From Ruminiclostridium sp. (GTDB lineage Bacteria; Bacillota; Clostridia; Oscillospirales; Ruminococcaceae), in NCBI GenBank assembly GCA_017635095.1, contig JAGBMA010000160.1, forward strand, positions 1 through 60,066: 60,066 bases of DNA, in the 5' to 3' direction. Shown here piece by piece: positions 1 to 60,066 of the stretch. Under the pieces are notes generated by a model. The model saw nothing but the letters and a program-made list of their open reading frames with translations, made no database searches and had not been told where the DNA came from. Position 1 is the stretch's first letter. Each line of letters opens with the position of its first letter. Both the position numbers and the translations under genes were made by a program.

Positions 1-1
1 C

Positions 2-120
2 TTTGAAAAGAGAAAATGAGATAGCTGCGTCGGATACAAGGAAAGCCGACGAAGCCGGGCTGGCGCCCGGTTAGGAGGTTTGACGCAGTAGACGGCGTGG
101 CTAGCTCTTTTTCTCTCAAA
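2..120. other. Self-complementary structured element, possible ncRNA or 3' UTR structure
   Basis: The left arm (about 2-25) and right arm (about 101-120) are inverted repeats that pair over roughly 20 bases with a few mismatches or bulges. They enclose two internal hairpins: CGTCGG (29-33 region) with CCGACG (46-51), and CCGGGC (55-60) with GCCCGG (65-70). TGCGTC (26-31) could alternatively pair with GACGCA (82-87), so two exclusive folds are possible. An AGGAGG sits unpaired at 73-78. Read on the minus strand it follows the deacetylase gene; read on the plus strand it could be an independent RNA. It matches no riboswitch consensus I know. The strand is undetermined. Confidence 0.4.
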
Positions 121-146
121 TTGGGTTTTTAGAGGTTCCCTGAGGT

Positions 147-956
147 TTACGGTGTCCAGCCCGCCTCGGAAGCGTAGCTATAGACTATGCCGGAGGAAAC
201 GGGGGTGATGCCCTTTGCAGCGAAAAGCTCGGAGACGGTAACAAACTCGAAGCCCTGCTCAAGCATGATCGGGATCGCCTGACGCACGGCTTCAACGGTC
301 TTTTCGTTGTCGGGCTGGTCGTGGAGCAGTATGATGCAGCCCTCGGGGCACTTCTCGGTAAGGAACTTCACACGGCGTTCCGTGCTCACCGAGTCGTCCC
401 AGTCGTTACAGCCGAGACCGGAAATAAACGGAAGGTCTATGCAGTCAAACATGGTCTCGTTGAAAGCTATATAGGGCGGGCGGAAGAAGTGCGGCTCCTC
501 ACCGGTGTACTCCACGATAAGGTCGGAGGTACGCTTCATTTCGTCCGTTATCTGATCCGCGGTCATTTCATTCATGTAGCTGTGGGTGAAGCTGTGACTG
601 TTGATCTCACAGCCGAGAGCGTGGGCACGCTGCATGGAAACTGCGGATTCGGGGGTTATGTTCTGACCTATGACGAAGAACGAAGCCTTGATACCGTATT
701 CCTCGATTATGTCAAGTATCTCACAGGTTGCCTTTGTGTTGGGACCGTCATCGAATGTAAGAGCAATGACCTTTTTTCCTGCAAGTTCTTCTGCTGATCT
801 CACTTCGTTCACTCCTTTGGGGTAGGTGGTTTCTGATGCGGCAGTTTCGGCCGGGGCGGTGGTAGTTTCCGGTTTGTCGGCAGGAGGTTTGCCGCTGCAG
901 CAGGAAAAGAATACTGCCGCAATAAGCGCGGCAGCTATTTTCACATAATTTGTCAT
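147..956 (-). CDS. Polysaccharide deacetylase family lipoprotein
   Basis: This is a 269-residue exported NodB-type (carbohydrate esterase 4) deacetylase. The family removes N-acetyl groups from peptidoglycan or other glycans using a metal held by Asp-His-His. An N-terminal hydrophobic stretch ends in a Cys near residue 19-20 (FFSCC), a plausible lipobox, followed by a Thr/Ala/Pro-rich spacer (25-45). The catalytic signatures are intact: TFDDGPN at 67-73, HSFTH at 121-125 (metal histidines), RPPY at 159-162 and LLHD at 210-213. It probably acts outside the membrane. Its ATG overlaps the upstream stop by 4 bases (ATGA), so it is translationally coupled as the last gene of the 3853-147 operon. 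The substrate is unknown. Confidence 0.9.
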   Translation of the reverse strand: MTNYVKIAAALIAAVFFSCCSGKPPADKPETTTAPAETAASETTYPKGVNEVRSAEELAGKKVIALTFDDGPNTKATCEILDIIEEYGIKASFFVIGQNITPESAVSMQRAHALGCEINSHSFTHSYMNEMTADQITDEMKRTSDLIVEYTGEEPHFFRPPYIAFNETMFDCIDLPFISGLGCNDWDDSVSTERRVKFLTEKCPEGCIILLHDQPDNEKTVEAVRQAIPIMLEQGFEFVTVSELFAAKGITPVSSGIVYSYASEAGWTP

Positions 957-1564
957 ATCGCACCGTGCTTGTTGAATTCCTCAACAAGCCTTTCTTTAAG
1001 AGCAGAGTAGTACAGCGGAAAAAGCGCGTCCGCACAGCCGAGCAGAAACATATTGCGGTTGTTGATGGCGGCAGTTTCCCGTCCGTAGGTATATATCCAG
1101 CTTCTGAACCATTCCGTATCGTATGAAGGTTCGGGCTTTTTTGTCTTTGCAAGCCACGAAACAGACTTGAAGCTCTCGACAACGATGCCGTCGGGATTGG
1201 CAAAGCCGTATTCTTCAAGTATATCGTACATCTGCTTTATCTGCGGTTCTTTTATGTAGCTTTCCGGAGCCTCACGGCGCGCAAAAGGAATGCGTATCGC
1301 GAAGCTGTAGCGGATAACGTCGAGGACTTCGCGGAACTTTTCTCCGCCGAGCTCTCCGAGCTTCTGCTTATCGAAAGTGAAACCGAGATTGCGGAAACAG
1401 TTCGGGTCGGTGATATTACTCAGACCGACGCGGAATATGTCCTTGACGTTCACATTGTAAAAATCCTCGTCCGAAATGAGGTAGCAGCACTGGAGCGCCG
1501 CGAAAAGAGACTCGGAGGTATTGTCTATAATGTCCGCAAATCGTTGTGCGATCTCGTCTGCCAA
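953..1564 (-). CDS. Uncharacterised 203-residue protein between an EAL protein and a deacetylase
   Basis: I do not recognise this family. The product is soluble, with no signal peptide or membrane segment, and is rich in aromatic and charged residues. It looks helical, with several cysteines (CC near residue 27, a C near 175). The start is a TTG preceded by AGGAG at 11 bases; no better ATG lies nearby. It begins 21 bases after the EAL gene and overlaps the deacetylase start by 4 bases, so all three are very likely co-transcribed. The context suggests a cytoplasmic partner of either c-di-GMP turnover or envelope modification, but nothing in the sequence fixes a role. Confidence 0.7.
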   Translation of the reverse strand: MADEIAQRFADIIDNTSESLFAALQCCYLISDEDFYNVNVKDIFRVGLSNITDPNCFRNLGFTFDKQKLGELGGEKFREVLDVIRYSFAIRIPFARREAPESYIKEPQIKQMYDILEEYGFANPDGIVVESFKSVSWLAKTKKPEPSYDTEWFRSWIYTYGRETAAINNRNMFLLGCADALFPLYYSALKERLVEEFNKHGAI

Positions 1565-1585
1565 CTCTGTTCACACTCCTTTGGT

Positions 1586-3853
1586 TCAGTTGCTCTCTAT
1601 GCCGTAGGTGAGCTTCTCGTAATCCGGAACGGGCATGGGTCTTGCAAAATAGAAGCCCTGCACCATATCACAACCGAGCTTCGTGAGCAGATCTACCTGC
1701 ACCTGAGTCTCGACACCCTCGCAGATCGTTTCTATGCGGAGAGATCCCGCGAGCATTACGAGACAGGCGATAACAAGGCTTGCGTTCTCGTTTTCATCAG
1801 CCTTTTCGGTAAGGAACGAACGGTCTATCTTGATAACGTCAACAGGCATATCTTTCAGCATATTGAGTGAAGAGTAACCCGTACCGAAATCGTCTATGGA
1901 AACATGGAACCCATAGCTCTTTATTTCGCGGAAGATGTCACAAAGCACGACCATATCCTCGTAAGCTGCGCTTTCGGTGATCTCGATCTCGATGTACTTA
2001 GTTTCGAGATCGTACTTTGCGCATATCGCCGCAAGTTCCGCCACAAATCCGGTCTTGTGGATATGCAGACGGGACATATTTACGGAGATGATCTTAGGGG
2101 TGAAGCCGAGGCTTATGTACTTCTTCTGCAGCTTACAGACCTCTTCAAACATATAGTAGTCTATCTTTGTGACAAAACCGTTGCGCTCAAAAAGCGGGAT
2201 AAAATCGCCGGGCGGGATTATCTTTCCGTCGTGCTTCCAGCGCACGAGCGCTTCCGCGCCGACAACCTCGTTCGTAGTACCGAGACTGAACTTGGGCTGG
2301 AGATAAACGAGGAACTCGCCGAGAGCGAGCGCGTCCTCCATGATATCCTCTATCTTCTTTTCACGCCTTATCTTCTCGATCATTGAGTTGTCGAAGAATA
2401 TGAAGGTGCTGTCTTTCGCGTTCTTTATGGACTCTCTTGCAAGATCGGCTCTGTCCGCCGCAACGCGGGAACGGATATGAGGATCGTCGATTATATAGAT
2501 ACCTATGGAAACGTTGAGCTTTATCTCATTTATCTGATATTCGACATCGGACATGATGTTCTTTGCAAGTTCGATAAGCCTGCTCTTTTCGTTGAACTCG
2601 GCGAGTATATAGAACAGATCGCCTGAGCTTCGGGCGAAGAAGTCGTTCTTACCGAGGTTGCGCTTAATGATATCCGAAAGTCTTCTGATGATGTCATTGC
2701 CGCCTTCAAAGCCGAAGGTGTCGTTTACTGTCTTGAACTTGTCTATATCGAGGGAGATGAGCGCGTGACCGGAAGCCGTGTTCTTCATTGCCATGGCGTA
2801 ATTCTCACGGAACTTCTCTATGGTGTCGTGACCGGTGATGCTGTCGGTGTAGATGCGGTCAAGACCGGCTTCTATCGTCTCGGAGACTTCGTTGGTTATC
2901 CTTGAGATCCTTATCGAAGTCACAAGTATGGATATGAGCAGCAGCACGGACATGAGCAGGATAAGTCCTGCGGTAAAGGTAATGAGGGTGCCGAAAGTCG
3001 AATAAACGCTGTCCGACGGGACGATAACGGCGAAAGTCCATTCAAACCCGGGGATATCCGCGAAAGCCGCCATATAATCCGCGCCGCCGACATTTATGCG
3101 TCTGAGCGCCGCAGCGGACTTCCTGTTGAGCATGAAGCTTACATCATTTGCCGTTACGGTGTCGTTTATTGCAGAAACTATATTGTCGCTTTTCCCGAGT
3201 CCGAGCTTGTTTCCGTCCGAGCAATATACCACATCGCCGTAGGGATCGAAAATGAAGAAGCATTCCGAGTCGCCTGCAACATCGAGAGTGACAACATCGG
3301 AGAACCTGAAAGGAGTGTGGTCTCCCGTGAGAACGCCCACGAGGGTACCGTCCGCAAGGGTAACGGGCACGCTGAACATATCAGCCGCAGCTCCGTCGAA
3401 GTCACACTTCATATTTGCCGCCACGGAAGACTTTCCGGAAAGACCGTCCTGGATAAACTTACGGTAGGAGTAGTTTGACGAACTGCCGCAGCTGCTGAAC
3501 GTAATGCCGGAAGTATTGGTGAAACCGATATGGCGGAAATCGCCGTTCCCGCATATAGAAACACAGGTATCCGAAACGAGGGCTTCATCTTCAAGGTCTA
3601 TCTTGGTGAACTCGGACGCCGCGGCATCAAGATACGACATTTTGTTGCCGAACCACACACTCACGGCGGAAGAGTTTGCGTAAGCCGCATCTCTGACCTC
3701 TGCTTCTGCTCTTTCGTTGACGAGCTTCGCTGCCATCGGGACATAAACGATAAGAAGCACAAGAATGGATATGACAACAAACACAAACACACCGGTGAAA
3801 AAGTACCCGGTGTTTTTTAGTTTTTCATTTATTCTGAGCTTGTTAAGTTCCAT
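1586..3853 (-). CDS. Membrane Cache sensor / degenerate GGDEF / EAL c-di-GMP phosphodiesterase
   Basis: 755 residues. Two membrane helices (about 17-39 and 288-314) flank an extracytoplasmic sensor resembling a Cache domain. A GGDEF-fold domain (about 335-490) follows, then an EAL domain (about 505-750). The GGDEF signature is replaced by SSGDL (409-413), so cyclase activity is unlikely. The EAL catalytic set is present: EAL at 534-536, the Asn in VNMS, the Glu in EIEITE, DDFGTG at 654-659, the Lys in KIDRSF, EGVET at 712-716 and QGF near 732. I infer an active phosphodiesterase that lowers c-di-GMP in response to an external ligand, with the degenerate GGDEF perhaps binding GTP as a regulator. 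It is the first gene of the 3853-147 operon. A good SD (AAAGGAG) precedes the ATG. Confidence 0.93.
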   Translation of the reverse strand: MELNKLRINEKLKNTGYFFTGVFVFVVISILVLLIVYVPMAAKLVNERAEAEVRDAAYANSSAVSVWFGNKMSYLDAAASEFTKIDLEDEALVSDTCVSICGNGDFRHIGFTNTSGITFSSCGSSSNYSYRKFIQDGLSGKSSVAANMKCDFDGAAADMFSVPVTLADGTLVGVLTGDHTPFRFSDVVTLDVAGDSECFFIFDPYGDVVYCSDGNKLGLGKSDNIVSAINDTVTANDVSFMLNRKSAAALRRINVGGADYMAAFADIPGFEWTFAVIVPSDSVYSTFGTLITFTAGLILLMSVLLLISILVTSIRISRITNEVSETIEAGLDRIYTDSITGHDTIEKFRENYAMAMKNTASGHALISLDIDKFKTVNDTFGFEGGNDIIRRLSDIIKRNLGKNDFFARSSGDLFYILAEFNEKSRLIELAKNIMSDVEYQINEIKLNVSIGIYIIDDPHIRSRVAADRADLARESIKNAKDSTFIFFDNSMIEKIRREKKIEDIMEDALALGEFLVYLQPKFSLGTTNEVVGAEALVRWKHDGKIIPPGDFIPLFERNGFVTKIDYYMFEEVCKLQKKYISLGFTPKIISVNMSRLHIHKTGFVAELAAICAKYDLETKYIEIEITESAAYEDMVVLCDIFREIKSYGFHVSIDDFGTGYSSLNMLKDMPVDVIKIDRSFLTEKADENENASLVIACLVMLAGSLRIETICEGVETQVQVDLLTKLGCDMVQGFYFARPMPVPDYEKLTYGIESN

Positions 3854-3945
3854 GCTGCCTCGCTCCTTTCACGCGAAGTCGGGCGCACCCACGGCCGGTC
3901 AATGCAGTAAAGCGGGAAAGAGCCGGACCGCAGTTCTTTTCAAAG

Positions 3946-3982
3946 AAAAACCAGGCACCGTGCGGAAAGATCGCGCGGTGCC
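3946..3982 (-). terminator. Rho-independent terminator after the VWA-like gene
   Basis: On the minus strand GGCACCG (3976-3982) pairs with CGGTGCC (3954-3960), followed by TGGTTTTTC. It separates the VWA-like gene from the EAL operon. Confidence 0.75.
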
Positions 3983-3988
3983 GTATCA

Positions 3989-4573
3989 TCAGCCCTGAAG
4001 AAGACCCACTATCTTATCCGAAAGCTCTGCAAACGGTTCTTTGAACCAGTCGCCGTTAACGTGCTTGATGATGATGGTATCATCTTCGGCAATGCCGAGC
4101 TTTTCCATATTGATCGAGAAATCGGTGAGCAGGTAAAACTGCCACTTATAGACATCTCTCTGGAGCGCGATCATCTCGCGGAGCTTCTCGTAAGTGCAGC
4201 TCTTGCTCGCATTGTCACGGCCGAACACAACGATAGTCACGATTATCTTCGAGGGCCTTTCTTCCTCGGGGGTGTTCGTGAGACGCACACCGATATCGTC
4301 CATCATCTTGGAAGTCTTGTCAAGCATGGAGCAGGCGCCGGTAGAAGTCGCACTGATCCCGAACTTGGGGAGCTTCACCTTATCTATCGGCTGGTTCACG
4401 ATCTTGATCTCCTCGCCCTCGTTGAAAGAGATAGCGGAGACCCTGAGTTCCTTTTTGGTCTTTTTCACCTCAGAAACAAACTGCTTGAGTGCCTTGGAGG
4501 CTTCGTCACCGTGCCCCGGGGGGATCAGTGCGTAATCGAAAGCAAATAAAAGCTGAGTAAGGTTATCTTTCAT
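3989..4573 (-). CDS. VWA-like domain protein
   Basis: 194 residues, predicted cytoplasmic. The alternating hydrophobic strands (LLFAFDYAL, ELRVSAISF, IIVTIVVFG, KWQFYLLTD) and overall length resemble a single von Willebrand factor A (Rossmann-like) domain. The classical DxSxS metal motif after strand 1 is not visible (FDYALIPPG instead), so the metal site is probably lost or altered. The ATG at 4573 is preferred over the one at 4579, because GGAGG lies 8 bases before it against 2 for the upstream ATG. It has its own promoter and terminator, so it is monocistronic. VWA proteins usually mediate protein-protein contacts; no partner can be named here. Confidence 0.65.
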   Translation of the reverse strand: MKDNLTQLLFAFDYALIPPGHGDEASKALKQFVSEVKKTKKELRVSAISFNEGEEIKIVNQPIDKVKLPKFGISATSTGACSMLDKTSKMMDDIGVRLTNTPEEERPSKIIVTIVVFGRDNASKSCTYEKLREMIALQRDVYKWQFYLLTDFSINMEKLGIAEDDTIIIKHVNGDWFKEPFAELSDKIVGLLQG

Positions 4574-4652
4574 ATTCATTTCCTCCTGCCGGATCTGTTT
4601 TACACCAGTCGGTGTGTTTCTCTATTTTTTCAATGCATATCAAGCTGATATT

Positions 4653-4681
4653 ATTATACCACCTGTTTGCCGAAAAATCAA
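4653..4681 (-). promoter_or_regulatory. SigA promoter of the VWA-like gene
   Basis: On the minus strand TTGATT (4676-4681), a 17-base spacer and TATAAT (4653-4658). The leader downstream contains a small ACACC/GGTGT hairpin before the GGAGG of the gene. Confidence 0.8.
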
Positions 4682-4732
4682 TAGCCCGCGACAAATTATT
4701 TTGCATATTTTTACAGTTTTTCAGTACATGAA

Positions 4733-4770
4733 GCAAAAAAACTCCCCATACACGGGGAGTGTGTATGGGG
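4733..4770 (-). terminator. Strong terminator for the candidate sRNA and EF-G-like gene
   Basis: On the minus strand CCCCATACAC (4770-4761) pairs perfectly with GTGTATGGGG (4753-4744), with a 7-base loop, followed by AGTTTTTTTGC. A competing 7-bp ACTCCCC/GGGGAGT hairpin shares the same bases. Confidence 0.85.
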
Positions 4771-4857
4771 CGAAAAAATAAAGGAGATAAGTTATGAAAA
4801 AAATGAAATGATGCAAGTTAAGTAGAAGTAAAACCGATGACCGCTACTTTAGTCATC
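4733..4857 (-). ncRNA. Candidate small RNA of about 120 nt with an anti-Shine-Dalgarno stretch
   Basis: A consensus promoter fires into this non-coding interval and a strong terminator closes it. The predicted transcript begins near 4857 with a 6-bp hairpin (GATGAC 4857-4852, GTCATC 4841-4836). It continues with about 60 pyrimidine-rich unstructured bases containing TTATCTCCTTTA, and ends in the 10-bp terminator stem. The complement of the unpaired part reads like a perfect translation-initiation site (AAGGAG, 7-base gap, ATG), so the RNA could pair with mRNA start regions. There is no ORF of note on the minus strand. The architecture (5' hairpin, exposed UC-rich linker, terminator) is typical of trans-acting small RNAs, but this is inference from one sequence. 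It could alternatively be a leader or 3' UTR fragment of the EF-G transcript. Confidence 0.5.
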
Positions 4858-4863
4858 TTCTAT

Positions 4864-4892
4864 ATTATATCACTGTGCGGCAACGTTTGCAA
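4864..4892 (-). promoter_or_regulatory. SigA promoter inside the intergenic region (sRNA promoter)
   Basis: On the minus strand TTGCAA (4887-4892), a 17-base spacer and TATAAT (4864-4869). It lies about 80 bases downstream of the EF-G-like stop and reads away from it, with no protein gene before the terminator at 4770. Confidence 0.7.
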
Positions 4893-4973
4893 TAGTAAAT
4901 ATATATAAACTTTGCGTTTTATGTTTGTGCACAGTGATACAAAAGAAGCGGGATTTGCTGCGTTTTTTGTGCA

Positions 4974-7022
4974 TTATCCCTCATACTCGCTGAATTTCGG
5001 AGCATTTGCGATAACGTCGGCTTCAAGGTTGGAAGGAAGCTGTTCATAGCGCGCAAATTCCATAGTAAACCAGCCCATACCCTTCGTCATCTGCCTGATG
5101 ACGGTAGCGAGGTCGCCGGTCTCAGCCATAGGAAGCTCTGCGTCAACTTCGGTCATGCCGTCGCCGACAGGGTTCATTCCAAGTACCGCACCGCGGCGCT
5201 TGTTCACGATGCCCATAACGTCACCGGTATTGTCGTCCGGGACAGTGAACTTCATGAGCTCGATCGGTTCGAGAAGGCAGGGAGAAGCCTGTGCCAGACC
5301 GTTCTTGTACGCGATGTGAGCCGCCATTTTGAACGCCTGCTCCGAGCTGTCAACGGGGTGATAGGAACCGTCGAAGAGAGTTGCTTTGAGGCGTACTACC
5401 GGATAGCCTGCAAGAACGCCGTGAACTATGCTTTCCTGAAGTCCCTTTTCGACTGCGGGGAAGAAGTTCTTCGGCACGCTGCCGCCGAATACGCGCTCCT
5501 CGAAGATGAGCTGATCTTCGCTGTGGGGCTCGAATTCGATCTTTACATGACCGTACTGACCGTGGCCGCCGGACTGTTTCTTGTGCTTGCCCTCGACGGA
5601 AACTTTCTTGCGGATAGCCTCTCTGTATGCGATGATCGGATCGCTGAGCACGACGTCAACACCGAACTTGTTCTTGAGCTTCTGAACAGCGGAGTCTATA
5701 TGCTGTTCGCCGAGACCGCCGAGGATACGCTGATGCGTCTCGTGGTTATGGACATAGCTGAGGGTATGGTCTTCTTCGAGCAGTCTTCTGATACCGCTGC
5801 TGATCTTGCCTTCGTCGTTCTTGTCCTTGGCCGCGACAGCCTTGAAGAAGCACGGTACAGGGAATTCGATAGGCGAGAGGGAGATGATATTTGACGAATC
5901 ACAGAGAGTATCGCCTGTATCCGCGTTGAGCTTCGTCAGCGCGACTATATCGCCCGCGTAAGCTTCGATCATTTCTTCCTGCCTCTTTCCCTTGAGAGCG
6001 AGCATCTTTCCGAACTTCTCGGCCTCACCAGTGCGGGAGTTCACAATATCCACCTTTGCGGTGAGAACGCCGGCAACTATCTTCACGAAGCTGAGCTTGC
6101 CGACAAACGGATCGGCGAGTGTCTTGAACACGAATGCGGCGAGGGGCATTTCCTCGTTGTAGTCTATGATCTCGTCCTTTCTCTCATCGGGGGACGGGAG
6201 CATATATATCATGGTATCGAGTATCTTGTCGATACCCTCAAGCTTTTCTGCCGAGCAGCATACCACGGGTGTGATTATACCCTGGTCAACGCCGTCGTGC
6301 AGACCCTTGATGATCTCGGCTTCGGTGAAATCCTCACCCTCGTTCTCGAAGAACTTCATCATGAGCTCTTCATCAGTCTCGGCGATAGCCTCCGCCATAG
6401 CTGCACGAAGACCCTTTATGCGGTTTTCGGACGCGGGTATCTCAACTTCCTTCGCCTTGCCGTTCTCATAAGCGTAAGCCTTCATCTCCAGCAGGTTGAT
6501 GTAGCACTCCACCTTGCCGAATTTATCGAAAGGAACGATTATCGGGCAAACGGAAGGTCCGAAGTTTGCCTTGAGGTCTTCAAGCACGCGGTAGAAGCTT
6601 GAATTTTCTTCATCGAGCTTGGTAACAACGAACATCGTAGCTTTGCCGAGCTTCTTTGCTTCTCTGTAAGCCTTTATGGTGCCGACCTGAACGCCGTCCT
6701 TTGCGGAGAGCTCGATAACAGCAGTCTCAGCGGCTCTGATACCCTCGTACATTCCGCCTATGAAGTCGAACTGACCGGGAGTGTCGATTATATTGAGCTT
6801 AACATCCTTCCATTCCGCATATGCGAGGGAGGTGTTGAGCGAGACCTTTCTCTTGATTTCATCGGGGTCATAATCGCTCACAGTGTTTCCGTCGGCGATC
6901 TTTCCCATTCTGTCGATGCCGCCGCTTGCAAAAAGGATAGCTTCCGTAAGAGATGTCTTTCCGCTTCCGCCATGACCTGCGAGTGCTATATTTCTGATAT
7001 TTTTGCATTTATAGGTTTTCAT
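4974..7022 (-). CDS. Elongation factor G-like translational GTPase (EF-G paralogue)
   Basis: 682 residues, the normal EF-G length, with the GTPase domain followed by domains II-V. G1 is AGHGGSGKT (15-23) rather than the usual AHxDxGKTT. G3 is DTPGQFDF (80-87), where the position of the conserved catalytic histidine (DTPGHVDF in EF-G, His84 in EF-Tu) is glutamine. G4 is TKLD in place of NKxD. These replacements mark the EF-G-like (FusA2-type) subfamily and not the essential translocase, which must lie elsewhere. Ribosome binding is expected, but the step it serves is not established. It is monocistronic, with a promoter at 7105-7134. Confidence 0.9.
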   Translation of the reverse strand: MKTYKCKNIRNIALAGHGGSGKTSLTEAILFASGGIDRMGKIADGNTVSDYDPDEIKRKVSLNTSLAYAEWKDVKLNIIDTPGQFDFIGGMYEGIRAAETAVIELSAKDGVQVGTIKAYREAKKLGKATMFVVTKLDEENSSFYRVLEDLKANFGPSVCPIIVPFDKFGKVECYINLLEMKAYAYENGKAKEVEIPASENRIKGLRAAMAEAIAETDEELMMKFFENEGEDFTEAEIIKGLHDGVDQGIITPVVCCSAEKLEGIDKILDTMIYMLPSPDERKDEIIDYNEEMPLAAFVFKTLADPFVGKLSFVKIVAGVLTAKVDIVNSRTGEAEKFGKMLALKGKRQEEMIEAYAGDIVALTKLNADTGDTLCDSSNIISLSPIEFPVPCFFKAVAAKDKNDEGKISSGIRRLLEEDHTLSYVHNHETHQRILGGLGEQHIDSAVQKLKNKFGVDVVLSDPIIAYREAIRKKVSVEGKHKKQSGGHGQYGHVKIEFEPHSEDQLIFEERVFGGSVPKNFFPAVEKGLQESIVHGVLAGYPVVRLKATLFDGSYHPVDSSEQAFKMAAHIAYKNGLAQASPCLLEPIELMKFTVPDDNTGDVMGIVNKRRGAVLGMNPVGDGMTEVDAELPMAETGDLATVIRQMTKGMGWFTMEFARYEQLPSNLEADVIANAPKFSEYEG

Positions 7023-7104
7023 TATGTAACCCCCTGAAAAATTAATGAATAGTGAATAATGAACAAATAATAGCTGAGTTGTACTTCCGGTGCTTTCCGG
7101 AGTG

Positions 7105-7134
7105 ATTTTATCACACTATTGCTTCATCGTCCAA
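7105..7134 (-). promoter_or_regulatory. Probable promoter of the EF-G-like gene
   Basis: On the minus strand TTGGAC (7129-7134), an 18-base spacer and TAAAAT (7105-7110), about 80 bases before the ATG. The leader carries an imperfect CCGG-rich hairpin. Confidence 0.55.
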
Positions 7135-7261
7135 TCTATTAACAATTATTATACACTATTTTTTCAAAAAAATCTATAGTTTTTTTGTGAATAAACAATT
7201 ACGAGCGTAGAAATACGAGGTGCATTTTTATGCAATTTGCACACGATTCGGTTTTTTGCAA

Positions 7262-7290
7262 ACAAAAAATGCGCAGTACGGGGCTGCGCA
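7262..7290 (-). terminator. Terminator of the DUF2975-HTH operon
   Basis: On the minus strand TGCGCAG (7290-7284) pairs perfectly with CTGCGCA (7276-7270), then TTTTTTG. Confidence 0.85.
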
Positions 7291-7348
7291 CCGAAAAATA
7301 ACATGGTATCGTCCGACGGAAAAGCATATTTGCAGCGGCGACCAGCCG

Positions 7349-7564
7349 TCATTCCTCCTCATCCTCGGCGTATTCGAGAATGTCTCCGGGCTGACAGTGA
7401 AGCGCCCTACAGATAGCGTTGAGCGTCGAGAAACGCACCGCGCTCACCTTTCCGGTCTTGAGCTTCGAGAGATTGACGTTAGCCACGCCCACCTTTTCGG
7501 AAAGCTCGTTGAGCGACATCTTCCGGTCAGCCATGACCCTGTCGAGCCGTAGAATAATTGCCAT
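7349..7564 (-). CDS. Small XRE-family HTH regulator (YozG-like)
   Basis: 71 residues, almost entirely a Cro/C1-type helix-turn-helix DNA-binding domain. The core helices run through MSLNELSEKVGVANVNLSK and the recognition helix, followed by LNAICRALHCQPGDIL, the hallmark ending of YozG-like regulators. A short acidic tail (EYAEDEEE) follows. It starts 12 bases after the DUF2975 membrane gene. This pairing recurs in Firmicutes and usually implies that the membrane protein modulates the regulator. It probably autoregulates the consensus promoter at 8159-8187. Confidence 0.9.
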   Translation of the reverse strand: MAIILRLDRVMADRKMSLNELSEKVGVANVNLSKLKTGKVSAVRFSTLNAICRALHCQPGDILEYAEDEEE

Positions 7565-7576
7565 ATCGCACCGCCT

Positions 7577-8104
7577 TTACAGAGTTTCGTCCGATTCCTG
7601 CTGGAGTTTACAGCCGTAACCGAATATGTAGGAAAGCGCCTTGAACACCAGTCCGAGGAATACGCCGCCAAGCATGATGACTCCCGCAGAGTTTGAGGTC
7701 TTGTCCGGAAGGTCGGTAAAGATACATATAATCTGGTTTACGAACTGCGGTAATGCAAAAATTACGCCGCATACCATTACCGCATCAGATAAGCCCTTCA
7801 TTTTGTCGGCAATACTGTATCTGAACGGTGTATCGCCATTTTCTATCTCTTTGAACAGCCTTGTCACGAAATTAGAAACAACTATTGCTGCGGCAGCCTG
7901 AAACGGCAGAAATATCAGCTTCACCCAGAACAGCAGCGACGTGTCTATGCCGTCGTCGGAAACCGAGGGAATAGTTTCCACCACCATAAGCAGTATGAGC
8001 GCTATAGCGAAGCACACCGCCTCAATGCGTACTATCTCACTCGTCTTTTTTAGATACTGTTTTTCCTGTTCAAGTGTTCTTTCATTTACATCAACTGTTT
8101 TCAT
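7577..8104 (-). CDS. DUF2975 membrane protein
   Basis: 175 residues from the ATG at 8104, chosen because AAAGGA precedes it; an in-frame extension to 8158 lacks an SD. Four hydrophobic segments are visible: about 30-48 (VCFAIALILLMVVE), 65-85 (LLFWVKLIFLPFQAAAAIVV), 110-135, and 148-168 (VIMLGGVFLGLVFKALSYIF). That spacing is typical of DUF2975. It is the first gene of a two-gene operon with the downstream HTH regulator. The molecular function of DUF2975 is not known to me; co-occurrence suggests membrane sequestration or sensing for the regulator. Confidence 0.85.
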   Translation of the reverse strand: MKTVDVNERTLEQEKQYLKKTSEIVRIEAVCFAIALILLMVVETIPSVSDDGIDTSLLFWVKLIFLPFQAAAAIVVSNFVTRLFKEIENGDTPFRYSIADKMKGLSDAVMVCGVIFALPQFVNQIICIFTDLPDKTSNSAGVIMLGGVFLGLVFKALSYIFGYGCKLQQESDETL

Positions 8105-8158
8105 AACAATTCCTTTCCAATGGTTTCTGAAATTCTTCTGTAAGCTTACTGTGAACAT

Positions 8159-8187
8159 ATTATAACACGCAATTTTATGTTTGTCAA
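8159..8187 (-). promoter_or_regulatory. Perfect-consensus SigA promoter of the DUF2975-HTH operon
   Basis: On the minus strand TTGACA (8182-8187), a 17-base spacer and TATAAT (8159-8164). A fully consensus promoter before an HTH regulator suggests that repression sets its output. Confidence 0.85.
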
Positions 8188-8266
8188 CAGTTTTTTAATG
8201 TTTATCGTTAAATATTTTATTTTTGCAGTATAAGCATGATGTTTTTCGTATAATTTTATAAAAACG

Positions 8267-8295
8267 TTGACTATTTTTATAAATAATGGTATAAT
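8267..8295 (+). promoter_or_regulatory. SigA promoter of the DUF1858-trmK-nif3 operon
   Basis: TTGACT (8267-8272), a 17-base spacer and TATAAT (8290-8295). It is followed by a strong SD (ACGGAGGT) before the ATG at 8329. Confidence 0.85.
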
Positions 8296-8328
8296 ATTAA
8301 AGATTATTTTTTACGGAGGTAAAACACA

Positions 8329-8526
8329 ATGGTAGTAACAAAAGACACACTCATAGGCGAGATCTTACAGGAAAACGCGGAAGCAGCGGCTCCCTACTTC
8401 TTCGAGATAGGTATGCACTGCCTCGGCTGCCCCGCATCTATCGGCGAGACTATCGAGGAGGCCTGCATGGTGCACGGAGCGGACGTTGACGAGCTTCTCG
8501 ACAACCTCAACAAAGCCCTCGCATAA
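8329..8526 (+). CDS. DUF1858 domain protein
   Basis: 65 residues, entirely a DUF1858 domain. It has the N-terminal TLIGEIL helix, the central MHCLGCPAS motif with two cysteines three residues apart (about 30 and 33), and the ETIEEACMVHG helix. The CxxC-like pair suggests redox or metal chemistry; the family is small, widespread in anaerobes and functionally undefined. The stop is followed immediately by the GTG start of trmK, so expression is coupled. The start is fixed by ACGGAGGT 8 bases upstream. Confidence 0.9.
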   Translation: MVVTKDTLIGEILQENAEAAAPYFFEIGMHCLGCPASIGETIEEACMVHGADVDELLDNLNKALA

Positions 8527-9138
8527 GTGATAAAGCTTGACGAAAGACTCGCTGCGGCAGCTTCATTCGTCCGCACAGACCGCCGGATATGCGACGTAGG
8601 CACCGACCACGCCCTGCTCCCGTGCTTTCTTTGTGAACAGGGCGCAATGTCGGTCATAGCGTCGGACGTGAACGCGAACCCCCTTGAAGCAGCCCGCGCC
8701 AACATCGAAAAATATGGTTTTTCCGACCGTATCACGCTCCTGCAGTCCGACGGGCTGCGCTCGGTACCGCCCTGCGACGACATCATAATCGCCGGAATGG
8801 GCGGAGAGCTTATCGCGCAGATAATCGGCGGCTGCAGCTTCGTAAGCGGCGACACCCGCTTTATCCTCCAGCCCATGACTAAGGCGGAGATACTAAGAAG
8901 ATACCTGTATGCAAACGGGTATGAGATACTGCAGGAAAAAGGCGCTTCGGTAAGCGGCAAGGCATACACGGTCATGCACGTCCGGTACACGGGCGATAAA
9001 ACCGGGATCACAGATGAATTCGCGTATTTCGGGAAATGCACAGACCCGCGCTATATACGAAAGGTGAACTCACAGCTTAAAAAGCTCGCGAACAGCGACC
9101 CGGCTCTGCTCGGGCTCATAAGAAAGGAAACGCTATGA
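8527..9138 (+). CDS. trmK: tRNA (adenine22-N1)-methyltransferase TrmK
   Basis: 203 residues. SAM-dependent Rossmann methyltransferase that modifies A22 in the tRNA D-arm. The family signature VGTDHALLP lies around residue 25, followed by the acidic SAM-ribose site (VIASDVNANPLEAAR) and IIAGMGGELIAQII (motif with GMGG). The length fits the family (about 230). It uses a GTG start directly after the DUF1858 stop and overlaps the next gene by 4 bases (ATGA). The trmK-nif3 pairing is conserved in Firmicutes and supports the call. Confidence 0.95.
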   Translation: MIKLDERLAAAASFVRTDRRICDVGTDHALLPCFLCEQGAMSVIASDVNANPLEAARANIEKYGFSDRITLLQSDGLRSVPPCDDIIIAGMGGELIAQIIGGCSFVSGDTRFILQPMTKAEILRRYLYANGYEILQEKGASVSGKAYTVMHVRYTGDKTGITDEFAYFGKCTDPRYIRKVNSQLKKLANSDPALLGLIRKETL

Positions 9139-9914
9139 CAGTAGGAGAAGTTTACGATTACCTGAACACATACGCTCCGTTCCGTCTCCAGGACGGCTTC
9201 GACAATTCCGGACTTCTCGTCGGGAGCCGGGACAAAGATGTTTACCGCATAGCGGTGTGTCTCGACATAACCAACGAAGTCGTTGAAGAATGCGAGCACG
9301 TCGGTGCCCAGCTCATAGTCTCCCACCACCCCGTTATCTTCCACGGACTCAAGCGCTTAGATGAGAACAACCCGGTGTATAAGCTCATCAGAGCCGATAT
9401 TGCCGCGATCTGCGCGCATACCAACGTTGATATGGTGCGCGGCGGAATAAGCGACATAATGTATGACCTCATGGGGTTCGGAGATCCGAAGAACGCACCT
9501 GTGCTCGATATAATCCACCCCGACAAGAACATAGGCTATGGGCGCATAGCTTACCTCGATTTCGAGATAAGCGCGGAGGGGCTCGCGGAAAAGGCAAAGA
9601 ACGTGTTCAGCTCCCAGGGCGTGAAGTACTGTGACGGCGGAAAGAGCATCAAGAGCGTTGCGGTATGCTCCGGCGCCGGCAACGACGAAGTGTACAACTG
9701 CATAAAAATGGGCATAGACGCCATAATCACCGGCGATGTCAAGCACCACGGCTTCGTTGACGCAAAGAACGCGGGCGTGACAGTCATAGACGCCGGCCAT
9801 TACGCTACCGAGAACATAATCGTCGGCGTGCTGAAGCAGAAGCTTGCCGCCCATTTCCCGGAAGCCGACATCTTTGAGCCCGAGGCAAACGCGGAAGTCT
9901 GCCGGTACATATGA
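9135..9914 (+). CDS. Nif3-like dinuclear metal centre hexameric protein
   Basis: 259 residues. DUF34/Nif3 family (YqfO-like but without the inserted domain), which forms toroidal hexamers with a di-metal site. Visible ligands include the HHP in IVSHHPVIFHG (about 57-66), the H in CAHTNVD, and the C-terminal H in DAGHYATEN. Enzymatic activity in bacteria is not firmly established; a role as a hydrolase or metal-dependent regulator has been suggested. It is translationally coupled to trmK, which matches the common YqfN-YqfO gene pair. Confidence 0.93.
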   Translation: MTVGEVYDYLNTYAPFRLQDGFDNSGLLVGSRDKDVYRIAVCLDITNEVVEECEHVGAQLIVSHHPVIFHGLKRLDENNPVYKLIRADIAAICAHTNVDMVRGGISDIMYDLMGFGDPKNAPVLDIIHPDKNIGYGRIAYLDFEISAEGLAEKAKNVFSSQGVKYCDGGKSIKSVAVCSGAGNDEVYNCIKMGIDAIITGDVKHHGFVDAKNAGVTVIDAGHYATENIIVGVLKQKLAAHFPEADIFEPEANAEVCRYI

Positions 9915-9975
9915 GAAAGGCTCATAATGCACAAATCATGTGCCGCTCTGACGAAATATACAAAAAGGTGGTTTT

Positions 9976-11757
9976 ATGTCACTTGACGGAGCATTTCTTC
10001 ACTGCATAGCGGAGGAAATGCTGGATAAAAAACTGATAGGCGCGCGGGTGGATAAAATACATCAGCCCTCCCGCGACGAGATAATAATAACGCTGCGCAC
10101 GTTCGGGAGCGCGGAAAAGATACTGATCTCGGCGGAGAGTATGTCCGCGCGGGTATGCCTGACCTCTCAGGCTCCCGAGAACCCACAGCAGCCGCCCATG
10201 TTCTGTATGCTTATGCGAAAGACCCTCGGCGGCGGGCGGCTCACCGGCATCTCACAGGACGGGCTCGAACGTATCATAAACTTCGATTTTGAATGCACAA
10301 ACGAGATCGGCGACCTTTGCGAATGCAGGATAGCCGCCGAGATCATGGGCAAATACAGCAATATCATACTGCTGATGAAAAAAGACGGCGTCTGGCGCGT
10401 CGTTGACAGCATCAAGCGCGTCACGGACGATGTTTCGTCGGTAAGACGGGTGCTGCCGAACGTGGTGTATGAGCTTCCTCCCCGGGAAGAACGGCTTTGC
10501 CTGACGGACTGCGACTTGTCACAGCTCGGCGAGATCCTCTCCGGGTACGGCTCCCAGCGCCTTGCAAAAGCACTGATGAACATTTTTGAGGGGATCTCCC
10601 CAATATTCGCGCGGGAGTGCGCGTACAGCTCCGCGAGAGACACCGAGGCGCTCGTGTCCGACCTTACACAGGACAGGCTCGAAAAGCTGGTGTTCTTCCT
10701 CAAAAAAAGCCGTGGGCATATCGAACGCTTCGACGGCTGCACTATGGTGAGCGACAAAAGCGGCAAGCCGAAAGACTTCTGCTTCGTCCCGGTGGAGCAG
10801 TACGGAGCCGAGATGACCGAGACCCGCTTTGAAAGCCCGTCGCAGCTCGTTGACCGCTTCTTCGGCGACCGGGCGACTGCCGACCGCGTTAAACAGCGCT
10901 CCGGCGACCTGCTCAAAACGGTAATGAACATCTATGAACGTATCTCCCGGAAGCTCGAAGTGCAGAAGCAGGAACTCCGGGACTGCGCGGAAAAGGAAAA
11001 GATCCGGCTCATGGGCGATATTCTGAGCGCGAATCTCTGGCGCGCCGAAAAGGGCATGAGCGAGATAGTCTGCGAGGACTATATAAACGGCGGCGAGACA
11101 GCCATAAAGCTCGATGTGCGGCTTACCCCGGCACAGAATGCACAGAAGCTCTACGCCGAGTACAAGAAGCTGGACACGGCGGAGAAAATGCTCACGAAGT
11201 TCATCTCCCAGGGCGAAAAAGAGCTTTCGTACATCGACAGCGTGTTCGACGCGGCTTCCCGTGTCGGAAGCGGTCCGGGAAGCGAATCCGCGATCTACGA
11301 GATAAAACAGGAGCTTATAAGCTCCGGGTATATACGCTCCGCAAAGACCGAGCGCAGTGCGAAAGCGCCTAAAGCCGCGCCGCCGCTGCAGTTCCGGTCG
11401 TCGGACGGCTTCACGATACTTGTGGGACGCAACAATCTGCAGAACGACAAGCTCACGCTCAGGACCGCTCTCCCGGAGGATATGTGGCTCCACACCCAGA
11501 ATATCCCGGGCTCGCACGTCATTATCCGTGCCGACGGCGCCAACATTCCGGACAGCACGATAGTCGAAGCGGCGCAGCTCGCGGCGACCTGCTCGAAGGG
11601 CAGGAATGGCACAAAGATACCCGTGGATTACACACTCGCTCGGTATGTGAAGAAACCGAACGGCGCAAAACCGGGAATGGTGATATTCGTGAACAACAAG
11701 ACCATACTTGTTGACCCGAGCGAGGAGCTTTTTGAAAAATTAAGAACTGTCAATTAA
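9976..11757 (+). CDS. rqcH: RqcH (NFACT family) ribosome quality-control protein
   Basis: 593 residues. Homologue of eukaryotic Rqc2/NEMF and Bacillus RqcH, which binds stalled 50S-peptidyl-tRNA complexes and directs C-terminal alanine tailing. The NFACT-N and HhH regions occupy about 1-260, and a coiled coil lies around 280-440 (LEVQKQELRDCAEKEK). A C-terminal NFACT-R (DUF814) domain has the signature LHTQNIPGSHVII at about 508-520. The NFACT-N motif that is often DR reads ER here (GLERII, 97-102). The start is supported by AGGTGG. It is older-annotated in many genomes as fibronectin-binding protein. Confidence 0.93.
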   Translation: MSLDGAFLHCIAEEMLDKKLIGARVDKIHQPSRDEIIITLRTFGSAEKILISAESMSARVCLTSQAPENPQQPPMFCMLMRKTLGGGRLTGISQDGLERIINFDFECTNEIGDLCECRIAAEIMGKYSNIILLMKKDGVWRVVDSIKRVTDDVSSVRRVLPNVVYELPPREERLCLTDCDLSQLGEILSGYGSQRLAKALMNIFEGISPIFARECAYSSARDTEALVSDLTQDRLEKLVFFLKKSRGHIERFDGCTMVSDKSGKPKDFCFVPVEQYGAEMTETRFESPSQLVDRFFGDRATADRVKQRSGDLLKTVMNIYERISRKLEVQKQELRDCAEKEKIRLMGDILSANLWRAEKGMSEIVCEDYINGGETAIKLDVRLTPAQNAQKLYAEYKKLDTAEKMLTKFISQGEKELSYIDSVFDAASRVGSGPGSESAIYEIKQELISSGYIRSAKTERSAKAPKAAPPLQFRSSDGFTILVGRNNLQNDKLTLRTALPEDMWLHTQNIPGSHVIIRADGANIPDSTIVEAAQLAATCSKGRNGTKIPVDYTLARYVKKPNGAKPGMVIFVNNKTILVDPSEELFEKLRTVN

Positions 11758-11809
11758 GTATAATGAATGTTGGTATCGGCTTTGCCGATGATATAAAAGA
11801 GGAAATGCT

Positions 11810-12304
11810 ATGACGGCTAAGATATGCCCGAAATGCGGCTGTGTTTATCAGGACGGGCGCAGCGAATGTACCGACTGCGGAGAATTTACAAAGCCCGCCG
11901 CGTTGGAGGAGATCGCCGCTTTTGAAAAGAGCAGCGCAAAAAAGCTGAAAAACGCAGCGGGGACTTACCCGAGAAAATGGCAGATCGTCGCTGTCTGCGT
12001 GCTTGTCCTGTTCTCCGCAGGACTGTTTCTGCTGTGGAACATGGCACAAATCCCGCCGATAGAGCCGCTGGCACTCTCGATCGTAAACATCTCGCTGGCA
12101 ATTCATCTTCTGATCCCGAATATCGACAGTTGGCAGATGCTTTTCGAGCTTATCACGCGCAAACGCACAAAGCTTTGGTTTACATATAATTACCACAGGC
12201 TTTTCCTGCAGCTTATATGGGTCATTGCTTTCAATGTTCTGACACTTACTGTCTCGATGTTCAGACCGGACGGTCTTCTCATAAAACTGTTTACACAATC
12301 ATAA
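11810..12304 (+). CDS. Zinc-ribbon membrane protein of unknown function
   Basis: 164 residues. An N-terminal zinc ribbon has CPKCG (6-10) and CTDCG (21-25). After a charged linker come about three hydrophobic segments (roughly 57-75, 80-100, 128-148). Such CxxC-plus-transmembrane proteins are common in Clostridia and have no assigned function. A small ATCGGC/GCCGAT hairpin lies just before the gene, and the SD is GAGG. It sits 16 bases ahead of valS and could share a transcript with it. Confidence 0.7.
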
Positions 12305-12320
12305 GAAAGGTCTCAATATT

Positions 12321-14960
12321 ATGAAAAAAGAACTCGCAAAAACCTACTCCCCGAAAGATTTCGAGGAGCGCATCTACAAGAACTGGGAAGAAAAGAAATA
12401 CTTCCACGCGGAGCGCGACCCCGAAAAGAAGCCCTACACCATAGTTATCCCGCCTCCGAACGTTACCGGCCAGCTCCACATGGGTCATGCCCTTGACGAG
12501 ACGCTCCAGGATATACTTATCCGCACCAAGAGAATGCAGGGTTACTCGGCTCTGTGGCTCCCCGGGACCGACCACGCCTCTATAGCTACAGAAGCGAAAG
12601 TCGTTGCCAAGATGAAAGCTGAGGGGCTCACAAAGGACAAGATCGGCCGCGACGGGTTCCTTGAGCGCGCATGGGACTGGACACACGAGTACGGCGGCAA
12701 GATCCAGAACCAGCTCAAAAAGCTCGGCTCCTCCTGTGACTGGGAGCGTGAACGCTTCACACTGGACGAGGGCTGCTCGAAAGCCGTTCAGAAAGTCTTC
12801 ATCGACTACTACAACAAAGGTCTCATCTACCACGGCGAACGCATCATAAACTGGTGTCCGAACTGCAAGACCTCTATCTCCGATATCGAGTGCGAGTATG
12901 AGGAGCAGGAAGGTCATTTCTGGCATATAAACTACCCCCTCACGGACGGAAGCGGCTTTGTTCAGATCGCCACCACGCGTCCCGAGACGCTTCTCGGCGA
13001 TACCGCTGTTGCAGTTCACCCCGACGACGAGCGCTACAAGAATATCGTCGGCAAAACGGTGAAGCTCCCGCTTACAGACCGCGAGATACCCGTTATCGCG
13101 GACGAGTACGTTGAAATGGATTTCGGTACCGGCGTTGTCAAGATCACTCCCGCTCATGACCCCAACGACTATGAGGTAGGTCTTCGCCACGATCTTCCGA
13201 TCATCAACGTGATGAACGACGATGCTACGATAAACAAGGAATACGGCGGCAAATACGCGGGCATGGACAGATACGAGGCAAGAAAGGCCATGGTTGCCGA
13301 TCTTGAAGCACAGGGGCTTCTCGTCAAGGTAGAAAAGCACGTTCACAATGTTGGGACCTGCCAGCGCTGTCACACCGTAGTTGAGCCGCGCTGCTCGAAG
13401 CAGTGGTTCGTTAAAATGGCTCCTCTTGCAAAGCCCGCCATCGAGGTCGTAAAGAGCGGCGAGCTGAAATATGTACCGAAGCATTTCGAGAACAGCTACC
13501 TGCGCTGGATGGAGAATATACGCGACTGGTGCATCTCCCGTCAGCTCTGGTGGGGTCACCGCATACCCGCGTATTACTGCACAAACGAGGAATGCGGCAA
13601 TGAGGTCATAAGCGGAACGCCTGTTGAAGTCTGCCCGAAGTGCGGCAAGCCCATGAAGCAGGACGAGGACACTCTTGACACCTGGTTCAGCTCGGCGCTC
13701 TGGCCGTTCTCGACTCTCGGCTGGCCGGAGGAGACGGAGGATTTCAAGTACTTCTACCCGACAAACACACTTGTTACCGGCTATGATATAATCTCATTCT
13801 GGGTTTCGAGAATGATATTCTCTGCACTTGAGCACACCGGTCAGAAGCCGTTTGAGCACGTTCTTATCCACGGACTTGTGCGCGACGAACTCGGCCGCAA
13901 GATGTCGAAATCTCTGGGCAACGGCGTTGATCCCCTTGAGATCATCGGCGAGTACGGTGCGGACGCGCTGAGATTTGCGCTTGTTACTGGAAACAGCCCC
14001 GGAAACGATATGCGCTGGACGACAGCGAAAGTCACCTCTGCCCGTAATTTTGCAAACAAGCTCTGGAACGCTTCCCGCTATATACTTATGAACCTGCCCG
14101 ACGACATGGAGAAAGCGGAGCTCCCGAAAGATCTTCCTATCGAGGACAAGTGGGTGCTGTCGCGCTGCAACAGGCTCATAAAGGAAGTCACCGACAACAT
14201 TGAGAGCTTTGAGCTCGGTATCGCGCTCGGCAAGCTCTACGATTTCATATGGGACACCTACTGTGACTGGTACATCGAGCTTACGAAGCCGCGTATCGCG
14301 CAGGGCGGTGAGACTGCAAGAGCGGCACAGAACGTACTTGTGTATGTAATGCGCGACGTACTGAAGCTGCTCCACCCGTTCATGCCCTTCATAACCGAGG
14401 AGATCTGGCAGTCCATGCCTGTTGCGGGCGAAGCGGAGAGCATCATGATCGCCGACTGGCCGAAATACGACGAGGCTCTTGATTTTGCAGCCGAAGAGAC
14501 AGATTTCACCAAGATCATAGATGCAGTCAAGTCTGTCCGCACCAAGCGCACCGAGCTCAATGTACCGCCGTCCAAGAAGGTGAATATGCACATCGAAACT
14601 GCGGAGAAGGAGCTGTTTGCGTCCTGCTCGGTATTCTTCGAGAAGCTTGCCGGCGCATCGAACGTTGATATCACCGACAAGGTGAGCGACACCGCAAGCA
14701 TGGCGAACGCGGTAACTTCCGCCGCCCGCATCTTTATGCCTCTGGGCGAACTTGTTGACACCGACAAGGAGCTTGAAAGGCTTGAAAAGGAGAAGAAGTC
14801 GGTAGAAAAGGATCTTGCATTCCTCAACGGCAAGCTCAACAACCAGGGCTTCCTTTCCAAGGCTCCCGCTCAGCAGATCGAGAACGAGCGCGCCAAGCTC
14901 GCCAAGGCTCAGGAGAAAATGGCCAAGATCGAAGAATCTATCCGCGCTCTCCGCGGCTGA
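12321..14960 (+). CDS. valS: Valyl-tRNA synthetase
   Basis: 879 residues. Class I aminoacyl-tRNA synthetase charging tRNA-Val with ATP. The HIGH-type motif is HMGH ([10 protein letters not shown], about 52-56) and the KMSKS motif is intact ([11 protein letters not shown], about 526-535). The editing (CP1) domain lies between, with [15 protein letters not shown]. The C-terminal arm ends in the predicted coiled coil typical of ValRS ([16 protein letters not shown] onward). The length is normal for Firmicutes. The stop codon falls in the first copy of a 17-bp tandem repeat. No T-box leader was seen upstream. Confidence 0.98.
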
Positions 14961-14985
14961 GTGCCCTACGCGGCTGAGTGCCCTA
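14952..14985. repeat. 17-bp tandem duplication spanning the valS stop
   Basis: CGCGGCTGAGTGCCCTA occurs twice in direct tandem (14952-14968, 14969-14985). The valS TGA is in the first copy. Confidence 0.9.
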
Positions 14986-15119
14986 CGCGGGCGGCGGTAC
15001 GGCGCTCACGCGCTTTACTCTCCCGAGTGGGGCCAGCCTACGCGGCTGGATCGCGCCAGCGTGACGCTGGACCCAAAGCTGCCGCGATTTTTACGATAGT
15101 CTTTACACAACAAAAAAAT

Positions 15120-15150
15120 ACAGCAGACTCGATACATTCGGGTCTGCTGT
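15120..15150. terminator. Bidirectional terminator between valS and gyrA
   Basis: ACAGCAGAC (15120-15128) pairs with GTCTGCTGT (15142-15150). It is followed by TTTTT on the plus strand and preceded by AAAAAAA (T-run for the minus strand), so it serves both convergent genes. Confidence 0.9.
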
Positions 15151-15185
15151 TTTTACATTCTGTGTAGAAACTGCCGGGTAAGTCG

Positions 15186-15325
15186 CGGCAGCTATGGGTG
15201 CAGGGCTTGCCCTGCCGCGGGGCTCGGGGCGGCGTAAGCCCCGAAACCGTCTGTTAAGACGCGCGGGAGCGCCGGACACGGGGCGTGGGGCAGAGCCCCA
15301 CACGCGCGTCCGCAGACGCGCCGGA
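15186..15325. repeat. Dispersed palindromic repeat block, copy A
   Basis: The block is built from GCAGGGC(T)TGCCCTGC, GTGGGGCAGAGCCCCAC and GCGCGTCCGCAGACGCGC palindromes. The last about 43 bases match, as reverse complement with one mismatch, 59987-60029 at the window end. Confidence 0.75.
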
Positions 15326-18055
15326 TCACTCTTCGCTGTCTTCTGCGGAGTCATCGGCGTCTTCCGCCTCTTCGGCTTCGTCGGGCTCTTCGGGATCATC
15401 GGTGTCGATCATGTCCTCTTCGGTGGGTTTCTCGACCTCGGCAGTAGCCTCGCTGTCGTCATGCTCGGTTCGGGTGAACGAAACGACGGAGTTGCCGTCG
15501 GTGAGCTTCATGACGCGAACGCCGTTTGCAGGTCTGTTGAGAAGGTTGATGTCGTTGGCGCGAATGCGGATTATAACGCCGTCGGAGCTTATAAGGATAA
15601 CGTCATCGTCTGCGCCGAGCGAGCGTATGCCGCAGACATGGCCTTTCTCTTCGCTTACGCGGTAGTTGAGTACGCCGAGAGTGCCGCGGCTCTTGACAGG
15701 ATAGTTGTATTCAAACTCGCCCTTTTCGTTGACCTTGCGGGTGCCGTCCTTCTGCAGCTTGAACAGCGATGTGCGTCTTCCGTAGCCCTTGTCCGTTACG
15801 GTCAGGATAGTCATATCTTCGCTGTAGATCTTGGTTGCGCCGACAACATAGTCGCCCTCGCGGAGCTTGATAGCGCGAACGCCGGAAGCAGTCCTGCCCA
15901 TAAGACGGATGCCCCGGATACCCTTATCCGGATCGTCCGCTTCCATGAAGCAGAGAGCACGACCGTCGTGAGTTGCAATAAGCACGCCCGAGTCACCCTC
16001 GGTGATGTATGCTGCAGCGATCTCGTCGTCCTCCGCAAGATTTATCGCACGCAGCCCCTTCTTGCGTACATTTTTGAACGCAGAGAGCGGAGTGCGCTTG
16101 ATCTTGCCCTGCTTGGTAACACAGATAAAGACCTTGTTGTCCGCAAAATCGGAGGTCTTCATTATTGCGGCTACCTTCTCGTTCTCTTCGAGCTGTATAA
16201 GGTTCACAACATTTGTGCCCCTGCTCTGACGCGAGCCTTCCGGCACCTCGAAGCATTTCAGCTTCATCATGTTGCCCTTGTTCGTAACAAACAGGAGGTT
16301 GTCGTGTGAGGACGAGATAAAGACGTTCTCGATAAAGTCCTCATCACGCTGCTTGATGCCGGAAACTCCCTTTCCGCCGCGCTTCTGGAGGTTATACACC
16401 TCAACGGGCTGGCGCTTTAAGTAACCTAAGTTCGTATATGTGAGCACACATTCCTCGACGGGGATAAGATCTTCTATATCCACTTCGCCGCTGACCTGCT
16501 CAATGGACGTGCGGCGTTCGTCGCCGTACTTCTTCTTTATTGCATCAAGCTCTTCGCGTATGACCGCATAGACCTTGCTCTTGTCGGAAAGAATTTCCAT
16601 GAAACCGCCGATCTTGCCCATTATCTCGGCAAGTTCTTCCTCGATCTTCTCTTTTTCGAGCCCGGTAAGCTGACCGAGACGCATCTGCACGATAGCGTCC
16701 GCCTGTGCCTCGGAAAGACCGATCTCATGCTCGAAATGAACGTTTCTGAACTGTTCGTCCATAGCGCGGGAAAGGAGCTGGCTCAGGTCGGCTTCCTTAA
16801 AGCGCTCCATAAGGCGCTCCTTGCCTTCCTGTATCGTCTTCGACGAACGCAGTATCGCTATGACTTCGTCGATGTTGTCTATTGCAAGCATAAAGCCCTG
16901 GAGCAGGTGAGCGCGGTTGCGGGCGCGTTCGAGATCGAAACGGGTGCGGCGCTCGATGACCTCGGTCTGGAAGTCGAGGTAGTTCACCAGCATATCCTTG
17001 AGCGGGAGCACCTTAGGCTCTCCGTTCACCAGCGCGAGCATTATGACTCCGACGGTATCCTGGAGCTGGGTGTAGCTGTAAAGCTTGTTGAGAACGACGT
17101 TCGCGTTGGCGTCGCGTTTCAGCTCCATAACGATCTTCATGCCGTTACGGTCGGATTCATCACGAAGTGTCGCGATACCGTCGATGCGCTTGTCACGCAT
17201 GAGCTCACCGATAGATTCGAGGAGCCTCGTCTTGTTGACCATATACGGTATCTCGGTGACAACGATGCGGGTATGGGTCTTTTCTTCGACGATCTCGGCA
17301 CGTCCGCGCAGAGTGATCTTGCCGCGGCCGGTGTAGTATGCAGAACGAATGCCTGAGTAGCCCATGATTATGCCGCCGGTAGGGAAATCGGGACCTTTTA
17401 TGCAGCTCATTATGCTCTCGATCCCCGCATCGGGATTGTCGATAAGCAGGTCGATAGCGTCTATGACTTCACAGAGATTGTGGGGCGGGATATTTGTTGC
17501 CATACCGACAGCGATACCGATACTTCCGTTTACGAGCAGGTTCGGGAAGCGTGACGGGAGCACGGTAGGCTCTTTGAGCTTGTCATCATAGTTTGTGCCG
17601 AAGTCAACGGTGTCCTTGTTTATATCCGCGAGCATCTCGTTTGCGATCTTCGCGAGCCTTGCTTCGGTATAACGGTATGCTGCGGGCGGGTCGCCGTCAA
17701 CGGAACCGAAGTTTCCGTGACCGTCCACCATAGGGTAGCGGAGAGAGAAATCCTGCGCAAGGCGCACCATAGCGTCATAAACGGACGCGTCACCGTGGGG
17801 GTGATATTTACCGAGCACTTCTCCGACGGTGTAAGCGCACTTTCTGTACGGCTTGTCGGAGGTGTTGCCCGCATCGTTCATGGTGTAGATTATACGCCTG
17901 TGAACAGGCTTCAGACCGTCACGCACGTCCGGCAGAGCGCGGGACACGATGACCGACATCGAGTAGTCGAGGAATGCGGTCTTGACTTCCTTTTCGATAT
18001 CCACCTCATAGAGCTTTTCATTCGGGTGGATCGATTCAACGTAGTTTTGTTCCAT
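15326..18055 (-). CDS. gyrA: DNA gyrase subunit A
   Basis: 909 residues. Breakage-reunion subunit of the type II topoisomerase that introduces negative supercoils. The catalytic tyrosine is Tyr129 ([12 protein letters not shown]). The GyrA-box QKRGGKG near 560 shows it is gyrase and not topoisomerase IV. The C-terminal beta-pinwheel is followed by a long Glu/Asp-rich tail (last about 50 residues). In the quinolone region the sequence is [10 protein letters not shown], so the key position usually Ser or Thr is Ala90. It is the last gene of a gyrB-led operon, 104 bases after the YcxB-like gene. Confidence 0.98.
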
Positions 18056-18159
18056 TCTTTGTTAGTCCTTTTGTATTCATAGTCATCGAAGATGCGGCGA
18101 GCTCCGGACGCTCCCGCGTAAAATGCGTTCCCCGGGGGATCGCACTCAGAGGACCGGCT

Positions 18160-18795
18160 TTATGTCAGCCCTTTTTCTTCAAAATACGCCTTGAACGCGA
18201 GTATTTCCTCCGCACCAAGACAGCGCTCGGGTATAACATGGATAAACGACCGGTTCACGAACAGCAGCAGCAGCCCCCGCTGTTCAGACATACATACCTC
18301 GGTCTCGGCGAGCCGGTAAACCGTCTTTTCCACCTGTGTTTCGTCTTTTACGAGTTCCGGGTGCTCGGCTATCTCTTTTGCAGCTTCGCTCCCTTCTTCC
18401 ACGGGGAAAACACCGAGCCTTGAAACTGCCACCACCTCGGTCTCCTTGCCGGCGGTGGTTATCTCGGTCTCGATCTCTATCCTGTCGTCGAACAGAGTCA
18501 TGGTATAGAGTTCATCTGTTCCGAGCTCCTCCATGCCCTGCATCATCTTTCTGCGTATGAGCACCGGTTTAATCCAGTTGAACACAAGTATCCCGAGTGC
18601 AAGACCTCCGGCGATGTAACCAGTTGGGTTGGTCATATCCTTTACTATCAGGTCCGCCGCAAGCACCACCACTATCAGATACACTATGGTGTAGATAAGC
18701 TTGCGCTTCAGGGCATACTTCGTCTGGAATGCCTTGTACGCGGCTTCTATCTCTGCCGGCGTATTGTCGAACCTGACGCTTAAATTATCGTTCAT
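18160..18795 (-). CDS. YcxB-like domain membrane protein
   Basis: 211 residues. Two adjacent hydrophobic helices (about 33-50 and 58-76) are followed by a beta-rich cytoplasmic domain with the TLFDDRIEIET and VCMSEQRGLLLLFVNRSFIHVIPER pattern of YcxB-like C-terminal domains. The function of this family is unknown. It starts 10 bases after the preceding small membrane gene and lies between gyrB and gyrA in one transcription unit. Confidence 0.75.
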   Translation of the reverse strand: MNDNLSVRFDNTPAEIEAAYKAFQTKYALKRKLIYTIVYLIVVVLAADLIVKDMTNPTGYIAGGLALGILVFNWIKPVLIRRKMMQGMEELGTDELYTMTLFDDRIEIETEITTAGKETEVVAVSRLGVFPVEEGSEAAKEIAEHPELVKDETQVEKTVYRLAETEVCMSEQRGLLLLFVNRSFIHVIPERCLGAEEILAFKAYFEEKGLT

Positions 18796-18805
18796 ATCAA
18801 ATTCC

Positions 18806-19183
18806 TTAGTACGGGTTATTGCTTACAAGAAGCAGCACTCCGAGCGCTATCGTTGCCACGGTTATGATTATCGAAACGACCGCGTCGCCTTTCTTGTTCT
18901 CGTGCAGGAACTTTGTTATGCAAAGCCCCGCGTAAATACCGGAGGTTATGAGTATCGCGGCTGCGGGAAGCGAGAAATCGCCGCCCGTCACAAGGGTCAC
19001 CGCACAGGCCGCCCAGGTTATCAGAAGCGCCCAGCGGAAGAATTTTCTTGCAGTCGCACAGATATCCTCATCATCTTCGTCGATCTTGTCCATGACCGAT
19101 CCATGCTTCTTTTCGTCCGCGTAAATGCGCTCCATACGCGCAAGCTTCTCTATCTGCTTTTCGTTGTTTTCTTCGGAGTTCAT
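18806..19183 (-). CDS. Small membrane protein, unknown
   Basis: 125 residues. A charged N-terminal cytoplasmic part (1-48) carries a helix rich in Glu/Lys. Three hydrophobic segments follow (about 49-66, 70-88, 100-122). I do not recognise the family. It is 25 bases after the DinB-like gene and 10 bases before the YcxB-like gene, so it is part of the gyrB-gyrA unit. Confidence 0.65.
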   Translation of the reverse strand: MNSEENNEKQIEKLARMERIYADEKKHGSVMDKIDEDDEDICATARKFFRWALLITWAACAVTLVTGGDFSLPAAAILITSGIYAGLCITKFLHENKKGDAVVSIIITVATIALGVLLLVSNNPY

Positions 19184-19207
19184 ATATCTTTCCTCTGCGG
19201 CAGCCCG

Positions 19208-19708
19208 TTACTGCTCAAAATAGCCGTTGTCAAGCCTGTCAAGGCTCGCCGGCGTCACATATACGGGAAATCTGCCGGTTTTTTCGATAGTAAGCCCGTT
19301 GAGCATACCTATATGGGTGGAGATGTGGCGGAACTGCATAAGCACAAGCTCAAGCCTTGTCATATCACATTTCTCCGGGTATTCCCCGAGCATCTCGTCG
19401 GTAAGGCTGTCGAGATATGCGGCGGTTTTACTGCGCACACTGTCAAGGTAAGCGAGGAGCTCCTCATCGCTGAGCGTCACATCGCAGGGCGCGTCGGGGT
19501 TGTCCATGCCTTCTTTGTGGAACGGCGGTTCGTCGAAGATGTACGGGTTGAAAAACCACTTGTCCGCAGAATGTATCGTATGATAGACGTACCTCCATGC
19601 CGGCGCTCCGCAAACTTCCGCGTTCCTGTCGTATGTCTTTATTGCAGTTATAAGATTGATGAAATTGGCATCGGTCTGCTTCTTTATCATCTTGCAGATT
19701 TCGTTCAT
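19208..19708 (-). CDS. DinB/YfiT-like metal-binding four-helix protein
   Basis: 166 residues. It has the helical-bundle layout of the DinB superfamily, with the three metal histidines recognisable as H in YHTIHSADKW (about 45-50) and H in RHISTHIGML (about 136-143). Members are often thiol (bacillithiol or mycothiol) S-transferases or metal-dependent hydrolases; which applies here cannot be told. It starts 11 bases downstream of gyrB. Confidence 0.75.
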   Translation of the reverse strand: MNEICKMIKKQTDANFINLITAIKTYDRNAEVCGAPAWRYVYHTIHSADKWFFNPYIFDEPPFHKEGMDNPDAPCDVTLSDEELLAYLDSVRSKTAAYLDSLTDEMLGEYPEKCDMTRLELVLMQFRHISTHIGMLNGLTIEKTGRFPVYVTPASLDRLDNGYFEQ

Positions 19709-19718
19709 TTACTGCACC

Positions 19719-21713
19719 TCAGATATCAAGATTTTCCACAAAACGGGCGTTCGTCTCGATAAACTCGCGGCGGGGCTCAACCTTATCGCCCATAAGTATC
19801 GAGAAGATCATGTCCGCCTTTGCAGCGTCCTCCATGCTGACTCTTATCATGGTGCGGCGCTCGGGATCCATTGTTGTCTCCCAGAGCTGTTCGGGATCCA
19901 TCTCACCGAGACCTTTGTAGCGCTGGACATCTACCTTCGCGTCCTTTTCGCCGGAGAGTTCGGCAATATATGCGTCTCTCTCGTCGTCAGAGAACGCGTA
20001 GCGCACCTGCTTTGCGCGGGATACCTTAAAGAGCGGAGGCTGGGCAAGATATACATGACCCTGCTCAATGAGCGGACGCATGAAGCGGAAGAAGAATGTG
20101 AGGAGCAGCGTTCTGATATGTGCGCCGTCCACATCGGCATCTGCCATGATGACCACTCTGCCGTAGCGGAGCTTGGTTATGTCGAAATCCTCGCCGATAC
20201 CGGTGCCGAGGGCTTTGACGACAGGCAGGAGCTTGTCGTTGTTATACACTTTGTCCGCCCGGGCTTTTTCGACGTTCAGCATCTTTCCCCAAAGCGGCAG
20301 GATAGCCTGGAATGCGCTGTTTCTGCCCTGCTTTGCGGAGCCGCCCGCCGAGTCTCCCTCGACGATATATATTTCGGTGCGTGTGGTATCTTTTTCGTAG
20401 CAGTCCGAGAGCTTGCCGGGAAGTCCCGCTCCGTCGGCAGCGGATTTGCGCTTAGCTTCCATTGCTTTCTTTGCCGCATCACGCGCCGCCTGGGAGTTTA
20501 TCGCCTTGCGGACGATGATCTCGGTAGTCTCGGGGTGTTCCTCGAAGTAGTATGTGAGCTGTTCGGTAACTATCTTATAGACTGCGGGCGCGACTTCGGG
20601 GTTGCCGAGCTTGCCCTTGGTCTGACCCTCGAACTCGCACTCGGGGAGCTTGACGGAGATGACAGCGTTTATAGCCTCGCGTATCGCCTCGCCCGAGATA
20701 GCAACGAACTCTTTCTTTTCCTCGTCGTCCTTTTTCTTGGAAGCTTTCTTGACTTTCTTCTGGGTAGCCTGCTGTTCCTGATAGGACTTAACGAAGTCAT
20801 TTACCACCTTGTTGAGCGCCTTTTTGAACGCAGTTTCATGGGTACCGCCGTCTATGGTATGGATATTGTTTGCGAAAGAACGGAAAGCCTCGCTGTTGAA
20901 GTCGGTATTATACTGGAATGCAGCCTCCACGGTGATATCATCGACAACACCGCTGAGATAAACGACGTCGGGGTGCAGCTTTTCCGCGCCGCGCATATCC
21001 TGCAGCCATTCGACATAGCTTATGATACCGCCCTCATAGCGCAGGGACTCGCCCTGTATGTTGTTCTCATCGCGCATATCGGTGAGGTTTATGAGAAGGC
21101 CGCCATTGAGGAAAGCCTGTTCTCTCATGCGGTCGAGGAGCGTCTCATAGCTGAACACAGTCTCGTGGAAAATGGTACCGTCGGGCTTGAAGCGGACTTT
21201 TGTACCGGTCTTGTCGGTCTTGCCGATGACCTTCATCTGCTCGTCGTAGTGGCCGCGCTCGAAGCGCTGGTAGTGTATCTCGCTGCCGTCATAGACTTCG
21301 AGTTCGAGCCATTCGGAAAGCGCGTTTACTACGGAAGCGCCGACGCCGTGAAGACCGCCGGAGACTTTATATCCGCCGCCGCCGAACTTGCCGCCCGCAT
21401 GAAGGATCGTATAAACGACAGTAGCCGCCGAGATCCCCTCTTTCGGGTGGATTCCCGTCGGTATGCCTCGCCCGTTATCGGTGACTTCTATCACATCACC
21501 GGGCAGTATCTTAACATCTATCTGCGTGCAGTACCCCGCGAGAGCTTCATCTATAGCGTTATCGACGATCTCATAGACGAGGTGATGCAGACCGCTCGGA
21601 CCCGTGGATCCGATGTACATTCCGGGGCGCTTGCGTACAGCCTCAAGGCCTTCGAGGATCTGTATATCATCGGCGCCGTAATCGTGATTTGTTACTTTTG
21701 TATTGTCGTCCAT
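19719..21713 (-). CDS. gyrB: DNA gyrase subunit B
   Basis: 664 residues. ATPase subunit of gyrase. GHKL ATPase motifs: EIVDNAIDEALAG (catalytic Glu), DNGRGIP, and the GGLHGVGASVVNALS ATP-lid. TOPRIM motifs: EGDSAGGSAKQGR and DADVDGAHIRTLL. The C-terminal domain ends with QRYKGLGEMDPEQLWETTMDP. The length is normal. It has its own SigA promoter and heads the operon with three small genes and gyrA. Confidence 0.98.
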   Translation of the reverse strand: MDDNTKVTNHDYGADDIQILEGLEAVRKRPGMYIGSTGPSGLHHLVYEIVDNAIDEALAGYCTQIDVKILPGDVIEVTDNGRGIPTGIHPKEGISAATVVYTILHAGGKFGGGGYKVSGGLHGVGASVVNALSEWLELEVYDGSEIHYQRFERGHYDEQMKVIGKTDKTGTKVRFKPDGTIFHETVFSYETLLDRMREQAFLNGGLLINLTDMRDENNIQGESLRYEGGIISYVEWLQDMRGAEKLHPDVVYLSGVVDDITVEAAFQYNTDFNSEAFRSFANNIHTIDGGTHETAFKKALNKVVNDFVKSYQEQQATQKKVKKASKKKDDEEKKEFVAISGEAIREAINAVISVKLPECEFEGQTKGKLGNPEVAPAVYKIVTEQLTYYFEEHPETTEIIVRKAINSQAARDAAKKAMEAKRKSAADGAGLPGKLSDCYEKDTTRTEIYIVEGDSAGGSAKQGRNSAFQAILPLWGKMLNVEKARADKVYNNDKLLPVVKALGTGIGEDFDITKLRYGRVVIMADADVDGAHIRTLLLTFFFRFMRPLIEQGHVYLAQPPLFKVSRAKQVRYAFSDDERDAYIAELSGEKDAKVDVQRYKGLGEMDPEQLWETTMDPERRTMIRVSMEDAAKADMIFSILMGDKVEPRREFIETNARFVENLDI

Positions 21714-21748
21714 TTCGTAAATCCCTTATATTATAAATAGTATAAATT

Positions 21749-21777
21749 ATTATACCACATTTACAAAAAAATTGCAA
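21749..21777 (-). promoter_or_regulatory. SigA promoter of gyrB
   Basis: On the minus strand TTGCAA (21772-21777), a 17-base spacer and TATAAT (21749-21754), about 35 bases before the ATG. Confidence 0.85.
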
Positions 21778-21809
21778 GGGTTTTCGGCAAAATAAAAAAG
21801 CAGCTTTTT

Positions 21810-21951
21810 GAAGGTTTCTTTCGCATACGCCGCATCCTTGCGGCGTTCTTGAAACCTTCCTTACTACTTCCTGTAGTTTCGAAGGTTTCTTTTGCATACG
21901 CCGCGTCCTTGCGGCGTTCTTGAAACCTTCTTTACTACTTCCTGTAGTTCA
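21810..21951. repeat. Two tandem copies of a 71-bp hairpin-forming repeat
   Basis: Units are 21810-21880 and 21881-21951, differing at only about 4 positions. Each contains GAAGGTTTC ... CGCCGC ... GCGGCG ... GAAACCTTC, a nested inverted repeat, plus a small CTAC/GTAG hairpin. Differences fall in loops or between stems, leaving every stem base identical. Confidence 0.9.
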
Positions 21952-22183
21952 CTGCTTTCAATTTGTCAATAAAGTATCATGTTTTTTGCAGATGTGCTGA
22001 TCTCCGTGGTACGGTACAGGGTCCAGCGTCACGCTGGCGCGGGACGGGGGCGCGTAGCCCCGGCGCTGTCCGCGAGGACGTCTGCCGAAAAGTACCTTTT
22101 CGACAGACCGAAAACAGCTTTCACTGCTTTTTTACTTGTCGGCAAAGTCAGATGATATTCTTTTCAGCAGCCCGGGGATCGGC

Positions 22184-23209
22184 TCACACTGTTTCCGGAA
22201 GCTCCCATTCATCAGCCAAGCGGCGGTATTTTTCCGCATTTTCCGGATCTCCGGTCCTTTCATAGCAGTCTGCCAGCAGGTTCAGATTATCGCTCCCCTG
22301 AACGAAAATGGAGATGACGGGCTGGGTCTCGGATATCGCGTCGCTGAGCCAGCACAGCGCCTCCTCATAGTTGCCGCAATCGTAAAAATACCTGCCGATC
22401 TCGGCGCAGATCTCCGCACAGGGGACTGAAATAACGTCCCGCAGACAAAGGCGCACAAAGTCGGAAACACGGCCACAGATACGATAGGCGCGTGCAAGGA
22501 CACAGCGTGCTTCACGCTGTTCGTCATCGGAGCGCGTCGGGTCGGAAAGGCTCTGTTCATAAAACGGGACGGCGGCGGAGAGATCGGCCTCGTCACCTGC
22601 TATAAAAAGCTCCTTCGCATACATGGAGTGAAGGTTCTTATCAAGCCTCATTCCCCGTCCGATCGCCTTACGGAACGTGGCAAGATCACGCCGGACATGG
22701 TTTCCCTCGGCAAGGTGGCGGATCTCGATGTCGCTGTCGTAAACCACAGGGTCGAGCCGCACCGTCTCGTGTATCGGGTTCACCCATTCAAAGGTGCGGA
22801 GCCGCTTATAGAGCTTCGGACGCAGCTCCCGCTTCGAGCTATATACCGTGTTTTCCTCCATGAGGTTAAGGTAGTGCATCTGCACGATCTCTATCTCCGG
22901 CAGGAGCGTCTGCTTCACCTGCATAAAAAGCCGTATGTTGGCGGGGTCTATGACTTCGTCGGCATCGGCGGTGTATATGTAGTCCTTTGTCGCCTTCGAG
23001 AAAGCAAAATTGCGTGCAGCCGCAAAGTCGTCTATCCACGGGAAATCATAGATGAGGTCGGTGTACTCGCGGGCAATATCCTTGGTGCAGTCCGTTGAGC
23101 CGGTGTCAACTATCACGATCTCGTCGGCTATGGGCTTCAGGCTGTCAAGGCAGGCGCGGAGCTGTTTTTCCTCATTCTTTACGATCATGCACACGGAAAT
23201 GGTTATCAT
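22184..23209 (-). CDS. Family 2 glycosyltransferase with TPR-like C-terminus
   Basis: 341 residues. The N-terminal GT-A fold (1-about 190) has SVCMIVKNEE, VDTGSTDCT and the metal-binding ADADE (DxD-type) motif, typical of SunS/WcaA-like GT2 enzymes. The C-terminal half is helical with TPR character (AAVPFYEQSL, CGNYEEALCWLSDAI, LLADCYERTGDPENAEKYRR). No membrane segment, so it is cytoplasmic. The acceptor is unknown; related enzymes glycosylate peptides, proteins or envelope polymers. It begins 82 bases after prmA and is probably co-transcribed with it. Confidence 0.9.
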   Translation of the reverse strand: MITISVCMIVKNEEKQLRACLDSLKPIADEIVIVDTGSTDCTKDIAREYTDLIYDFPWIDDFAAARNFAFSKATKDYIYTADADEVIDPANIRLFMQVKQTLLPEIEIVQMHYLNLMEENTVYSSKRELRPKLYKRLRTFEWVNPIHETVRLDPVVYDSDIEIRHLAEGNHVRRDLATFRKAIGRGMRLDKNLHSMYAKELFIAGDEADLSAAVPFYEQSLSDPTRSDDEQREARCVLARAYRICGRVSDFVRLCLRDVISVPCAEICAEIGRYFYDCGNYEEALCWLSDAISETQPVISIFVQGSDNLNLLADCYERTGDPENAEKYRRLADEWELPETV

Positions 23210-23291
23210 ATATGTTACCTCGGTTTCTTTTTCTCCGGTACGCCCGTTATGGCAGCCGAAGAGACGAAAAGAATGTGCAGCGCGTCGGGTT

Positions 23292-24257
23292 TTACGCGCG
23301 GCTCAGGACTATTGCGTTCCAGCCCTCGGCGTTTTTCCTTGCAGTTACCCCGAAACCGTTCTCCGTCAATGCTCCGAGGACTTCGTCAAGGCGTTCGTCG
23401 ATGATACCGGAAACTATGAGAGTACCGCCGTCGGCGAGGAAGCTGCCGAATATGGGGCTCATGCCGATAATGACATCGGCGACGATGTTTGCGGTGATGA
23501 TGTCGTATCCGGATCCTATCTGCTCACGAAGCGCGCTGTCGTCGATAACATTGCCCCGGAAAGCCCTGAAGCGGCTTTCGTCAAATCCGTTCTTGCGGAC
23601 GTTTTCGGCGGCGGTATTGACCGCATTCTCGAAGATATCCGCCATTGTGACGCTCTGTGCGCCGAGGAGCAGTCCCGCGATAGACAGGATACCGCTGCCG
23701 CAGCCGAGATCGAGCATCTTTTCTCCGCCCTTTACCACTGTTTCGAGCAGTTCCATGACCATTTTGGTGGTGTGGTGCTGACCGGTGCCGAAACTCGATG
23801 CGGGGTCGATCTCAAGTATCTTTCTGCCGCCGGTATCGGGAACATCTTCCCACGACGGCTTGACGATAAGCCTGCTGCCCACATTGAAGGGCTTATAGTA
23901 CTGTTTCCAGTTGTTCGCCCAGTCCTCTTCCCGGACATTGCCGATATGTATGTCCGGATCTCCGTAGAAATCCGGCTGAGCGGCGAAGAGATCGGAAACT
24001 GCGCCTTTGAGTTCGGCGAGTGTTTCAAGCCCCTGCGCATCGTCGGCAAGGTACAGGGTGATGTGGGTGGGGACTGTTTTCAGCCCCATCAGCTCATCAT
24101 CAACGTAATCCCAGTTCGCGTCCTTGTTTTCGAGAAACTCATCAAAATCGGCGCTGTCGTGTATCTCGAAGCCGTTTATGCCGAGCTCCGAGAGCTGCAT
24201 CACAAGAACATCGACAGCCTGCGACTTAGTATATACCTCAACTTTCAGAAAATCCAT
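23292..24257 (-). CDS. prmA: Ribosomal protein L11 methyltransferase
   Basis: 321 residues from the ATG at 24257, preceded by GGGAGG. The in-frame extension to 24317 runs through a leader hairpin and lacks an SD. SAM-dependent methyltransferase that trimethylates ribosomal protein L11. SAM motif I is LDLGCGSGILSIAG (about 177-190), with an acidic ADIFENAVN ribose site and NIVADVI (catalytic-loop equivalent). The N-terminal substrate-recognition domain is about 1-130. It has its own promoter and a strong hairpin between promoter and start. Confidence 0.95.
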   Translation of the reverse strand: MDFLKVEVYTKSQAVDVLVMQLSELGINGFEIHDSADFDEFLENKDANWDYVDDELMGLKTVPTHITLYLADDAQGLETLAELKGAVSDLFAAQPDFYGDPDIHIGNVREEDWANNWKQYYKPFNVGSRLIVKPSWEDVPDTGGRKILEIDPASSFGTGQHHTTKMVMELLETVVKGGEKMLDLGCGSGILSIAGLLLGAQSVTMADIFENAVNTAAENVRKNGFDESRFRAFRGNVIDDSALREQIGSGYDIITANIVADVIIGMSPIFGSFLADGGTLIVSGIIDERLDEVLGALTENGFGVTARKNAEGWNAIVLSRA

Positions 24258-24270
24258 ATGTCCTCCCTTC

Positions 24271-24309
24271 GCTTTTCTCTCCGGCAGCACCGCCGGAGAA
24301 ATGAAAAGC
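24271..24309 (-). promoter_or_regulatory. Leader hairpin directly before the prmA ribosome-binding site
   Basis: In the 5' UTR, GCTTTTC plus CTCCGGC arms pair with GCCGGAG plus GAAAAGC (24271-24285 with 24292-24309, small internal bulge). The stem ends within about 6 bases of the SD, a position where folding or protein binding could modulate translation. Confidence 0.5.
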
Positions 24310-24334
24310 GTCCGCATATTGCCTTTATTCTTCT

Positions 24335-24363
24335 ATTATGCCTTATTTTTACAAAAATTGCAA
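24335..24363 (-). promoter_or_regulatory. Probable promoter of prmA
   Basis: On the minus strand TTGCAA (24358-24363), a 17-base spacer and CATAAT (24335-24340). The -35 and A/T-rich spacer closely resemble the gyrB promoter. Confidence 0.65.
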
Positions 24364-24456
24364 TAGAAAAGCAAAATTTTCTTGTTCGGCGCGAAGCCTT
24401 TGGGAGCAGCGTCACGCTGCCCCCGTCCGCGCAGACCGGCGTACCCGCGCCGCACG

Positions 24457-27400
24457 TCAGCGCCCGCCGTATAGCTCGCCGAGAAGCCGGTAGTACCATG
24501 CGGCGGATCCGGTGTACATCGACCAGCCGCCGCGTCCCTTGCATTCGGGATTTGTATAGACGTCCGCGGACATGAAGTAGGGTTCATTCTTATACGCCCT
24601 GCCGCGCTCGGCAGGAGAGAGCGCGTTCGCGAGCAGCAGCGCCGTCTTCCGGTCACCGCTGCGCAAGAACGCCAGCGCCAGCCATACCGCGGCGTGAGTG
24701 TACTGGCCGCCGTTCTCGCGTATCCCCTCGGGATAGCCGCGGACATAACCGGGATCGTCGGCGCTGTTCTCATTGAAGGGCGGAGAGAAAAGGCTCACCA
24801 TGTTCGTCTTCGGGTCGAAAAGCTTCTCAAAGGCAGCTTTAAGGGCGCTCCTGCGCTTTTCCCGATCCGGCAGCCCCGCAAGCTCCGCGAAAGCCTGCGG
24901 CAGCAGGTCTATCTCACAGCACTCGCTTCCTTCCGCACCCATTTTTCTGCCGTCATCGTAAAATGCGCGGAGATAGTACCCGTTCTCAAAAGCTTCGTCC
25001 TCACAGGCGGCGGACAGCCCTGCGGCACGTTTTTCGAGCTCCGCCGCGAAGCTGTCATCGCCCCGTGCCCTCGCATATGGAACGAACAGTTTTGCCGTCC
25101 ACACATAGAACATCGAGAGCCATACGCTCTCGCCGAGCCCGTCTTCTCCCACGCGGTTGTAGCCGTCGTTCCAGTCGCCGCTCCCTATCTTGATGAGGGA
25201 GTGGGGTCCCACGCGGTAGCAGCGCTCAAAAGCTTTTTTGCAATGCTCGTAAAGGCTTGCCGAAACGCCGCTCTGAGTTACCTGCATATAAAGCTCGCCG
25301 GACGTACCGAGCTCATCGCCGTTGATATAAGGCACCGGCTCGTCGAGAATACTCACATCGCCGGTCACACGGACATACTCCGCCGCCGCATACGGCAGCC
25401 ACAGCATATCGTCCGAGCATTTGGTGCGTATGCCGCGCTTTCCCGTTCCCGTCTCGTGCCACCAATGCAGCACATCGCCCGCCACGAACTGTGATCCGCA
25501 GCACCTCAGTATCATGCGCTTCGCTTCGGCGGGCATGAAATACGCGGCGGCAGTGCTGTCCTGGAGCTGGTCACGGAAGCCGTAAGCTCCGCCGTTCTGG
25601 TAAAAGCCGGTGCGGGCACGCATACGGCAGCCCAGCACCTGCCACGGCAGCCACACGTTGTAAAGCCTGTCGAGGGTGTCATTGCCGCTCTTTATCGTCG
25701 GGTGCAGCTCATACCTTACTTCGCAGTCGGCAGGCGTCGCCGACACCGCAGCTTTCAGCATCTCCGCGGCATCTGTGCGGCTGTAGCACATCACAAACCT
25801 GAGTTTTACAGTCGAGCGGGGCGGTATGCGCACTTTCGCGGTGACTGCGGCGCAGGAATTCGCGAACGCTCTCACCTCGCCGTTCACCTCACCTGCCCAG
25901 AACTGCTCGCGGTTGGTGATGACCGCGCACTCAGAGCAGTCCGGAGTTATGCACGCCACAGCCATTTCGCCGGTAAATTCCGGGGAAACGGTATTGCGTA
26001 CCGCGATACCTCCGTCAATGCGCCGGTAGGTGAGCTCTGCGCCGCAGTTATTCGCGCTCCTGTCCCATGCAAGCACCGGCTCGGTGTAGTACGAGAGGGC
26101 GCACTGTTTATCGAGCTCTCCGGTATTCTCGACGCTTACGGTGATGATCTTGGCCATGCCGGACTGCATCACTCCGACCTCGGTGCGGAAAATAAGCTTT
26201 CCGATACGGGAGAGGTACTCCGCTTTCGACGGCGAGAATACTGCGGTGCTGCCGCCGATTATGTCGCAGTACCGTCCGAGCCCTTTGACGAGAAGCATCT
26301 CACCGTTGTTATCCCGCATGATGTCATTGTACCACGGGGTAAGCTTGTTCTCACGGCTGTTGAGGGCGTAAGTGAAGCCGAGGGAGTTCTGTGAGACGAT
26401 GCAGCCGAATTCCTCGGACGCTATGATGTTGCAGAACGGGTGACCTTTCTGCTTCACGATATAGCCGTTGTCGCGGAAGCCCTCGGAAAGCCCGGTATCA
26501 TACGGCTCCGCAGGCACGAGTTCCATGAGTTTGACCGGCGGGCGGCGCTCCTCGCACTTATCGAAGATGAATACCGCAGAACGCCGTATGAAAGCAAGTT
26601 CGTCCCCGGTGAGCTCGGAGGTCATGACCGGATAGATGCATTTCGTACCGCTTGTCTGCAGGAACAGAGCCCGGCTCTTGTCGGAGATATCGTCGCAGAG
26701 CATCACCACATCAATGGGCGTTCCGCACTCGAACAGACCCTCCGCCATGAGCGCGGCGGCTTCCGCCCGGGGCTCGTCCCCCGCAAAGCGGTAAAGCACT
26801 ATAGGTCTGTCGCCGCTTATACCGAGCCGCCAGAGCGTATCCCTGCCGAGAGGAAATACGGAAGTGAGTATTTCCTCGGAAAAGACGTTCCTGCAAAGCA
26901 TTGCGGGCAGCATACCTCTTGCAAGCCTTCCCGCAAGGGTCGAACCCGGCAGAGGGGAGACTGCCGCACCGTATGGCATGAGCTCCGCCGACGGCTCGGT
27001 ATTGCGGACTTCAAGCGCAAGCGCCGTCACCTCGTCCCGGGTCTCGCCGCAGCACACGAAGAAGCTGTTCCGCCAGCCCGAATTTGCCGGTATCTCCGCT
27101 TTCATACGGATAAAAATGCAGGGCGAAGGCACGGAGGCGTTGTCGGAAGATGTGAGCTCAAATCCTTTCGTGAAACAGAGCGGTTCGCCGTATGAAAGCA
27201 CCTTTTCGCGGGAGAAGGAGTAGATAAGGTCGTCCGTAAGGCGGAAGCCCGCCGCGAGCCATGTTTCCTTTCCGGTGGCACGATCCCGGCGTCTTGCAAG
27301 AAAAAGCCGGTTCTCGCGGTCATACTCCGGCCGCAGGAAGAGATCGGCAAAAGCCGGGTGCGCGATAATATCGGCTTCGGGAGCAAGCGCCGGCCGCATA

Positions 27401-30400
27401 TAGATATACACCTCGGCCGAGCGGTCATAAGAAAGGCTGTTTTCAATAACGATATCGCGTACCGCCGCAGCCTTCTCTCCGAACACCGACAGCTTCATGC
27501 CGCAGGAGAGCCCCGCACATTCCGTGAAGTATTCGGCTGTATTTTCGCTGAAAACGACCCGCCGTTTCATAGGAGTGCCGCCGTCAAATGCGGACATATA
27601 GAACGGGATATCTGCGTCTCCCTCACGCACGCCCATGAAAAGCCCGTCCGGTCTTCGCAGGAAGTCACGGGTGGGATATGTGACCGCTCTTCCGCAGTAT
27701 CTGTCCGTACAAAGCCCGGTATCCGACGCAAAAACGGCGATGCGGCGGTTCGCCACCACGTTGAACCGGGGACGCAGGATATTGAATTCGTCAAAGCGTT
27801 CGCTTCGGTCATCGGAAGCCGTGCGGTCGCGGAGCTTTTCTATATCCACCACCACTTCTCCCGCCATGACCCTCTCTTCGAGCAGTTCGTCTGCCCTCTG
27901 CATAGTTTCGTCCGACATGAAAAGCTTTCTTAACCTCCCTCCGCAGAGTGTGTTCGTAATGCCGCAGATACTCATTCCCACATGATGCGCCATGTGGCTG
28001 CGCACCACAGCGGCGGCGGCTCCCGTTCTTGCTCCCGTAAGATCTACGGCTTCATAGAAACCGTATCTTCGGTGAGAAAACGCCCTGTCCGCAAGCCGCG
28101 CTATATTTTTCATGCAGGCGGAGAAGCTGTAGGAGAGCGCAAGGAACGTTGAGTAGGGGCTTATGACGTACTCGCGGTCCATTCCCCCGCAGAGCGCCAG
28201 CTTCTGTACGCCGTGAGCCTTGTACTGGTAGTTGAGGTCGCGGTCAAAGGCGTAGTAGCCGCTTTCCGAGACCCCGAACGGCATATGCATCTCCCGCCCC
28301 CGCTGCTTCTGACAGTGTACCGCATAGCCGAGCGCCTCGTAGCAAAGACTGCCACGTTTGGATTCAAGAAGGATCTCCGGCATGAAGTATTCAAACATAG
28401 TGCCCGACCAGGCTATCGGCCCCGCATAATAACCGCTCCGGCTCATCACCCGTGAAAGCGCCCGCCAGTGTGACCGGTCCGCATATCCTCGGGCAACCGC
28501 GAAGAAGCTCAGCATTCTCGCTTCCGACATCAGCATATCGTAACAGTTGGGCGCCTTTTTTCCAGTATCCGAGTTTATCCCCACCGAAAACAGCTTCCGC
28601 GCCCGGTTGTAAAAGACTCCCACGTCCGCGTCGGAGATGAGCCTGCCTATGCGGCGGATAAGTCCGGCGTCGGGAATATCCTCCATGAGCTTGCGGCGCA
28701 CTGCAACAAGGCTGCACAGGAAATTGCCGCTGTCCACCGAGGAAACGAAAGGATCCATGACTTTGAGGGTGTCCGTTTCGTACCAGTTGTACAGACTGCC
28801 TTTATATTTCGCCAGCTTCTCGACTGTTGAGACCGTCCTGTCTATGAGCGTCACAAGTCTTGCGTTGTCTATGAACCCCAGCTCATTCGCACAGACGCAG
28901 GCAAGCAGATACATACCGATATTTGTGGGGGAAGTTCGGTGTGAGATGCGGAACACGGGCGAATACTGCACGTTGTCCGGCGGCAGCCAGTTCTCCGCTT
29001 CGGTGACATGATCGGTATAGAACGCCCATTCCCGCCGCGCTTCGTCCGTGAGCAGCTTACGGTCGTGCTCCTTAACCGGCTTCCGGGAGGTGCTGTAAGC
29101 CCTGTCGCAGATGACGGCGGCAGGAAGACAGCAGGAGGCAAGAATGCCGATGACCGCGTCGAAGACGCTGCCGCAGTAAACACTCACCCCGAAGAGAAGC
29201 GTCCCGAGAAGGCTTGCGGGCACCATTCCTACCCAGCCGTACCCGTCGGTCTTGTCAAAGGCGGAGGCGGTCTGCCATTCCAGGAGCTTCCGCCCGGTCA
29301 TGAGCCGCCACGCCGAACGGACTGCCGCGTCAAGACCATCTATGGCGCTGCGGCACATAAACACGATCTCCGCGAAGATGCGGGTGACGAGCTGGCGGGA
29401 AAGCGAGGTGATAGGCGCGTAAAACTCCCGGGTGTTGGAAAATCCGAGGCCGCGTATCGCTGCCGGTATCAGCCCGAGAATGAACGGTAAGGTCAGGGAA
29501 AGGACTGCAACTATCCCGGGAAGATACGTCCCCGCACCGCCCGCGCCGACGGTGAAGAACAGCGTAAGAAGCGCGTTGAGCGGAGTAAGCGCGCGGCGCA
29601 CATTATCCGTGAGCTTGTATTTCGTGAGGAGAGACAGATCCTTGCGGAAGACGAGTGGGAGATTCAGGAAATCTCCCCGCATCCAGCGGTGACTGCGCTT
29701 GAAGAAGCCGCGGGTGGTGGGCGGCATACCGTCACTGAACTCGATGTCTCCGCAGTACGCGGTGTCCAGAATGCCGCCCTCGATTATGTCATGGGAAAGG
29801 ACGCGCTCTTCCGGAAGCGCTCCTACGCAGTGCCGGTAATATTTTTCCGTGCGGATAAGCCCCTTGCCGGTGAAGGTGCCCTCGCCGAAGCAGTCGAAAT
29901 ACAGCTCGGAAGAAAGGCTGTCATAAACGCTGGCGCCGGAGCAGCCGCCTGTGCCGAAGAGACGGGTGAGCCCCGTGCGCAGCGACGAAGTGAGGGAAGT
30001 GGTGATGCGCGGGGCGAAGATGCCGTATTCGCTGTTGCAGGGGTGAACTGCCGCCGCGACAAGGGAGTTTATGCTGTCCATGAGCGGTAGGGTGTCATAG
30101 TCGAGGGTGCAGATAAAAGGGATCCCCGCATAGCCGGAGATATCGCCGAAAACGGCGCGGAACTGCACATTTTCGCCGCAGATGAAGCGCACGAGGTCTT
30201 CTATCGCACCGCGCTTGCGCTCACGCCCCTGGAATTTCTGCTGGGTGCGGCTGAATTCACGGTGTCGGATAATGACGGAAGCGCTGCCGTCGGACTGCTC
30301 AAAGGCGGAGGCGGCCGCTGAGATGAGGCTGTCGTCGGCGGAAGTCTCCCGCTCGTCTGCCGCCGGCAGGTCACACAGCAGGCAGAACCTTATGTTCGGC

Positions 30401-31287
30401 GAAGTGTTCTTGAGCCGCGCCCGGTGAAGTCTCGCAAGCCCGTCTCTGATGTCCTCCTCCGATGACACAAGAGCGGACAGCACGCACACCACTTCGTAGT
30501 TTGCGGCTTCCGACAGCTTCGCGGAGGGAATGTCGCAGGGCTTAGAGCTCCTGAGCAGCAGCGCGTCGATGAGGGTCTTTGCGACTGCGGCGGCGGGCGC
30601 AAACACGGCTATCCCCGCGAACCACCCCGCGAAGACCACGGTGAGCGCGCTTATACCGAGAGAGAACGCAAGCTGGACGGCGGTATAGTAATAAGTGTTT
30701 GCATAAGGAAAGAGCCTTCGCACGTCGGCGCGGATAACATCGCACAGCCCCGCGCCGGAATGCCGTGCGGTTATGATGTACTCGGCGGCAAGCCTGCGCT
30801 CGTCTATCCCCGCCGCCTGAGCGCATCTCGTAGTGTCCGCCCGCATCATGGCTTTGGTGCGCTCGTCGCTGAGCTCGTACTCCGTATCACCGGAATAGCG
30901 TATGCAGAGCGGATCCAGCTTTTCCGTGATCTGTTCCGCGTCAACATCTGCCGCGGTGTAGATTATATCCCGCCGCTCGCCGTCGTCCGCCGCTTTGAGG
31001 AGCGCCGCGAACCTGACCTGCCACATGAGCGTCATGAAATCCGCGTTGTCAAGCACATCGGCATAAGGAAGAAGCGCCTCGTAAACAGTCCCGGTGGTAA
31101 GTTCCTCCGTCTCCGCCAGCGCGTGGGTGATAAGCGGAAGAGACCCCGCGGAATGCACCCGGAACGACGGTATCTCGCCTATGAGCGCGGTTATCTCCGC
31201 ACACAGCCTGTGCCCGCCCTTTGCCTTAAGCTCCCGGCGGAGCCTCTTCAGCCGCTTTCTGTAAATGTCGAGTTTCGTGTATCTCAT
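24457..31287 (-). CDS. Cyclic beta-glucan synthase-like protein (GT84-transglycosylase-GH94)
   Basis: 2276 residues. The N-terminal half holds a membrane glycosyltransferase. Paired helices lie near 200-240, 570-610 and 690-730. The GT active-site signatures are DYD (396-398), SHDIIEGG (498-505) and RSHRW (531-535). A central glucoamylase-like segment (about 770-1160) contains MAHHVGMS. The C-terminal GH94 region (about 1200-2270) carries GIRTKCSDDMLWLPY with the general-acid Asp. This order matches bacterial cyclic beta-1,2-glucan synthases: the GT extends a protein-bound glucan, GH94 controls length, and the middle domain releases it. It is shorter than the proteobacterial enzymes (about 2800). 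A start earlier than the ATG is not possible. The product is inferred. Confidence 0.85.
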   Translation of the reverse strand: MRYTKLDIYRKRLKRLRRELKAKGGHRLCAEITALIGEIPSFRVHSAGSLPLITHALAETEELTTGTVYEALLPYADVLDNADFMTLMWQVRFAALLKAADDGERRDIIYTAADVDAEQITEKLDPLCIRYSGDTEYELSDERTKAMMRADTTRCAQAAGIDERRLAAEYIITARHSGAGLCDVIRADVRRLFPYANTYYYTAVQLAFSLGISALTVVFAGWFAGIAVFAPAAAVAKTLIDALLLRSSKPCDIPSAKLSEAANYEVVCVLSALVSSEEDIRDGLARLHRARLKNTSPNIRFCLLCDLPAADERETSADDSLISAAASAFEQSDGSASVIIRHREFSRTQQKFQGRERKRGAIEDLVRFICGENVQFRAVFGDISGYAGIPFICTLDYDTLPLMDSINSLVAAAVHPCNSEYGIFAPRITTSLTSSLRTGLTRLFGTGGCSGASVYDSLSSELYFDCFGEGTFTGKGLIRTEKYYRHCVGALPEERVLSHDIIEGGILDTAYCGDIEFSDGMPPTTRGFFKRSHRWMRGDFLNLPLVFRKDLSLLTKYKLTDNVRRALTPLNALLTLFFTVGAGGAGTYLPGIVAVLSLTLPFILGLIPAAIRGLGFSNTREFYAPITSLSRQLVTRIFAEIVFMCRSAIDGLDAAVRSAWRLMTGRKLLEWQTASAFDKTDGYGWVGMVPASLLGTLLFGVSVYCGSVFDAVIGILASCCLPAAVICDRAYSTSRKPVKEHDRKLLTDEARREWAFYTDHVTEAENWLPPDNVQYSPVFRISHRTSPTNIGMYLLACVCANELGFIDNARLVTLIDRTVSTVEKLAKYKGSLYNWYETDTLKVMDPFVSSVDSGNFLCSLVAVRRKLMEDIPDAGLIRRIGRLISDADVGVFYNRARKLFSVGINSDTGKKAPNCYDMLMSEARMLSFFAVARGYADRSHWRALSRVMSRSGYYAGPIAWSGTMFEYFMPEILLESKRGSLCYEALGYAVHCQKQRGREMHMPFGVSESGYYAFDRDLNYQYKAHGVQKLALCGGMDREYVISPYSTFLALSYSFSACMKNIARLADRAFSHRRYGFYEAVDLTGARTGAAAAVVRSHMAHHVGMSICGITNTLCGGRLRKLFMSDETMQRADELLEERVMAGEVVVDIEKLRDRTASDDRSERFDEFNILRPRFNVVANRRIAVFASDTGLCTDRYCGRAVTYPTRDFLRRPDGLFMGVREGDADIPFYMSAFDGGTPMKRRVVFSENTAEYFTECAGLSCGMKLSVFGEKAAAVRDIVIENSLSYDRSAEVYIYMRPALAPEADIIAHPAFADLFLRPEYDRENRLFLARRRDRATGKETWLAAGFRLTDDLIYSFSREKVLSYGEPLCFTKGFELTSSDNASVPSPCIFIRMKAEIPANSGWRNSFFVCCGETRDEVTALALEVRNTEPSAELMPYGAAVSPLPGSTLAGRLARGMLPAMLCRNVFSEEILTSVFPLGRDTLWRLGISGDRPIVLYRFAGDEPRAEAAALMAEGLFECGTPIDVVMLCDDISDKSRALFLQTSGTKCIYPVMTSELTGDELAFIRRSAVFIFDKCEERRPPVKLMELVPAEPYDTGLSEGFRDNGYIVKQKGHPFCNIIASEEFGCIVSQNSLGFTYALNSRENKLTPWYNDIMRDNNGEMLLVKGLGRYCDIIGGSTAVFSPSKAEYLSRIGKLIFRTEVGVMQSGMAKIITVSVENTGELDKQCALSYYTEPVLAWDRSANNCGAELTYRRIDGGIAVRNTVSPEFTGEMAVACITPDCSECAVITNREQFWAGEVNGEVRAFANSCAAVTAKVRIPPRSTVKLRFVMCYSRTDAAEMLKAAVSATPADCEVRYELHPTIKSGNDTLDRLYNVWLPWQVLGCRMRARTGFYQNGGAYGFRDQLQDSTAAAYFMPAEAKRMILRCCGSQFVAGDVLHWWHETGTGKRGIRTKCSDDMLWLPYAAAEYVRVTGDVSILDEPVPYINGDELGTSGELYMQVTQSGVSASLYEHCKKAFERCYRVGPHSLIKIGSGDWNDGYNRVGEDGLGESVWLSMFYVWTAKLFVPYARARGDDSFAAELEKRAAGLSAACEDEAFENGYYLRAFYDDGRKMGAEGSECCEIDLLPQAFAELAGLPDREKRRSALKAAFEKLFDPKTNMVSLFSPPFNENSADDPGYVRGYPEGIRENGGQYTHAAVWLALAFLRSGDRKTALLLANALSPAERGRAYKNEPYFMSADVYTNPECKGRGGWSMYTGSAAWYYRLLGELYGGR

Positions 31288-31384
31288 AAGACCCCTCTTT
31301 TTGCATAAGTGATTATTTTCAGTTGGTATTATTGACAGAAATTACAGAAAATATAGCAAAATGCCAAAAAAATGGATTTCGGTA

Positions 31385-31413
31385 TTGATTTTTTTGGAAT
31401 GATGATGTATAAT
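31385..31413 (+). promoter_or_regulatory. SigA promoter of the ATP synthase operon
   Basis: TTGATT (31385-31390), a 17-base spacer and TATAAT (31408-31413), about 97 bases before the first gene at 31510. No other convincing promoter is seen before atpB. Confidence 0.8.
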
Positions 31414-31509
31414 ATAGAGGATATTATCGGATCATTATGTTTTCCCGCGTCGTTTCTGCGCTTTTTGTGCAGTTTGCTTCTGCGGGCAAATATCGGGAGA
31501 TATGTATAG

Positions 31510-32199
31510 ATGAAACTGAAAGGCAAATATTCGGAGAGCTCGGTACTGCACGCGATAATCCTCGCTGCGGCTGCGGTCGTCTCGGTTGCAGTGTTCTTCG
31601 TCGTGCTCAACATTACCGGCAGCGAAGTCCCTAAGATAGAGCTCCCCTCGGCTGAGACTACGACCACGGCCGCTTCCTCGACGGAAGCCCCCGAAGAGGA
31701 TACCGGCTACAAGGCAGACAAGGATCTCGTGAACGAGATGTTTGACGCTGCGGAAGGTCTTATATACGGGAATTACACCGTTCTGAGGCTCTACTACACA
31801 AAGGGGCTCCCCCATGAGGACGAACCCTACGGAAATGAGCCCGAGGACGGCTATTACACCGTCGCGAGCGAAGACTACAGCTCGATAGACCAGCTCAACG
31901 AGATCGTTGACAAGACATATACAAAGGATCAGGCCAATGAGATCAAGACGGACCCCCTTGGCTACGGTGCGATCTATAAGACCCGTGACAACGGCACCCT
32001 CGGTATAATACAGAATTATACCCCTATGCAGTATGACCGTTCATGGGAGAACCCCAAGCTTGAGATCGAACCCCTGAGCGACACCGAGTGCGCAATAACC
32101 GTCACGATCCACGAAAAGTCCGATGACTCCGACGTGCCGCTCAACGCGGTCATGGTGAAGTCGGAAGACGGCTGGAGACTCACTTCCGTTATATTCTGA
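31510..32199 (+). CDS. Membrane-anchored extracytoplasmic protein leading the atp operon
   Basis: 229 residues, family not recognised. One N-terminal membrane helix (about 13-36, no lipobox) is followed by a Thr/Ser/Ala/Glu linker (45-65), then an extracytoplasmic domain rich in Tyr, Asp and Glu ending in a beta-like segment (ECAITVTIHEKS ... GWRLTSVIF). A GGGAG sits 11 bases before the ATG. It is downstream of the only clear operon promoter and 22 bases ahead of the atpZ-like gene, so it is probably co-transcribed with the ATP synthase. A role in enzyme assembly or membrane sensing is possible but not shown. Confidence 0.7.
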   Translation: MKLKGKYSESSVLHAIILAAAAVVSVAVFFVVLNITGSEVPKIELPSAETTTTAASSTEAPEEDTGYKADKDLVNEMFDAAEGLIYGNYTVLRLYYTKGLPHEDEPYGNEPEDGYYTVASEDYSSIDQLNEIVDKTYTKDQANEIKTDPLGYGAIYKTRDNGTLGIIQNYTPMQYDRSWENPKLEIEPLSDTECAITVTIHEKSDDSDVPLNAVMVKSEDGWRLTSVIF

Positions 32200-32221
32200 G
32201 AAAATGAAATGATGTGTTCTG

Positions 32222-32539
32222 ATGGCAAAAAATAAAAAGGATAATCCGGTGGCAGTCTATGCGGTCGCAAGCCAGATCGGCTTTATCGTCATAACCCCGC
32301 TGCTCGTGTTCGTCATAGGCGGGACATGGCTGGTCGATAAGCTGGGGTGGCCGGACTGGCTCAATATCGTCTTCGTCGCCGTGGGTATAATATCCATGAG
32401 CGTCGGAGCTATGAACTACCTCAAAAAGCTCATAGCTATGTACGACAACAGCGAATCCGGCACGGGCGCTTCCGAAATAAAGCACGACAAGCGCGATCAC
32501 GACTACTACGACCAGTATTCCAAAAGCAAGAAACTATGA
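32222..32539 (+). CDS. atpZ: AtpZ/AtpI-type F1Fo accessory protein
   Basis: 105 residues. Two membrane helices (about 15-38 and 44-66) with the GGTWLVDKLG loop match the AtpZ/putative F0F1-ATPase accessory family, which is often encoded first in atp operons, particularly of Na+-dependent enzymes. The C-terminal tail is highly charged. Its stop overlaps the next ATG by 4 bases. Confidence 0.8.
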   Translation: MAKNKKDNPVAVYAVASQIGFIVITPLLVFVIGGTWLVDKLGWPDWLNIVFVAVGIISMSVGAMNYLKKLIAMYDNSESGTGASEIKHDKRDHDYYDQYSKSKKL

Positions 32540-32949
32540 GTTTAAAAATAAACAGATACACAGCCGAAGAGCTCAGGGCTATGCTCCCGTTTATTGCAGT
32601 CACCGACGGCGCCGTGCTCCTGGCTTCGGTATTGTTCGGGATATTTGCCGGGTTCGACTGGAGAATGTTCAGCGGGCTCGCAGCAGGGAATCTGCTGATG
32701 CTGGCGAACTTCGTCCTTATAGGCTATACCGTCGAAAGAACGCTCCGCTGCAGGGATTTCCGGCGGGCACGTTCGATAAGCAGCATCTCCTATGGGCTCA
32801 GATACGCGGGTCTTTTCGCGGCTCTCGCCGGACTGCTCACGATAAACGCGATCAATATAGTGACAGCTTTGCTGCCGCTTTTCTACCCTAAAATATACTA
32901 TACTTTTTTCTATGCGCTGACGCGCGGGAAGGATGATGGATCATGCTGA
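32536..32949 (+). CDS. atpI: ATP synthase subunit I (AtpI)
   Basis: 137 residues from the ATG at 32536 (ATGA overlap with atpZ). A longer in-frame reading back to 32347 runs through the atpZ gene and is rejected. Four hydrophobic helices (about 18-36, 40-58, 85-103, 106-128) and position before atpB fit AtpI, an assembly factor helping c-ring formation. It overlaps atpB by 7 bases. Confidence 0.8.
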   Translation: MSLKINRYTAEELRAMLPFIAVTDGAVLLASVLFGIFAGFDWRMFSGLAAGNLLMLANFVLIGYTVERTLRCRDFRRARSISSISYGLRYAGLFAALAGLLTINAINIVTALLPLFYPKIYYTFFYALTRGKDDGSC

Positions 32950-33674
32950 CAGAAACAACGCTCATGGCAGGAGAGTTCACCGTAGAAGGCCCGTTAAGGT
33001 CAATACCTCTGCCGTTCCTTGAAGGGATACTCGGTGAAGAGAATGCCTGTATAGCCGAGTCCGTTGTTACCCAGTGGGTGGTAATGGTCATACTCGGAGT
33101 CGTTTTCTTCATACTCGGAAGGAATCTTAAACTCAAGCCCGAGACTAAACGCCAGGCTGCGGCGGAATGGATAGTAAGCTTCTTCGTGGGCAACGTCGAG
33201 ACCTCAATGGGTACATACTATAAGAAGCGCTACGCACCGTACATCGGCGCGCTGTTCTGCTTCTGCATACTCTCGTGTCTTATGGGTCTTTTCGGACTGC
33301 GCAATCCCACTGCCGACGTTTCCGTCACCGGAACATGGGCACTCATCACATTTGTGCTCGTTCTCTGGACAAAGATAAGAACAGGCGGCTTCAAGGGCTA
33401 CCTCCACAGCTTTATCGAACCGCTGCCTTTCATGCTTCCCTTCAATATCATAGGCGACTTCGCGAACCCGATCTCACAGGCTATGCGTCTATTCGGAAAC
33501 AACCTCTCCGGTATGGTTATCGGCGGACTTGTGTACTTCGCGCTCGGAAGCTTCGCCATTGCAGTACCCGCGGTCCTCTCCCTCTACTTCGATCTCTTCT
33601 CCGCGGTGATCCAGTCTTACATCTTCTGCACTCTGACAATGTCATACGTCGCTATGGCAGATATGTCCGAGTAA
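32943..33674 (+). CDS. atpB: F1Fo ATP synthase subunit a
   Basis: 243 residues. Stator channel subunit next to the c-ring. It is polytopic, and the essential stator Arg lies in the conserved FANPISQAMRLFGNNLSGMVIGG helix (start of penultimate hairpin, about 178-200). The C-terminal helix ends SYIFCTLTMSYVAMA. The length is normal. The first Met is in the overlap with atpI; translation coupling is likely. Confidence 0.96.
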   Translation: MLTETTLMAGEFTVEGPLRSIPLPFLEGILGEENACIAESVVTQWVVMVILGVVFFILGRNLKLKPETKRQAAAEWIVSFFVGNVETSMGTYYKKRYAPYIGALFCFCILSCLMGLFGLRNPTADVSVTGTWALITFVLVLWTKIRTGGFKGYLHSFIEPLPFMLPFNIIGDFANPISQAMRLFGNNLSGMVIGGLVYFALGSFAIAVPAVLSLYFDLFSAVIQSYIFCTLTMSYVAMADMSE

Positions 33675-33697
33675 GAGATCGCAGCATAAGTTATCCC

Positions 33698-34024
<327 letters not shown>

Positions 34025-34054
34025 TAACGCAAAAGTACGGAAGGAGCTGTGAAA

Positions 34055-34576
34055 ATGGGCTTTACATTGTCAGCAGGTGAGTTTCTCCAGCTGGTAAACA
34101 TAAATCCCGCAACTATCGTTTTCACGCTTATCAACACGGCAATAATCATAGCTCTCTATTTCTTCTTCCTGCATAAGCCGGTAATGAAGATAATGGAAGA
34201 GCGCAAGAACAAGATCAACAGCGAGATGCAGGCAGCCGAGGACGCTCAGGCGGAAGCGGAGGCCGTAAAGGCGGAATATACCGAAAAGCTCAAAGAGTCC
34301 AAGGAAGAAGCCGCTCAGATCGTGTCCGCGGCCGTGAAGCGCGCAGGCGAACGTGAAAACCAGATAATAGCGGAAGCTCAGCAGGAAGCTGCCAACCTTA
34401 AAAAGAAGGCGGAAGAAAGCATAGAGCTTGAAAAGAAAAAAGCGATCAACGAGATCAAGGACCAGATCTCCGATATCGTCATCATGGCGAGCGAGAAGGT
34501 CTGTGAAAAGGAAATATCCAAGTCCGACAACGAGGCTCTCATAAACAAGTTCATAGCCGAGGTCGGAAACGAATAA
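34055..34576 (+). CDS. atpF: F1Fo ATP synthase subunit b
   Basis: 173 residues from the ATG at 34055 (AAGGAG 8 bases upstream); the GTG at 34049 is too close to the SD. Peripheral stalk subunit: one membrane helix (about 17-37) and then a long charged coiled coil rich in Ala/Glu/Lys to the end. Position and length are standard. Confidence 0.95.
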   Translation: MGFTLSAGEFLQLVNINPATIVFTLINTAIIIALYFFFLHKPVMKIMEERKNKINSEMQAAEDAQAEAEAVKAEYTEKLKESKEEAAQIVSAAVKRAGERENQIIAEAQQEAANLKKKAEESIELEKKKAINEIKDQISDIVIMASEKVCEKEISKSDNEALINKFIAEVGNE

Positions 34577-34597
34577 ACCAACCGAAAGGAAAGATCT

Positions 34598-35146
34598 ATG
34601 GCAGGCTTAGTCGAAAAGACATACGGCGATGCACTTTTTGAGCTTATCCTCGAGGACGGAGCCGACAAGCTCCCCGCGGCAAAAGCGGAACTTGCGGCGG
34701 TAAATTCGATAATCACGGATATTCCCGAGCTTATAAAGCTGTCAAAGACCCCGACTGTCGAAAAAGAAGAAAAGCTCGGACTGATCGAGAGCGCCTTCAA
34801 GGGCAGGCTCTCCGAGTACATCTATAATTTCCTTATGGTGCTCATGGAAGCGAGCAGACTCGAATACTTCGGCAAAATAACCGAGTATTTCGGCGAACGC
34901 TGCAACGAACACCTCGGCATCGCCGAGATCACGGTCGTTACTTGCCAGCCCCTCAGCGAGAAGGCAAAGAAGGATCTCTCCGCGAAGATGGAGAAGCTCC
35001 TCGGCAAGAAGATCGAGATGAAGGAAGAGATCGATACTTCGATAATCGGCGGCATCGTCGTTAAAAACGGCAATACAACGCTTGACGGAAGCGTGAGGGC
35101 AAGACTTCGTGCCCTCAGAACAGATATCGGCAGCGTGATCTGCTGA
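34598..35146 (+). CDS. atpH: F1Fo ATP synthase subunit delta
   Basis: 182 residues. Connects the stalk to F1. The N-terminal helical domain (AGLVEKTYGDALFEL) and the C-terminal signature IDTSIIGGIVVKNGNTTLDGSVRARL (split in the family as the end of the second domain) are recognisable. A CCCG/CGGG hairpin lies in the gap to atpA. Confidence 0.95.
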   Translation: MAGLVEKTYGDALFELILEDGADKLPAAKAELAAVNSIITDIPELIKLSKTPTVEKEEKLGLIESAFKGRLSEYIYNFLMVLMEASRLEYFGKITEYFGERCNEHLGIAEITVVTCQPLSEKAKKDLSAKMEKLLGKKIEMKEEIDTSIIGGIVVKNGNTTLDGSVRARLRALRTDIGSVIC

Positions 35147-35200
35147 TACCGGAAAAGACAATTCTCCCGCTTATGACGGGATGAAAGGAAAGACGAGAAT

Positions 35201-36703
35201 ATGGAATTACGCCCTGATGAAATAACAGGTATAATAAAATCCAAGATCAAGGCATTCGACTCCAAGATCACTCTCACCGATACGGGTACGGTAGTTACCG
35301 TCGGAGACGGTATCGTTCGTATCCACGGACTTGAGAACTGCATGATAAACGAGCTTCTCGAATTCGATAACGGTGTCCAGTGTATGGCTCTTAACCTTGA
35401 GCAGGATTTTGTCGGTGCGGTTATGCTCGGCTCCGACGCCGACATCAAAGAGGGTTCCAACGTAAAAAGAACGGGTAAGATCATATCCGTTCCGGTAGGC
35501 GACGCACTTCTCGGACGTGTAGTAAACGCGCTGGGTGAGCCTATCGACGGCAAGGGACCGATAGTTTCCGATGAATACCGCCCCGTAGAACGCATTGCGC
35601 CCGGTATCATCACAAGAAAATCCGTCGATACACCTTTACAGACAGGTATCAAGGCTATCGACTCGATGATCCCGATAGGACGCGGACAGCGTGAGCTTAT
35701 CATAGGCGACAGACAGACGGGTAAGACCGCTATCGCCGTCGATACTATAATCAATCAGAAGGATACAGATGTATTCTGTATCTACGTTGCCATAGGACAG
35801 AAGGCTTCCACAGTCGCGTCCGTGGTCGAACAGCTCACCAACGCAGGTGCGATGGACTACACGATCGTAGTATCCGCAACCGCGGCAGAGCTTGCACCGT
35901 TACAGTACATAGCACCCTACTCCGGCTGTGCTATGGGTGAATACTTCATGGAGAAGGGAAAGGACGCTCTCATAATCTATGACGACCTTTCCAAGCACGC
36001 AGTCGCTTACCGTGCGATGTCGCTGCTCTTAAAGCGCCCGCCGGGACGTGAAGCTTACCCCGGAGATGTATTCTATCTGCATTCAAGACTTCTCGAACGT
36101 GCAGCCAACCTCAACGAAGATTACGGTGGCGGTTCCCTTACCGCGCTCCCGATCATCGAAACACAGGCGGGCGACGTATCGGCATATATCCCCACAAACG
36201 TAATTTCTATCACCGACGGTCAGATATTCCTTGAGACAGAGCTCTTCAACTCCGGTATCAGACCTGCCGTAAACCCGGGTATCTCGGTATCCCGTGTCGG
36301 CGGCTCGGCTCAGATAAAGGCTATGAAGAAGGTATCCGGCTCCCTCAAGCTCGAATATTCCCAGTACAGAGAGCTCCAGGCATTCTCTCAGTTCGGTTCC
36401 GACCTCGACGCGGATACAAAGGCGCGTCTTGCAAAGGGCGAACGTATAGTTGCAGTATTAAAGCAGCCTCAGTCCTCACCGCTCAGCGTTGAAGACCAGA
36501 TCATCATAATCTTTGCCGTAATCAACGATTACCTCAAGGATATACCCGTTGATAAGGTACCGGAATTCGAGAAGGCACTCTTCGAGCACATGGCTTCAGA
36601 TCATGCAGAAATAATCGACGATCTGAAGAAGAACAAGGTGCTCTCCGCGGATAACGAGGAAAAGCTCAGAGCTGTCCTCAAGAACTTTGCGGCAAACTTC
36701 TGA
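35201..36703 (+). CDS. atpA: F1Fo ATP synthase subunit alpha
   Basis: 500 residues. Regulatory nucleotide-binding subunit of F1. Walker A is GDRQTGKTA (about 169-177), with the arginine-finger region [19 protein letters not shown] near 365. Length and order are typical. It is followed, after a gap of about 50 bases, by an unannotated 39-codon ORF. Confidence 0.98.
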
Positions 36704-36752
36704 AAATGCCCGCTGTAAGGTAAGCAAGAGCACAGACAAGAAAGGATAAATC

Positions 36753-36872
36753 ATGAGTAAAGCATCGTTCGTATTAAGTGTAATATCCATTAGCCTCACG
36801 GCTCTTCTGGCTTTGGCTGCGGTTTTCCTCTGCCTTACAAACAAGGTCGTTTATATCGACAGCGACCGCTGA
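36753..36872 (+). CDS. 39-residue single-TM protein inside the atp operon
   Basis: A short ORF between atpA and atpG, with AAAGGA 7 bases before its ATG, as good as its neighbours' SDs. The product starts MSKASFVLSVISIS, forms one strongly hydrophobic helix (about 5-28) and ends NKVVYIDSDR. Topology is probably N-in with a short external tail. The atpA-atpG gap (218 bases) is otherwise empty, and the ORF is in an operon of membrane-complex subunits. The tail faintly recalls the KIAYVDS start of Skp/OmpH-like proteins, so a truncated relic is an alternative. No family is recognised; function unknown. Confidence 0.6.
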   Translation: MSKASFVLSVISISLTALLALAAVFLCLTNKVVYIDSDR

Positions 36873-36921
36873 ACGAACAACTCCCGCGGGCAACTGCGGG
36901 ATCGTGAAAGGAATGGGATAA

Positions 36922-37782
36922 ATGGCTACGGGCAACATGAAGGACATAAAGCGCCGTATAAAGAGCGTCGGCTCGACAAGACAGATAACGAAAGCTATGG
37001 AACTCGTCGCGTCGTCAAAGCTCAGAAAGGCTAAGCAGCGCTCGGAAAGCGGACGTCCTTACTTTGAAGCACAGTATGAGCTGCTCGCGGAAATTGCGTC
37101 GGTAAAGAAGGATTTCAGCACGATCTTCACCGAGGAGCGTGAGATAAAGAACCGCTTGTTCATCGTCATCGCAGGTGACAGAGGACTCGCGGGAGGCTTC
37201 AACTCGAATATACTGAAAGCGGCTGCCGCAGCGCATAAGGACGATCCGGTAAAGCCGAAGATAATAGCGATCGGCAGAAAAGCCGTTGACTACTTCGACA
37301 AGCACGGTTATGATGTGGTCGCGAAATATCCGTACTTCGCGGAAAAAGCAAAGACCGCACACTGCATGGACATAGCCCAGATAGCCGTAGATCTTTTCGC
37401 TGTGGGCGAAGTCGATGAAGTCGAGCTGTTCTATACGGCGTTCGTATCGCCGCTCGTGCAGACCCCCGAGTGCGCAAAGCTACTCCCGATAGCAAATATC
37501 GGCGAAGGAACGGGTGAGGACCTCGGGCTCATAAACTATGACCCCTCACCGGAAGCGGTATTCGACAGAGTGCTCCCGAAGTTCCTTATGAGCATGATAA
37601 GCTGCGCGGTCGTTGAGTCTTTCGCCTCCGAACAGGGTGCGAGACGCACGGCAATGGAGAGCGCAACGGACAACGCGGACGAGATGATCGCAAACCTCTC
37701 GCTCGTATATAACCGCGCAAGACAGGAGAAGATCACCAATGAGATCACAGAGATCGTCTCCGGCGCAAATGCGTTAAGTTAA
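36922..37782 (+). CDS. atpG: F1Fo ATP synthase subunit gamma
   Basis: 286 residues. Central rotor shaft. The N-terminal coiled-coil helix has IKRRIKSVGSTRQITKAMELVASSKL (classical signature region) and the C-terminal helix ends with ERTAMESATDNA-like sequence (RRTAMESATDNADEMI) and NKARQxxITxE-like NRARQEKITNEI. The upstream gap contains a CCCGC/GCGGG hairpin. Confidence 0.97.
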   Translation: MATGNMKDIKRRIKSVGSTRQITKAMELVASSKLRKAKQRSESGRPYFEAQYELLAEIASVKKDFSTIFTEEREIKNRLFIVIAGDRGLAGGFNSNILKAAAAAHKDDPVKPKIIAIGRKAVDYFDKHGYDVVAKYPYFAEKAKTAHCMDIAQIAVDLFAVGEVDEVELFYTAFVSPLVQTPECAKLLPIANIGEGTGEDLGLINYDPSPEAVFDRVLPKFLMSMISCAVVESFASEQGARRTAMESATDNADEMIANLSLVYNRARQEKITNEITEIVSGANALS

Positions 37783-37802
37783 CAGATACCAGATAATTTC
37801 GC

Positions 37803-39315
<1,513 letters not shown>

Positions 39316-39333
39316 CCGAAAGGGCGTGAGGAA

Positions 39334-39744
39334 ATGACTCCGTTTAAACTACAGATAATCACTCCGGACGGCGTGTTCTTTGACGGAATGACCGAAAATG
39401 TCATCGTCCGCACGACTGTCGGAGACAAGGGTATCCTTGCACACCACGAGCCATATGTTGCAGCCCTGACTATAAGCAAGTTCAAGGTGAAGATAGACGG
39501 CGAATTTCGCTACGGCGCGATCTCGTCGGGCGTTATAAAAGTGGGTAAGGACAAGACTGTTATCCTCGCACAGAGCTGTGAATGGGCGGACGAGATCGAC
39601 GTTGACCGCGCGGTGAGGGCAAAAGAACTTGCCGAGAGCCGCATAAGCGAGTACGAAAAGGCCAACGATCAGAAGAACCTCGATATCGCCGAGTTCAAAC
39701 TCAAACGTGCGCTTAACAGAATAGAAGCCGCTAAAATGCAATAA
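39334..39744 (+). CDS. atpC: F1Fo ATP synthase subunit epsilon
   Basis: 136 residues. Rotor subunit and inhibitor: N-terminal beta-sandwich (PFKLQIITPDGVFFDG, GDKGILAHHEPYVAAL) and C-terminal helical hairpin (about 88-136). It is the last operon gene, followed at 39751 by a strong terminator. Confidence 0.96.
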   Translation: MTPFKLQIITPDGVFFDGMTENVIVRTTVGDKGILAHHEPYVAALTISKFKVKIDGEFRYGAISSGVIKVGKDKTVILAQSCEWADEIDVDRAVRAKELAESRISEYEKANDQKNLDIAEFKLKRALNRIEAAKMQ

Positions 39745-39750
39745 ACCGCT

Positions 39751-39786
39751 GCCCTGTGCATATAACTGTGCACAGGGCTTATTTTT
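39751..39786 (+). terminator. Terminator of the ATP synthase operon
   Basis: GCCCTGTGCA (39751-39760) pairs perfectly with TGCACAGGGC (39769-39778), followed by TTATTTTT. Confidence 0.9.
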
Positions 39787-39794
39787 CCGTGCAT

Positions 39795-40889
39795 ATGAAA
39801 TTACTGACTGAAACTATACTTATAACAGGGGCTGCGGCTTCCGCTCTGCTCTTTTGCAGTATCTCCGCTTCGGCTCAGACAGACGACTCGCCATACCGGG
39901 TGATCTACGAAGAAAACGGAATGACGCTCCGCAGGCACTATGCGGAAAACGGCGAAGATACCTACCCATTCCCGACAGTCTGTCTCTCCGGAATCACAAA
40001 ACAGCACCACACCCGCTACATGAACGACCTCGGCAATAACAAGCCCCTTTCCGCGGAGATGACTTTCAACAGCAGCTCGGGAAAGCTTTACCTGTATGAC
40101 ACCGTAACGCTTAGGAACGGTCAGATACACCACGCCGCAGGTGCCTATATCGACAGTGACTACAGCATTCCCGTTGCCGATCTTGCGGAAGTGTTCGAGA
40201 AGGACGGGGTGATGCTCTACACCTTCACGTTCTATGATGAGGCAGTCGGTGAAGAGACTGCCGCACAGGTGCAAAAGGCAAAACATATCATAGCCGAATG
40301 TACGGAATGCACCGTGAACGTTATGTCCGGCGACGATATCACTGACGTTTACGGTCATTCCGGTGACTACACCTCGTCGGTGGAGCTGCGGCTCACTACC
40401 GATATATCCGAGCTTACGCTGCCGGAGCTCAAGCCCCTCGTTTACACCGGGAAAACACAGAAGCCGGAAGTGACACTGCACGACATAGACTACGAGCTGC
40501 GACCCGGGGAAGATCTCACGGTAAAATACAGGAACTGCAAAAAGATCGGCACCGGTTCCGTTATCATCACGGGAAAAGGCAGATACTCCGGCTCGGTGAC
40601 GCTTGAATTCAGCATAGTCCCACCCGCTCCCTCGCTTAGCGCAGTCAGGGCAGGGAACCGTACCCGGCTCGTATGGAGCGGGTCGGGAAAGGTCGATGCA
40701 TATGTGATATACTGCTCCAAAGACGGAGGAAAGAGCTGGGCAAAGCTTGCTTCCGCAGCCGGAAGCAAGTCGGGCTGTAAACTCAGACCCAGTCCCGACA
40801 GCGGCTATCTTTACAAGGTCAGAGCTTATACAAAAACAGACGGAAAGAAGTATTTCAGCGATTATTCGGCGTCCGTAAGCGTAGAATGA
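39795..40889 (+). CDS. Secreted protein with Ig-like and fibronectin-III-like domains
   Basis: 364 residues from the ATG at 39795, chosen because it gives a clean signal peptide (about 1-28, cleavage near SASA-Q). The in-frame ATG at 39756 lies inside the atp terminator stem. The N-terminal part (about 35-190) is unrecognised. About 195-270 resembles the Firmicutes Ig-like repeat (PLVYTGKTQKPEVT, GTGSVIITGKGRYSGSVTLEF). The C-terminal about 90 residues are FN3-like (RLVWSGSGKVDAYVIYCS, YLYKVRAYTKTDGKKYFS). Probably surface-associated. No SD and no clear promoter are visible, so the 5' end is uncertain. Confidence 0.75.
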   Translation: MKLLTETILITGAAASALLFCSISASAQTDDSPYRVIYEENGMTLRRHYAENGEDTYPFPTVCLSGITKQHHTRYMNDLGNNKPLSAEMTFNSSSGKLYLYDTVTLRNGQIHHAAGAYIDSDYSIPVADLAEVFEKDGVMLYTFTFYDEAVGEETAAQVQKAKHIIAECTECTVNVMSGDDITDVYGHSGDYTSSVELRLTTDISELTLPELKPLVYTGKTQKPEVTLHDIDYELRPGEDLTVKYRNCKKIGTGSVIITGKGRYSGSVTLEFSIVPPAPSLSAVRAGNRTRLVWSGSGKVDAYVIYCSKDGGKSWAKLASAAGSKSGCKLRPSPDSGYLYKVRAYTKTDGKKYFSDYSASVSVE

Positions 40890-40976
40890 CTGATATTAAC
40901 CTAAACTTACATGATTTAGCTAAATAAAAGAGCTAAAAGCCGTCAAAATGCGTTCAAAGTTTGTGCAAAATAACTA

Positions 40977-41005
40977 TTGACCGTAGGGTCATCTTAATAT
41001 ATAAT
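40977..41005 (+). promoter_or_regulatory. Promoter with overlapping palindrome for the SPDTG protein
   Basis: TTGACC (40977-40982), a 17-base spacer and TATAAT (41000-41005). The inverted repeat TGACC GTAG GGTCA (40978-40991) overlaps the -35, suggesting an operator. A small AAAGGC/GCCTTT hairpin lies in the leader (about 41018-41037). Confidence 0.75.
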
Positions 41006-41059
41006 ATAAAGTAGCGTAAAGGCTTTATTTTGCCTTTTATTTTAAGGAGGAATATAATC

Positions 41060-41884
41060 ATGAACTTTAAAAAGTCTATCGCAGCTATAGCTGCGGCTTC
41101 TATCACAGCTGTTTCCGCTTCCGCTGCAGCAGGCGCTGAGCTCGTAGTACAGGGCGGTGCACAGGACGCTAACGGAATGGATCTCGTTTGCGCAAGCTCC
41201 ACTTCCTGGATGCCTATCGCTTACAACAACGGTGAGCGTAACGAGAGCGTTCTCGCAGACAAGAACAAGGCTATCGTTGACTACGGTGTTGACTGGACAC
41301 AGGCTAAGAGCGTTGAGGTACAGTTCCACATCACAGAAGATACCCGTGAAGATTTCGCAGAAGAGAACAACTTCGGCGGCGCTATCATCGTTTCCAGCAA
41401 CGCAGCAGGCAACTCTGACCACAACTGGAACGCTAAGGAATTCTACGGCGTAAACGATGATGCTCTCGAATTCACAGCAGAGTCCGCTAAGGAACTCCAG
41501 GCTGAAAAGGTAAGCGACTACACATACAAGGTAGTTTGCCCGATCGACGATACAAACTCCGTTGTTCCGAATGCACAGATGGTACAGATCGCATTCTCCG
41601 ACTACGCAGGTGCAGTGTGGTGGCAGGCAGTCGTTGACTACATGGCAGTCAAGGACGCAAGCGGCAACGACCTCATCAGATGGGATGGCGCTACAGGTAA
41701 GGCAACAGCAGCATCGGCTTCCGCTACCGAAGCAACAGAAGAAGCTTCCGCTACAGGCAATGTAGATGCAGCAACAGACAGCAGCAAGGGCTCTCCTGAC
41801 ACAGGTATCGCAGATGTAGCAGCAGTTGCAGGTCTCGCAGTTGTAGCAGCAGGCGCATTCGTAGTTGCTAAGAAGAGAAAGTAA
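41060..41884 (+). CDS. Surface protein with SPDTG cell-wall sorting signal
   Basis: 274 residues from the ATG at 41060 (AAGGAGG 9 bases upstream). Signal peptide about 1-25. The mature domain (about 30-205) is beta-like and rich in Trp, Asn and Asp, resembling carbohydrate-binding folds but not assignable. A low-complexity Ala/Thr/Ser/Glu linker (about 215-240) follows. The C-terminus carries SPDTG, a hydrophobic helix and KKRK, the architecture of a sortase substrate with a variant LPxTG motif. Repeated preferred codons (GCA, GTT, AAC, TAC) and the strong promoter suggest high expression. No sortase is in the window. Confidence 0.8.
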   Translation: MNFKKSIAAIAAASITAVSASAAAGAELVVQGGAQDANGMDLVCASSTSWMPIAYNNGERNESVLADKNKAIVDYGVDWTQAKSVEVQFHITEDTREDFAEENNFGGAIIVSSNAAGNSDHNWNAKEFYGVNDDALEFTAESAKELQAEKVSDYTYKVVCPIDDTNSVVPNAQMVQIAFSDYAGAVWWQAVVDYMAVKDASGNDLIRWDGATGKATAASASATEATEEASATGNVDAATDSSKGSPDTGIADVAAVAGLAVVAAGAFVVAKKRK

Positions 41885-41904
41885 TTGAAGACGCAATAAA
41901 TAAG

Positions 41905-41938
41905 AAAAGCAGGCTCGTTATCGGGTCTGCTTTTTTAT
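41905..41938. terminator. Bidirectional terminator between convergent genes
   Basis: AGCAGGCTCG pairs (with two G-T pairs) with CGGGTCTGCT around a TTAT loop. TTTTTT follows on the plus strand and a T-rich run lies on the minus strand, so it serves the SPDTG gene and the amidohydrolase. Confidence 0.8.
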
Positions 41939-41948
41939 CATCATAAGC

Positions 41949-42746
41949 TTATATATCGAGCTTTAGAAGCTCCACCGCATTCCTGAAAAAGATACGATCC
42001 TTGTCATTGTCGGAAACGTCGAGTCCTTCCACAAGTTTTATCTCATCGCGCGGGTCGCTCCACGGAATATCGCTTGCGAACAGTATTTTGTCCACGCCGT
42101 GCTTCTTCACAATTGCGGCGAAAAGCTCACGGTCGATGTCTTTTGCTACAAACGCAGTATCGAAATATACATTCGGCAGTCCTGCCGCATAACGAAGAAC
42201 GTGCTCCCACTGGTAGTTTCCGCCCATATGCGCACCGATGAAAGTGAGCTTCGGGTACTTTTCGCTAAGTTCGATAAGATCGTAGGGCATTGCGCGATGC
42301 ACGATCGGTGAGACGGGATCATAGCCCATGTGAAAGACGATGGGAAGTCCGAGCTCCTCGCACCGCCTATATATCCGGTGACAGTGCTCGTCGAATATAA
42401 ACACGCCCTGGTAGTCGTTGTGCAGCTTGATGCCTTTAAACCCCATAGCCTTGATGCGGTCGAGCTCGTCGAGAGCGTCATCGGCAAACGGGTGGACTGT
42501 ACCGAAGGGTATGATGCTCCCGCCCTTTACCTCGTTGACCCAGTCGTTTATCTTTCTCTGCTGGGTGGGCTTTGTTGCAATAGGTAGCAGCACCCCGTAG
42601 TCTATACCGGTGCTCGCGAGAAGGTCTCTTGCGCCTTTTATGGTGCCGTCGGTGTAGCACGGGCAGTCTGCGGTAGCGGTGAGCTTAGCGATCACGCGTT
42701 CTGCGAGCGAATCTGTGTAAGCATGAATGTGGGTATCTATTATCAT
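41949..42746 (-). CDS. Amidohydrolase-related metal-dependent hydrolase
   Basis: 265 residues from the ATG at 42746; a TTG at 42770 has no SD, while AGGAG lies about 14 bases before the ATG. TIM-barrel amidohydrolase-2 family: IDTHIHAY (HxH metal site, 3-10), later KLHNDYQG, FHMGYDP, GAHMGGNYQWEH, and the barrel-ending FASDIPWSDPRDE with the catalytic Asp. Members include decarboxylases and lactonases; the substrate is unknown. It lies 3' of the flagellar terminator in the same orientation. Confidence 0.88.
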   Translation of the reverse strand: MIIDTHIHAYTDSLAERVIAKLTATADCPCYTDGTIKGARDLLASTGIDYGVLLPIATKPTQQRKINDWVNEVKGGSIIPFGTVHPFADDALDELDRIKAMGFKGIKLHNDYQGVFIFDEHCHRIYRRCEELGLPIVFHMGYDPVSPIVHRAMPYDLIELSEKYPKLTFIGAHMGGNYQWEHVLRYAAGLPNVYFDTAFVAKDIDRELFAAIVKKHGVDKILFASDIPWSDPRDEIKLVEGLDVSDNDKDRIFFRNAVELLKLDI

Positions 42747-42770
42747 TGGTTTTCTGTTGTCTCCTGTCAA

Positions 42771-42829
42771 AAAATACGTCCCTGCTCTCCGGGCTGCCTC
42801 TGAGCAGCGCCTTTCCCGAAGGAGCAGGG
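42771..42829 (-). terminator. Probable terminator of the flagellar operon
   Basis: On the minus strand GAGCAGGG/CCCTGCTC arms (42822-42829 with 42780-42787) enclose a second GCTGC/GCAGC hairpin. A TTTTTT run follows (42776-42771). Confidence 0.65.
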
Positions 42830-42873
42830 AATGTCAGATCTATACAAGTTTCCGGACATAGTCCCGGACGCGC

Positions 42874-43362
42874 TCATAAGCGGCCGTCGAAGGACCTGCC
42901 GGAACCTCCGAAACCGGAGCCTGCGGCAGTGTAGCCGGCAGTCTTTTTACGGTCGGAGTTGACATTTTCGAGCTGGACGCGAAGTTCCTTGACTCTTGCG
43001 TCAACACGGGCAGCAGCCTGCTTTTCCTTGTCGGCGATAGCAATACGCGCCGAATTGAGCTTAACTGCCGCTTTATGTATCTCGCGAAGTTCCGCGGAAA
43101 GCCCGAGGGGCACGCGGTCGCCGCGTATCATGCGATGTACGAGGTCGCTTTCCTGTTGAGTGCAGTCGCTGCAAAGATCGTCGATCTCTGAACGGTATCT
43201 TCCCATCTCATCTATTATACCGGAGCGCCGCAGGATTATATCCTCAAGCGTCTCATCTATGTCGGTATTGATGATCTCGGTGGTGGCAGCGCTGTACTTT
43301 TCTGTGAGGGCTGTCATATCACCGATGATATTAACGATCCTCGTCTTGATCTCTTCGGTCAT
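42874..43362 (-). CDS. FliT-like flagellar protein (tentative)
   Basis: 162 residues, predicted helical with long Glu/Lys/Arg-rich helices (about 1-130) and a Gly/Ser-rich tail (GSGFGGSGRSFDG). It lies 9 bases after fliS, where many Firmicutes encode FliT, the export chaperone of FliD. Sequence similarity to FliT is weak by eye, so the assignment rests on position, size and helical character. Confidence 0.55.
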   Translation of the reverse strand: MTEEIKTRIVNIIGDMTALTEKYSAATTEIINTDIDETLEDIILRRSGIIDEMGRYRSEIDDLCSDCTQQESDLVHRMIRGDRVPLGLSAELREIHKAAVKLNSARIAIADKEKQAAARVDARVKELRVQLENVNSDRKKTAGYTAAGSGFGGSGRSFDGRL

Positions 43363-43371
43363 ACGATCACC

Positions 43372-43743
43372 TTATACTTTCGGCATCGCGGCAACCTGTG
43401 CGAATGCATCACGAAGATCCGCGAACATAGGGAGCAGTTCCTTTATGATGACAATATCCTTCTTCATATTCGCCTGAATGAGCTGTCTGTTAAAGAAATC
43501 ATACAGAGCGTCAAGATCTTTTGACATCGGTATGCTCATATCAAGCACCGAGCGAAGGGCGTTGACTATATCCTGCGTTTTCTGCAGGGATTTGTTTGCA
43601 CCGGCATAATTCTTTTCCCCGATCGCAATGATCGCGAGGTTCATCTGCTTTTCAGCTTCGTCGTAAAGCTTTACGACGATCTCCATGGGAGTGAGGGTCT
43701 GAAGAGACTGCTTCTTGTATTCGGAATATGCGTTTGCCGCCAT
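43372..43743 (-). CDS. fliS: Flagellar export chaperone FliS
   Basis: 123 residues, all-helical. It starts with the characteristic MAANAYSEYKKQSLQTLTPMEIV (N-terminal cap and helix 1; compare NAYNxYKxxxVxTAxPxELI) and contains LYDEAEKQMNLAI and the FFNRQLIQAN helix. FliS binds the flagellin C-terminus to prevent premature assembly. It follows fliD, as usual. Confidence 0.92.
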   Translation of the reverse strand: MAANAYSEYKKQSLQTLTPMEIVVKLYDEAEKQMNLAIIAIGEKNYAGANKSLQKTQDIVNALRSVLDMSIPMSKDLDALYDFFNRQLIQANMKKDIVIIKELLPMFADLRDAFAQVAAMPKV

Positions 43744-43859
43744 AAACGGTACCTTCCTTTTTTCTGAATATACAGCCGCACGACGTACCTTCGCCTGTGC
43801 GGCTGCAATTGTTTTTTAAGCTGCAGTACCACAGGCTTTACGCTGTGATATGCACATTA

Positions 43860-46800
43860 TTACATAAAGTAGGACTGGAACGACGCCTGCTGGCTGTTCA
43901 TTGTTCCGAGAAGAGACTCCATGCTCGAATATCTCTTCCAGAGTCTGTTCTGTTCGTTTTCATAACGAAGATTGAGAGCTGTGATCTGGGTCTTTGTTCT
44001 CTTGATCGCATTATAGATCTCGTTGTCCTTTGCGGAAGAACCGGTTGCAAGACCGGCTTTTCTGATAAGAGAGCCCTTATCCGTACCGGTGGAGCCGATA
44101 CCGAGGTTAAGCGCATCGGAGAACTTCTTCATGATGCCGTTGTCGCTGTCGGAGAAGAGTTTCTGGATATCATCGAGGTGGTTCTCGATAGCCTTGTCGA
44201 GTGCGTCATCGTCAACGGTAGCGAACTTACCGTGCTGGTTATAGTCCGAAACCGTCTTGAGACCCATGGACGAAAGCGAGAACACATTTCCGTCGAGACC
44301 CTCAACGCTTCCCATAAGAGCGGTACGAAGACCTGTCATAACTGTTGTGGTGATGCTGTCGTGGTAGAGCAGACCCTTCTTGGATTTCTCCTCCCACTTC
44401 TCTTCCTGCTTCTCGGTAAGATCGAGGTCTTCCTTATCCGAGTCTGTGAGGAAATAGTAGTCCTTCTCGGGCTTCTCGTCGAGGTACTTGTAAACGTCCT
44501 CGATAAGCTGGTTATAATCCTTTACGAAGTCCTTTATGAGATCCTTTATGGAAGAAGTATCCTTGCCTACCGAAACGGTGTACTCAACGGGATCCTCGCC
44601 GGGAGCGGGCTCCTCCGCTCTGTTGGATATGGTGAACGTCGAACCGTCAACATCAATGCTGTTGGTCTCGCTCTGGTAGAGCTTGCCGTTGATATATACC
44701 TCAAGGTTCTCGCCCGCAGTGAAATCGCCGCCTGTTATACCGAGCAGACCCATGAGATTTCCGCCGTCGGTATCCTCGATGTTCACTTCGCTTGAAAGAC
44801 CGAACTTTGACGATGTGACAGTGAACGCGTTGTCAAGCGACGAGTAGGTCATCTTGACGCCTGCCGAAGACGCATTTACCTTCTTCATCATATCGTTCAC
44901 GGTAGTTTCGCCGTCGAAGGAGAAGCTCTTGCCGTTTACGGTGAAGTTGTAATTTCCGTTCTCGTCGGCTGTGGCACCTATATCGGAGAGCTTAGTGGAG
45001 TTGGTGATCTGGGTAATAGAGGTAGTCTCGCCCGAGCCTGCATTACCGAGGGCTTCGGCGCTGTTCGCGCTGTTCTTTCCTACGGTCATGGCAGTCTGGA
45101 GATAGTTCTTCTGGGTGTTGCCCTCACCATCGGTGCTTTCGGTATAAGCCTTTATCTCAGCCTTATTTGTGTCAGCATTATAGTTTACTTCAAACTTGGT
45201 GCCGTCGTCGAGCTCAAGATTGCCGATGCTGTTCTTGAGGGCAGACTCATTGAAGTGGTCGATGATGTTTTCCTTGGAGAGGTCATAGCTTGCACCGGAC
45301 TCGTTGTAAACGGACTTCTTGTACTGGGAGAAGAGGTTGCTCTCGGAAGCCGTCCATGATTCCTTGCTGAGGTGCCAGCTGTCGGATTCTATCTTTTCGG
45401 ATTTCCATGAATCAAAATCCTTAATCGGATCGTCTGTCTGCGCTTCCGCGAACTCTGCCTTTGCAGTCTCATTGCCGAGACCTTCGGCATCGGATACTGC
45501 CCAGTCATGCAACGAGAGCGCGGTCGTGGGGTCGTCAAGACCTTCCCTGTAGGTGTCATAAGCCGCTCTTGCCTCGTCAGAAAGGTGAGAAGCTGTGTAA
45601 GAGTGCTCGTAAGCGTCGTAGCCGACTTCGTAATACGTCTCGTCGTAGTCTGTCTCGCCGTTGCCGGTACCGTCGTACTTATGTTCAAGCTTTGTGAGCT
45701 TGTCGGAAAGCTCGGTGCTGAGGTCCGCGCCGCTGAGATACTCGTATGCGCTCTTCATAGCGGGCTCGGCATCTTCGATCTGGCTCTTGTAGCTGTCGTT
45801 GTCCTGTGCCCACTCGTAAATTCCCTTAGCGTCATCGCCTGCTTCTGCGGCATAGCTGTCGTATGCAGACTTTGCCTCGCTGGAGAGAGCGCTTCTTGCA
45901 AAGCTGTCCTTGTACTCGGTGTACTTCGCGTTGAGTTCTTCGTCGGCTGCAGCCCACTTGCTTATCTGAGTGTCCTTCTGCTCCGCGAGAGCCGAGTTGT
46001 ACAGCGCGTTGATGTCATCGTCGGAAGCTGTCTCTTTCCAGGACTTGAACGCGTCGTAACGAACGGATTCCTTGTAATCCTCGGAGATCTGCTTATAGAG
46101 GGAAACTGCCTCGGAGTGCTCCAGCATAAGCTGTGCGCCCTTGGTGTTCGCATCCGATTCCGAGAGAGTGGGATCCTGGGACATGAGGTAGCTCGTGAGC
46201 TCAGCGCCGTCGCGGGTCGTACCGTCAGCCACGTTTATGAGCCCGTCGCTTATAGCCTTGTCGAAATACGAGGGTTCAAGGGTCTGGAACGATGTGGAAA
46301 CAGACTTGCCGCCGACCTGGAAAGAGACGATATTTGTACCCGTCTTGAGGTCTGCGCTCGAAAGATCAATTGTATTCGTGCTGTCCATCTTTCCTACGCC
46401 GGACATCGTGATACCCTTGCCTGCACGGGAAGTTATCTGACCCTGGTCATCGAGAAAGACCATACCTTCGTATCTCTCCGCGTTGTCCGCGTCATCGCCG
46501 ACAGACGCGTTGCTCTCGCCGAAAGCTTCTTCAAGAGCCTTGTTGATATTGTCGCGGACGCCCGATGAAGTTGCGGCACCGTTGAAGCTTATGGTCTTGG
46601 TAGTGTCGCCGACAGTCACGGTCATACCGTATTCTTTGCTGCTGTCGCCGGTGAGCGAGTCGAGATCGACTTTAGCGCTTCCGCTTATGGACTTGCCTGT
46701 GAGCTTTGCCTGCTTTGCGGTTTTGTTTACTGCAACTTTATAGTCGCCGGCGTTTGAGTTTATCGTAGTGGTCACAGAAATACCCGAAGCAAGCGTTTCG

Positions 46801-47075
46801 ACGTTTGCGGAATCATACACCTTGGAGGAGTACTTGTTCCACATGGACGTACCGGAAAGGTAGCTGTCCTTGTTGAGTACATCGAAATACTTGTTCTTTA
46901 TATTCTGCATCTTGGAGATGATGTCTCTGTAAGCTTCCTGGGTCGCCTCATACTTGAGGACGTTACGCTCCTGCTTTGTAGCTTTGAGCTTTGTGTTCGC
47001 GGTAAGAGCATTTATAATGGACTCGGTATCGAGACCGGAGTTCATACCGCTCATTCTGATGAGATCATTTGCCAT
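43860..47075 (-). CDS. fliD: Flagellar hook-associated protein 2 (filament cap) with large insertion
   Basis: 1071 residues, about twice the usual length (450-600). The N-terminal D0/D1 region (MANDLIRMSGMNSGLDTESII) and C-terminal region (LRYENEQNRLWKRYSSMESLLGTMNSQQASFQSY) are standard FliD ends. They form the cap that folds flagellin onto the tip. Residues about 280-625 are a helical, acidic, Trp/Tyr-punctuated insertion with degenerate repeats (for example 397-425 and 498-528 share LS-EA-AYD-Y and a D/EWA end). It is inserted in the outward-facing variable domains, so it would sit exposed at the filament tip. Confidence 0.93.
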   Translation of the reverse strand: MANDLIRMSGMNSGLDTESIINALTANTKLKATKQERNVLKYEATQEAYRDIISKMQNIKNKYFDVLNKDSYLSGTSMWNKYSSKVYDSANVETLASGISVTTTINSNAGDYKVAVNKTAKQAKLTGKSISGSAKVDLDSLTGDSSKEYGMTVTVGDTTKTISFNGAATSSGVRDNINKALEEAFGESNASVGDDADNAERYEGMVFLDDQGQITSRAGKGITMSGVGKMDSTNTIDLSSADLKTGTNIVSFQVGGKSVSTSFQTLEPSYFDKAISDGLINVADGTTRDGAELTSYLMSQDPTLSESDANTKGAQLMLEHSEAVSLYKQISEDYKESVRYDAFKSWKETASDDDINALYNSALAEQKDTQISKWAAADEELNAKYTEYKDSFARSALSSEAKSAYDSYAAEAGDDAKGIYEWAQDNDSYKSQIEDAEPAMKSAYEYLSGADLSTELSDKLTKLEHKYDGTGNGETDYDETYYEVGYDAYEHSYTASHLSDEARAAYDTYREGLDDPTTALSLHDWAVSDAEGLGNETAKAEFAEAQTDDPIKDFDSWKSEKIESDSWHLSKESWTASESNLFSQYKKSVYNESGASYDLSKENIIDHFNESALKNSIGNLELDDGTKFEVNYNADTNKAEIKAYTESTDGEGNTQKNYLQTAMTVGKNSANSAEALGNAGSGETTSITQITNSTKLSDIGATADENGNYNFTVNGKSFSFDGETTVNDMMKKVNASSAGVKMTYSSLDNAFTVTSSKFGLSSEVNIEDTDGGNLMGLLGITGGDFTAGENLEVYINGKLYQSETNSIDVDGSTFTISNRAEEPAPGEDPVEYTVSVGKDTSSIKDLIKDFVKDYNQLIEDVYKYLDEKPEKDYYFLTDSDKEDLDLTEKQEEKWEEKSKKGLLYHDSITTTVMTGLRTALMGSVEGLDGNVFSLSSMGLKTVSDYNQHGKFATVDDDALDKAIENHLDDIQKLFSDSDNGIMKKFSDALNLGIGSTGTDKGSLIRKAGLATGSSAKDNEIYNAIKRTKTQITALNLRYENEQNRLWKRYSSMESLLGTMNSQQASFQSYFM

Positions 47076-47145
47076 ATTAGATCAAATCCTTTCTGCATTC
47101 GGCTCTGAAAGCCGATATACCCCGATCCGTCGGGATATCTGTGTT

Positions 47146-47373
47146 TTACTGCTTCTTCAAAGTGAGCAGTGCGTCGAGAGCGTCCTTTGAAACTGCCTGA
47201 GACGAATCAAGGTTGGTCTCCTGCGCGTGTCTTAACTCATTTCTTATGATCTTTATATCCTTAGGTGCAGATATACCGAGCTTTACTCTGTCTTTTGCAA
47301 CTTCAAGCACGGTTATCTCTATATTATCCGCAATTATAACGCTCTCTTCTGTCTTTCTTGTAACAACGAGCAT
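47146..47373 (-). CDS. csrA: Carbon storage regulator CsrA
   Basis: 75 residues from the ATG at 47373, which has GGGAGG 7 bases upstream; a GTG one codon earlier is less likely. RNA-binding translational repressor: the beta-1 strand MLVVTRKTEESVII and the GISAPKDIKIIR core with the RNA-contacting Arg are intact, followed by a longer C-terminal helix. It overlaps the fliW stop by one base (TGATG). In Bacillus, CsrA represses flagellin translation and FliW antagonises it. Confidence 0.95.
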   Translation of the reverse strand: MLVVTRKTEESVIIADNIEITVLEVAKDRVKLGISAPKDIKIIRNELRHAQETNLDSSQAVSKDALDALLTLKKQ

Positions 47374-47813
47374 CACTTCACCTCCCGTGAAGAATAAACG
47401 GGCATTCTGAAAGGATAATCAAGCGGAAGGATCACTTGTATAGCCTTGCGGTTTGCTTTGTTGATAACGATAGGCGATTTCATATTGACTGTCGTGTGCT
47501 TGTAGTCGGCAGGTACTTTTGCAATAACGAGAGCGGTAGCGTCGTCATCGTTCCCGAGACCGAGAAGCGAGCGCTCGTTGTCCGCAAGTATCACAGTAAA
47601 TCCGCCGTCTATGAGCACGGGGTTGAAAACGATGAAGCAGAGAGTGGGATCATCGAGCGACTGGAGCCACATCGGATAGACACCTTCGCCGAGAGGCGAG
47701 AGAAGAGCGAACCTCTTGTTGTCCTCGAACGCGTAAAGACCGTTCGGGAAATCATAAATATCCTTTTCATCGACTTCGATAGTGCCAAAATCCCTTGTTT
47801 CAATATTAATCAT
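47373..47813 (-). CDS. fliW: Flagellar assembly factor FliW
   Basis: 146 residues, beta-barrel-like protein. Typical sequences: FGTIEVDEKDIYDFPNGL at the start (split here as FGTIEV and FPNGLYAFE), and INKANRKAIQVIL near the end. FliW binds both CsrA and flagellin, so free flagellin titrates FliW from CsrA. It is directly coupled to csrA. Confidence 0.95.
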   Translation of the reverse strand: MINIETRDFGTIEVDEKDIYDFPNGLYAFEDNKRFALLSPLGEGVYPMWLQSLDDPTLCFIVFNPVLIDGGFTVILADNERSLLGLGNDDDATALVIAKVPADYKHTTVNMKSPIVINKANRKAIQVILPLDYPFRMPVYSSREVK

Positions 47814-47898
47814 GTTCGTTTTCCTTTCGTTGACGCGGAGCCCGGTGCGCCTGCCCCGCTTATTTCGCGCATATCAGCGCACAGCCGCACCGCTGTTA

Positions 47899-48531
47899 TC
47901 AGCCGTGTACGTCTATCTTGGGGACATAATTGGGGTCGGACTGCGGGGGAACGTAGATCGGATCGCCGAGATACTCGATCTCGACTCTTGGCATCTGTGT
48001 GATGTTGAACTCGACCTTGCCGGGAATGAATTCAAGGGGAACTATCCCCGCGTTGTCCCAGTCTATATTAACATCGCCCGCATCATAGTTTATGTTGAGA
48101 ACGCCGTCTTCAAACGTTACGTCCGCGCCTTCCTTCGGAAGGAAATCCATTATCGTCTGGATCGTCTGGCCCGCCTTGTTGTTCTGTGCGGCGATCTCGG
48201 CAGGGGAAACGCCCCGTACGAGCTGATCGCCCTCATTGACTATCTTGGCAGTGCCCTGATATGCTACAGAGATACCGTCGTTGGCGTTGCGCTTTATGAA
48301 GTCCTCGTTGTTATAGTGTCCGAAGCCGAGACTTGAACGCGCCGCGTAAGTATCCACCTTGATCTTGGGCGGCTCGGAATGTATCTTCAGCTCGCCCTGG
48401 TCAGTCTGAATGTTCATTTTCAGCGACCGGTCCGGATTGTTGATCTTCGGGTTCGATAATTCACCTTTGCGGATATTTATCTCCACCTTGATCGGAATTG
48501 AAGTAATACTCAGAAGATTACTGTCAACCAT
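47899..48531 (-). CDS. DUF6470 family protein (YviE-like)
   Basis: 210 residues. It begins LLSITSIPIKVEINI, contains a motif-like RSSLGFGHYNN (about 66-76), and ends in a beta-rich region. Genes of this family lie between flgL and fliW in many Firmicutes (yviE in Bacillus subtilis), exactly the position here. Function not established; linked to the flagellar late regulon by context. Confidence 0.8.
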   Translation of the reverse strand: MVDSNLLSITSIPIKVEINIRKGELSNPKINNPDRSLKMNIQTDQGELKIHSEPPKIKVDTYAARSSLGFGHYNNEDFIKRNANDGISVAYQGTAKIVNEGDQLVRGVSPAEIAAQNNKAGQTIQTIMDFLPKEGADVTFEDGVLNINYDAGDVNIDWDNAGIVPLEFIPGKVEFNITQMPRVEIEYLGDPIYVPPQSDPNYVPKIDVHG

Positions 48532-48557
48532 TGCTGATCAGCTCCTTTCATAGATTT

Positions 48558-50342
48558 TTAATTGATATAGTTGAATATGGTCTGCGAAAGAACGGAAGAA
48601 CCCATCTGCAGAGAAGCGTTATAAACGGATTCGAGCACCTTCCAGCGTGTTATCTCGCTTGGGAGATCCGTGCTTTCGATATCATTCTGCTTGCTCTTGA
48701 GGTTTATCATGACTTCCTCAAGTCTGTCGGTGTTGAACTCTATGAATTTCGAGTTGGTACCGAGATCCGCTATCGCCATCGAGATATTGCTCTGTGCCGC
48801 ATAGATCAAATCCGCATATCTTGCGACCATATCCTGATCTCCCGCCCTCAGATACTTTGCAGAATCGAGAACGAGCTGGATAAGATTGTTTGCATATCCT
48901 CTGTTCTGGTAAACATCGACCTGGTTCTCCGCACCGCTCGCGTTGCTTATAGAGACCGAGGCACCCTCAACGGGGTAGTTCACGGTGCCGGTCGGAAGGA
49001 CCACCGGTATGTTATAGTCGCCGAAAAGACCGCTCGTGCTGATGCTCTTGTTGGTCTGGGTGACTGTATCTGCCACGGTATCTCCGGGCTTGATGATGAC
49101 CTGTTTTCCGTTAAGGTTTATAGCGTAAGTCTTGTCGGGATCGGTGCTTCCGGTGGTAAGAGATGCAACATCAACGCCTCCGTCTGCATTTGCACCGACT
49201 TCGCCGTAATCGCCGTAGCTTGAGACCTCGGCAAACTTCTTGTTCGCGCCCTCTATGCGGCCGCTTGCATAAAGATCGTATTTGCCCTCTCCGAACGCGC
49301 GGTCAAGGGAAGTCTTGAGGGAATCCATGGACTGGTTCACAGTATCCCCGCCCTTGAAGTCAACGTGTCTCGTGACGCCGTTCATAACGACTTCAAGCGA
49401 GTAGTATGTGTCTTTCTCAACGGATCCGAAATCTATCGTTCCGTCCGTGTTCATGGGGGTATTCTTGTATGTGTACCATTCGGGGTTGTCAATGTACTTG
49501 AACTGGCCGTTTTCGTTCATTTCCGGACCGGTCATGAAATTGTCCTTGATCGCGTTGTTTATGTTCGCAACGGTAGTTTCGTCGTCGGAACCGCCCTGGA
49601 ATGTTATCTCGCAGGATCTTCCGCCTGCGGAAACATTGATCGTGTATTCCTTTCCGTCCTCGATGCTGTTGAGATCTATACTTACCGCCTGCTTCTGAAC
49701 GCCGCAGCCTGTGCACTTCACGCCGTTGAAGGTTATGGGGAGCGCAGTCTGACCGTCTATGCGGTCTATATTCGTATCGGTCGCCATGCCGATACCGATA
49801 TCGAGGTAAGACTCGCCGCTGTAGGGGAAGTCATCGGGGTTGCCCGAAGAGTTTACGGGCACGCCGTTGTATGTGACCTGCTTATAATCGCCGTCGCCCT
49901 CGATCTTGAAAGCGACCGTATCATTGTTGAGTCCGCCGAACACCTTTCTGTCCGCGATATCTATGTTCAGGGACTGGACCATTTCCTCCGCATAGTTGTC
50001 TATGGACATCGCTATGATATTGAGGTCGTCCTGGTTTCTTGTTCCGTGAGCGCCCTCGACGAGCTTCTCATATACTGTCTGGATAACTCCCGACACGGTC
50101 ATGAGTGCAGATTCAGCGTTGGTGTAGATCGAGTCAGCGGTCTTTAAGTTGCCCTGGTTCGTCTCGACTTCCGCCATAGACTTTCTGAGTCTTAACGCTC
50201 TTGCCGCATTTATCGGGTTCTCGCTGGCACGGTCGAACTGGCGTCCGGAATATATTTTCTTTTCGGAATTGTACTTATCCGTGTAATTCGTCTCATATCT
50301 GCTGAGATAATTTCTTCGGATCGTATCTCCGGCTATTCTCAT
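48558..50342 (-). CDS. flgL: Flagellar hook-associated protein 3
   Basis: 594 residues. The N-terminal coiled coil (MRIAGDTIRRNYLSRYETN, with SGRQFDRASENPINAARAL) and the C-terminal helix (TWKVLESVYNASLQMGSSV-like end, SLQMGSSVLSQTIFNYI) are typical of the hook-filament junction protein. The central variable region (about 170-480) is long and contains a CTGC cysteine pair (about 208-211), unusual for an exported axial protein. It lies 21 bases downstream of flgK. Confidence 0.93.
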   Translation of the reverse strand: MRIAGDTIRRNYLSRYETNYTDKYNSEKKIYSGRQFDRASENPINAARALRLRKSMAEVETNQGNLKTADSIYTNAESALMTVSGVIQTVYEKLVEGAHGTRNQDDLNIIAMSIDNYAEEMVQSLNIDIADRKVFGGLNNDTVAFKIEGDGDYKQVTYNGVPVNSSGNPDDFPYSGESYLDIGIGMATDTNIDRIDGQTALPITFNGVKCTGCGVQKQAVSIDLNSIEDGKEYTINVSAGGRSCEITFQGGSDDETTVANINNAIKDNFMTGPEMNENGQFKYIDNPEWYTYKNTPMNTDGTIDFGSVEKDTYYSLEVVMNGVTRHVDFKGGDTVNQSMDSLKTSLDRAFGEGKYDLYASGRIEGANKKFAEVSSYGDYGEVGANADGGVDVASLTTGSTDPDKTYAINLNGKQVIIKPGDTVADTVTQTNKSISTSGLFGDYNIPVVLPTGTVNYPVEGASVSISNASGAENQVDVYQNRGYANNLIQLVLDSAKYLRAGDQDMVARYADLIYAAQSNISMAIADLGTNSKFIEFNTDRLEEVMINLKSKQNDIESTDLPSEITRWKVLESVYNASLQMGSSVLSQTIFNYIN

Positions 50343-50363
50343 AGGGGATTCCTCCTTAAACTA

Positions 50364-51992
50364 TTACAGACCTACACGTCCCGTGTTGTTTATAAGTCTG
50401 TCAAGCGCATCGTCCAGCGCTGTCATGAGTCTTGCGCTTGCGTTGTACCAGTTCTGGTATGTGAGCATATTGATGCCCTCTTCGGTCTCGGAAACGCCTG
50501 AGACCGCGTCTCTGCTGTCGAGAAGGGCGTCCGCCGTAGCGTATGCGGCTTCGGATCTGCTCTCATTGAAGTCGATATTCTGACCTATACGGTTGCTTAT
50601 GAACAGCAGGTAGTCATATATCGTTCCCTCATAATCTCCTCTGCCGCCGAAGTCGAGAGGCTTCTTGTTGAGGTTTTCGAGTATCTGGTTTACATGGTTG
50701 CCGTCAAGGGACATGGTCCATATACCGGTCTCCTTGTCCTGCACCTCACCTATCATGGTGGCGTTCGTCATCCAGGATTCCGCTATACGGATATTCTGTA
50801 TGGTCATATCGAGCTCATCGTACTCTGCCGTTCTGTCGCCGAACTGGTCGATCTGCTCATATTCGTTGGTGCAGAAAAGGAGCCTGTCGGCATCTACGAC
50901 CTTGCCGTTGCTGTCAACGGCACCGTTGAGCTGGTTCATGAAATTCGCAAAAGTGTGTGCAAAAGCGCTCATAGCCGATTCATAATAGGGGATACCGTAA
51001 GAAGCGTTCTGATAGCCCGTTGCATAAACGCCGTTGCCGTTGAGGATATCAACATACGCTTTGAGCTCGCCGCTGCGGAATTCGGCCGAGTCGCCGGACG
51101 TCCAGCGGAGGACTGCCGCGTCGTAAGCTGCATAATCGCGGAAAAGCTCGGAGGAGAATTCGCCCTCGACCTTGGTGCTTCTTCTCATGTAGAGTTGTTC
51201 GTACTTTTCGCCGTTTATGATCTCGACGCCGTCCATGAGCACTCTTACGGAGCCGTCGGCGTTGTCGTGAACTTCGATGCAGCCTTTGTACGAAAGTTCG
51301 TCAAGGAGCAGGTTTCTTTCATCGAGCATCTCGTTGGGTCCGTAGGAACCTGTGACGGACTCGCCCTCGCCGTACTTGCCGACAGCCATAGCCGCGTATT
51401 CCTTTACGATGGCCTTGTTATAGTTCACGATGCGTTCGATGATGTTGTTTGTATCTTCTATAGATGCGTCGAGAGCTTCGAGGTTGGTCTCCTTGAGGTT
51501 CTCGAGGTCTGCATAATATGTATGAAGCAGGTTCGTCATGTTGTATGCTTCATTTCTGACGATACTTGCAAGCTCTTCGCTGTCGGGTCTCTCCGCGTAG
51601 TTGGAGAGCGCGTTCTTGAAAGTATCTATGCTAAGCGTAAGACCGTCGGTGGTGATATTATCGAGAACAGTCTCGACTTCCTTCAGGATATCGGTCTTTG
51701 TGCTGTATTCGGCTACCGCGGGAGTCGAATCGCGGTATCTCTTGTCAATATAGGGGTCGCGCACCTGATCCACGCCGAAGCCGATGGCACCCTGGCCCGC
51801 AAGAGCCATCCGAGAGCTCTTTGTCTGCCAGTAAGCGTAGTCGTTGAAGTAGCTTGAACCGATATCGACCTGCTGTCTTGTATAACCTTCGACCTTTGAG
51901 TTGGAGAGGTTGCTTCCGGTGATATCGAGCGCCTTCTGCGAAAGCTGTATGGTACGCTTGGACATTTCAAGTCCCATAAACGTTGGACGCAT
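50364..51992 (-). CDS. flgK: Flagellar hook-associated protein 1
   Basis: 542 residues. N-terminal MRPTFMGLEMSKRTIQLSQKALDITGSNLSN has the flagellar rod/hook signature (ALDITGSNLSN). The C-terminus ISGVSETEEGINMLTYQNWYNASARLM-type helix is typical of FlgK (here SGVSETEEGINML). It joins hook and filament. Position between flgN and flgL is standard. Confidence 0.95.
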   Translation of the reverse strand: MRPTFMGLEMSKRTIQLSQKALDITGSNLSNSKVEGYTRQQVDIGSSYFNDYAYWQTKSSRMALAGQGAIGFGVDQVRDPYIDKRYRDSTPAVAEYSTKTDILKEVETVLDNITTDGLTLSIDTFKNALSNYAERPDSEELASIVRNEAYNMTNLLHTYYADLENLKETNLEALDASIEDTNNIIERIVNYNKAIVKEYAAMAVGKYGEGESVTGSYGPNEMLDERNLLLDELSYKGCIEVHDNADGSVRVLMDGVEIINGEKYEQLYMRRSTKVEGEFSSELFRDYAAYDAAVLRWTSGDSAEFRSGELKAYVDILNGNGVYATGYQNASYGIPYYESAMSAFAHTFANFMNQLNGAVDSNGKVVDADRLLFCTNEYEQIDQFGDRTAEYDELDMTIQNIRIAESWMTNATMIGEVQDKETGIWTMSLDGNHVNQILENLNKKPLDFGGRGDYEGTIYDYLLFISNRIGQNIDFNESRSEAAYATADALLDSRDAVSGVSETEEGINMLTYQNWYNASARLMTALDDALDRLINNTGRVGL

Positions 51993-52085
51993 AATCGATC
52001 AATCCTTCCTTTTATGAAGCTTTCCGATACTTTGCATCCTTGCTCCGGTCAGAAACTTCTTTGGACACAGTTTGACGCGGGTCTT

Positions 52086-52562
52086 TCAGACTTCTCCGAA
52101 AAATCCGCCCGATGTGTTGTGCTTGGTGACTTTCACGCCCTTGCCCGTATATGTTGAAGCCGTGGAATGACTGCGGTTTATGAGCTTTTCCTGAACAGAG
52201 AGCTTCTTTTCGATTATATCGATTATATCCGCATTTGTTTCCTTGATGAATTCTACGTGCTTTTCCATTGCCGAGCATTCGAGCATGAGCTTGTTTTTAA
52301 GCTCCTCGGGGCATTCCTCCACCAGCATTCTTGCCTTTTTTCCGGCAAGTCCAAGTTTGCGGAAGAGAGCGAGTCTTTTCGCTTCGAGGTCATTGCCCTC
52401 CATGATGAACTTCTGCTCCGTTGTAAGGGAATCGAGCAGCCATGTGAGCTCATCGGCGAGAACCTTTGCCCGCTTTTCGGAAACGAAAGCGGACAGCGCC
52501 TCGAAATGCTTATTGTATTTTTCCATGAAAGCTATAACTTGTTTTGCGGTGTCTGTCGTCAT
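52086..52562 (-). CDS. flgN: FlgN-like flagellar export chaperone
   Basis: 158 residues, predicted all-helical with long amphipathic helices (about 5-130) and a Ser/Thr/Gly-rich tail. FlgN chaperones FlgK and FlgL. The assignment combines helical character, size and its place between flgM and flgK. A 93-base gap separates it from flgK. Confidence 0.8.
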   Translation of the reverse strand: MTTDTAKQVIAFMEKYNKHFEALSAFVSEKRAKVLADELTWLLDSLTTEQKFIMEGNDLEAKRLALFRKLGLAGKKARMLVEECPEELKNKLMLECSAMEKHVEFIKETNADIIDIIEKKLSVQEKLINRSHSTASTYTGKGVKVTKHNTSGGFFGEV

Positions 52563-52612
52563 TTCCGATTCCTCCTTCTGGTGTAATACGCGATAAGCGT
52601 GTCCGGCGCCGT

Positions 52613-52891
52613 TTAAGCGATCATGGACGCAGCGACAGCCTCCGCGGAAACGGGGCAGTTATCGCCTGCGTACTTCTCTGCAAGCGCGGCAAGACGTTCC
52701 TCACTTGCGGGCGCGTTTGCGCGGGCAGCGGCATTCGTCTGTGCGGCAGCGAGCGAACGGCCGAAATTGAACTCGACCTTATCGGTATTAGCCGAGCCCT
52801 TTGCGGAAGAAGACGACTTCTTTGCTGCAACGGGCTTGTTCAGCTTCTTGTAAGCACTTATAGTACTCATGTGCAGGTTGTTTATCTCCAT
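52613..52891 (-). CDS. flgM: Anti-sigma-28 factor FlgM
   Basis: 92 residues. A largely disordered N-terminal half (NKPVAAKKSSSSAKGSA) includes the conserved DKVEFN motif (about 38-43), followed by the helical sigma-binding C-terminus (SEERLAALAEKYAG, VSAEAVAASMI). FlgM holds sigma-28 until it is exported through the completed hook. It is the first gene after the sigma-28 promoter, giving autoregulation. AAAGGAG lies 10 bases before the ATG. Confidence 0.88.
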   Translation of the reverse strand: MEINNLHMSTISAYKKLNKPVAAKKSSSSAKGSANTDKVEFNFGRSLAAAQTNAAARANAPASEERLAALAEKYAGDNCPVSAEAVAASMIA

Positions 52892-52943
52892 ATATCATCA
52901 ACTCCTTTAGCAGATAAATCACAGATATTACATTACACTTATA

Positions 52944-52970
52944 ATATCGTCGATTTCCTCAAAAACTTTA
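52944..52970 (-). promoter_or_regulatory. Sigma-28 (SigD/FliA) promoter of the late flagellar operon
   Basis: On the minus strand TAAA (52967-52970), a 15-base spacer and GACGATAT (52944-52951). This is one base from the SigD consensus TAAA-N15-GCCGATAT, about 55 bases before flgM. Confidence 0.88.
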
Positions 52971-53039
52971 GTTTCACCGCCTTGTTTTGCAAATTTTTGT
53001 GGAATTTGCGGCAAATAGCGTCAAAATCGGATTGTTTTG

Positions 53040-53068
53040 TTTACATTTTACCGATTTTTTGATATAAT
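53040..53068 (+). promoter_or_regulatory. SigA promoter of the lipoprotein gene
   Basis: TTTACA (53040-53045), a 17-base spacer and TATAAT (53063-53068). It implies a 5' leader of about 185 bases. Confidence 0.7.
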
Positions 53069-53141
53069 AGGCGGTGTAACGCACAGGCAGCGCGACGAAC
53101 GCACCTGTTTTGCGTCTTATGTAGTTGAGGAGAATGCAAAA

Positions 53142-53175
53142 GAGAAAATGATATACTATATTATATCATATTCTC
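53142..53175 (+). other. 14-bp AT-rich hairpin in the lipoprotein leader
   Basis: GAGAAAATGATATA (53142-53155) pairs with TATATCATATTCTC (53162-53175) with one mismatch and a 6-base loop. There is no T-run after it, so it is not a classical terminator. Confidence 0.6.
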
Positions 53176-53259
53176 CAATAATTTGCAGGCTGAATTTGCA
53201 TTTTTGTGAATTATGCCCGCGAATTTCGTAAAAACTAACAATCAAAAAGGAGAGACTTT

Positions 53260-54246
53260 ATGAAAAAGAGTATTTGCATCACCGCACTTATCGCCGCTGC
53301 CGCAGTAATGGCAGGCTGCGGAGGAAACAAGACAGAACAGACCACCGCACAGACCACCGCGCCGGCCGAGGCTCAGACGACCACGGCGGCGGTCACACAG
53401 GAGACCGGGACTGCCGCTCCCGCAGCTGCAACGGAAGCACAGACGGAGGATAACTCCGGCAAAAAGGCGATACTCACCGATACACAGGGCAATGTTTTCT
53501 ACCGCGAGGACTGCACACTCGGTGAATGGGGCCAGCTCACCGTACCCTACACTTATATGGCTGTTTCCGGCGGTATGTACCACGACAGCGACACCGAGCC
53601 GGGGCTGTTTGTCCCCGATGAATTCGAGTACGGCGGCGAGCGCGCTTCCGCGGGAGATCTTGCCCGACTTGAAGCCGGCACCGTGATCGGGGGTGTCACC
53701 GTAAAGTCCGCCGAGACCGGTATAAGCAGCCCGTGGAACGATGAGCTCGGCGACGCGGATCCCAACGCGGACGAAGGGTTTACCCTCCAGCACGTCAGCG
53801 TCGATCTCGACGGCGAGATAAAGCTCACCGGTGTAGTGCGCTACTATTTCGACGAGATGTACGCGGTATCTTCCGGAGATATCATGTTCATTCCCGACAA
53901 CAGCTATGCCGGGCTCCCAATACCGGTGGATATCACCGGGAGCGACAATAACTACGGCACCGTGAACTTTGACGAAAAGGGCGGCTTTGACCCCGACGAG
54001 GGTTACACCGATACAACTTACGGCGGCGGCATCTGCGTTTACTCCGAAGCCCCGCTCCTTCACGTCGGCAACCTCAAGGATCACTACAGCGACCGCTCCG
54101 ATCTTTACGACTTTTTCGGCGGCGGCAATGAAAACTTCTCCGCAAGAGCGGAGATCACCCTTACCGACGTTCACCTCGCGTGGAACGACAACTTCGGCTC
54201 CGCCTATGCCTGCACAGGCGTCATAAAGGAAATAAAGGCGATCTGA
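53260..54246 (+). CDS. Exported lipoprotein of unknown function
   Basis: 328 residues. Signal peptide with lipobox MAGC (Cys about 20), then a low-complexity Thr/Gln/Ala/Pro linker (about 25-65). A C-terminal domain (about 70-328) is rich in Asp, Gly and Tyr with acidic turn-like segments (DADPNADEG, FDPDEGYTD), possibly Ca2+-binding. I do not recognise the family. It is monocistronic: a strong terminator follows at 54255. The SD is AAAAGGAGAG. Confidence 0.75.
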   Translation: MKKSICITALIAAAAVMAGCGGNKTEQTTAQTTAPAEAQTTTAAVTQETGTAAPAAATEAQTEDNSGKKAILTDTQGNVFYREDCTLGEWGQLTVPYTYMAVSGGMYHDSDTEPGLFVPDEFEYGGERASAGDLARLEAGTVIGGVTVKSAETGISSPWNDELGDADPNADEGFTLQHVSVDLDGEIKLTGVVRYYFDEMYAVSSGDIMFIPDNSYAGLPIPVDITGSDNNYGTVNFDEKGGFDPDEGYTDTTYGGGICVYSEAPLLHVGNLKDHYSDRSDLYDFFGGGNENFSARAEITLTDVHLAWNDNFGSAYACTGVIKEIKAI

Positions 54247-54254
54247 CCGCATCC

Positions 54255-54293
54255 CTCCCGTACCATGCATTTCTGCGGTACGGGAGATTTTTT
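54255..54293 (+). terminator. Terminator of the lipoprotein gene
   Basis: CTCCCGTACC (54255-54264) pairs perfectly with GGTACGGGAG (54277-54286), followed by ATTTTTT. Confidence 0.9.
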
Positions 54294-54302
54294 CAAAATC
54301 CC

Positions 54303-54340
54303 TGCAACCTTTTTCCGCCGGGCGGAGTGTTATATACGAG
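54303..54340 (+). promoter_or_regulatory. Possible ECF-type autoregulatory promoter
   Basis: TGCAACCTTTTT (54303-54314) resembles the AAC-type -35 of ECF sigma factors and lies upstream of the sigma gene. No clear CGTC-type -10 is found at 16 bases, so the call is tentative. A TCCGC/GCGGA palindrome lies in the spacer. Confidence 0.3.
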
Positions 54341-54385
54341 AGCGATATTTTTCGGGGCATCGTCCCCGCATGAGAGGATGTAAAA

Positions 54386-54901
54386 ATGACGGAACTTTCC
54401 TTGCGTACGAGGGAAAGCTTTGACGCCGTTATGAGAAAATACGCGGATATGGTGTACCGCCTTGCATACTCAAGGACCGGCAGCACTTTTGACGCGGACG
54501 ATATCCTGCAGGAAGTGTTCCTGCGCTACATAAGGGCGGACAAGACTTACAACGACGAGGAGCACCGCAAGTCGTGGCTCATTCGCATAACCATAAACTG
54601 CACGCGCTCTTTCGCGTCGTCGGCATGGAACAGACACAAGGATCTGTCCGAACCGGACGAGAACGAGGGCTCGGAAGACCCGGCGCTCAAAGCCGCAGAG
54701 ACAAAGTCCGACGTTATGAACGCGCTGCTGGAGCTGCCGGAAAAGTACCGGACAGTCATCTACCTGTTCTATTACGAGGACATGAGCATAAGCGAGATCG
54801 CTCGCTCTGTGGGCATAACCGAAACAAACGTAAAAACACGGCTTTCGCGGGGGCGCGATATGCTGAAAGAAAAGCTGAAAGGAGGTTATATTGATGTTTA
54901 A
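54386..54901 (+). CDS. ECF RNA polymerase sigma factor
   Basis: 171 residues. Region 2 (about 10-80) has YADMVYRLAYSRTG and the DADDILQEVFLRYIR motif. Region 4 (about 110-165) has LPEKYRTVIYLFYYEDMSISEIARSVG followed by the recognition helix TETNVKTRLSRGRDMLKEKL (given in parts). There is no region 1 or 3, so it is ECF/group 4. It overlaps the downstream transmembrane gene by 8 bases, the usual layout for a cognate regulator. Confidence 0.93.
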   Translation: MTELSLRTRESFDAVMRKYADMVYRLAYSRTGSTFDADDILQEVFLRYIRADKTYNDEEHRKSWLIRITINCTRSFASSAWNRHKDLSEPDENEGSEDPALKAAETKSDVMNALLELPEKYRTVIYLFYYEDMSISEIARSVGITETNVKTRLSRGRDMLKEKLKGGYIDV

Positions 54902-56075
54902 AGAACAGTTACACGAGTCCTTTGACGCAATATCCCCATCTCCCGAGCTTCTCGACCGCATATCCGCCATGATGAGCGAGGAAGCAGCCCGCCCTAAGAC
55001 CTCCATAAAGATGAACGCGGTGAAGTACGGCGGTATCGCGGCAGCTCTCGCGCTTGCCGCCGGAGGAACTTTCGCGGTGATGCAGTATAACGGAAGCATC
55101 GCCCGTACCGCTTCCGCCGCACCGACGGAAGCCGCAGACATGGCAGCGGAAACGGAAGCCCCGGGCTTTTTCAAAGAAGAAACGACAGCCGCCGCTGCCA
55201 CAACCACTGCCCCGGCATATCTCTACGGTGTCACGGAAGAAGAGGCAGAGGAGGATATGGACGCGGCGATCGAGGAAAGCTTTATGCTCTACAGCGCCAC
55301 GGACGATGAGACCGGGGGCGATGCCGGAGCGTCTTATGCCTCCGCCGCCGAAGATACTGCTGCAAAATATGCTGTTACCGCGGACAATGAAGGAGCCGAT
55401 GACGGTATGCAGGCAAACGATTCCCGTATCATGACAGCCGGGGACGGCGCATACTCCGACAGCGCGAATGATGACAGCTATGAAACATACACGGAGGACG
55501 AAGAAGAAGCCGACTGCGATGAAATGCCCGCTGTCGGCGCATCAGAAGTCAGCGCGGGAAGCGCCGCCGGTGACGATATCCCGGGCAGGGGCGACGAAAA
55601 TGACTCAAACCCCGGCGGAGGTTCGCCCGATCTCACCGACAAGGACATAATCATTGACGGATCGCTCTGCCACGTTTTATCCCTCTCCCCGATGGACGCG
55701 GTGGTCTGGGACGGAAATAAGTACGTCTCCATATACAGCGGGAACGAAACGGACTGCACGAAGGTCATAAAAGCCGAAAACCTTGTCGGAAGCGTTATAC
55801 GCACGGAGGGTGAACCGGTGAATGAGCTTGAAACGAGCTTCTTCCTCGATGCTGACCTGTACCGGGGCGACGGGCTGGAGTTTCTTGCAGCGAAGAGCAG
55901 TGAAGAGATACTCAGGGATATGCTGAATACTCCCGCCCTGCAAAAGATCGAGGGTATTGAAAGCTATACCACCGACAATGTGCTTCTTATATACCCCGTT
56001 TATAGGGACAGCGACTACCCGGATCATGATTTCGTGGGTTCTCCGGCATTCTACAGATATCTTCCCGAGAAATAG
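54894..56075 (+). CDS. Transmembrane partner of the ECF sigma factor (putative anti-sigma)
   Basis: 393 residues from the ATG at 54894 (AGGAGG 8 bases upstream), overlapping the sigma gene. An N-terminal cytoplasmic part (about 1-40) has the MFKEQLHESFDAISPSPELLDRI-type start common in Clostridial ECF partner proteins. One membrane helix (about 43-62) and a very acidic, Ala/Glu/Asp/Tyr-rich low-complexity stretch (75-240) follow, then a C-terminal folded domain (about 245-393). Topology and coupling suggest an anti-sigma factor sensing the envelope. No zinc HxxxCxxC motif is seen, so inhibition would be non-ZAS. Confidence 0.7.
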   Translation: MFKEQLHESFDAISPSPELLDRISAMMSEEAARPKTSIKMNAVKYGGIAAALALAAGGTFAVMQYNGSIARTASAAPTEAADMAAETEAPGFFKEETTAAAATTTAPAYLYGVTEEEAEEDMDAAIEESFMLYSATDDETGGDAGASYASAAEDTAAKYAVTADNEGADDGMQANDSRIMTAGDGAYSDSANDDSYETYTEDEEEADCDEMPAVGASEVSAGSAAGDDIPGRGDENDSNPGGGSPDLTDKDIIIDGSLCHVLSLSPMDAVVWDGNKYVSIYSGNETDCTKVIKAENLVGSVIRTEGEPVNELETSFFLDADLYRGDGLEFLAAKSSEEILRDMLNTPALQKIEGIESYTTDNVLLIYPVYRDSDYPDHDFVGSPAFYRYLPEK

Positions 56076-56118
56076 TTCGTCGTCGGGCAGCTCGACAAAT
56101 TCCTGAACTTATAAAAAT

Positions 56119-56152
56119 AAGAAAGCTTCCGAACCTATCCGGAAGCTTTCTT
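56119..56152. terminator. Bidirectional terminator
   Basis: AAGAAAGCTTCCG (56119-56131) pairs perfectly over 13 bases with CGGAAGCTTTCTT (56140-56152), followed by TT on the plus side. It lies between the convergent ECF partner gene and FN3 operon. Confidence 0.85.
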
Positions 56153-56191
56153 TTATCTGTGCATTTTCAAATACCTGAAGCGGACGGTTTA

Positions 56192-57091
56192 TCAGGCGAT
56201 GAGGCCGGTGATAGACGAGAGATCTATGCCCTCAAGACTGCCTGTGCCGTTCTTCTTCAACTCGTCGGGCGCGTACTTATAGCTCATCGCATAATAAATC
56301 GCGAATGATGTTCCTTCACTGTCAGCGCCCATGAGCATATAGCTTTCCTCCGTCTTCTGGTTCATCCACATATACATACTCATTCCAAGCATATCCATAT
56401 TCATGGTGGTCTCACCGAGGGAAGCCTTTGCCTTCTTATACGCGTCTGCAAACGTCATAGCGTTCTGATCAATGATGACTGCGGCCGCGAAATACTTTCC
56501 GTTCTTGTCTTCGAGAACACACGCCACACAATCGGAACCGTTCAATTTTATCGTTCCGACATAAACACCCATCGTCACGCCCTGTTCGGTCTGTTTCGTG
56601 TACTGTGCATTCTTTATGCCGAGCGCAGATACAGCCTTCTTGCCGGTCGTACCGAAAGCGGGGAACTTAACGAGCCCTGCGGACGACGAGGAAGCAGCGC
56701 CTGTGACCTTAGCGCTCACAACAGCGGACTTCGTCTGTGCCTTGAGCTTGCTGCCCGACTTTACGAGTGCAGCCACACGGAACTTGTATGTGCCCTTCGC
56801 AAGGTTTTTGATGCTCGTTGAAGTCTTAGCCACGTTCTTGAGCGTCTTGTATTCGCCGGAAGCGGCATCGAGCTGGTAAATGCGGTATGCGTCGGCTCCC
56901 TTTACCGCCGACCATGTGAGCTTCACGGTCGTCCCGCTTGCCGCAGCCTTGACGTTTGCCGGAGCGGCCAGTTTTGCGGATGCAGCCTCGGCTGTCACCG
57001 CGAACGGCGCGGAAGTTCCCGGTATAGCCGGAACTCCTGTGAATGCCAGCACTCCTGCGAGGAGCGCGCCTGCAAGTCTTGTCTTCTTCAT
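56192..57091 (-). CDS. Secreted fibronectin type III protein, copy 2
   Basis: 299 residues. Signal peptide about 1-36 (AEAASA). One FN3 domain (about 42-130) has PANVKAAASGTTVKLTWSAVKGADAYRIYQ and KFRVAALVKSG in the typical strands. A C-terminal domain (about 140-299) begins FPAFGTTGKKAVSALG. The same C-terminal domain (LPAFGVTASEALKVM) occurs in the upstream protein, so the two are paralogues from a tandem duplication. It is 47 bases downstream of copy 1 in one operon. Function unknown; extracellular. Confidence 0.8.
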   Translation of the reverse strand: MKKTRLAGALLAGVLAFTGVPAIPGTSAPFAVTAEAASAKLAAPANVKAAASGTTVKLTWSAVKGADAYRIYQLDAASGEYKTLKNVAKTSTSIKNLAKGTYKFRVAALVKSGSKLKAQTKSAVVSAKVTGAASSSSAGLVKFPAFGTTGKKAVSALGIKNAQYTKQTEQGVTMGVYVGTIKLNGSDCVACVLEDKNGKYFAAAVIIDQNAMTFADAYKKAKASLGETTMNMDMLGMSMYMWMNQKTEESYMLMGADSEGTSFAIYYAMSYKYAPDELKKNGTGSLEGIDLSSITGLIA

Positions 57092-57138
57092 AATAATACC
57101 CTCCTGTATTTCTGTGCGTTACCGCACTTGTTGACAGA

Positions 57139-58272
57139 TCAGATGTCCGATGACGCTTTGCGGGACTCGGAAAGGCCCTGGGTGATCTCTTCGGCGAAGC
57201 CGCCGGGGCTGTATTTAAGCCCGATCTCCACATACACAACCATTCCCGCCGTGATCGAAGCCATCTTCACCTCTGTTTCCGACTCCCATAAATAAGTATC
57301 GCTGCCGCCGGTGATCCCTGCATCGAGCACTTCCGGCTCTCCGTTCCTGCTCCGGAAAGCGTCGAGTATTTCCTTTTCGCCTGCGGCTGTGGAATTCATT
57401 ATCATTGCTCCGTAGTATATTCCTCGGTCGTTCACGAGAAGCGCGGTCTGATCCCCGCCGGTCATTGAGAAGAGACTGCTGCTGCCGCAGACATATGCCG
57501 AACCGCCGTCATAAGATGACATTACGGTATAATTCGTAACGTCCATTACTTTAAGTGCCTCGGAAGCGGTCACCCCGAACGCCGGAAGATCCGGGACAGT
57601 GAACGGTTCGCTTTTCTTCGGGCTTACAAATATGTCCGTGGTCATCTCCTGGGGCTTATAGCTTTCACCCGACTTTACGAGCGGCGCTATGCGGAAACGA
57701 TATGTTTTTCCGTCGGTAAGACCGGCGACTTCTATCCTGTAAGCCTTTACGTCCTTATATTTCAGGTACTTGCCGGACTTGCTGCTGTACTTATACACAC
57801 GGTAGGCATCGGCGCCGTGAACTCCGCCCCAGCTTATATCAGCGCCGCCGGACCTTACCGAAACGTTGACTGCGGACGGGGCGGGGAGCTTTGTCTTTGC
57901 CGCGCAGGCCGCCGACACAGTCTGTTCTGTGTAGCTTCCGTTCTCGTTCTTTATGAGCGCAGCCACCTTGAACTTATATGTTTCGTTGGCAGCAAGCCGT
58001 GTGATATTGCAGGTAGTTCCGCTTACGTTCTTGTACACCTCGTATTCCTGAGAGTATATATTGTACAGATACACTCTGTAAGCGTCCGCGCCCTCGACGG
58101 CGTTCCATGTCACCTTTATCCCCGACGAACTTGCGGAAGCCTTTATTCCGTCCGGAGCGGGAAGCACCGCAGCCGCGTAAGCCGAGACCGAAAATGTCTC
58201 CGCAAGCGCCGGAGCCGCGCTCAGTGCCATTGCTCCCGCAAGCACGGCGGAAAGAAACCTCGTTTTCTTCAT
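57139..58272 (-). CDS. Secreted protein with two fibronectin type III domains, copy 1
   Basis: 377 residues from the ATG at 58272, with AGGAGG 5 bases upstream; the in-frame ATG at 58293 lacks an SD. Signal peptide about 1-25. Two tandem FN3 domains (about 35-125 and 128-215) share the core VEGADAYRVY or VHGADAYRVY and YKFKVAALIK or YRFRIAPLVKSG. The C-terminal domain (about 225-377) is shared with copy 2. It has one FN3 more than copy 2. It follows a near-consensus promoter with a palindromic site. Confidence 0.82.
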   Translation of the reverse strand: MKKTRFLSAVLAGAMALSAAPALAETFSVSAYAAAVLPAPDGIKASASSSGIKVTWNAVEGADAYRVYLYNIYSQEYEVYKNVSGTTCNITRLAANETYKFKVAALIKNENGSYTEQTVSAACAAKTKLPAPSAVNVSVRSGGADISWGGVHGADAYRVYKYSSKSGKYLKYKDVKAYRIEVAGLTDGKTYRFRIAPLVKSGESYKPQEMTTDIFVSPKKSEPFTVPDLPAFGVTASEALKVMDVTNYTVMSSYDGGSAYVCGSSSLFSMTGGDQTALLVNDRGIYYGAMIMNSTAAGEKEILDAFRSRNGEPEVLDAGITGGSDTYLWESETEVKMASITAGMVVYVEIGLKYSPGGFAEEITQGLSESRKASSDI

Positions 58273-58334
58273 CTTTTCCTCCTGTCTGCGCACGGCAGTT
58301 CGGGTATGACGGGTCTGCCGCGATAAACATTTGC

Positions 58335-58349
58335 GTAAATATTATTTAC
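58335..58349. promoter_or_regulatory. Palindromic site GTAAATA-N-TATTTAC (operator-like)
   Basis: A 15-base palindrome with 7-base arms lies just downstream of the FN3 operon's -10 box, overlapping the expected transcription start. Similar GTAAA/TTTAC motifs recur at 58457-58488 beside degV. Confidence 0.5.
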
Positions 58350-58357
58350 ATATCAGA

Positions 58358-58386
58358 ATAATAACACAGTTTTGTCGATTTGTCAA
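58358..58386 (-). promoter_or_regulatory. SigA promoter of the FN3 operon
   Basis: On the minus strand TTGACA (58381-58386), a 17-base spacer and TATTAT (58358-58363). Confidence 0.8.
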
Positions 58387-58404
58387 TAGCTGTATTCGAT
58401 TTCA

Positions 58405-58446
58405 CGAAAAAAGCTCCCATTTGTTTTTCTTTTAACAAACGGGAGC
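58405..58446 (-). terminator. Terminator of the trmL-degV operon
   Basis: On the minus strand GCTCCC plus GTTTGTT arms pair with the AACAAAT plus GGGAGC arms (58441-58446 with 58413-58418 outermost), followed by TTTTTTC. Confidence 0.85.
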
Positions 58447-58480
58447 ATACAATATTGTTTACCGTGCAGGTAAATATAGT

Positions 58481-59350
58481 TTACCTGCGCTTTTCGCCCT
58501 TAACGAACACGCCTATGAAGCTTGTACCTGCGTTTGCCGCGACAACACTTCCGACGCTGTGTATCATTGCAAGCTGTGAACCGGATTTTGCCTTGTACTT
58601 TTCGATGAACTCGTCCTCAAGCTCGGTGGCAAGGGAACGTCCGACGATGAACGGGGTCTTTGGGATCGCGCGGGTCATAAGGTAATCGACGAGCTCGTTG
58701 ACTGCTTTCTTCTCACCGCGGGGTTTTGCGACAACTTTTGTCTCGTCGTCGATCATCTGCACGATCGGCTTGATGTTCATGAGCTCGCCCATTACCGCGG
58801 AAGCTGCCTTGATGCGGCCGGACTTCTTTGCGTGGCGCAGGTTGAACAGCATGAGGTATAGCTCACAGGAATCGAACCAGTCTGTGAGGTATGCGACTGT
58901 CATATCCACCGACTGACCGGCTTCGAGCTTTTTGGCGGCTTCAACTATGGGGTAGCCGTAGCCTAAGCTGTATGTATGGCTGTCGAGGATATGGAAGCGG
59001 GTCTCGCCTGCACGTCCGTCTTCTTTCATATGCTCTGCCGCGCTGAGGGCATTGGCGTAAGTATGGCTTCCGGCGCCGTTTATGAGCACGACGATTATAT
59101 CCTTGGCTCCGTCTTTTATGCATTCCTCGTACTTTTCCTCAAAGCGGAACTCGGTTATCTGTGAAGTCTTGGGGAGATCTTCACAGGCAGCGATCTTTTC
59201 GAGGAAGTCATGGCCGGTGATGTCGATACGCTCACGGATAGTCTCACTGCCGAGGATAATATCGAATGACAATATATCTATGCCGTATCTTTCCTCGTCC
59301 TCGCGGGAAATGTCGCAGCCGCTGTCTGTGATTATTCTGTACTCTTTCAT
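58481..59350 (-). CDS. DegV family (fatty-acid-binding FakB-like) protein
   Basis: 289 residues from the ATG at 59350 (AAAGGAG upstream); the longer in-frame start at 59446 runs back into trmL. DegV proteins bind a fatty acid and present it to FakA kinase for phosphorylation. Family marks: ITDSGCDIS (start), PKTSQIT (Thr-Ser in the lipid-headgroup pocket), GSHTYANA, and the C-terminal IHSVGSVVAANAG. Cytoplasmic. No FakA is in the window. A 9-bp hairpin overlaps the stop codon (58466-58488). Confidence 0.93.
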   Translation of the reverse strand: MKEYRIITDSGCDISREDEERYGIDILSFDIILGSETIRERIDITGHDFLEKIAACEDLPKTSQITEFRFEEKYEECIKDGAKDIIVVLINGAGSHTYANALSAAEHMKEDGRAGETRFHILDSHTYSLGYGYPIVEAAKKLEAGQSVDMTVAYLTDWFDSCELYLMLFNLRHAKKSGRIKAASAVMGELMNIKPIVQMIDDETKVVAKPRGEKKAVNELVDYLMTRAIPKTPFIVGRSLATELEDEFIEKYKAKSGSQLAMIHSVGSVVAANAGTSFIGVFVKGEKRR

Positions 59351-59379
59351 GGTGTACTCCTTTGTTGTTTTATTGCAGT

Positions 59380-59892
59380 TTACTTTGCGTCCGACCAGCT
59401 GAACTTTGTCAGGCTGCCGGAATTTTTCAGCTCGGGGAAACCCCACTGCCGCAGGACTTCGTAAGCTCCGACAGCGACGCTGTTGGAGAGGTTCAGGCTT
59501 CTTGCGGCGGGATTGTCGATCATGGGTATGCGGACACAGCGCTCCATGTTTCGGAACAGGAGGTCTTCGGGAAGTCCCGCGTCCTCGCGTCCGAATACGA
59601 TATAGACCTTGTCCTCATACCGCACGTCGCAGTAATTGTTCACGGCTTTGGTGGAGAAATAACGGAAATCCCCGTCGGGATTGCGGGAGAAGAAGTCGTC
59701 GAGTCCGTCGTAGTATGTGATGTCGAGGAGGTGCCAGTAATCAAGCCCCGCGCGTTTCAGCTTCCTGTCGTCGATCTCAAACCCGAGCGGCTTTACGAGG
59801 TGCAGTCTCGCGCCGGTATTTGCACAGGTGCGTGCGATATTTCCCGCATTCTGCGGTATCCTCGGCTCTACGAGAACTATGTTCAGTTCCAA
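59380..59892 (-). CDS. trmL: tRNA (cytidine(34)-2'-O)-methyltransferase TrmL
   Basis: 170 residues. SPOUT-class methyltransferase modifying the wobble nucleotide of certain tRNA-Leu. The deep-trefoil-knot motifs are clear: VEPRIPQNAGNIARTC (motif 1), VFGREDAGLP (motif 2), and MIDNPAARSLNLSNSVAVGAYE (motif 3, start and end). The start is TTG, with GGAGGGG 8 bases upstream. It is followed 29 bases later by degV in the same operon. Confidence 0.95.
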   Translation of the reverse strand: MELNIVLVEPRIPQNAGNIARTCANTGARLHLVKPLGFEIDDRKLKRAGLDYWHLLDITYYDGLDDFFSRNPDGDFRYFSTKAVNNYCDVRYEDKVYIVFGREDAGLPEDLLFRNMERCVRIPMIDNPAARSLNLSNSVAVGAYEVLRQWGFPELKNSGSLTKFSWSDAK

Positions 59893-59922
59893 TTCTATCC
59901 CCTCCGTAAGTCGCGCTGATAC

Positions 59923-59951
59923 ATTATAGCATTTTTGCAGCTGTTAGTCAA
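59923..59951 (-). promoter_or_regulatory. SigA promoter of trmL-degV
   Basis: On the minus strand TTGACT (59946-59951), a 17-base spacer and TATAAT (59923-59928). Confidence 0.85.
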
Positions 59952-59956
59952 GCTCT

Positions 59957-60040
59957 TTGTGGTGCAGGGCTTTGCCCTGCACCCTCAGCGCGTCTGCGGA
60001 CGCGCGTGTGGGGCTCTGCCCCAAGCCCCGCGGGGGAGAG
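59957..60040. repeat. Dispersed palindromic repeat block, copy B
   Basis: It contains GTGCAGGGCTTTGCCCTGCAC, given here by its arms GTGCAGGGC and GCCCTGCAC, then GCGCGTCTGCGGACGCGC and TGGGGCTCTGCCCCA. 59987-60029 is nearly identical to the reverse complement of the end of block A (15280-15325). Confidence 0.75.
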
Positions 60041-60066
60041 AGAAAACCTTTTTTTGTAAAAAAGGC

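What the first reader, a model, noticed from the sequence alone, without database searches (positions are those of the whole stretch)
36753..36872. Unannotated 39-residue membrane protein between atpA and atpG
A short ORF with a good SD and a single strong transmembrane helix lies in an otherwise empty gap of the ATP synthase operon. Standard gene callers would miss it. No standard F1Fo subunit is encoded at this place. It might be a small accessory or regulatory subunit, or a relic of an Skp-like protein (tail VVYIDSDR).
Basis: partly seen in the sequence, partly recalled or inferred. Interest (0 to 1): 0.7.

Follow-up and report, generated by a model that had tools for sequence, protein, structure and literature searches.

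The report
Small membrane protein in ATP-synthase operon
A tiny membrane protein of about 40 amino acids is encoded inside the ATP-synthase operon of a group of mostly uncultured bacteria; it is a real, conserved gene that probably makes an extra accessory part for the ATP-making machine.

Summary
Window 36753-36872 (+) encodes 39 residues with its own Shine-Dalgarno and one hydrophobic segment, in the 218-nt atpA-atpG gap. It is a genuine gene. Of 71 genomes of the window's genus, 64 carry it at this junction, 3 have the junction without it, 4 could not be judged. In the sister genus 41 of 43 genomes have a profile hit. Samples of the family, order and class gave no strong hit outside these two genera. 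Among 73 other named Clostridial loci, 70 have atpA and atpG within 91 nt. An AtpA+AtpG tree needs two changes, most simply one gain and one loss. dN/dS is 0.10-0.15 in five clades (p<1e-21). Length (34-42 aa), the first half of the helix and one juxtamembrane Tyr are conserved. No Pfam, NCBIfam or PDB relative was found. All standard subunits plus AtpZ and AtpI are present, so this is an extra gene. Best explanation: a lineage-specific accessory or assembly subunit of the membrane sector, working as CydX does for cytochrome bd. Association with the enzyme is inferred, not shown. The Skp-relic idea is rejected.

The parts
36740..36746 (+). Shine-Dalgarno GAAAGGA of the small ORF
   Evidence: read directly; similar purine-rich sites precede many orthologues
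36753..36872 (+). 39-residue single-pass membrane protein gene, the finding
   Evidence: conservation; purifying selection
36762..36839 (+). predicted membrane-spanning segment (residues 4-29); in 66 distinct relatives residues 4, 5, 9, 12 and 16 are always small
   Evidence: hydropathy of orthologues; column counts; extent of the helix is inferred
36852..36854 (+). codon of Tyr34, invariant in an alignment of 44 diverse members that allows gaps in the tail
   Evidence: nearly invariant, 90% or more, in the earlier 23-row alignment
35201..36703 (+). atpA (alpha subunit), upstream neighbour
   Evidence: recognised by conservation in relatives, not run against Pfam
36922..37782 (+). atpG (gamma subunit), downstream neighbour with its own Shine-Dalgarno at 36906-36912
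   Evidence: PF00231
32222..34576 (+). atpZ (PF09527), atpI (PF03899, start codon assumed), atpB, atpE, atpF: Fo sector with both known accessory genes
34598..35146 (+). atpH (delta subunit, PF00213)
33767..34024 (+). atpE (c subunit): two-carboxylate Na+-type motif plus Asp58, an acid shared by the clade
   Evidence: motif numbering from PMC3692424 (passages)
37915..39744 (+). atpD and atpC, rest of the operon

Best explanation
The ORF is a real protein-coding gene for a single-pass membrane protein of about 40 residues. It most simply arose once in the common ancestor of two related genera of Clostridia and was kept in the atp operon (shown by sequence comparison). Its product most likely works as a lineage-specific accessory subunit or assembly factor of the membrane sector (Fo) of this probably Na+-coupled ATP synthase. 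The helix would pack through its small-residue positions against an Fo subunit or the AtpZ/AtpI proteins, with the conserved basic residues and the invariant Tyr placed at the membrane surface (inferred). The working model is CydX in cytochrome bd oxidase: a tiny single-helix subunit, with no sequence relation claimed, encoded in the operon of the complex it belongs to.
For: Coding: omega 0.154 (14 rows) and 0.135, 0.134, 0.122, 0.101 in four other clades (13, 9, 10 and 8 rows). Length 34-42 aa from the aligned start in the 72 distinct sequences. Position: 64 of 64 genus genomes with a profile hit below E 1e-7 have it between atpA and atpG, and so have all 20 sister-genus junctions that were read (these 20 were found through profile hits). 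In one search no genome has a second hit below E 1e-3. Two changes, most simply one gain and one loss, on a 139-row tree. All standard subunits plus AtpZ and AtpI are present, so it replaces none of them. Residues 4, 5, 9, 12 and 16 are small in 66 of 66 peptides, as would suit helix packing. Tyr34 is invariant in 44 of 44. In the three genomes that lost it, AtpZ (ratio 1.32), AtpG (1.20) and AtpI (1.18) are more diverged than in five sister genomes, while AtpA, AtpD and AtpC are not or hardly (1.02, 1.07, 1.00).
Against: Vertical inheritance alone keeps a gene in place, so a fixed position is not proof of a shared function. One lineage lost it and kept its ATP synthase genes, so it is not indispensable everywhere. 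It is less constrained than atpG in each clade used (0.154 against 0.043; 0.135/0.084, 0.134/0.065, 0.122/0.056, 0.101/0.095). The conservation and small-residue moments along the helix were not significant (permutation p 0.81 and 0.18). The rate shift in the losers is one event, rests on 3 against 5 genomes, and also appears in the upstream 229-aa protein (1.19) and weakly in H, B, E and F (1.09-1.12; the F row of one sister was an 11-residue fragment). The clade's c-subunit Asp is kept in the losers, so it does not depend on the small protein.
Confidence: 0.55

Rival explanations
1. A real small membrane protein with a general membrane role (for example stress or lipid-related) that sits in the atp operon only for constitutive co-expression and does not touch the ATP synthase.
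For: Other unrelated genes occur in the same gap in some relatives: 75-99 aa, 176-194 aa and 237 aa proteins, so the junction tolerates hitch-hikers. Its loss in three genomes left the atp genes in place.
Against: The other genes are sporadic, whereas the small ORF is in 64 of 67 readable junctions of the genus. No second hit below E 1e-3 lies elsewhere in any of the 71 genomes.
Confidence: 0.3
2. A leader or spacer ORF whose translation tunes the alpha-to-gamma ratio; the peptide itself does not matter.
For: It lies between a gene needed in three copies per complex and one needed in one copy (stoichiometry recalled).
Against: The amino-acid sequence is under purifying selection. The distance from its stop to atpG varies from 12 to 742 nt and another gene may lie between. 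atpG has its own Shine-Dalgarno in the window.
Confidence: 0.08
3. A small hydrophobic toxin of the type I kind.
For: Size and single hydrophobic helix. Two terminator-like sites lie on the minus strand just downstream (36901-36882 and 36978-36966; mean 0.4 in shuffles), as an antisense transcript starting elsewhere might use.
Against: One copy per genome, kept inside the atp operon through two genera. No promoter-like site on either strand in 36600-37000. No antitoxin RNA was sought.
Confidence: 0.03
4. A relic of an Skp-like protein.
For: Only the tail VVYIDSDR, a resemblance recalled.
Against: No OmpH/Skp hit in Pfam at E 1; equally short and constrained in relatives; the tail varies between lineages.
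Confidence: 0.01
5. Chance ORF, not a gene.
For: Short ORFs are common.
Against: Present in 64 of 67 readable junctions; omega 0.10-0.15.
Confidence: 0.01

Closest known systems
CydX / CydY / CydZ of cytochrome bd oxidase (PMC4325964, abstract and passages seen)
   Same: tiny membrane proteins encoded in the operon of a bioenergetic membrane complex, few conserved residues, tied to clades; strong ribosome-binding sites are reported there for CydY
   Different: a different complex and no sequence relation looked for or claimed; CydX is reported as required for its enzyme, here nothing is shown experimentally
AtpZ (PF09527) and AtpI (PF03899)
   Same: small membrane proteins of the atp operon outside the core enzyme; [quoted passage not shown]
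   Different: both are present separately upstream in the window; the small ORF has no Pfam match to them
AtpTheta (atpT) of cyanobacteria (PMC9241938, abstract and passages seen)
   Same: a small lineage-specific protein acting on an F-type ATP synthase
   Different: a regulator that prevents ATP hydrolysis in cyanobacteria; that it is not a single-helix membrane protein and lies outside the atp operon is recalled, not tested
KdpF of the Kdp potassium ATPase (named in passages of PMC10903887)
   Same: small membrane protein that is a subunit of an ion-motive ATPase
   Different: P-type ATPase, unrelated operon; its function is recalled

Membership tests
Standard F1Fo subunits (a, b, c, alpha, beta, gamma, delta, epsilon) | match to the Pfam family of a subunit | tested here: not met
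   no such match at E up to 1 for the window ORF and three relatives; the subunits are encoded separately
AtpZ / AtpI | match to PF09527 or PF03899 | tested here: not met
   no match; AtpZ and AtpI lie at 32222-32949
Skp / OmpH-like chaperones | match to the OmpH family | tested here: not met
   no match
Skp / OmpH-like chaperones | long coiled-coil body after an N-terminal hydrophobic segment (recalled) | tested here: not met
   the ORF ends 5-13 residues after residue 29 in the 72 distinct sequences
CydX-like small accessory subunits (works-like comparison, not a homology claim) | single hydrophobic helix, under about 50 aa, encoded in the operon of the complex | tested here: met
   (L181, about 65 aa, is the exception in length)
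CydX-like small accessory subunits (works-like comparison, not a homology claim) | present in the purified complex and needed for its activity | not testable with these tools
   needs biochemistry
CydX-like small accessory subunits (works-like comparison, not a homology claim) | presence coupled to a feature of a core subunit, as CydX is to the long Q-loop of CydA (PMC4325964) | tested here: inconclusive
   c-subunit Asp58 is in 22 of 22 distinct ORF-bearing and 3 of 3 ORF-less members of the clade, in 0 of 28 other family members and 2 of 65 named Clostridia; it marks the clade but is not lost with the ORF

The most novel reading that the evidence does not exclude
A bacterial supernumerary Fo subunit of a kind not described before: a 40-residue helix added once to a Na+-type rotary ATP synthase whose rotor, in the same clade, carries a further carboxylate per c subunit (Asp one helical turn before the ion-binding Glu). 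The small protein would serve this altered rotor or its assembly together with AtpZ/AtpI.
Probability: 0.15. Interest if true: 0.8.

Novelty: new variant of a known kind. Interest (0 to 1): 0.55.

Why it matters
Bacterial F-type ATP synthases are usually described as a fixed set of eight kinds of subunit with a few small helpers (recalled). A constrained extra membrane peptide, kept in the operon through two genera, would be a lineage-specific further part or assembly factor. It can be tested directly by mass spectrometry or cryo-EM of one purified enzyme. It also suggests that operons of core machines still gain small genes that family databases do not describe.

Tried and rejected
Skp relic: rejected. 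Cis-acting leader: disfavoured by variable spacing (12-742 nt) and amino-acid constraint. Weak profile hits outside the clade (E about 4e-6 to 1e-3 and above): 13 of them were looked at and read as ordinary hydrophobic segments, several of them near the end of longer frames; none of these 13 loci (about 2-3 kb each) holds atpA or atpG. They are not counted as relatives. The searches of order, family and class scored at most 18-19 candidates per genome, so their negatives are not exhaustive. Helical moment tests of conservation and of small residues did not reach significance. PDB profile search gave one hit at E 0.82, taken as chance. Own-genome context: an RnfC above the family cut-off and a V-type subunit D are present; this did not decide the function. 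A scan for discriminating sites gave 4 in F, 5 in Z, 1 in E and 1 (a gap) in B, none in I, A, G, D or C; with one gain on a long branch they carry little weight, and Z rested on only 2 ORF-less rows.

Rows dropped: nine loci with short or partial proteins (listed), besides any with a gap outside -10 to 3000 nt and duplicates; L181 (extended N-terminus) and L004 (one-residue deletion); L181 from the window clade. The sixth clade (6 rows) gave a saturated fit (omega 0.006, scale 15) and is not used. One search read the junction of 20 sister-genus genomes; the two genomes without a hit (G822, G845) were not examined further. In one search the rows under genus None, Ruminococcus and Butyrivibrio are false handle matches from record titles and are ignored.

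Full report
WHAT IS THERE. The ORF lies at 36753-36872 on the + strand, with ATG start, TGA stop and 39 residues MSKASFVLSVISISLTALLALAAVFLCLTNKVVYIDSDR. GAAAGGA at 36740-36746 gives a Shine-Dalgarno six bases before the ATG. The atpA stop is at 36703 and atpG starts at 36922 with its own Shine-Dalgarno. The operon is atpZ-atpI-atpB-atpE-atpF-atpH-atpA-ORF-atpG-atpD-atpC. Nine of its genes were recognised by Pfam, AtpA by its conservation in relatives. No standard subunit is missing that the ORF could replace.

IS IT A GENE. With the single peptide, 28 of 60 genomes (own included) gave a match at E 10. Of 30 loci fetched, 24 (the window and 23 relatives) lie between atpA and atpG and 6 do not. 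A profile of their 23 distinct peptides (A1) hits 64 of the 71 genomes of the genus at E below 1e-7. All 64 were confirmed at the atpA-atpG junction. Of the other seven, three gave no AtpG match (G015, G086, G091) and one has atpG 107 nt from a contig start (G072), so these four cannot be judged; three (G002, G067, G068) have the junction without the ORF.

In the sister genus (g32) 41 of 43 genomes have a profile hit at E up to 0.001, one of them partial. The 20 junctions read there all have it, but they were found through hits. Samples of 394 genomes of the order, 396 of the family and 391 of the class gave hits below E 1e-6 in these two genera only; at most 18-19 candidates per genome were scored in those searches. 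Thirteen weaker hits were inspected and have no atpA or atpG beside them.

Among 80 named loci, the 7 closest by AtpG (at least 63% identity) carry the ORF. Of the other 73 (AtpG at most 56%), 70 have atpA and atpG separated by -3 to 91 nt. L117 has 348 nt with an unrelated 85-aa protein; L114 lacks atpA on the contig; the AtpA of L120 was not resolved.

A tree of AtpA plus AtpG (139 rows, quick IQ-TREE, LG+G4) puts all 69 ORF-bearing rows in one clade of 72 with full SH-aLRT support. The label needs two changes, most simply one gain at its base and one loss in a nested group of three. The nearest named group outside holds Ruminococcus albus and relatives.

Selection was measured with a one-ratio codon model on an atpG tree. 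In the window's clade (14 rows, 39 codons) omega is 0.154, 2dlnL 143, p 6e-33; atpG itself gives 0.043. Four other clades of 13, 9, 10 and 8 rows give 0.135, 0.134, 0.122 and 0.101, all p below 1e-21; their atpG values are 0.084, 0.065, 0.056 and 0.095. So the ORF is constrained, though less than atpG. A sixth fit (6 rows) was saturated and is not used. In one relative (L181) the usual start is gone and the frame opens upstream at an ATG with a Shine-Dalgarno, giving 65 aa.

ANATOMY. Across 72 distinct ORF sequences the length from the aligned start is 34-42 residues. In 66 peptides residue 3 is K, R or Q in 65. Residues 4, 5, 9, 12 and 16 are always small, while 6, 8, 10, 11 and 15 never are. 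This would suit helix packing, but moment tests at 100 degrees were not significant (p 0.81 and 0.18). Tyr34 is invariant in 44 of 44 diverse members when the tail may carry gaps, even in the lineage whose tail changed to ...KKYY; in the first alignment of 23 it was nearly invariant. Orientation in the membrane is unresolved, as both ends are basic. No family matches above cut-off in Pfam or NCBIfam, and the PDB gave only E 0.82.

HOW IT PROBABLY WORKS. The window's c subunit carries E29, E62, T63, T64 and Y67, which correspond to Glu32, Glu65, Ser66, Thr67 and Tyr70 of the two-carboxylate Na+ rotor of Fusobacterium nucleatum (PMC3692424, passages). So the enzyme is probably Na+-coupled; this is inference. 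In the clade position 29 is E in 19 and Q in 3 of 22 ORF-bearing c subunits. A lineage-specific helix encoded among the subunit genes, in addition to AtpZ and AtpI, is best read as an accessory or assembly subunit of the membrane sector.

Two weak hints point there. In the three ORF-less genomes AtpZ, AtpG and AtpI are more diverged than in five sister genomes (ratios 1.32, 1.20, 1.18), while AtpA, AtpD and AtpC are not or hardly (1.02, 1.07, 1.00). The upstream 229-aa protein is also shifted (1.19), H, B, E and F lie between (1.12, 1.10, 1.09, 1.09), and this is one evolutionary event. Secondly, c-subunit residue 58, one helical turn before the ion-binding Glu, is Asp in 25 of 25 distinct c subunits of the clade (22 with the ORF, 3 without), against 0 of 28 in the rest of the family and 2 of 65 in named Clostridia. 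It marks the same clade but is kept after loss of the ORF, so it does not require the peptide.

KNOWN RELATIVES IN KIND. CydX, CydY and CydZ show the pattern: tiny membrane proteins, each tied to a clade of cytochrome bd operons (PMC4325964, abstract and passages). AtpTheta shows that small lineage-specific proteins can act on ATP synthases (PMC9241938, abstract and passages). Literature searches for a small protein in this place listed 12, 0, 6, 0 and 0 papers; judged by title and start of abstract none describes this one. The library is open-access only, and global small-protein catalogues were seen in a listing but their tables were not searched.

VERDICT. The gene is shown; its product's association with the ATP synthase is inferred at about even odds.

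Noticed in passing
window 33767-34024 (atpE) and c subunits of the clade: Asp58, one helical turn before the ion-binding Glu62, adds a carboxylate near the rotor's ion site. It is Asp in 25 of 25 distinct clade members, 0 of 28 other family members and 2 of 65 named Clostridia.
   Followed up: partly
window 31510-32199: A 229-aa protein with an N-terminal hydrophobic segment and no family (no Pfam at E 0.001; NCBIfam only E 0.01 to a lectin model) lies directly upstream of atpZ and has a match (27-72% identity) upstream of atpZ in 20 of 20 operons examined: a second possible uncharacterised companion of this ATP synthase.
   Followed up: partly
atpA-atpG gaps of relatives, e.g. L017, L019, L020, L059, L185 (75-99 aa), L007, L008, L044 (176-194 aa), L011, L037, L039 (237 aa): Unrelated uncharacterised genes lie in the same gap in some relatives, on either side of the small ORF; the 75-99 aa kind accompanies the lineage whose small protein ends in KKYY, among others.
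   Followed up: no
L206, L207, L208 (genomes G067, G002, G068): The three genomes that lost the small ORF have long AtpG proteins (299, 321, 318 aa against about 285) with an insertion before the YDPSPEAVF motif; close ORF-bearing sisters L209 and L210 also have longer AtpG (309 and 296 aa).
   Followed up: partly
window genome G000, C15 and C93: The genome also encodes an RnfC above the family cut-off and a V-type ATPase subunit D, so it probably has two kinds of rotary ATPase.
   Followed up: no
window 37783-37914: The atpG-atpD gap (132 nt) holds no plus-strand ORF of 30 aa or more but an inverted repeat, seen by eye, near 37804-37822.
   Followed up: no
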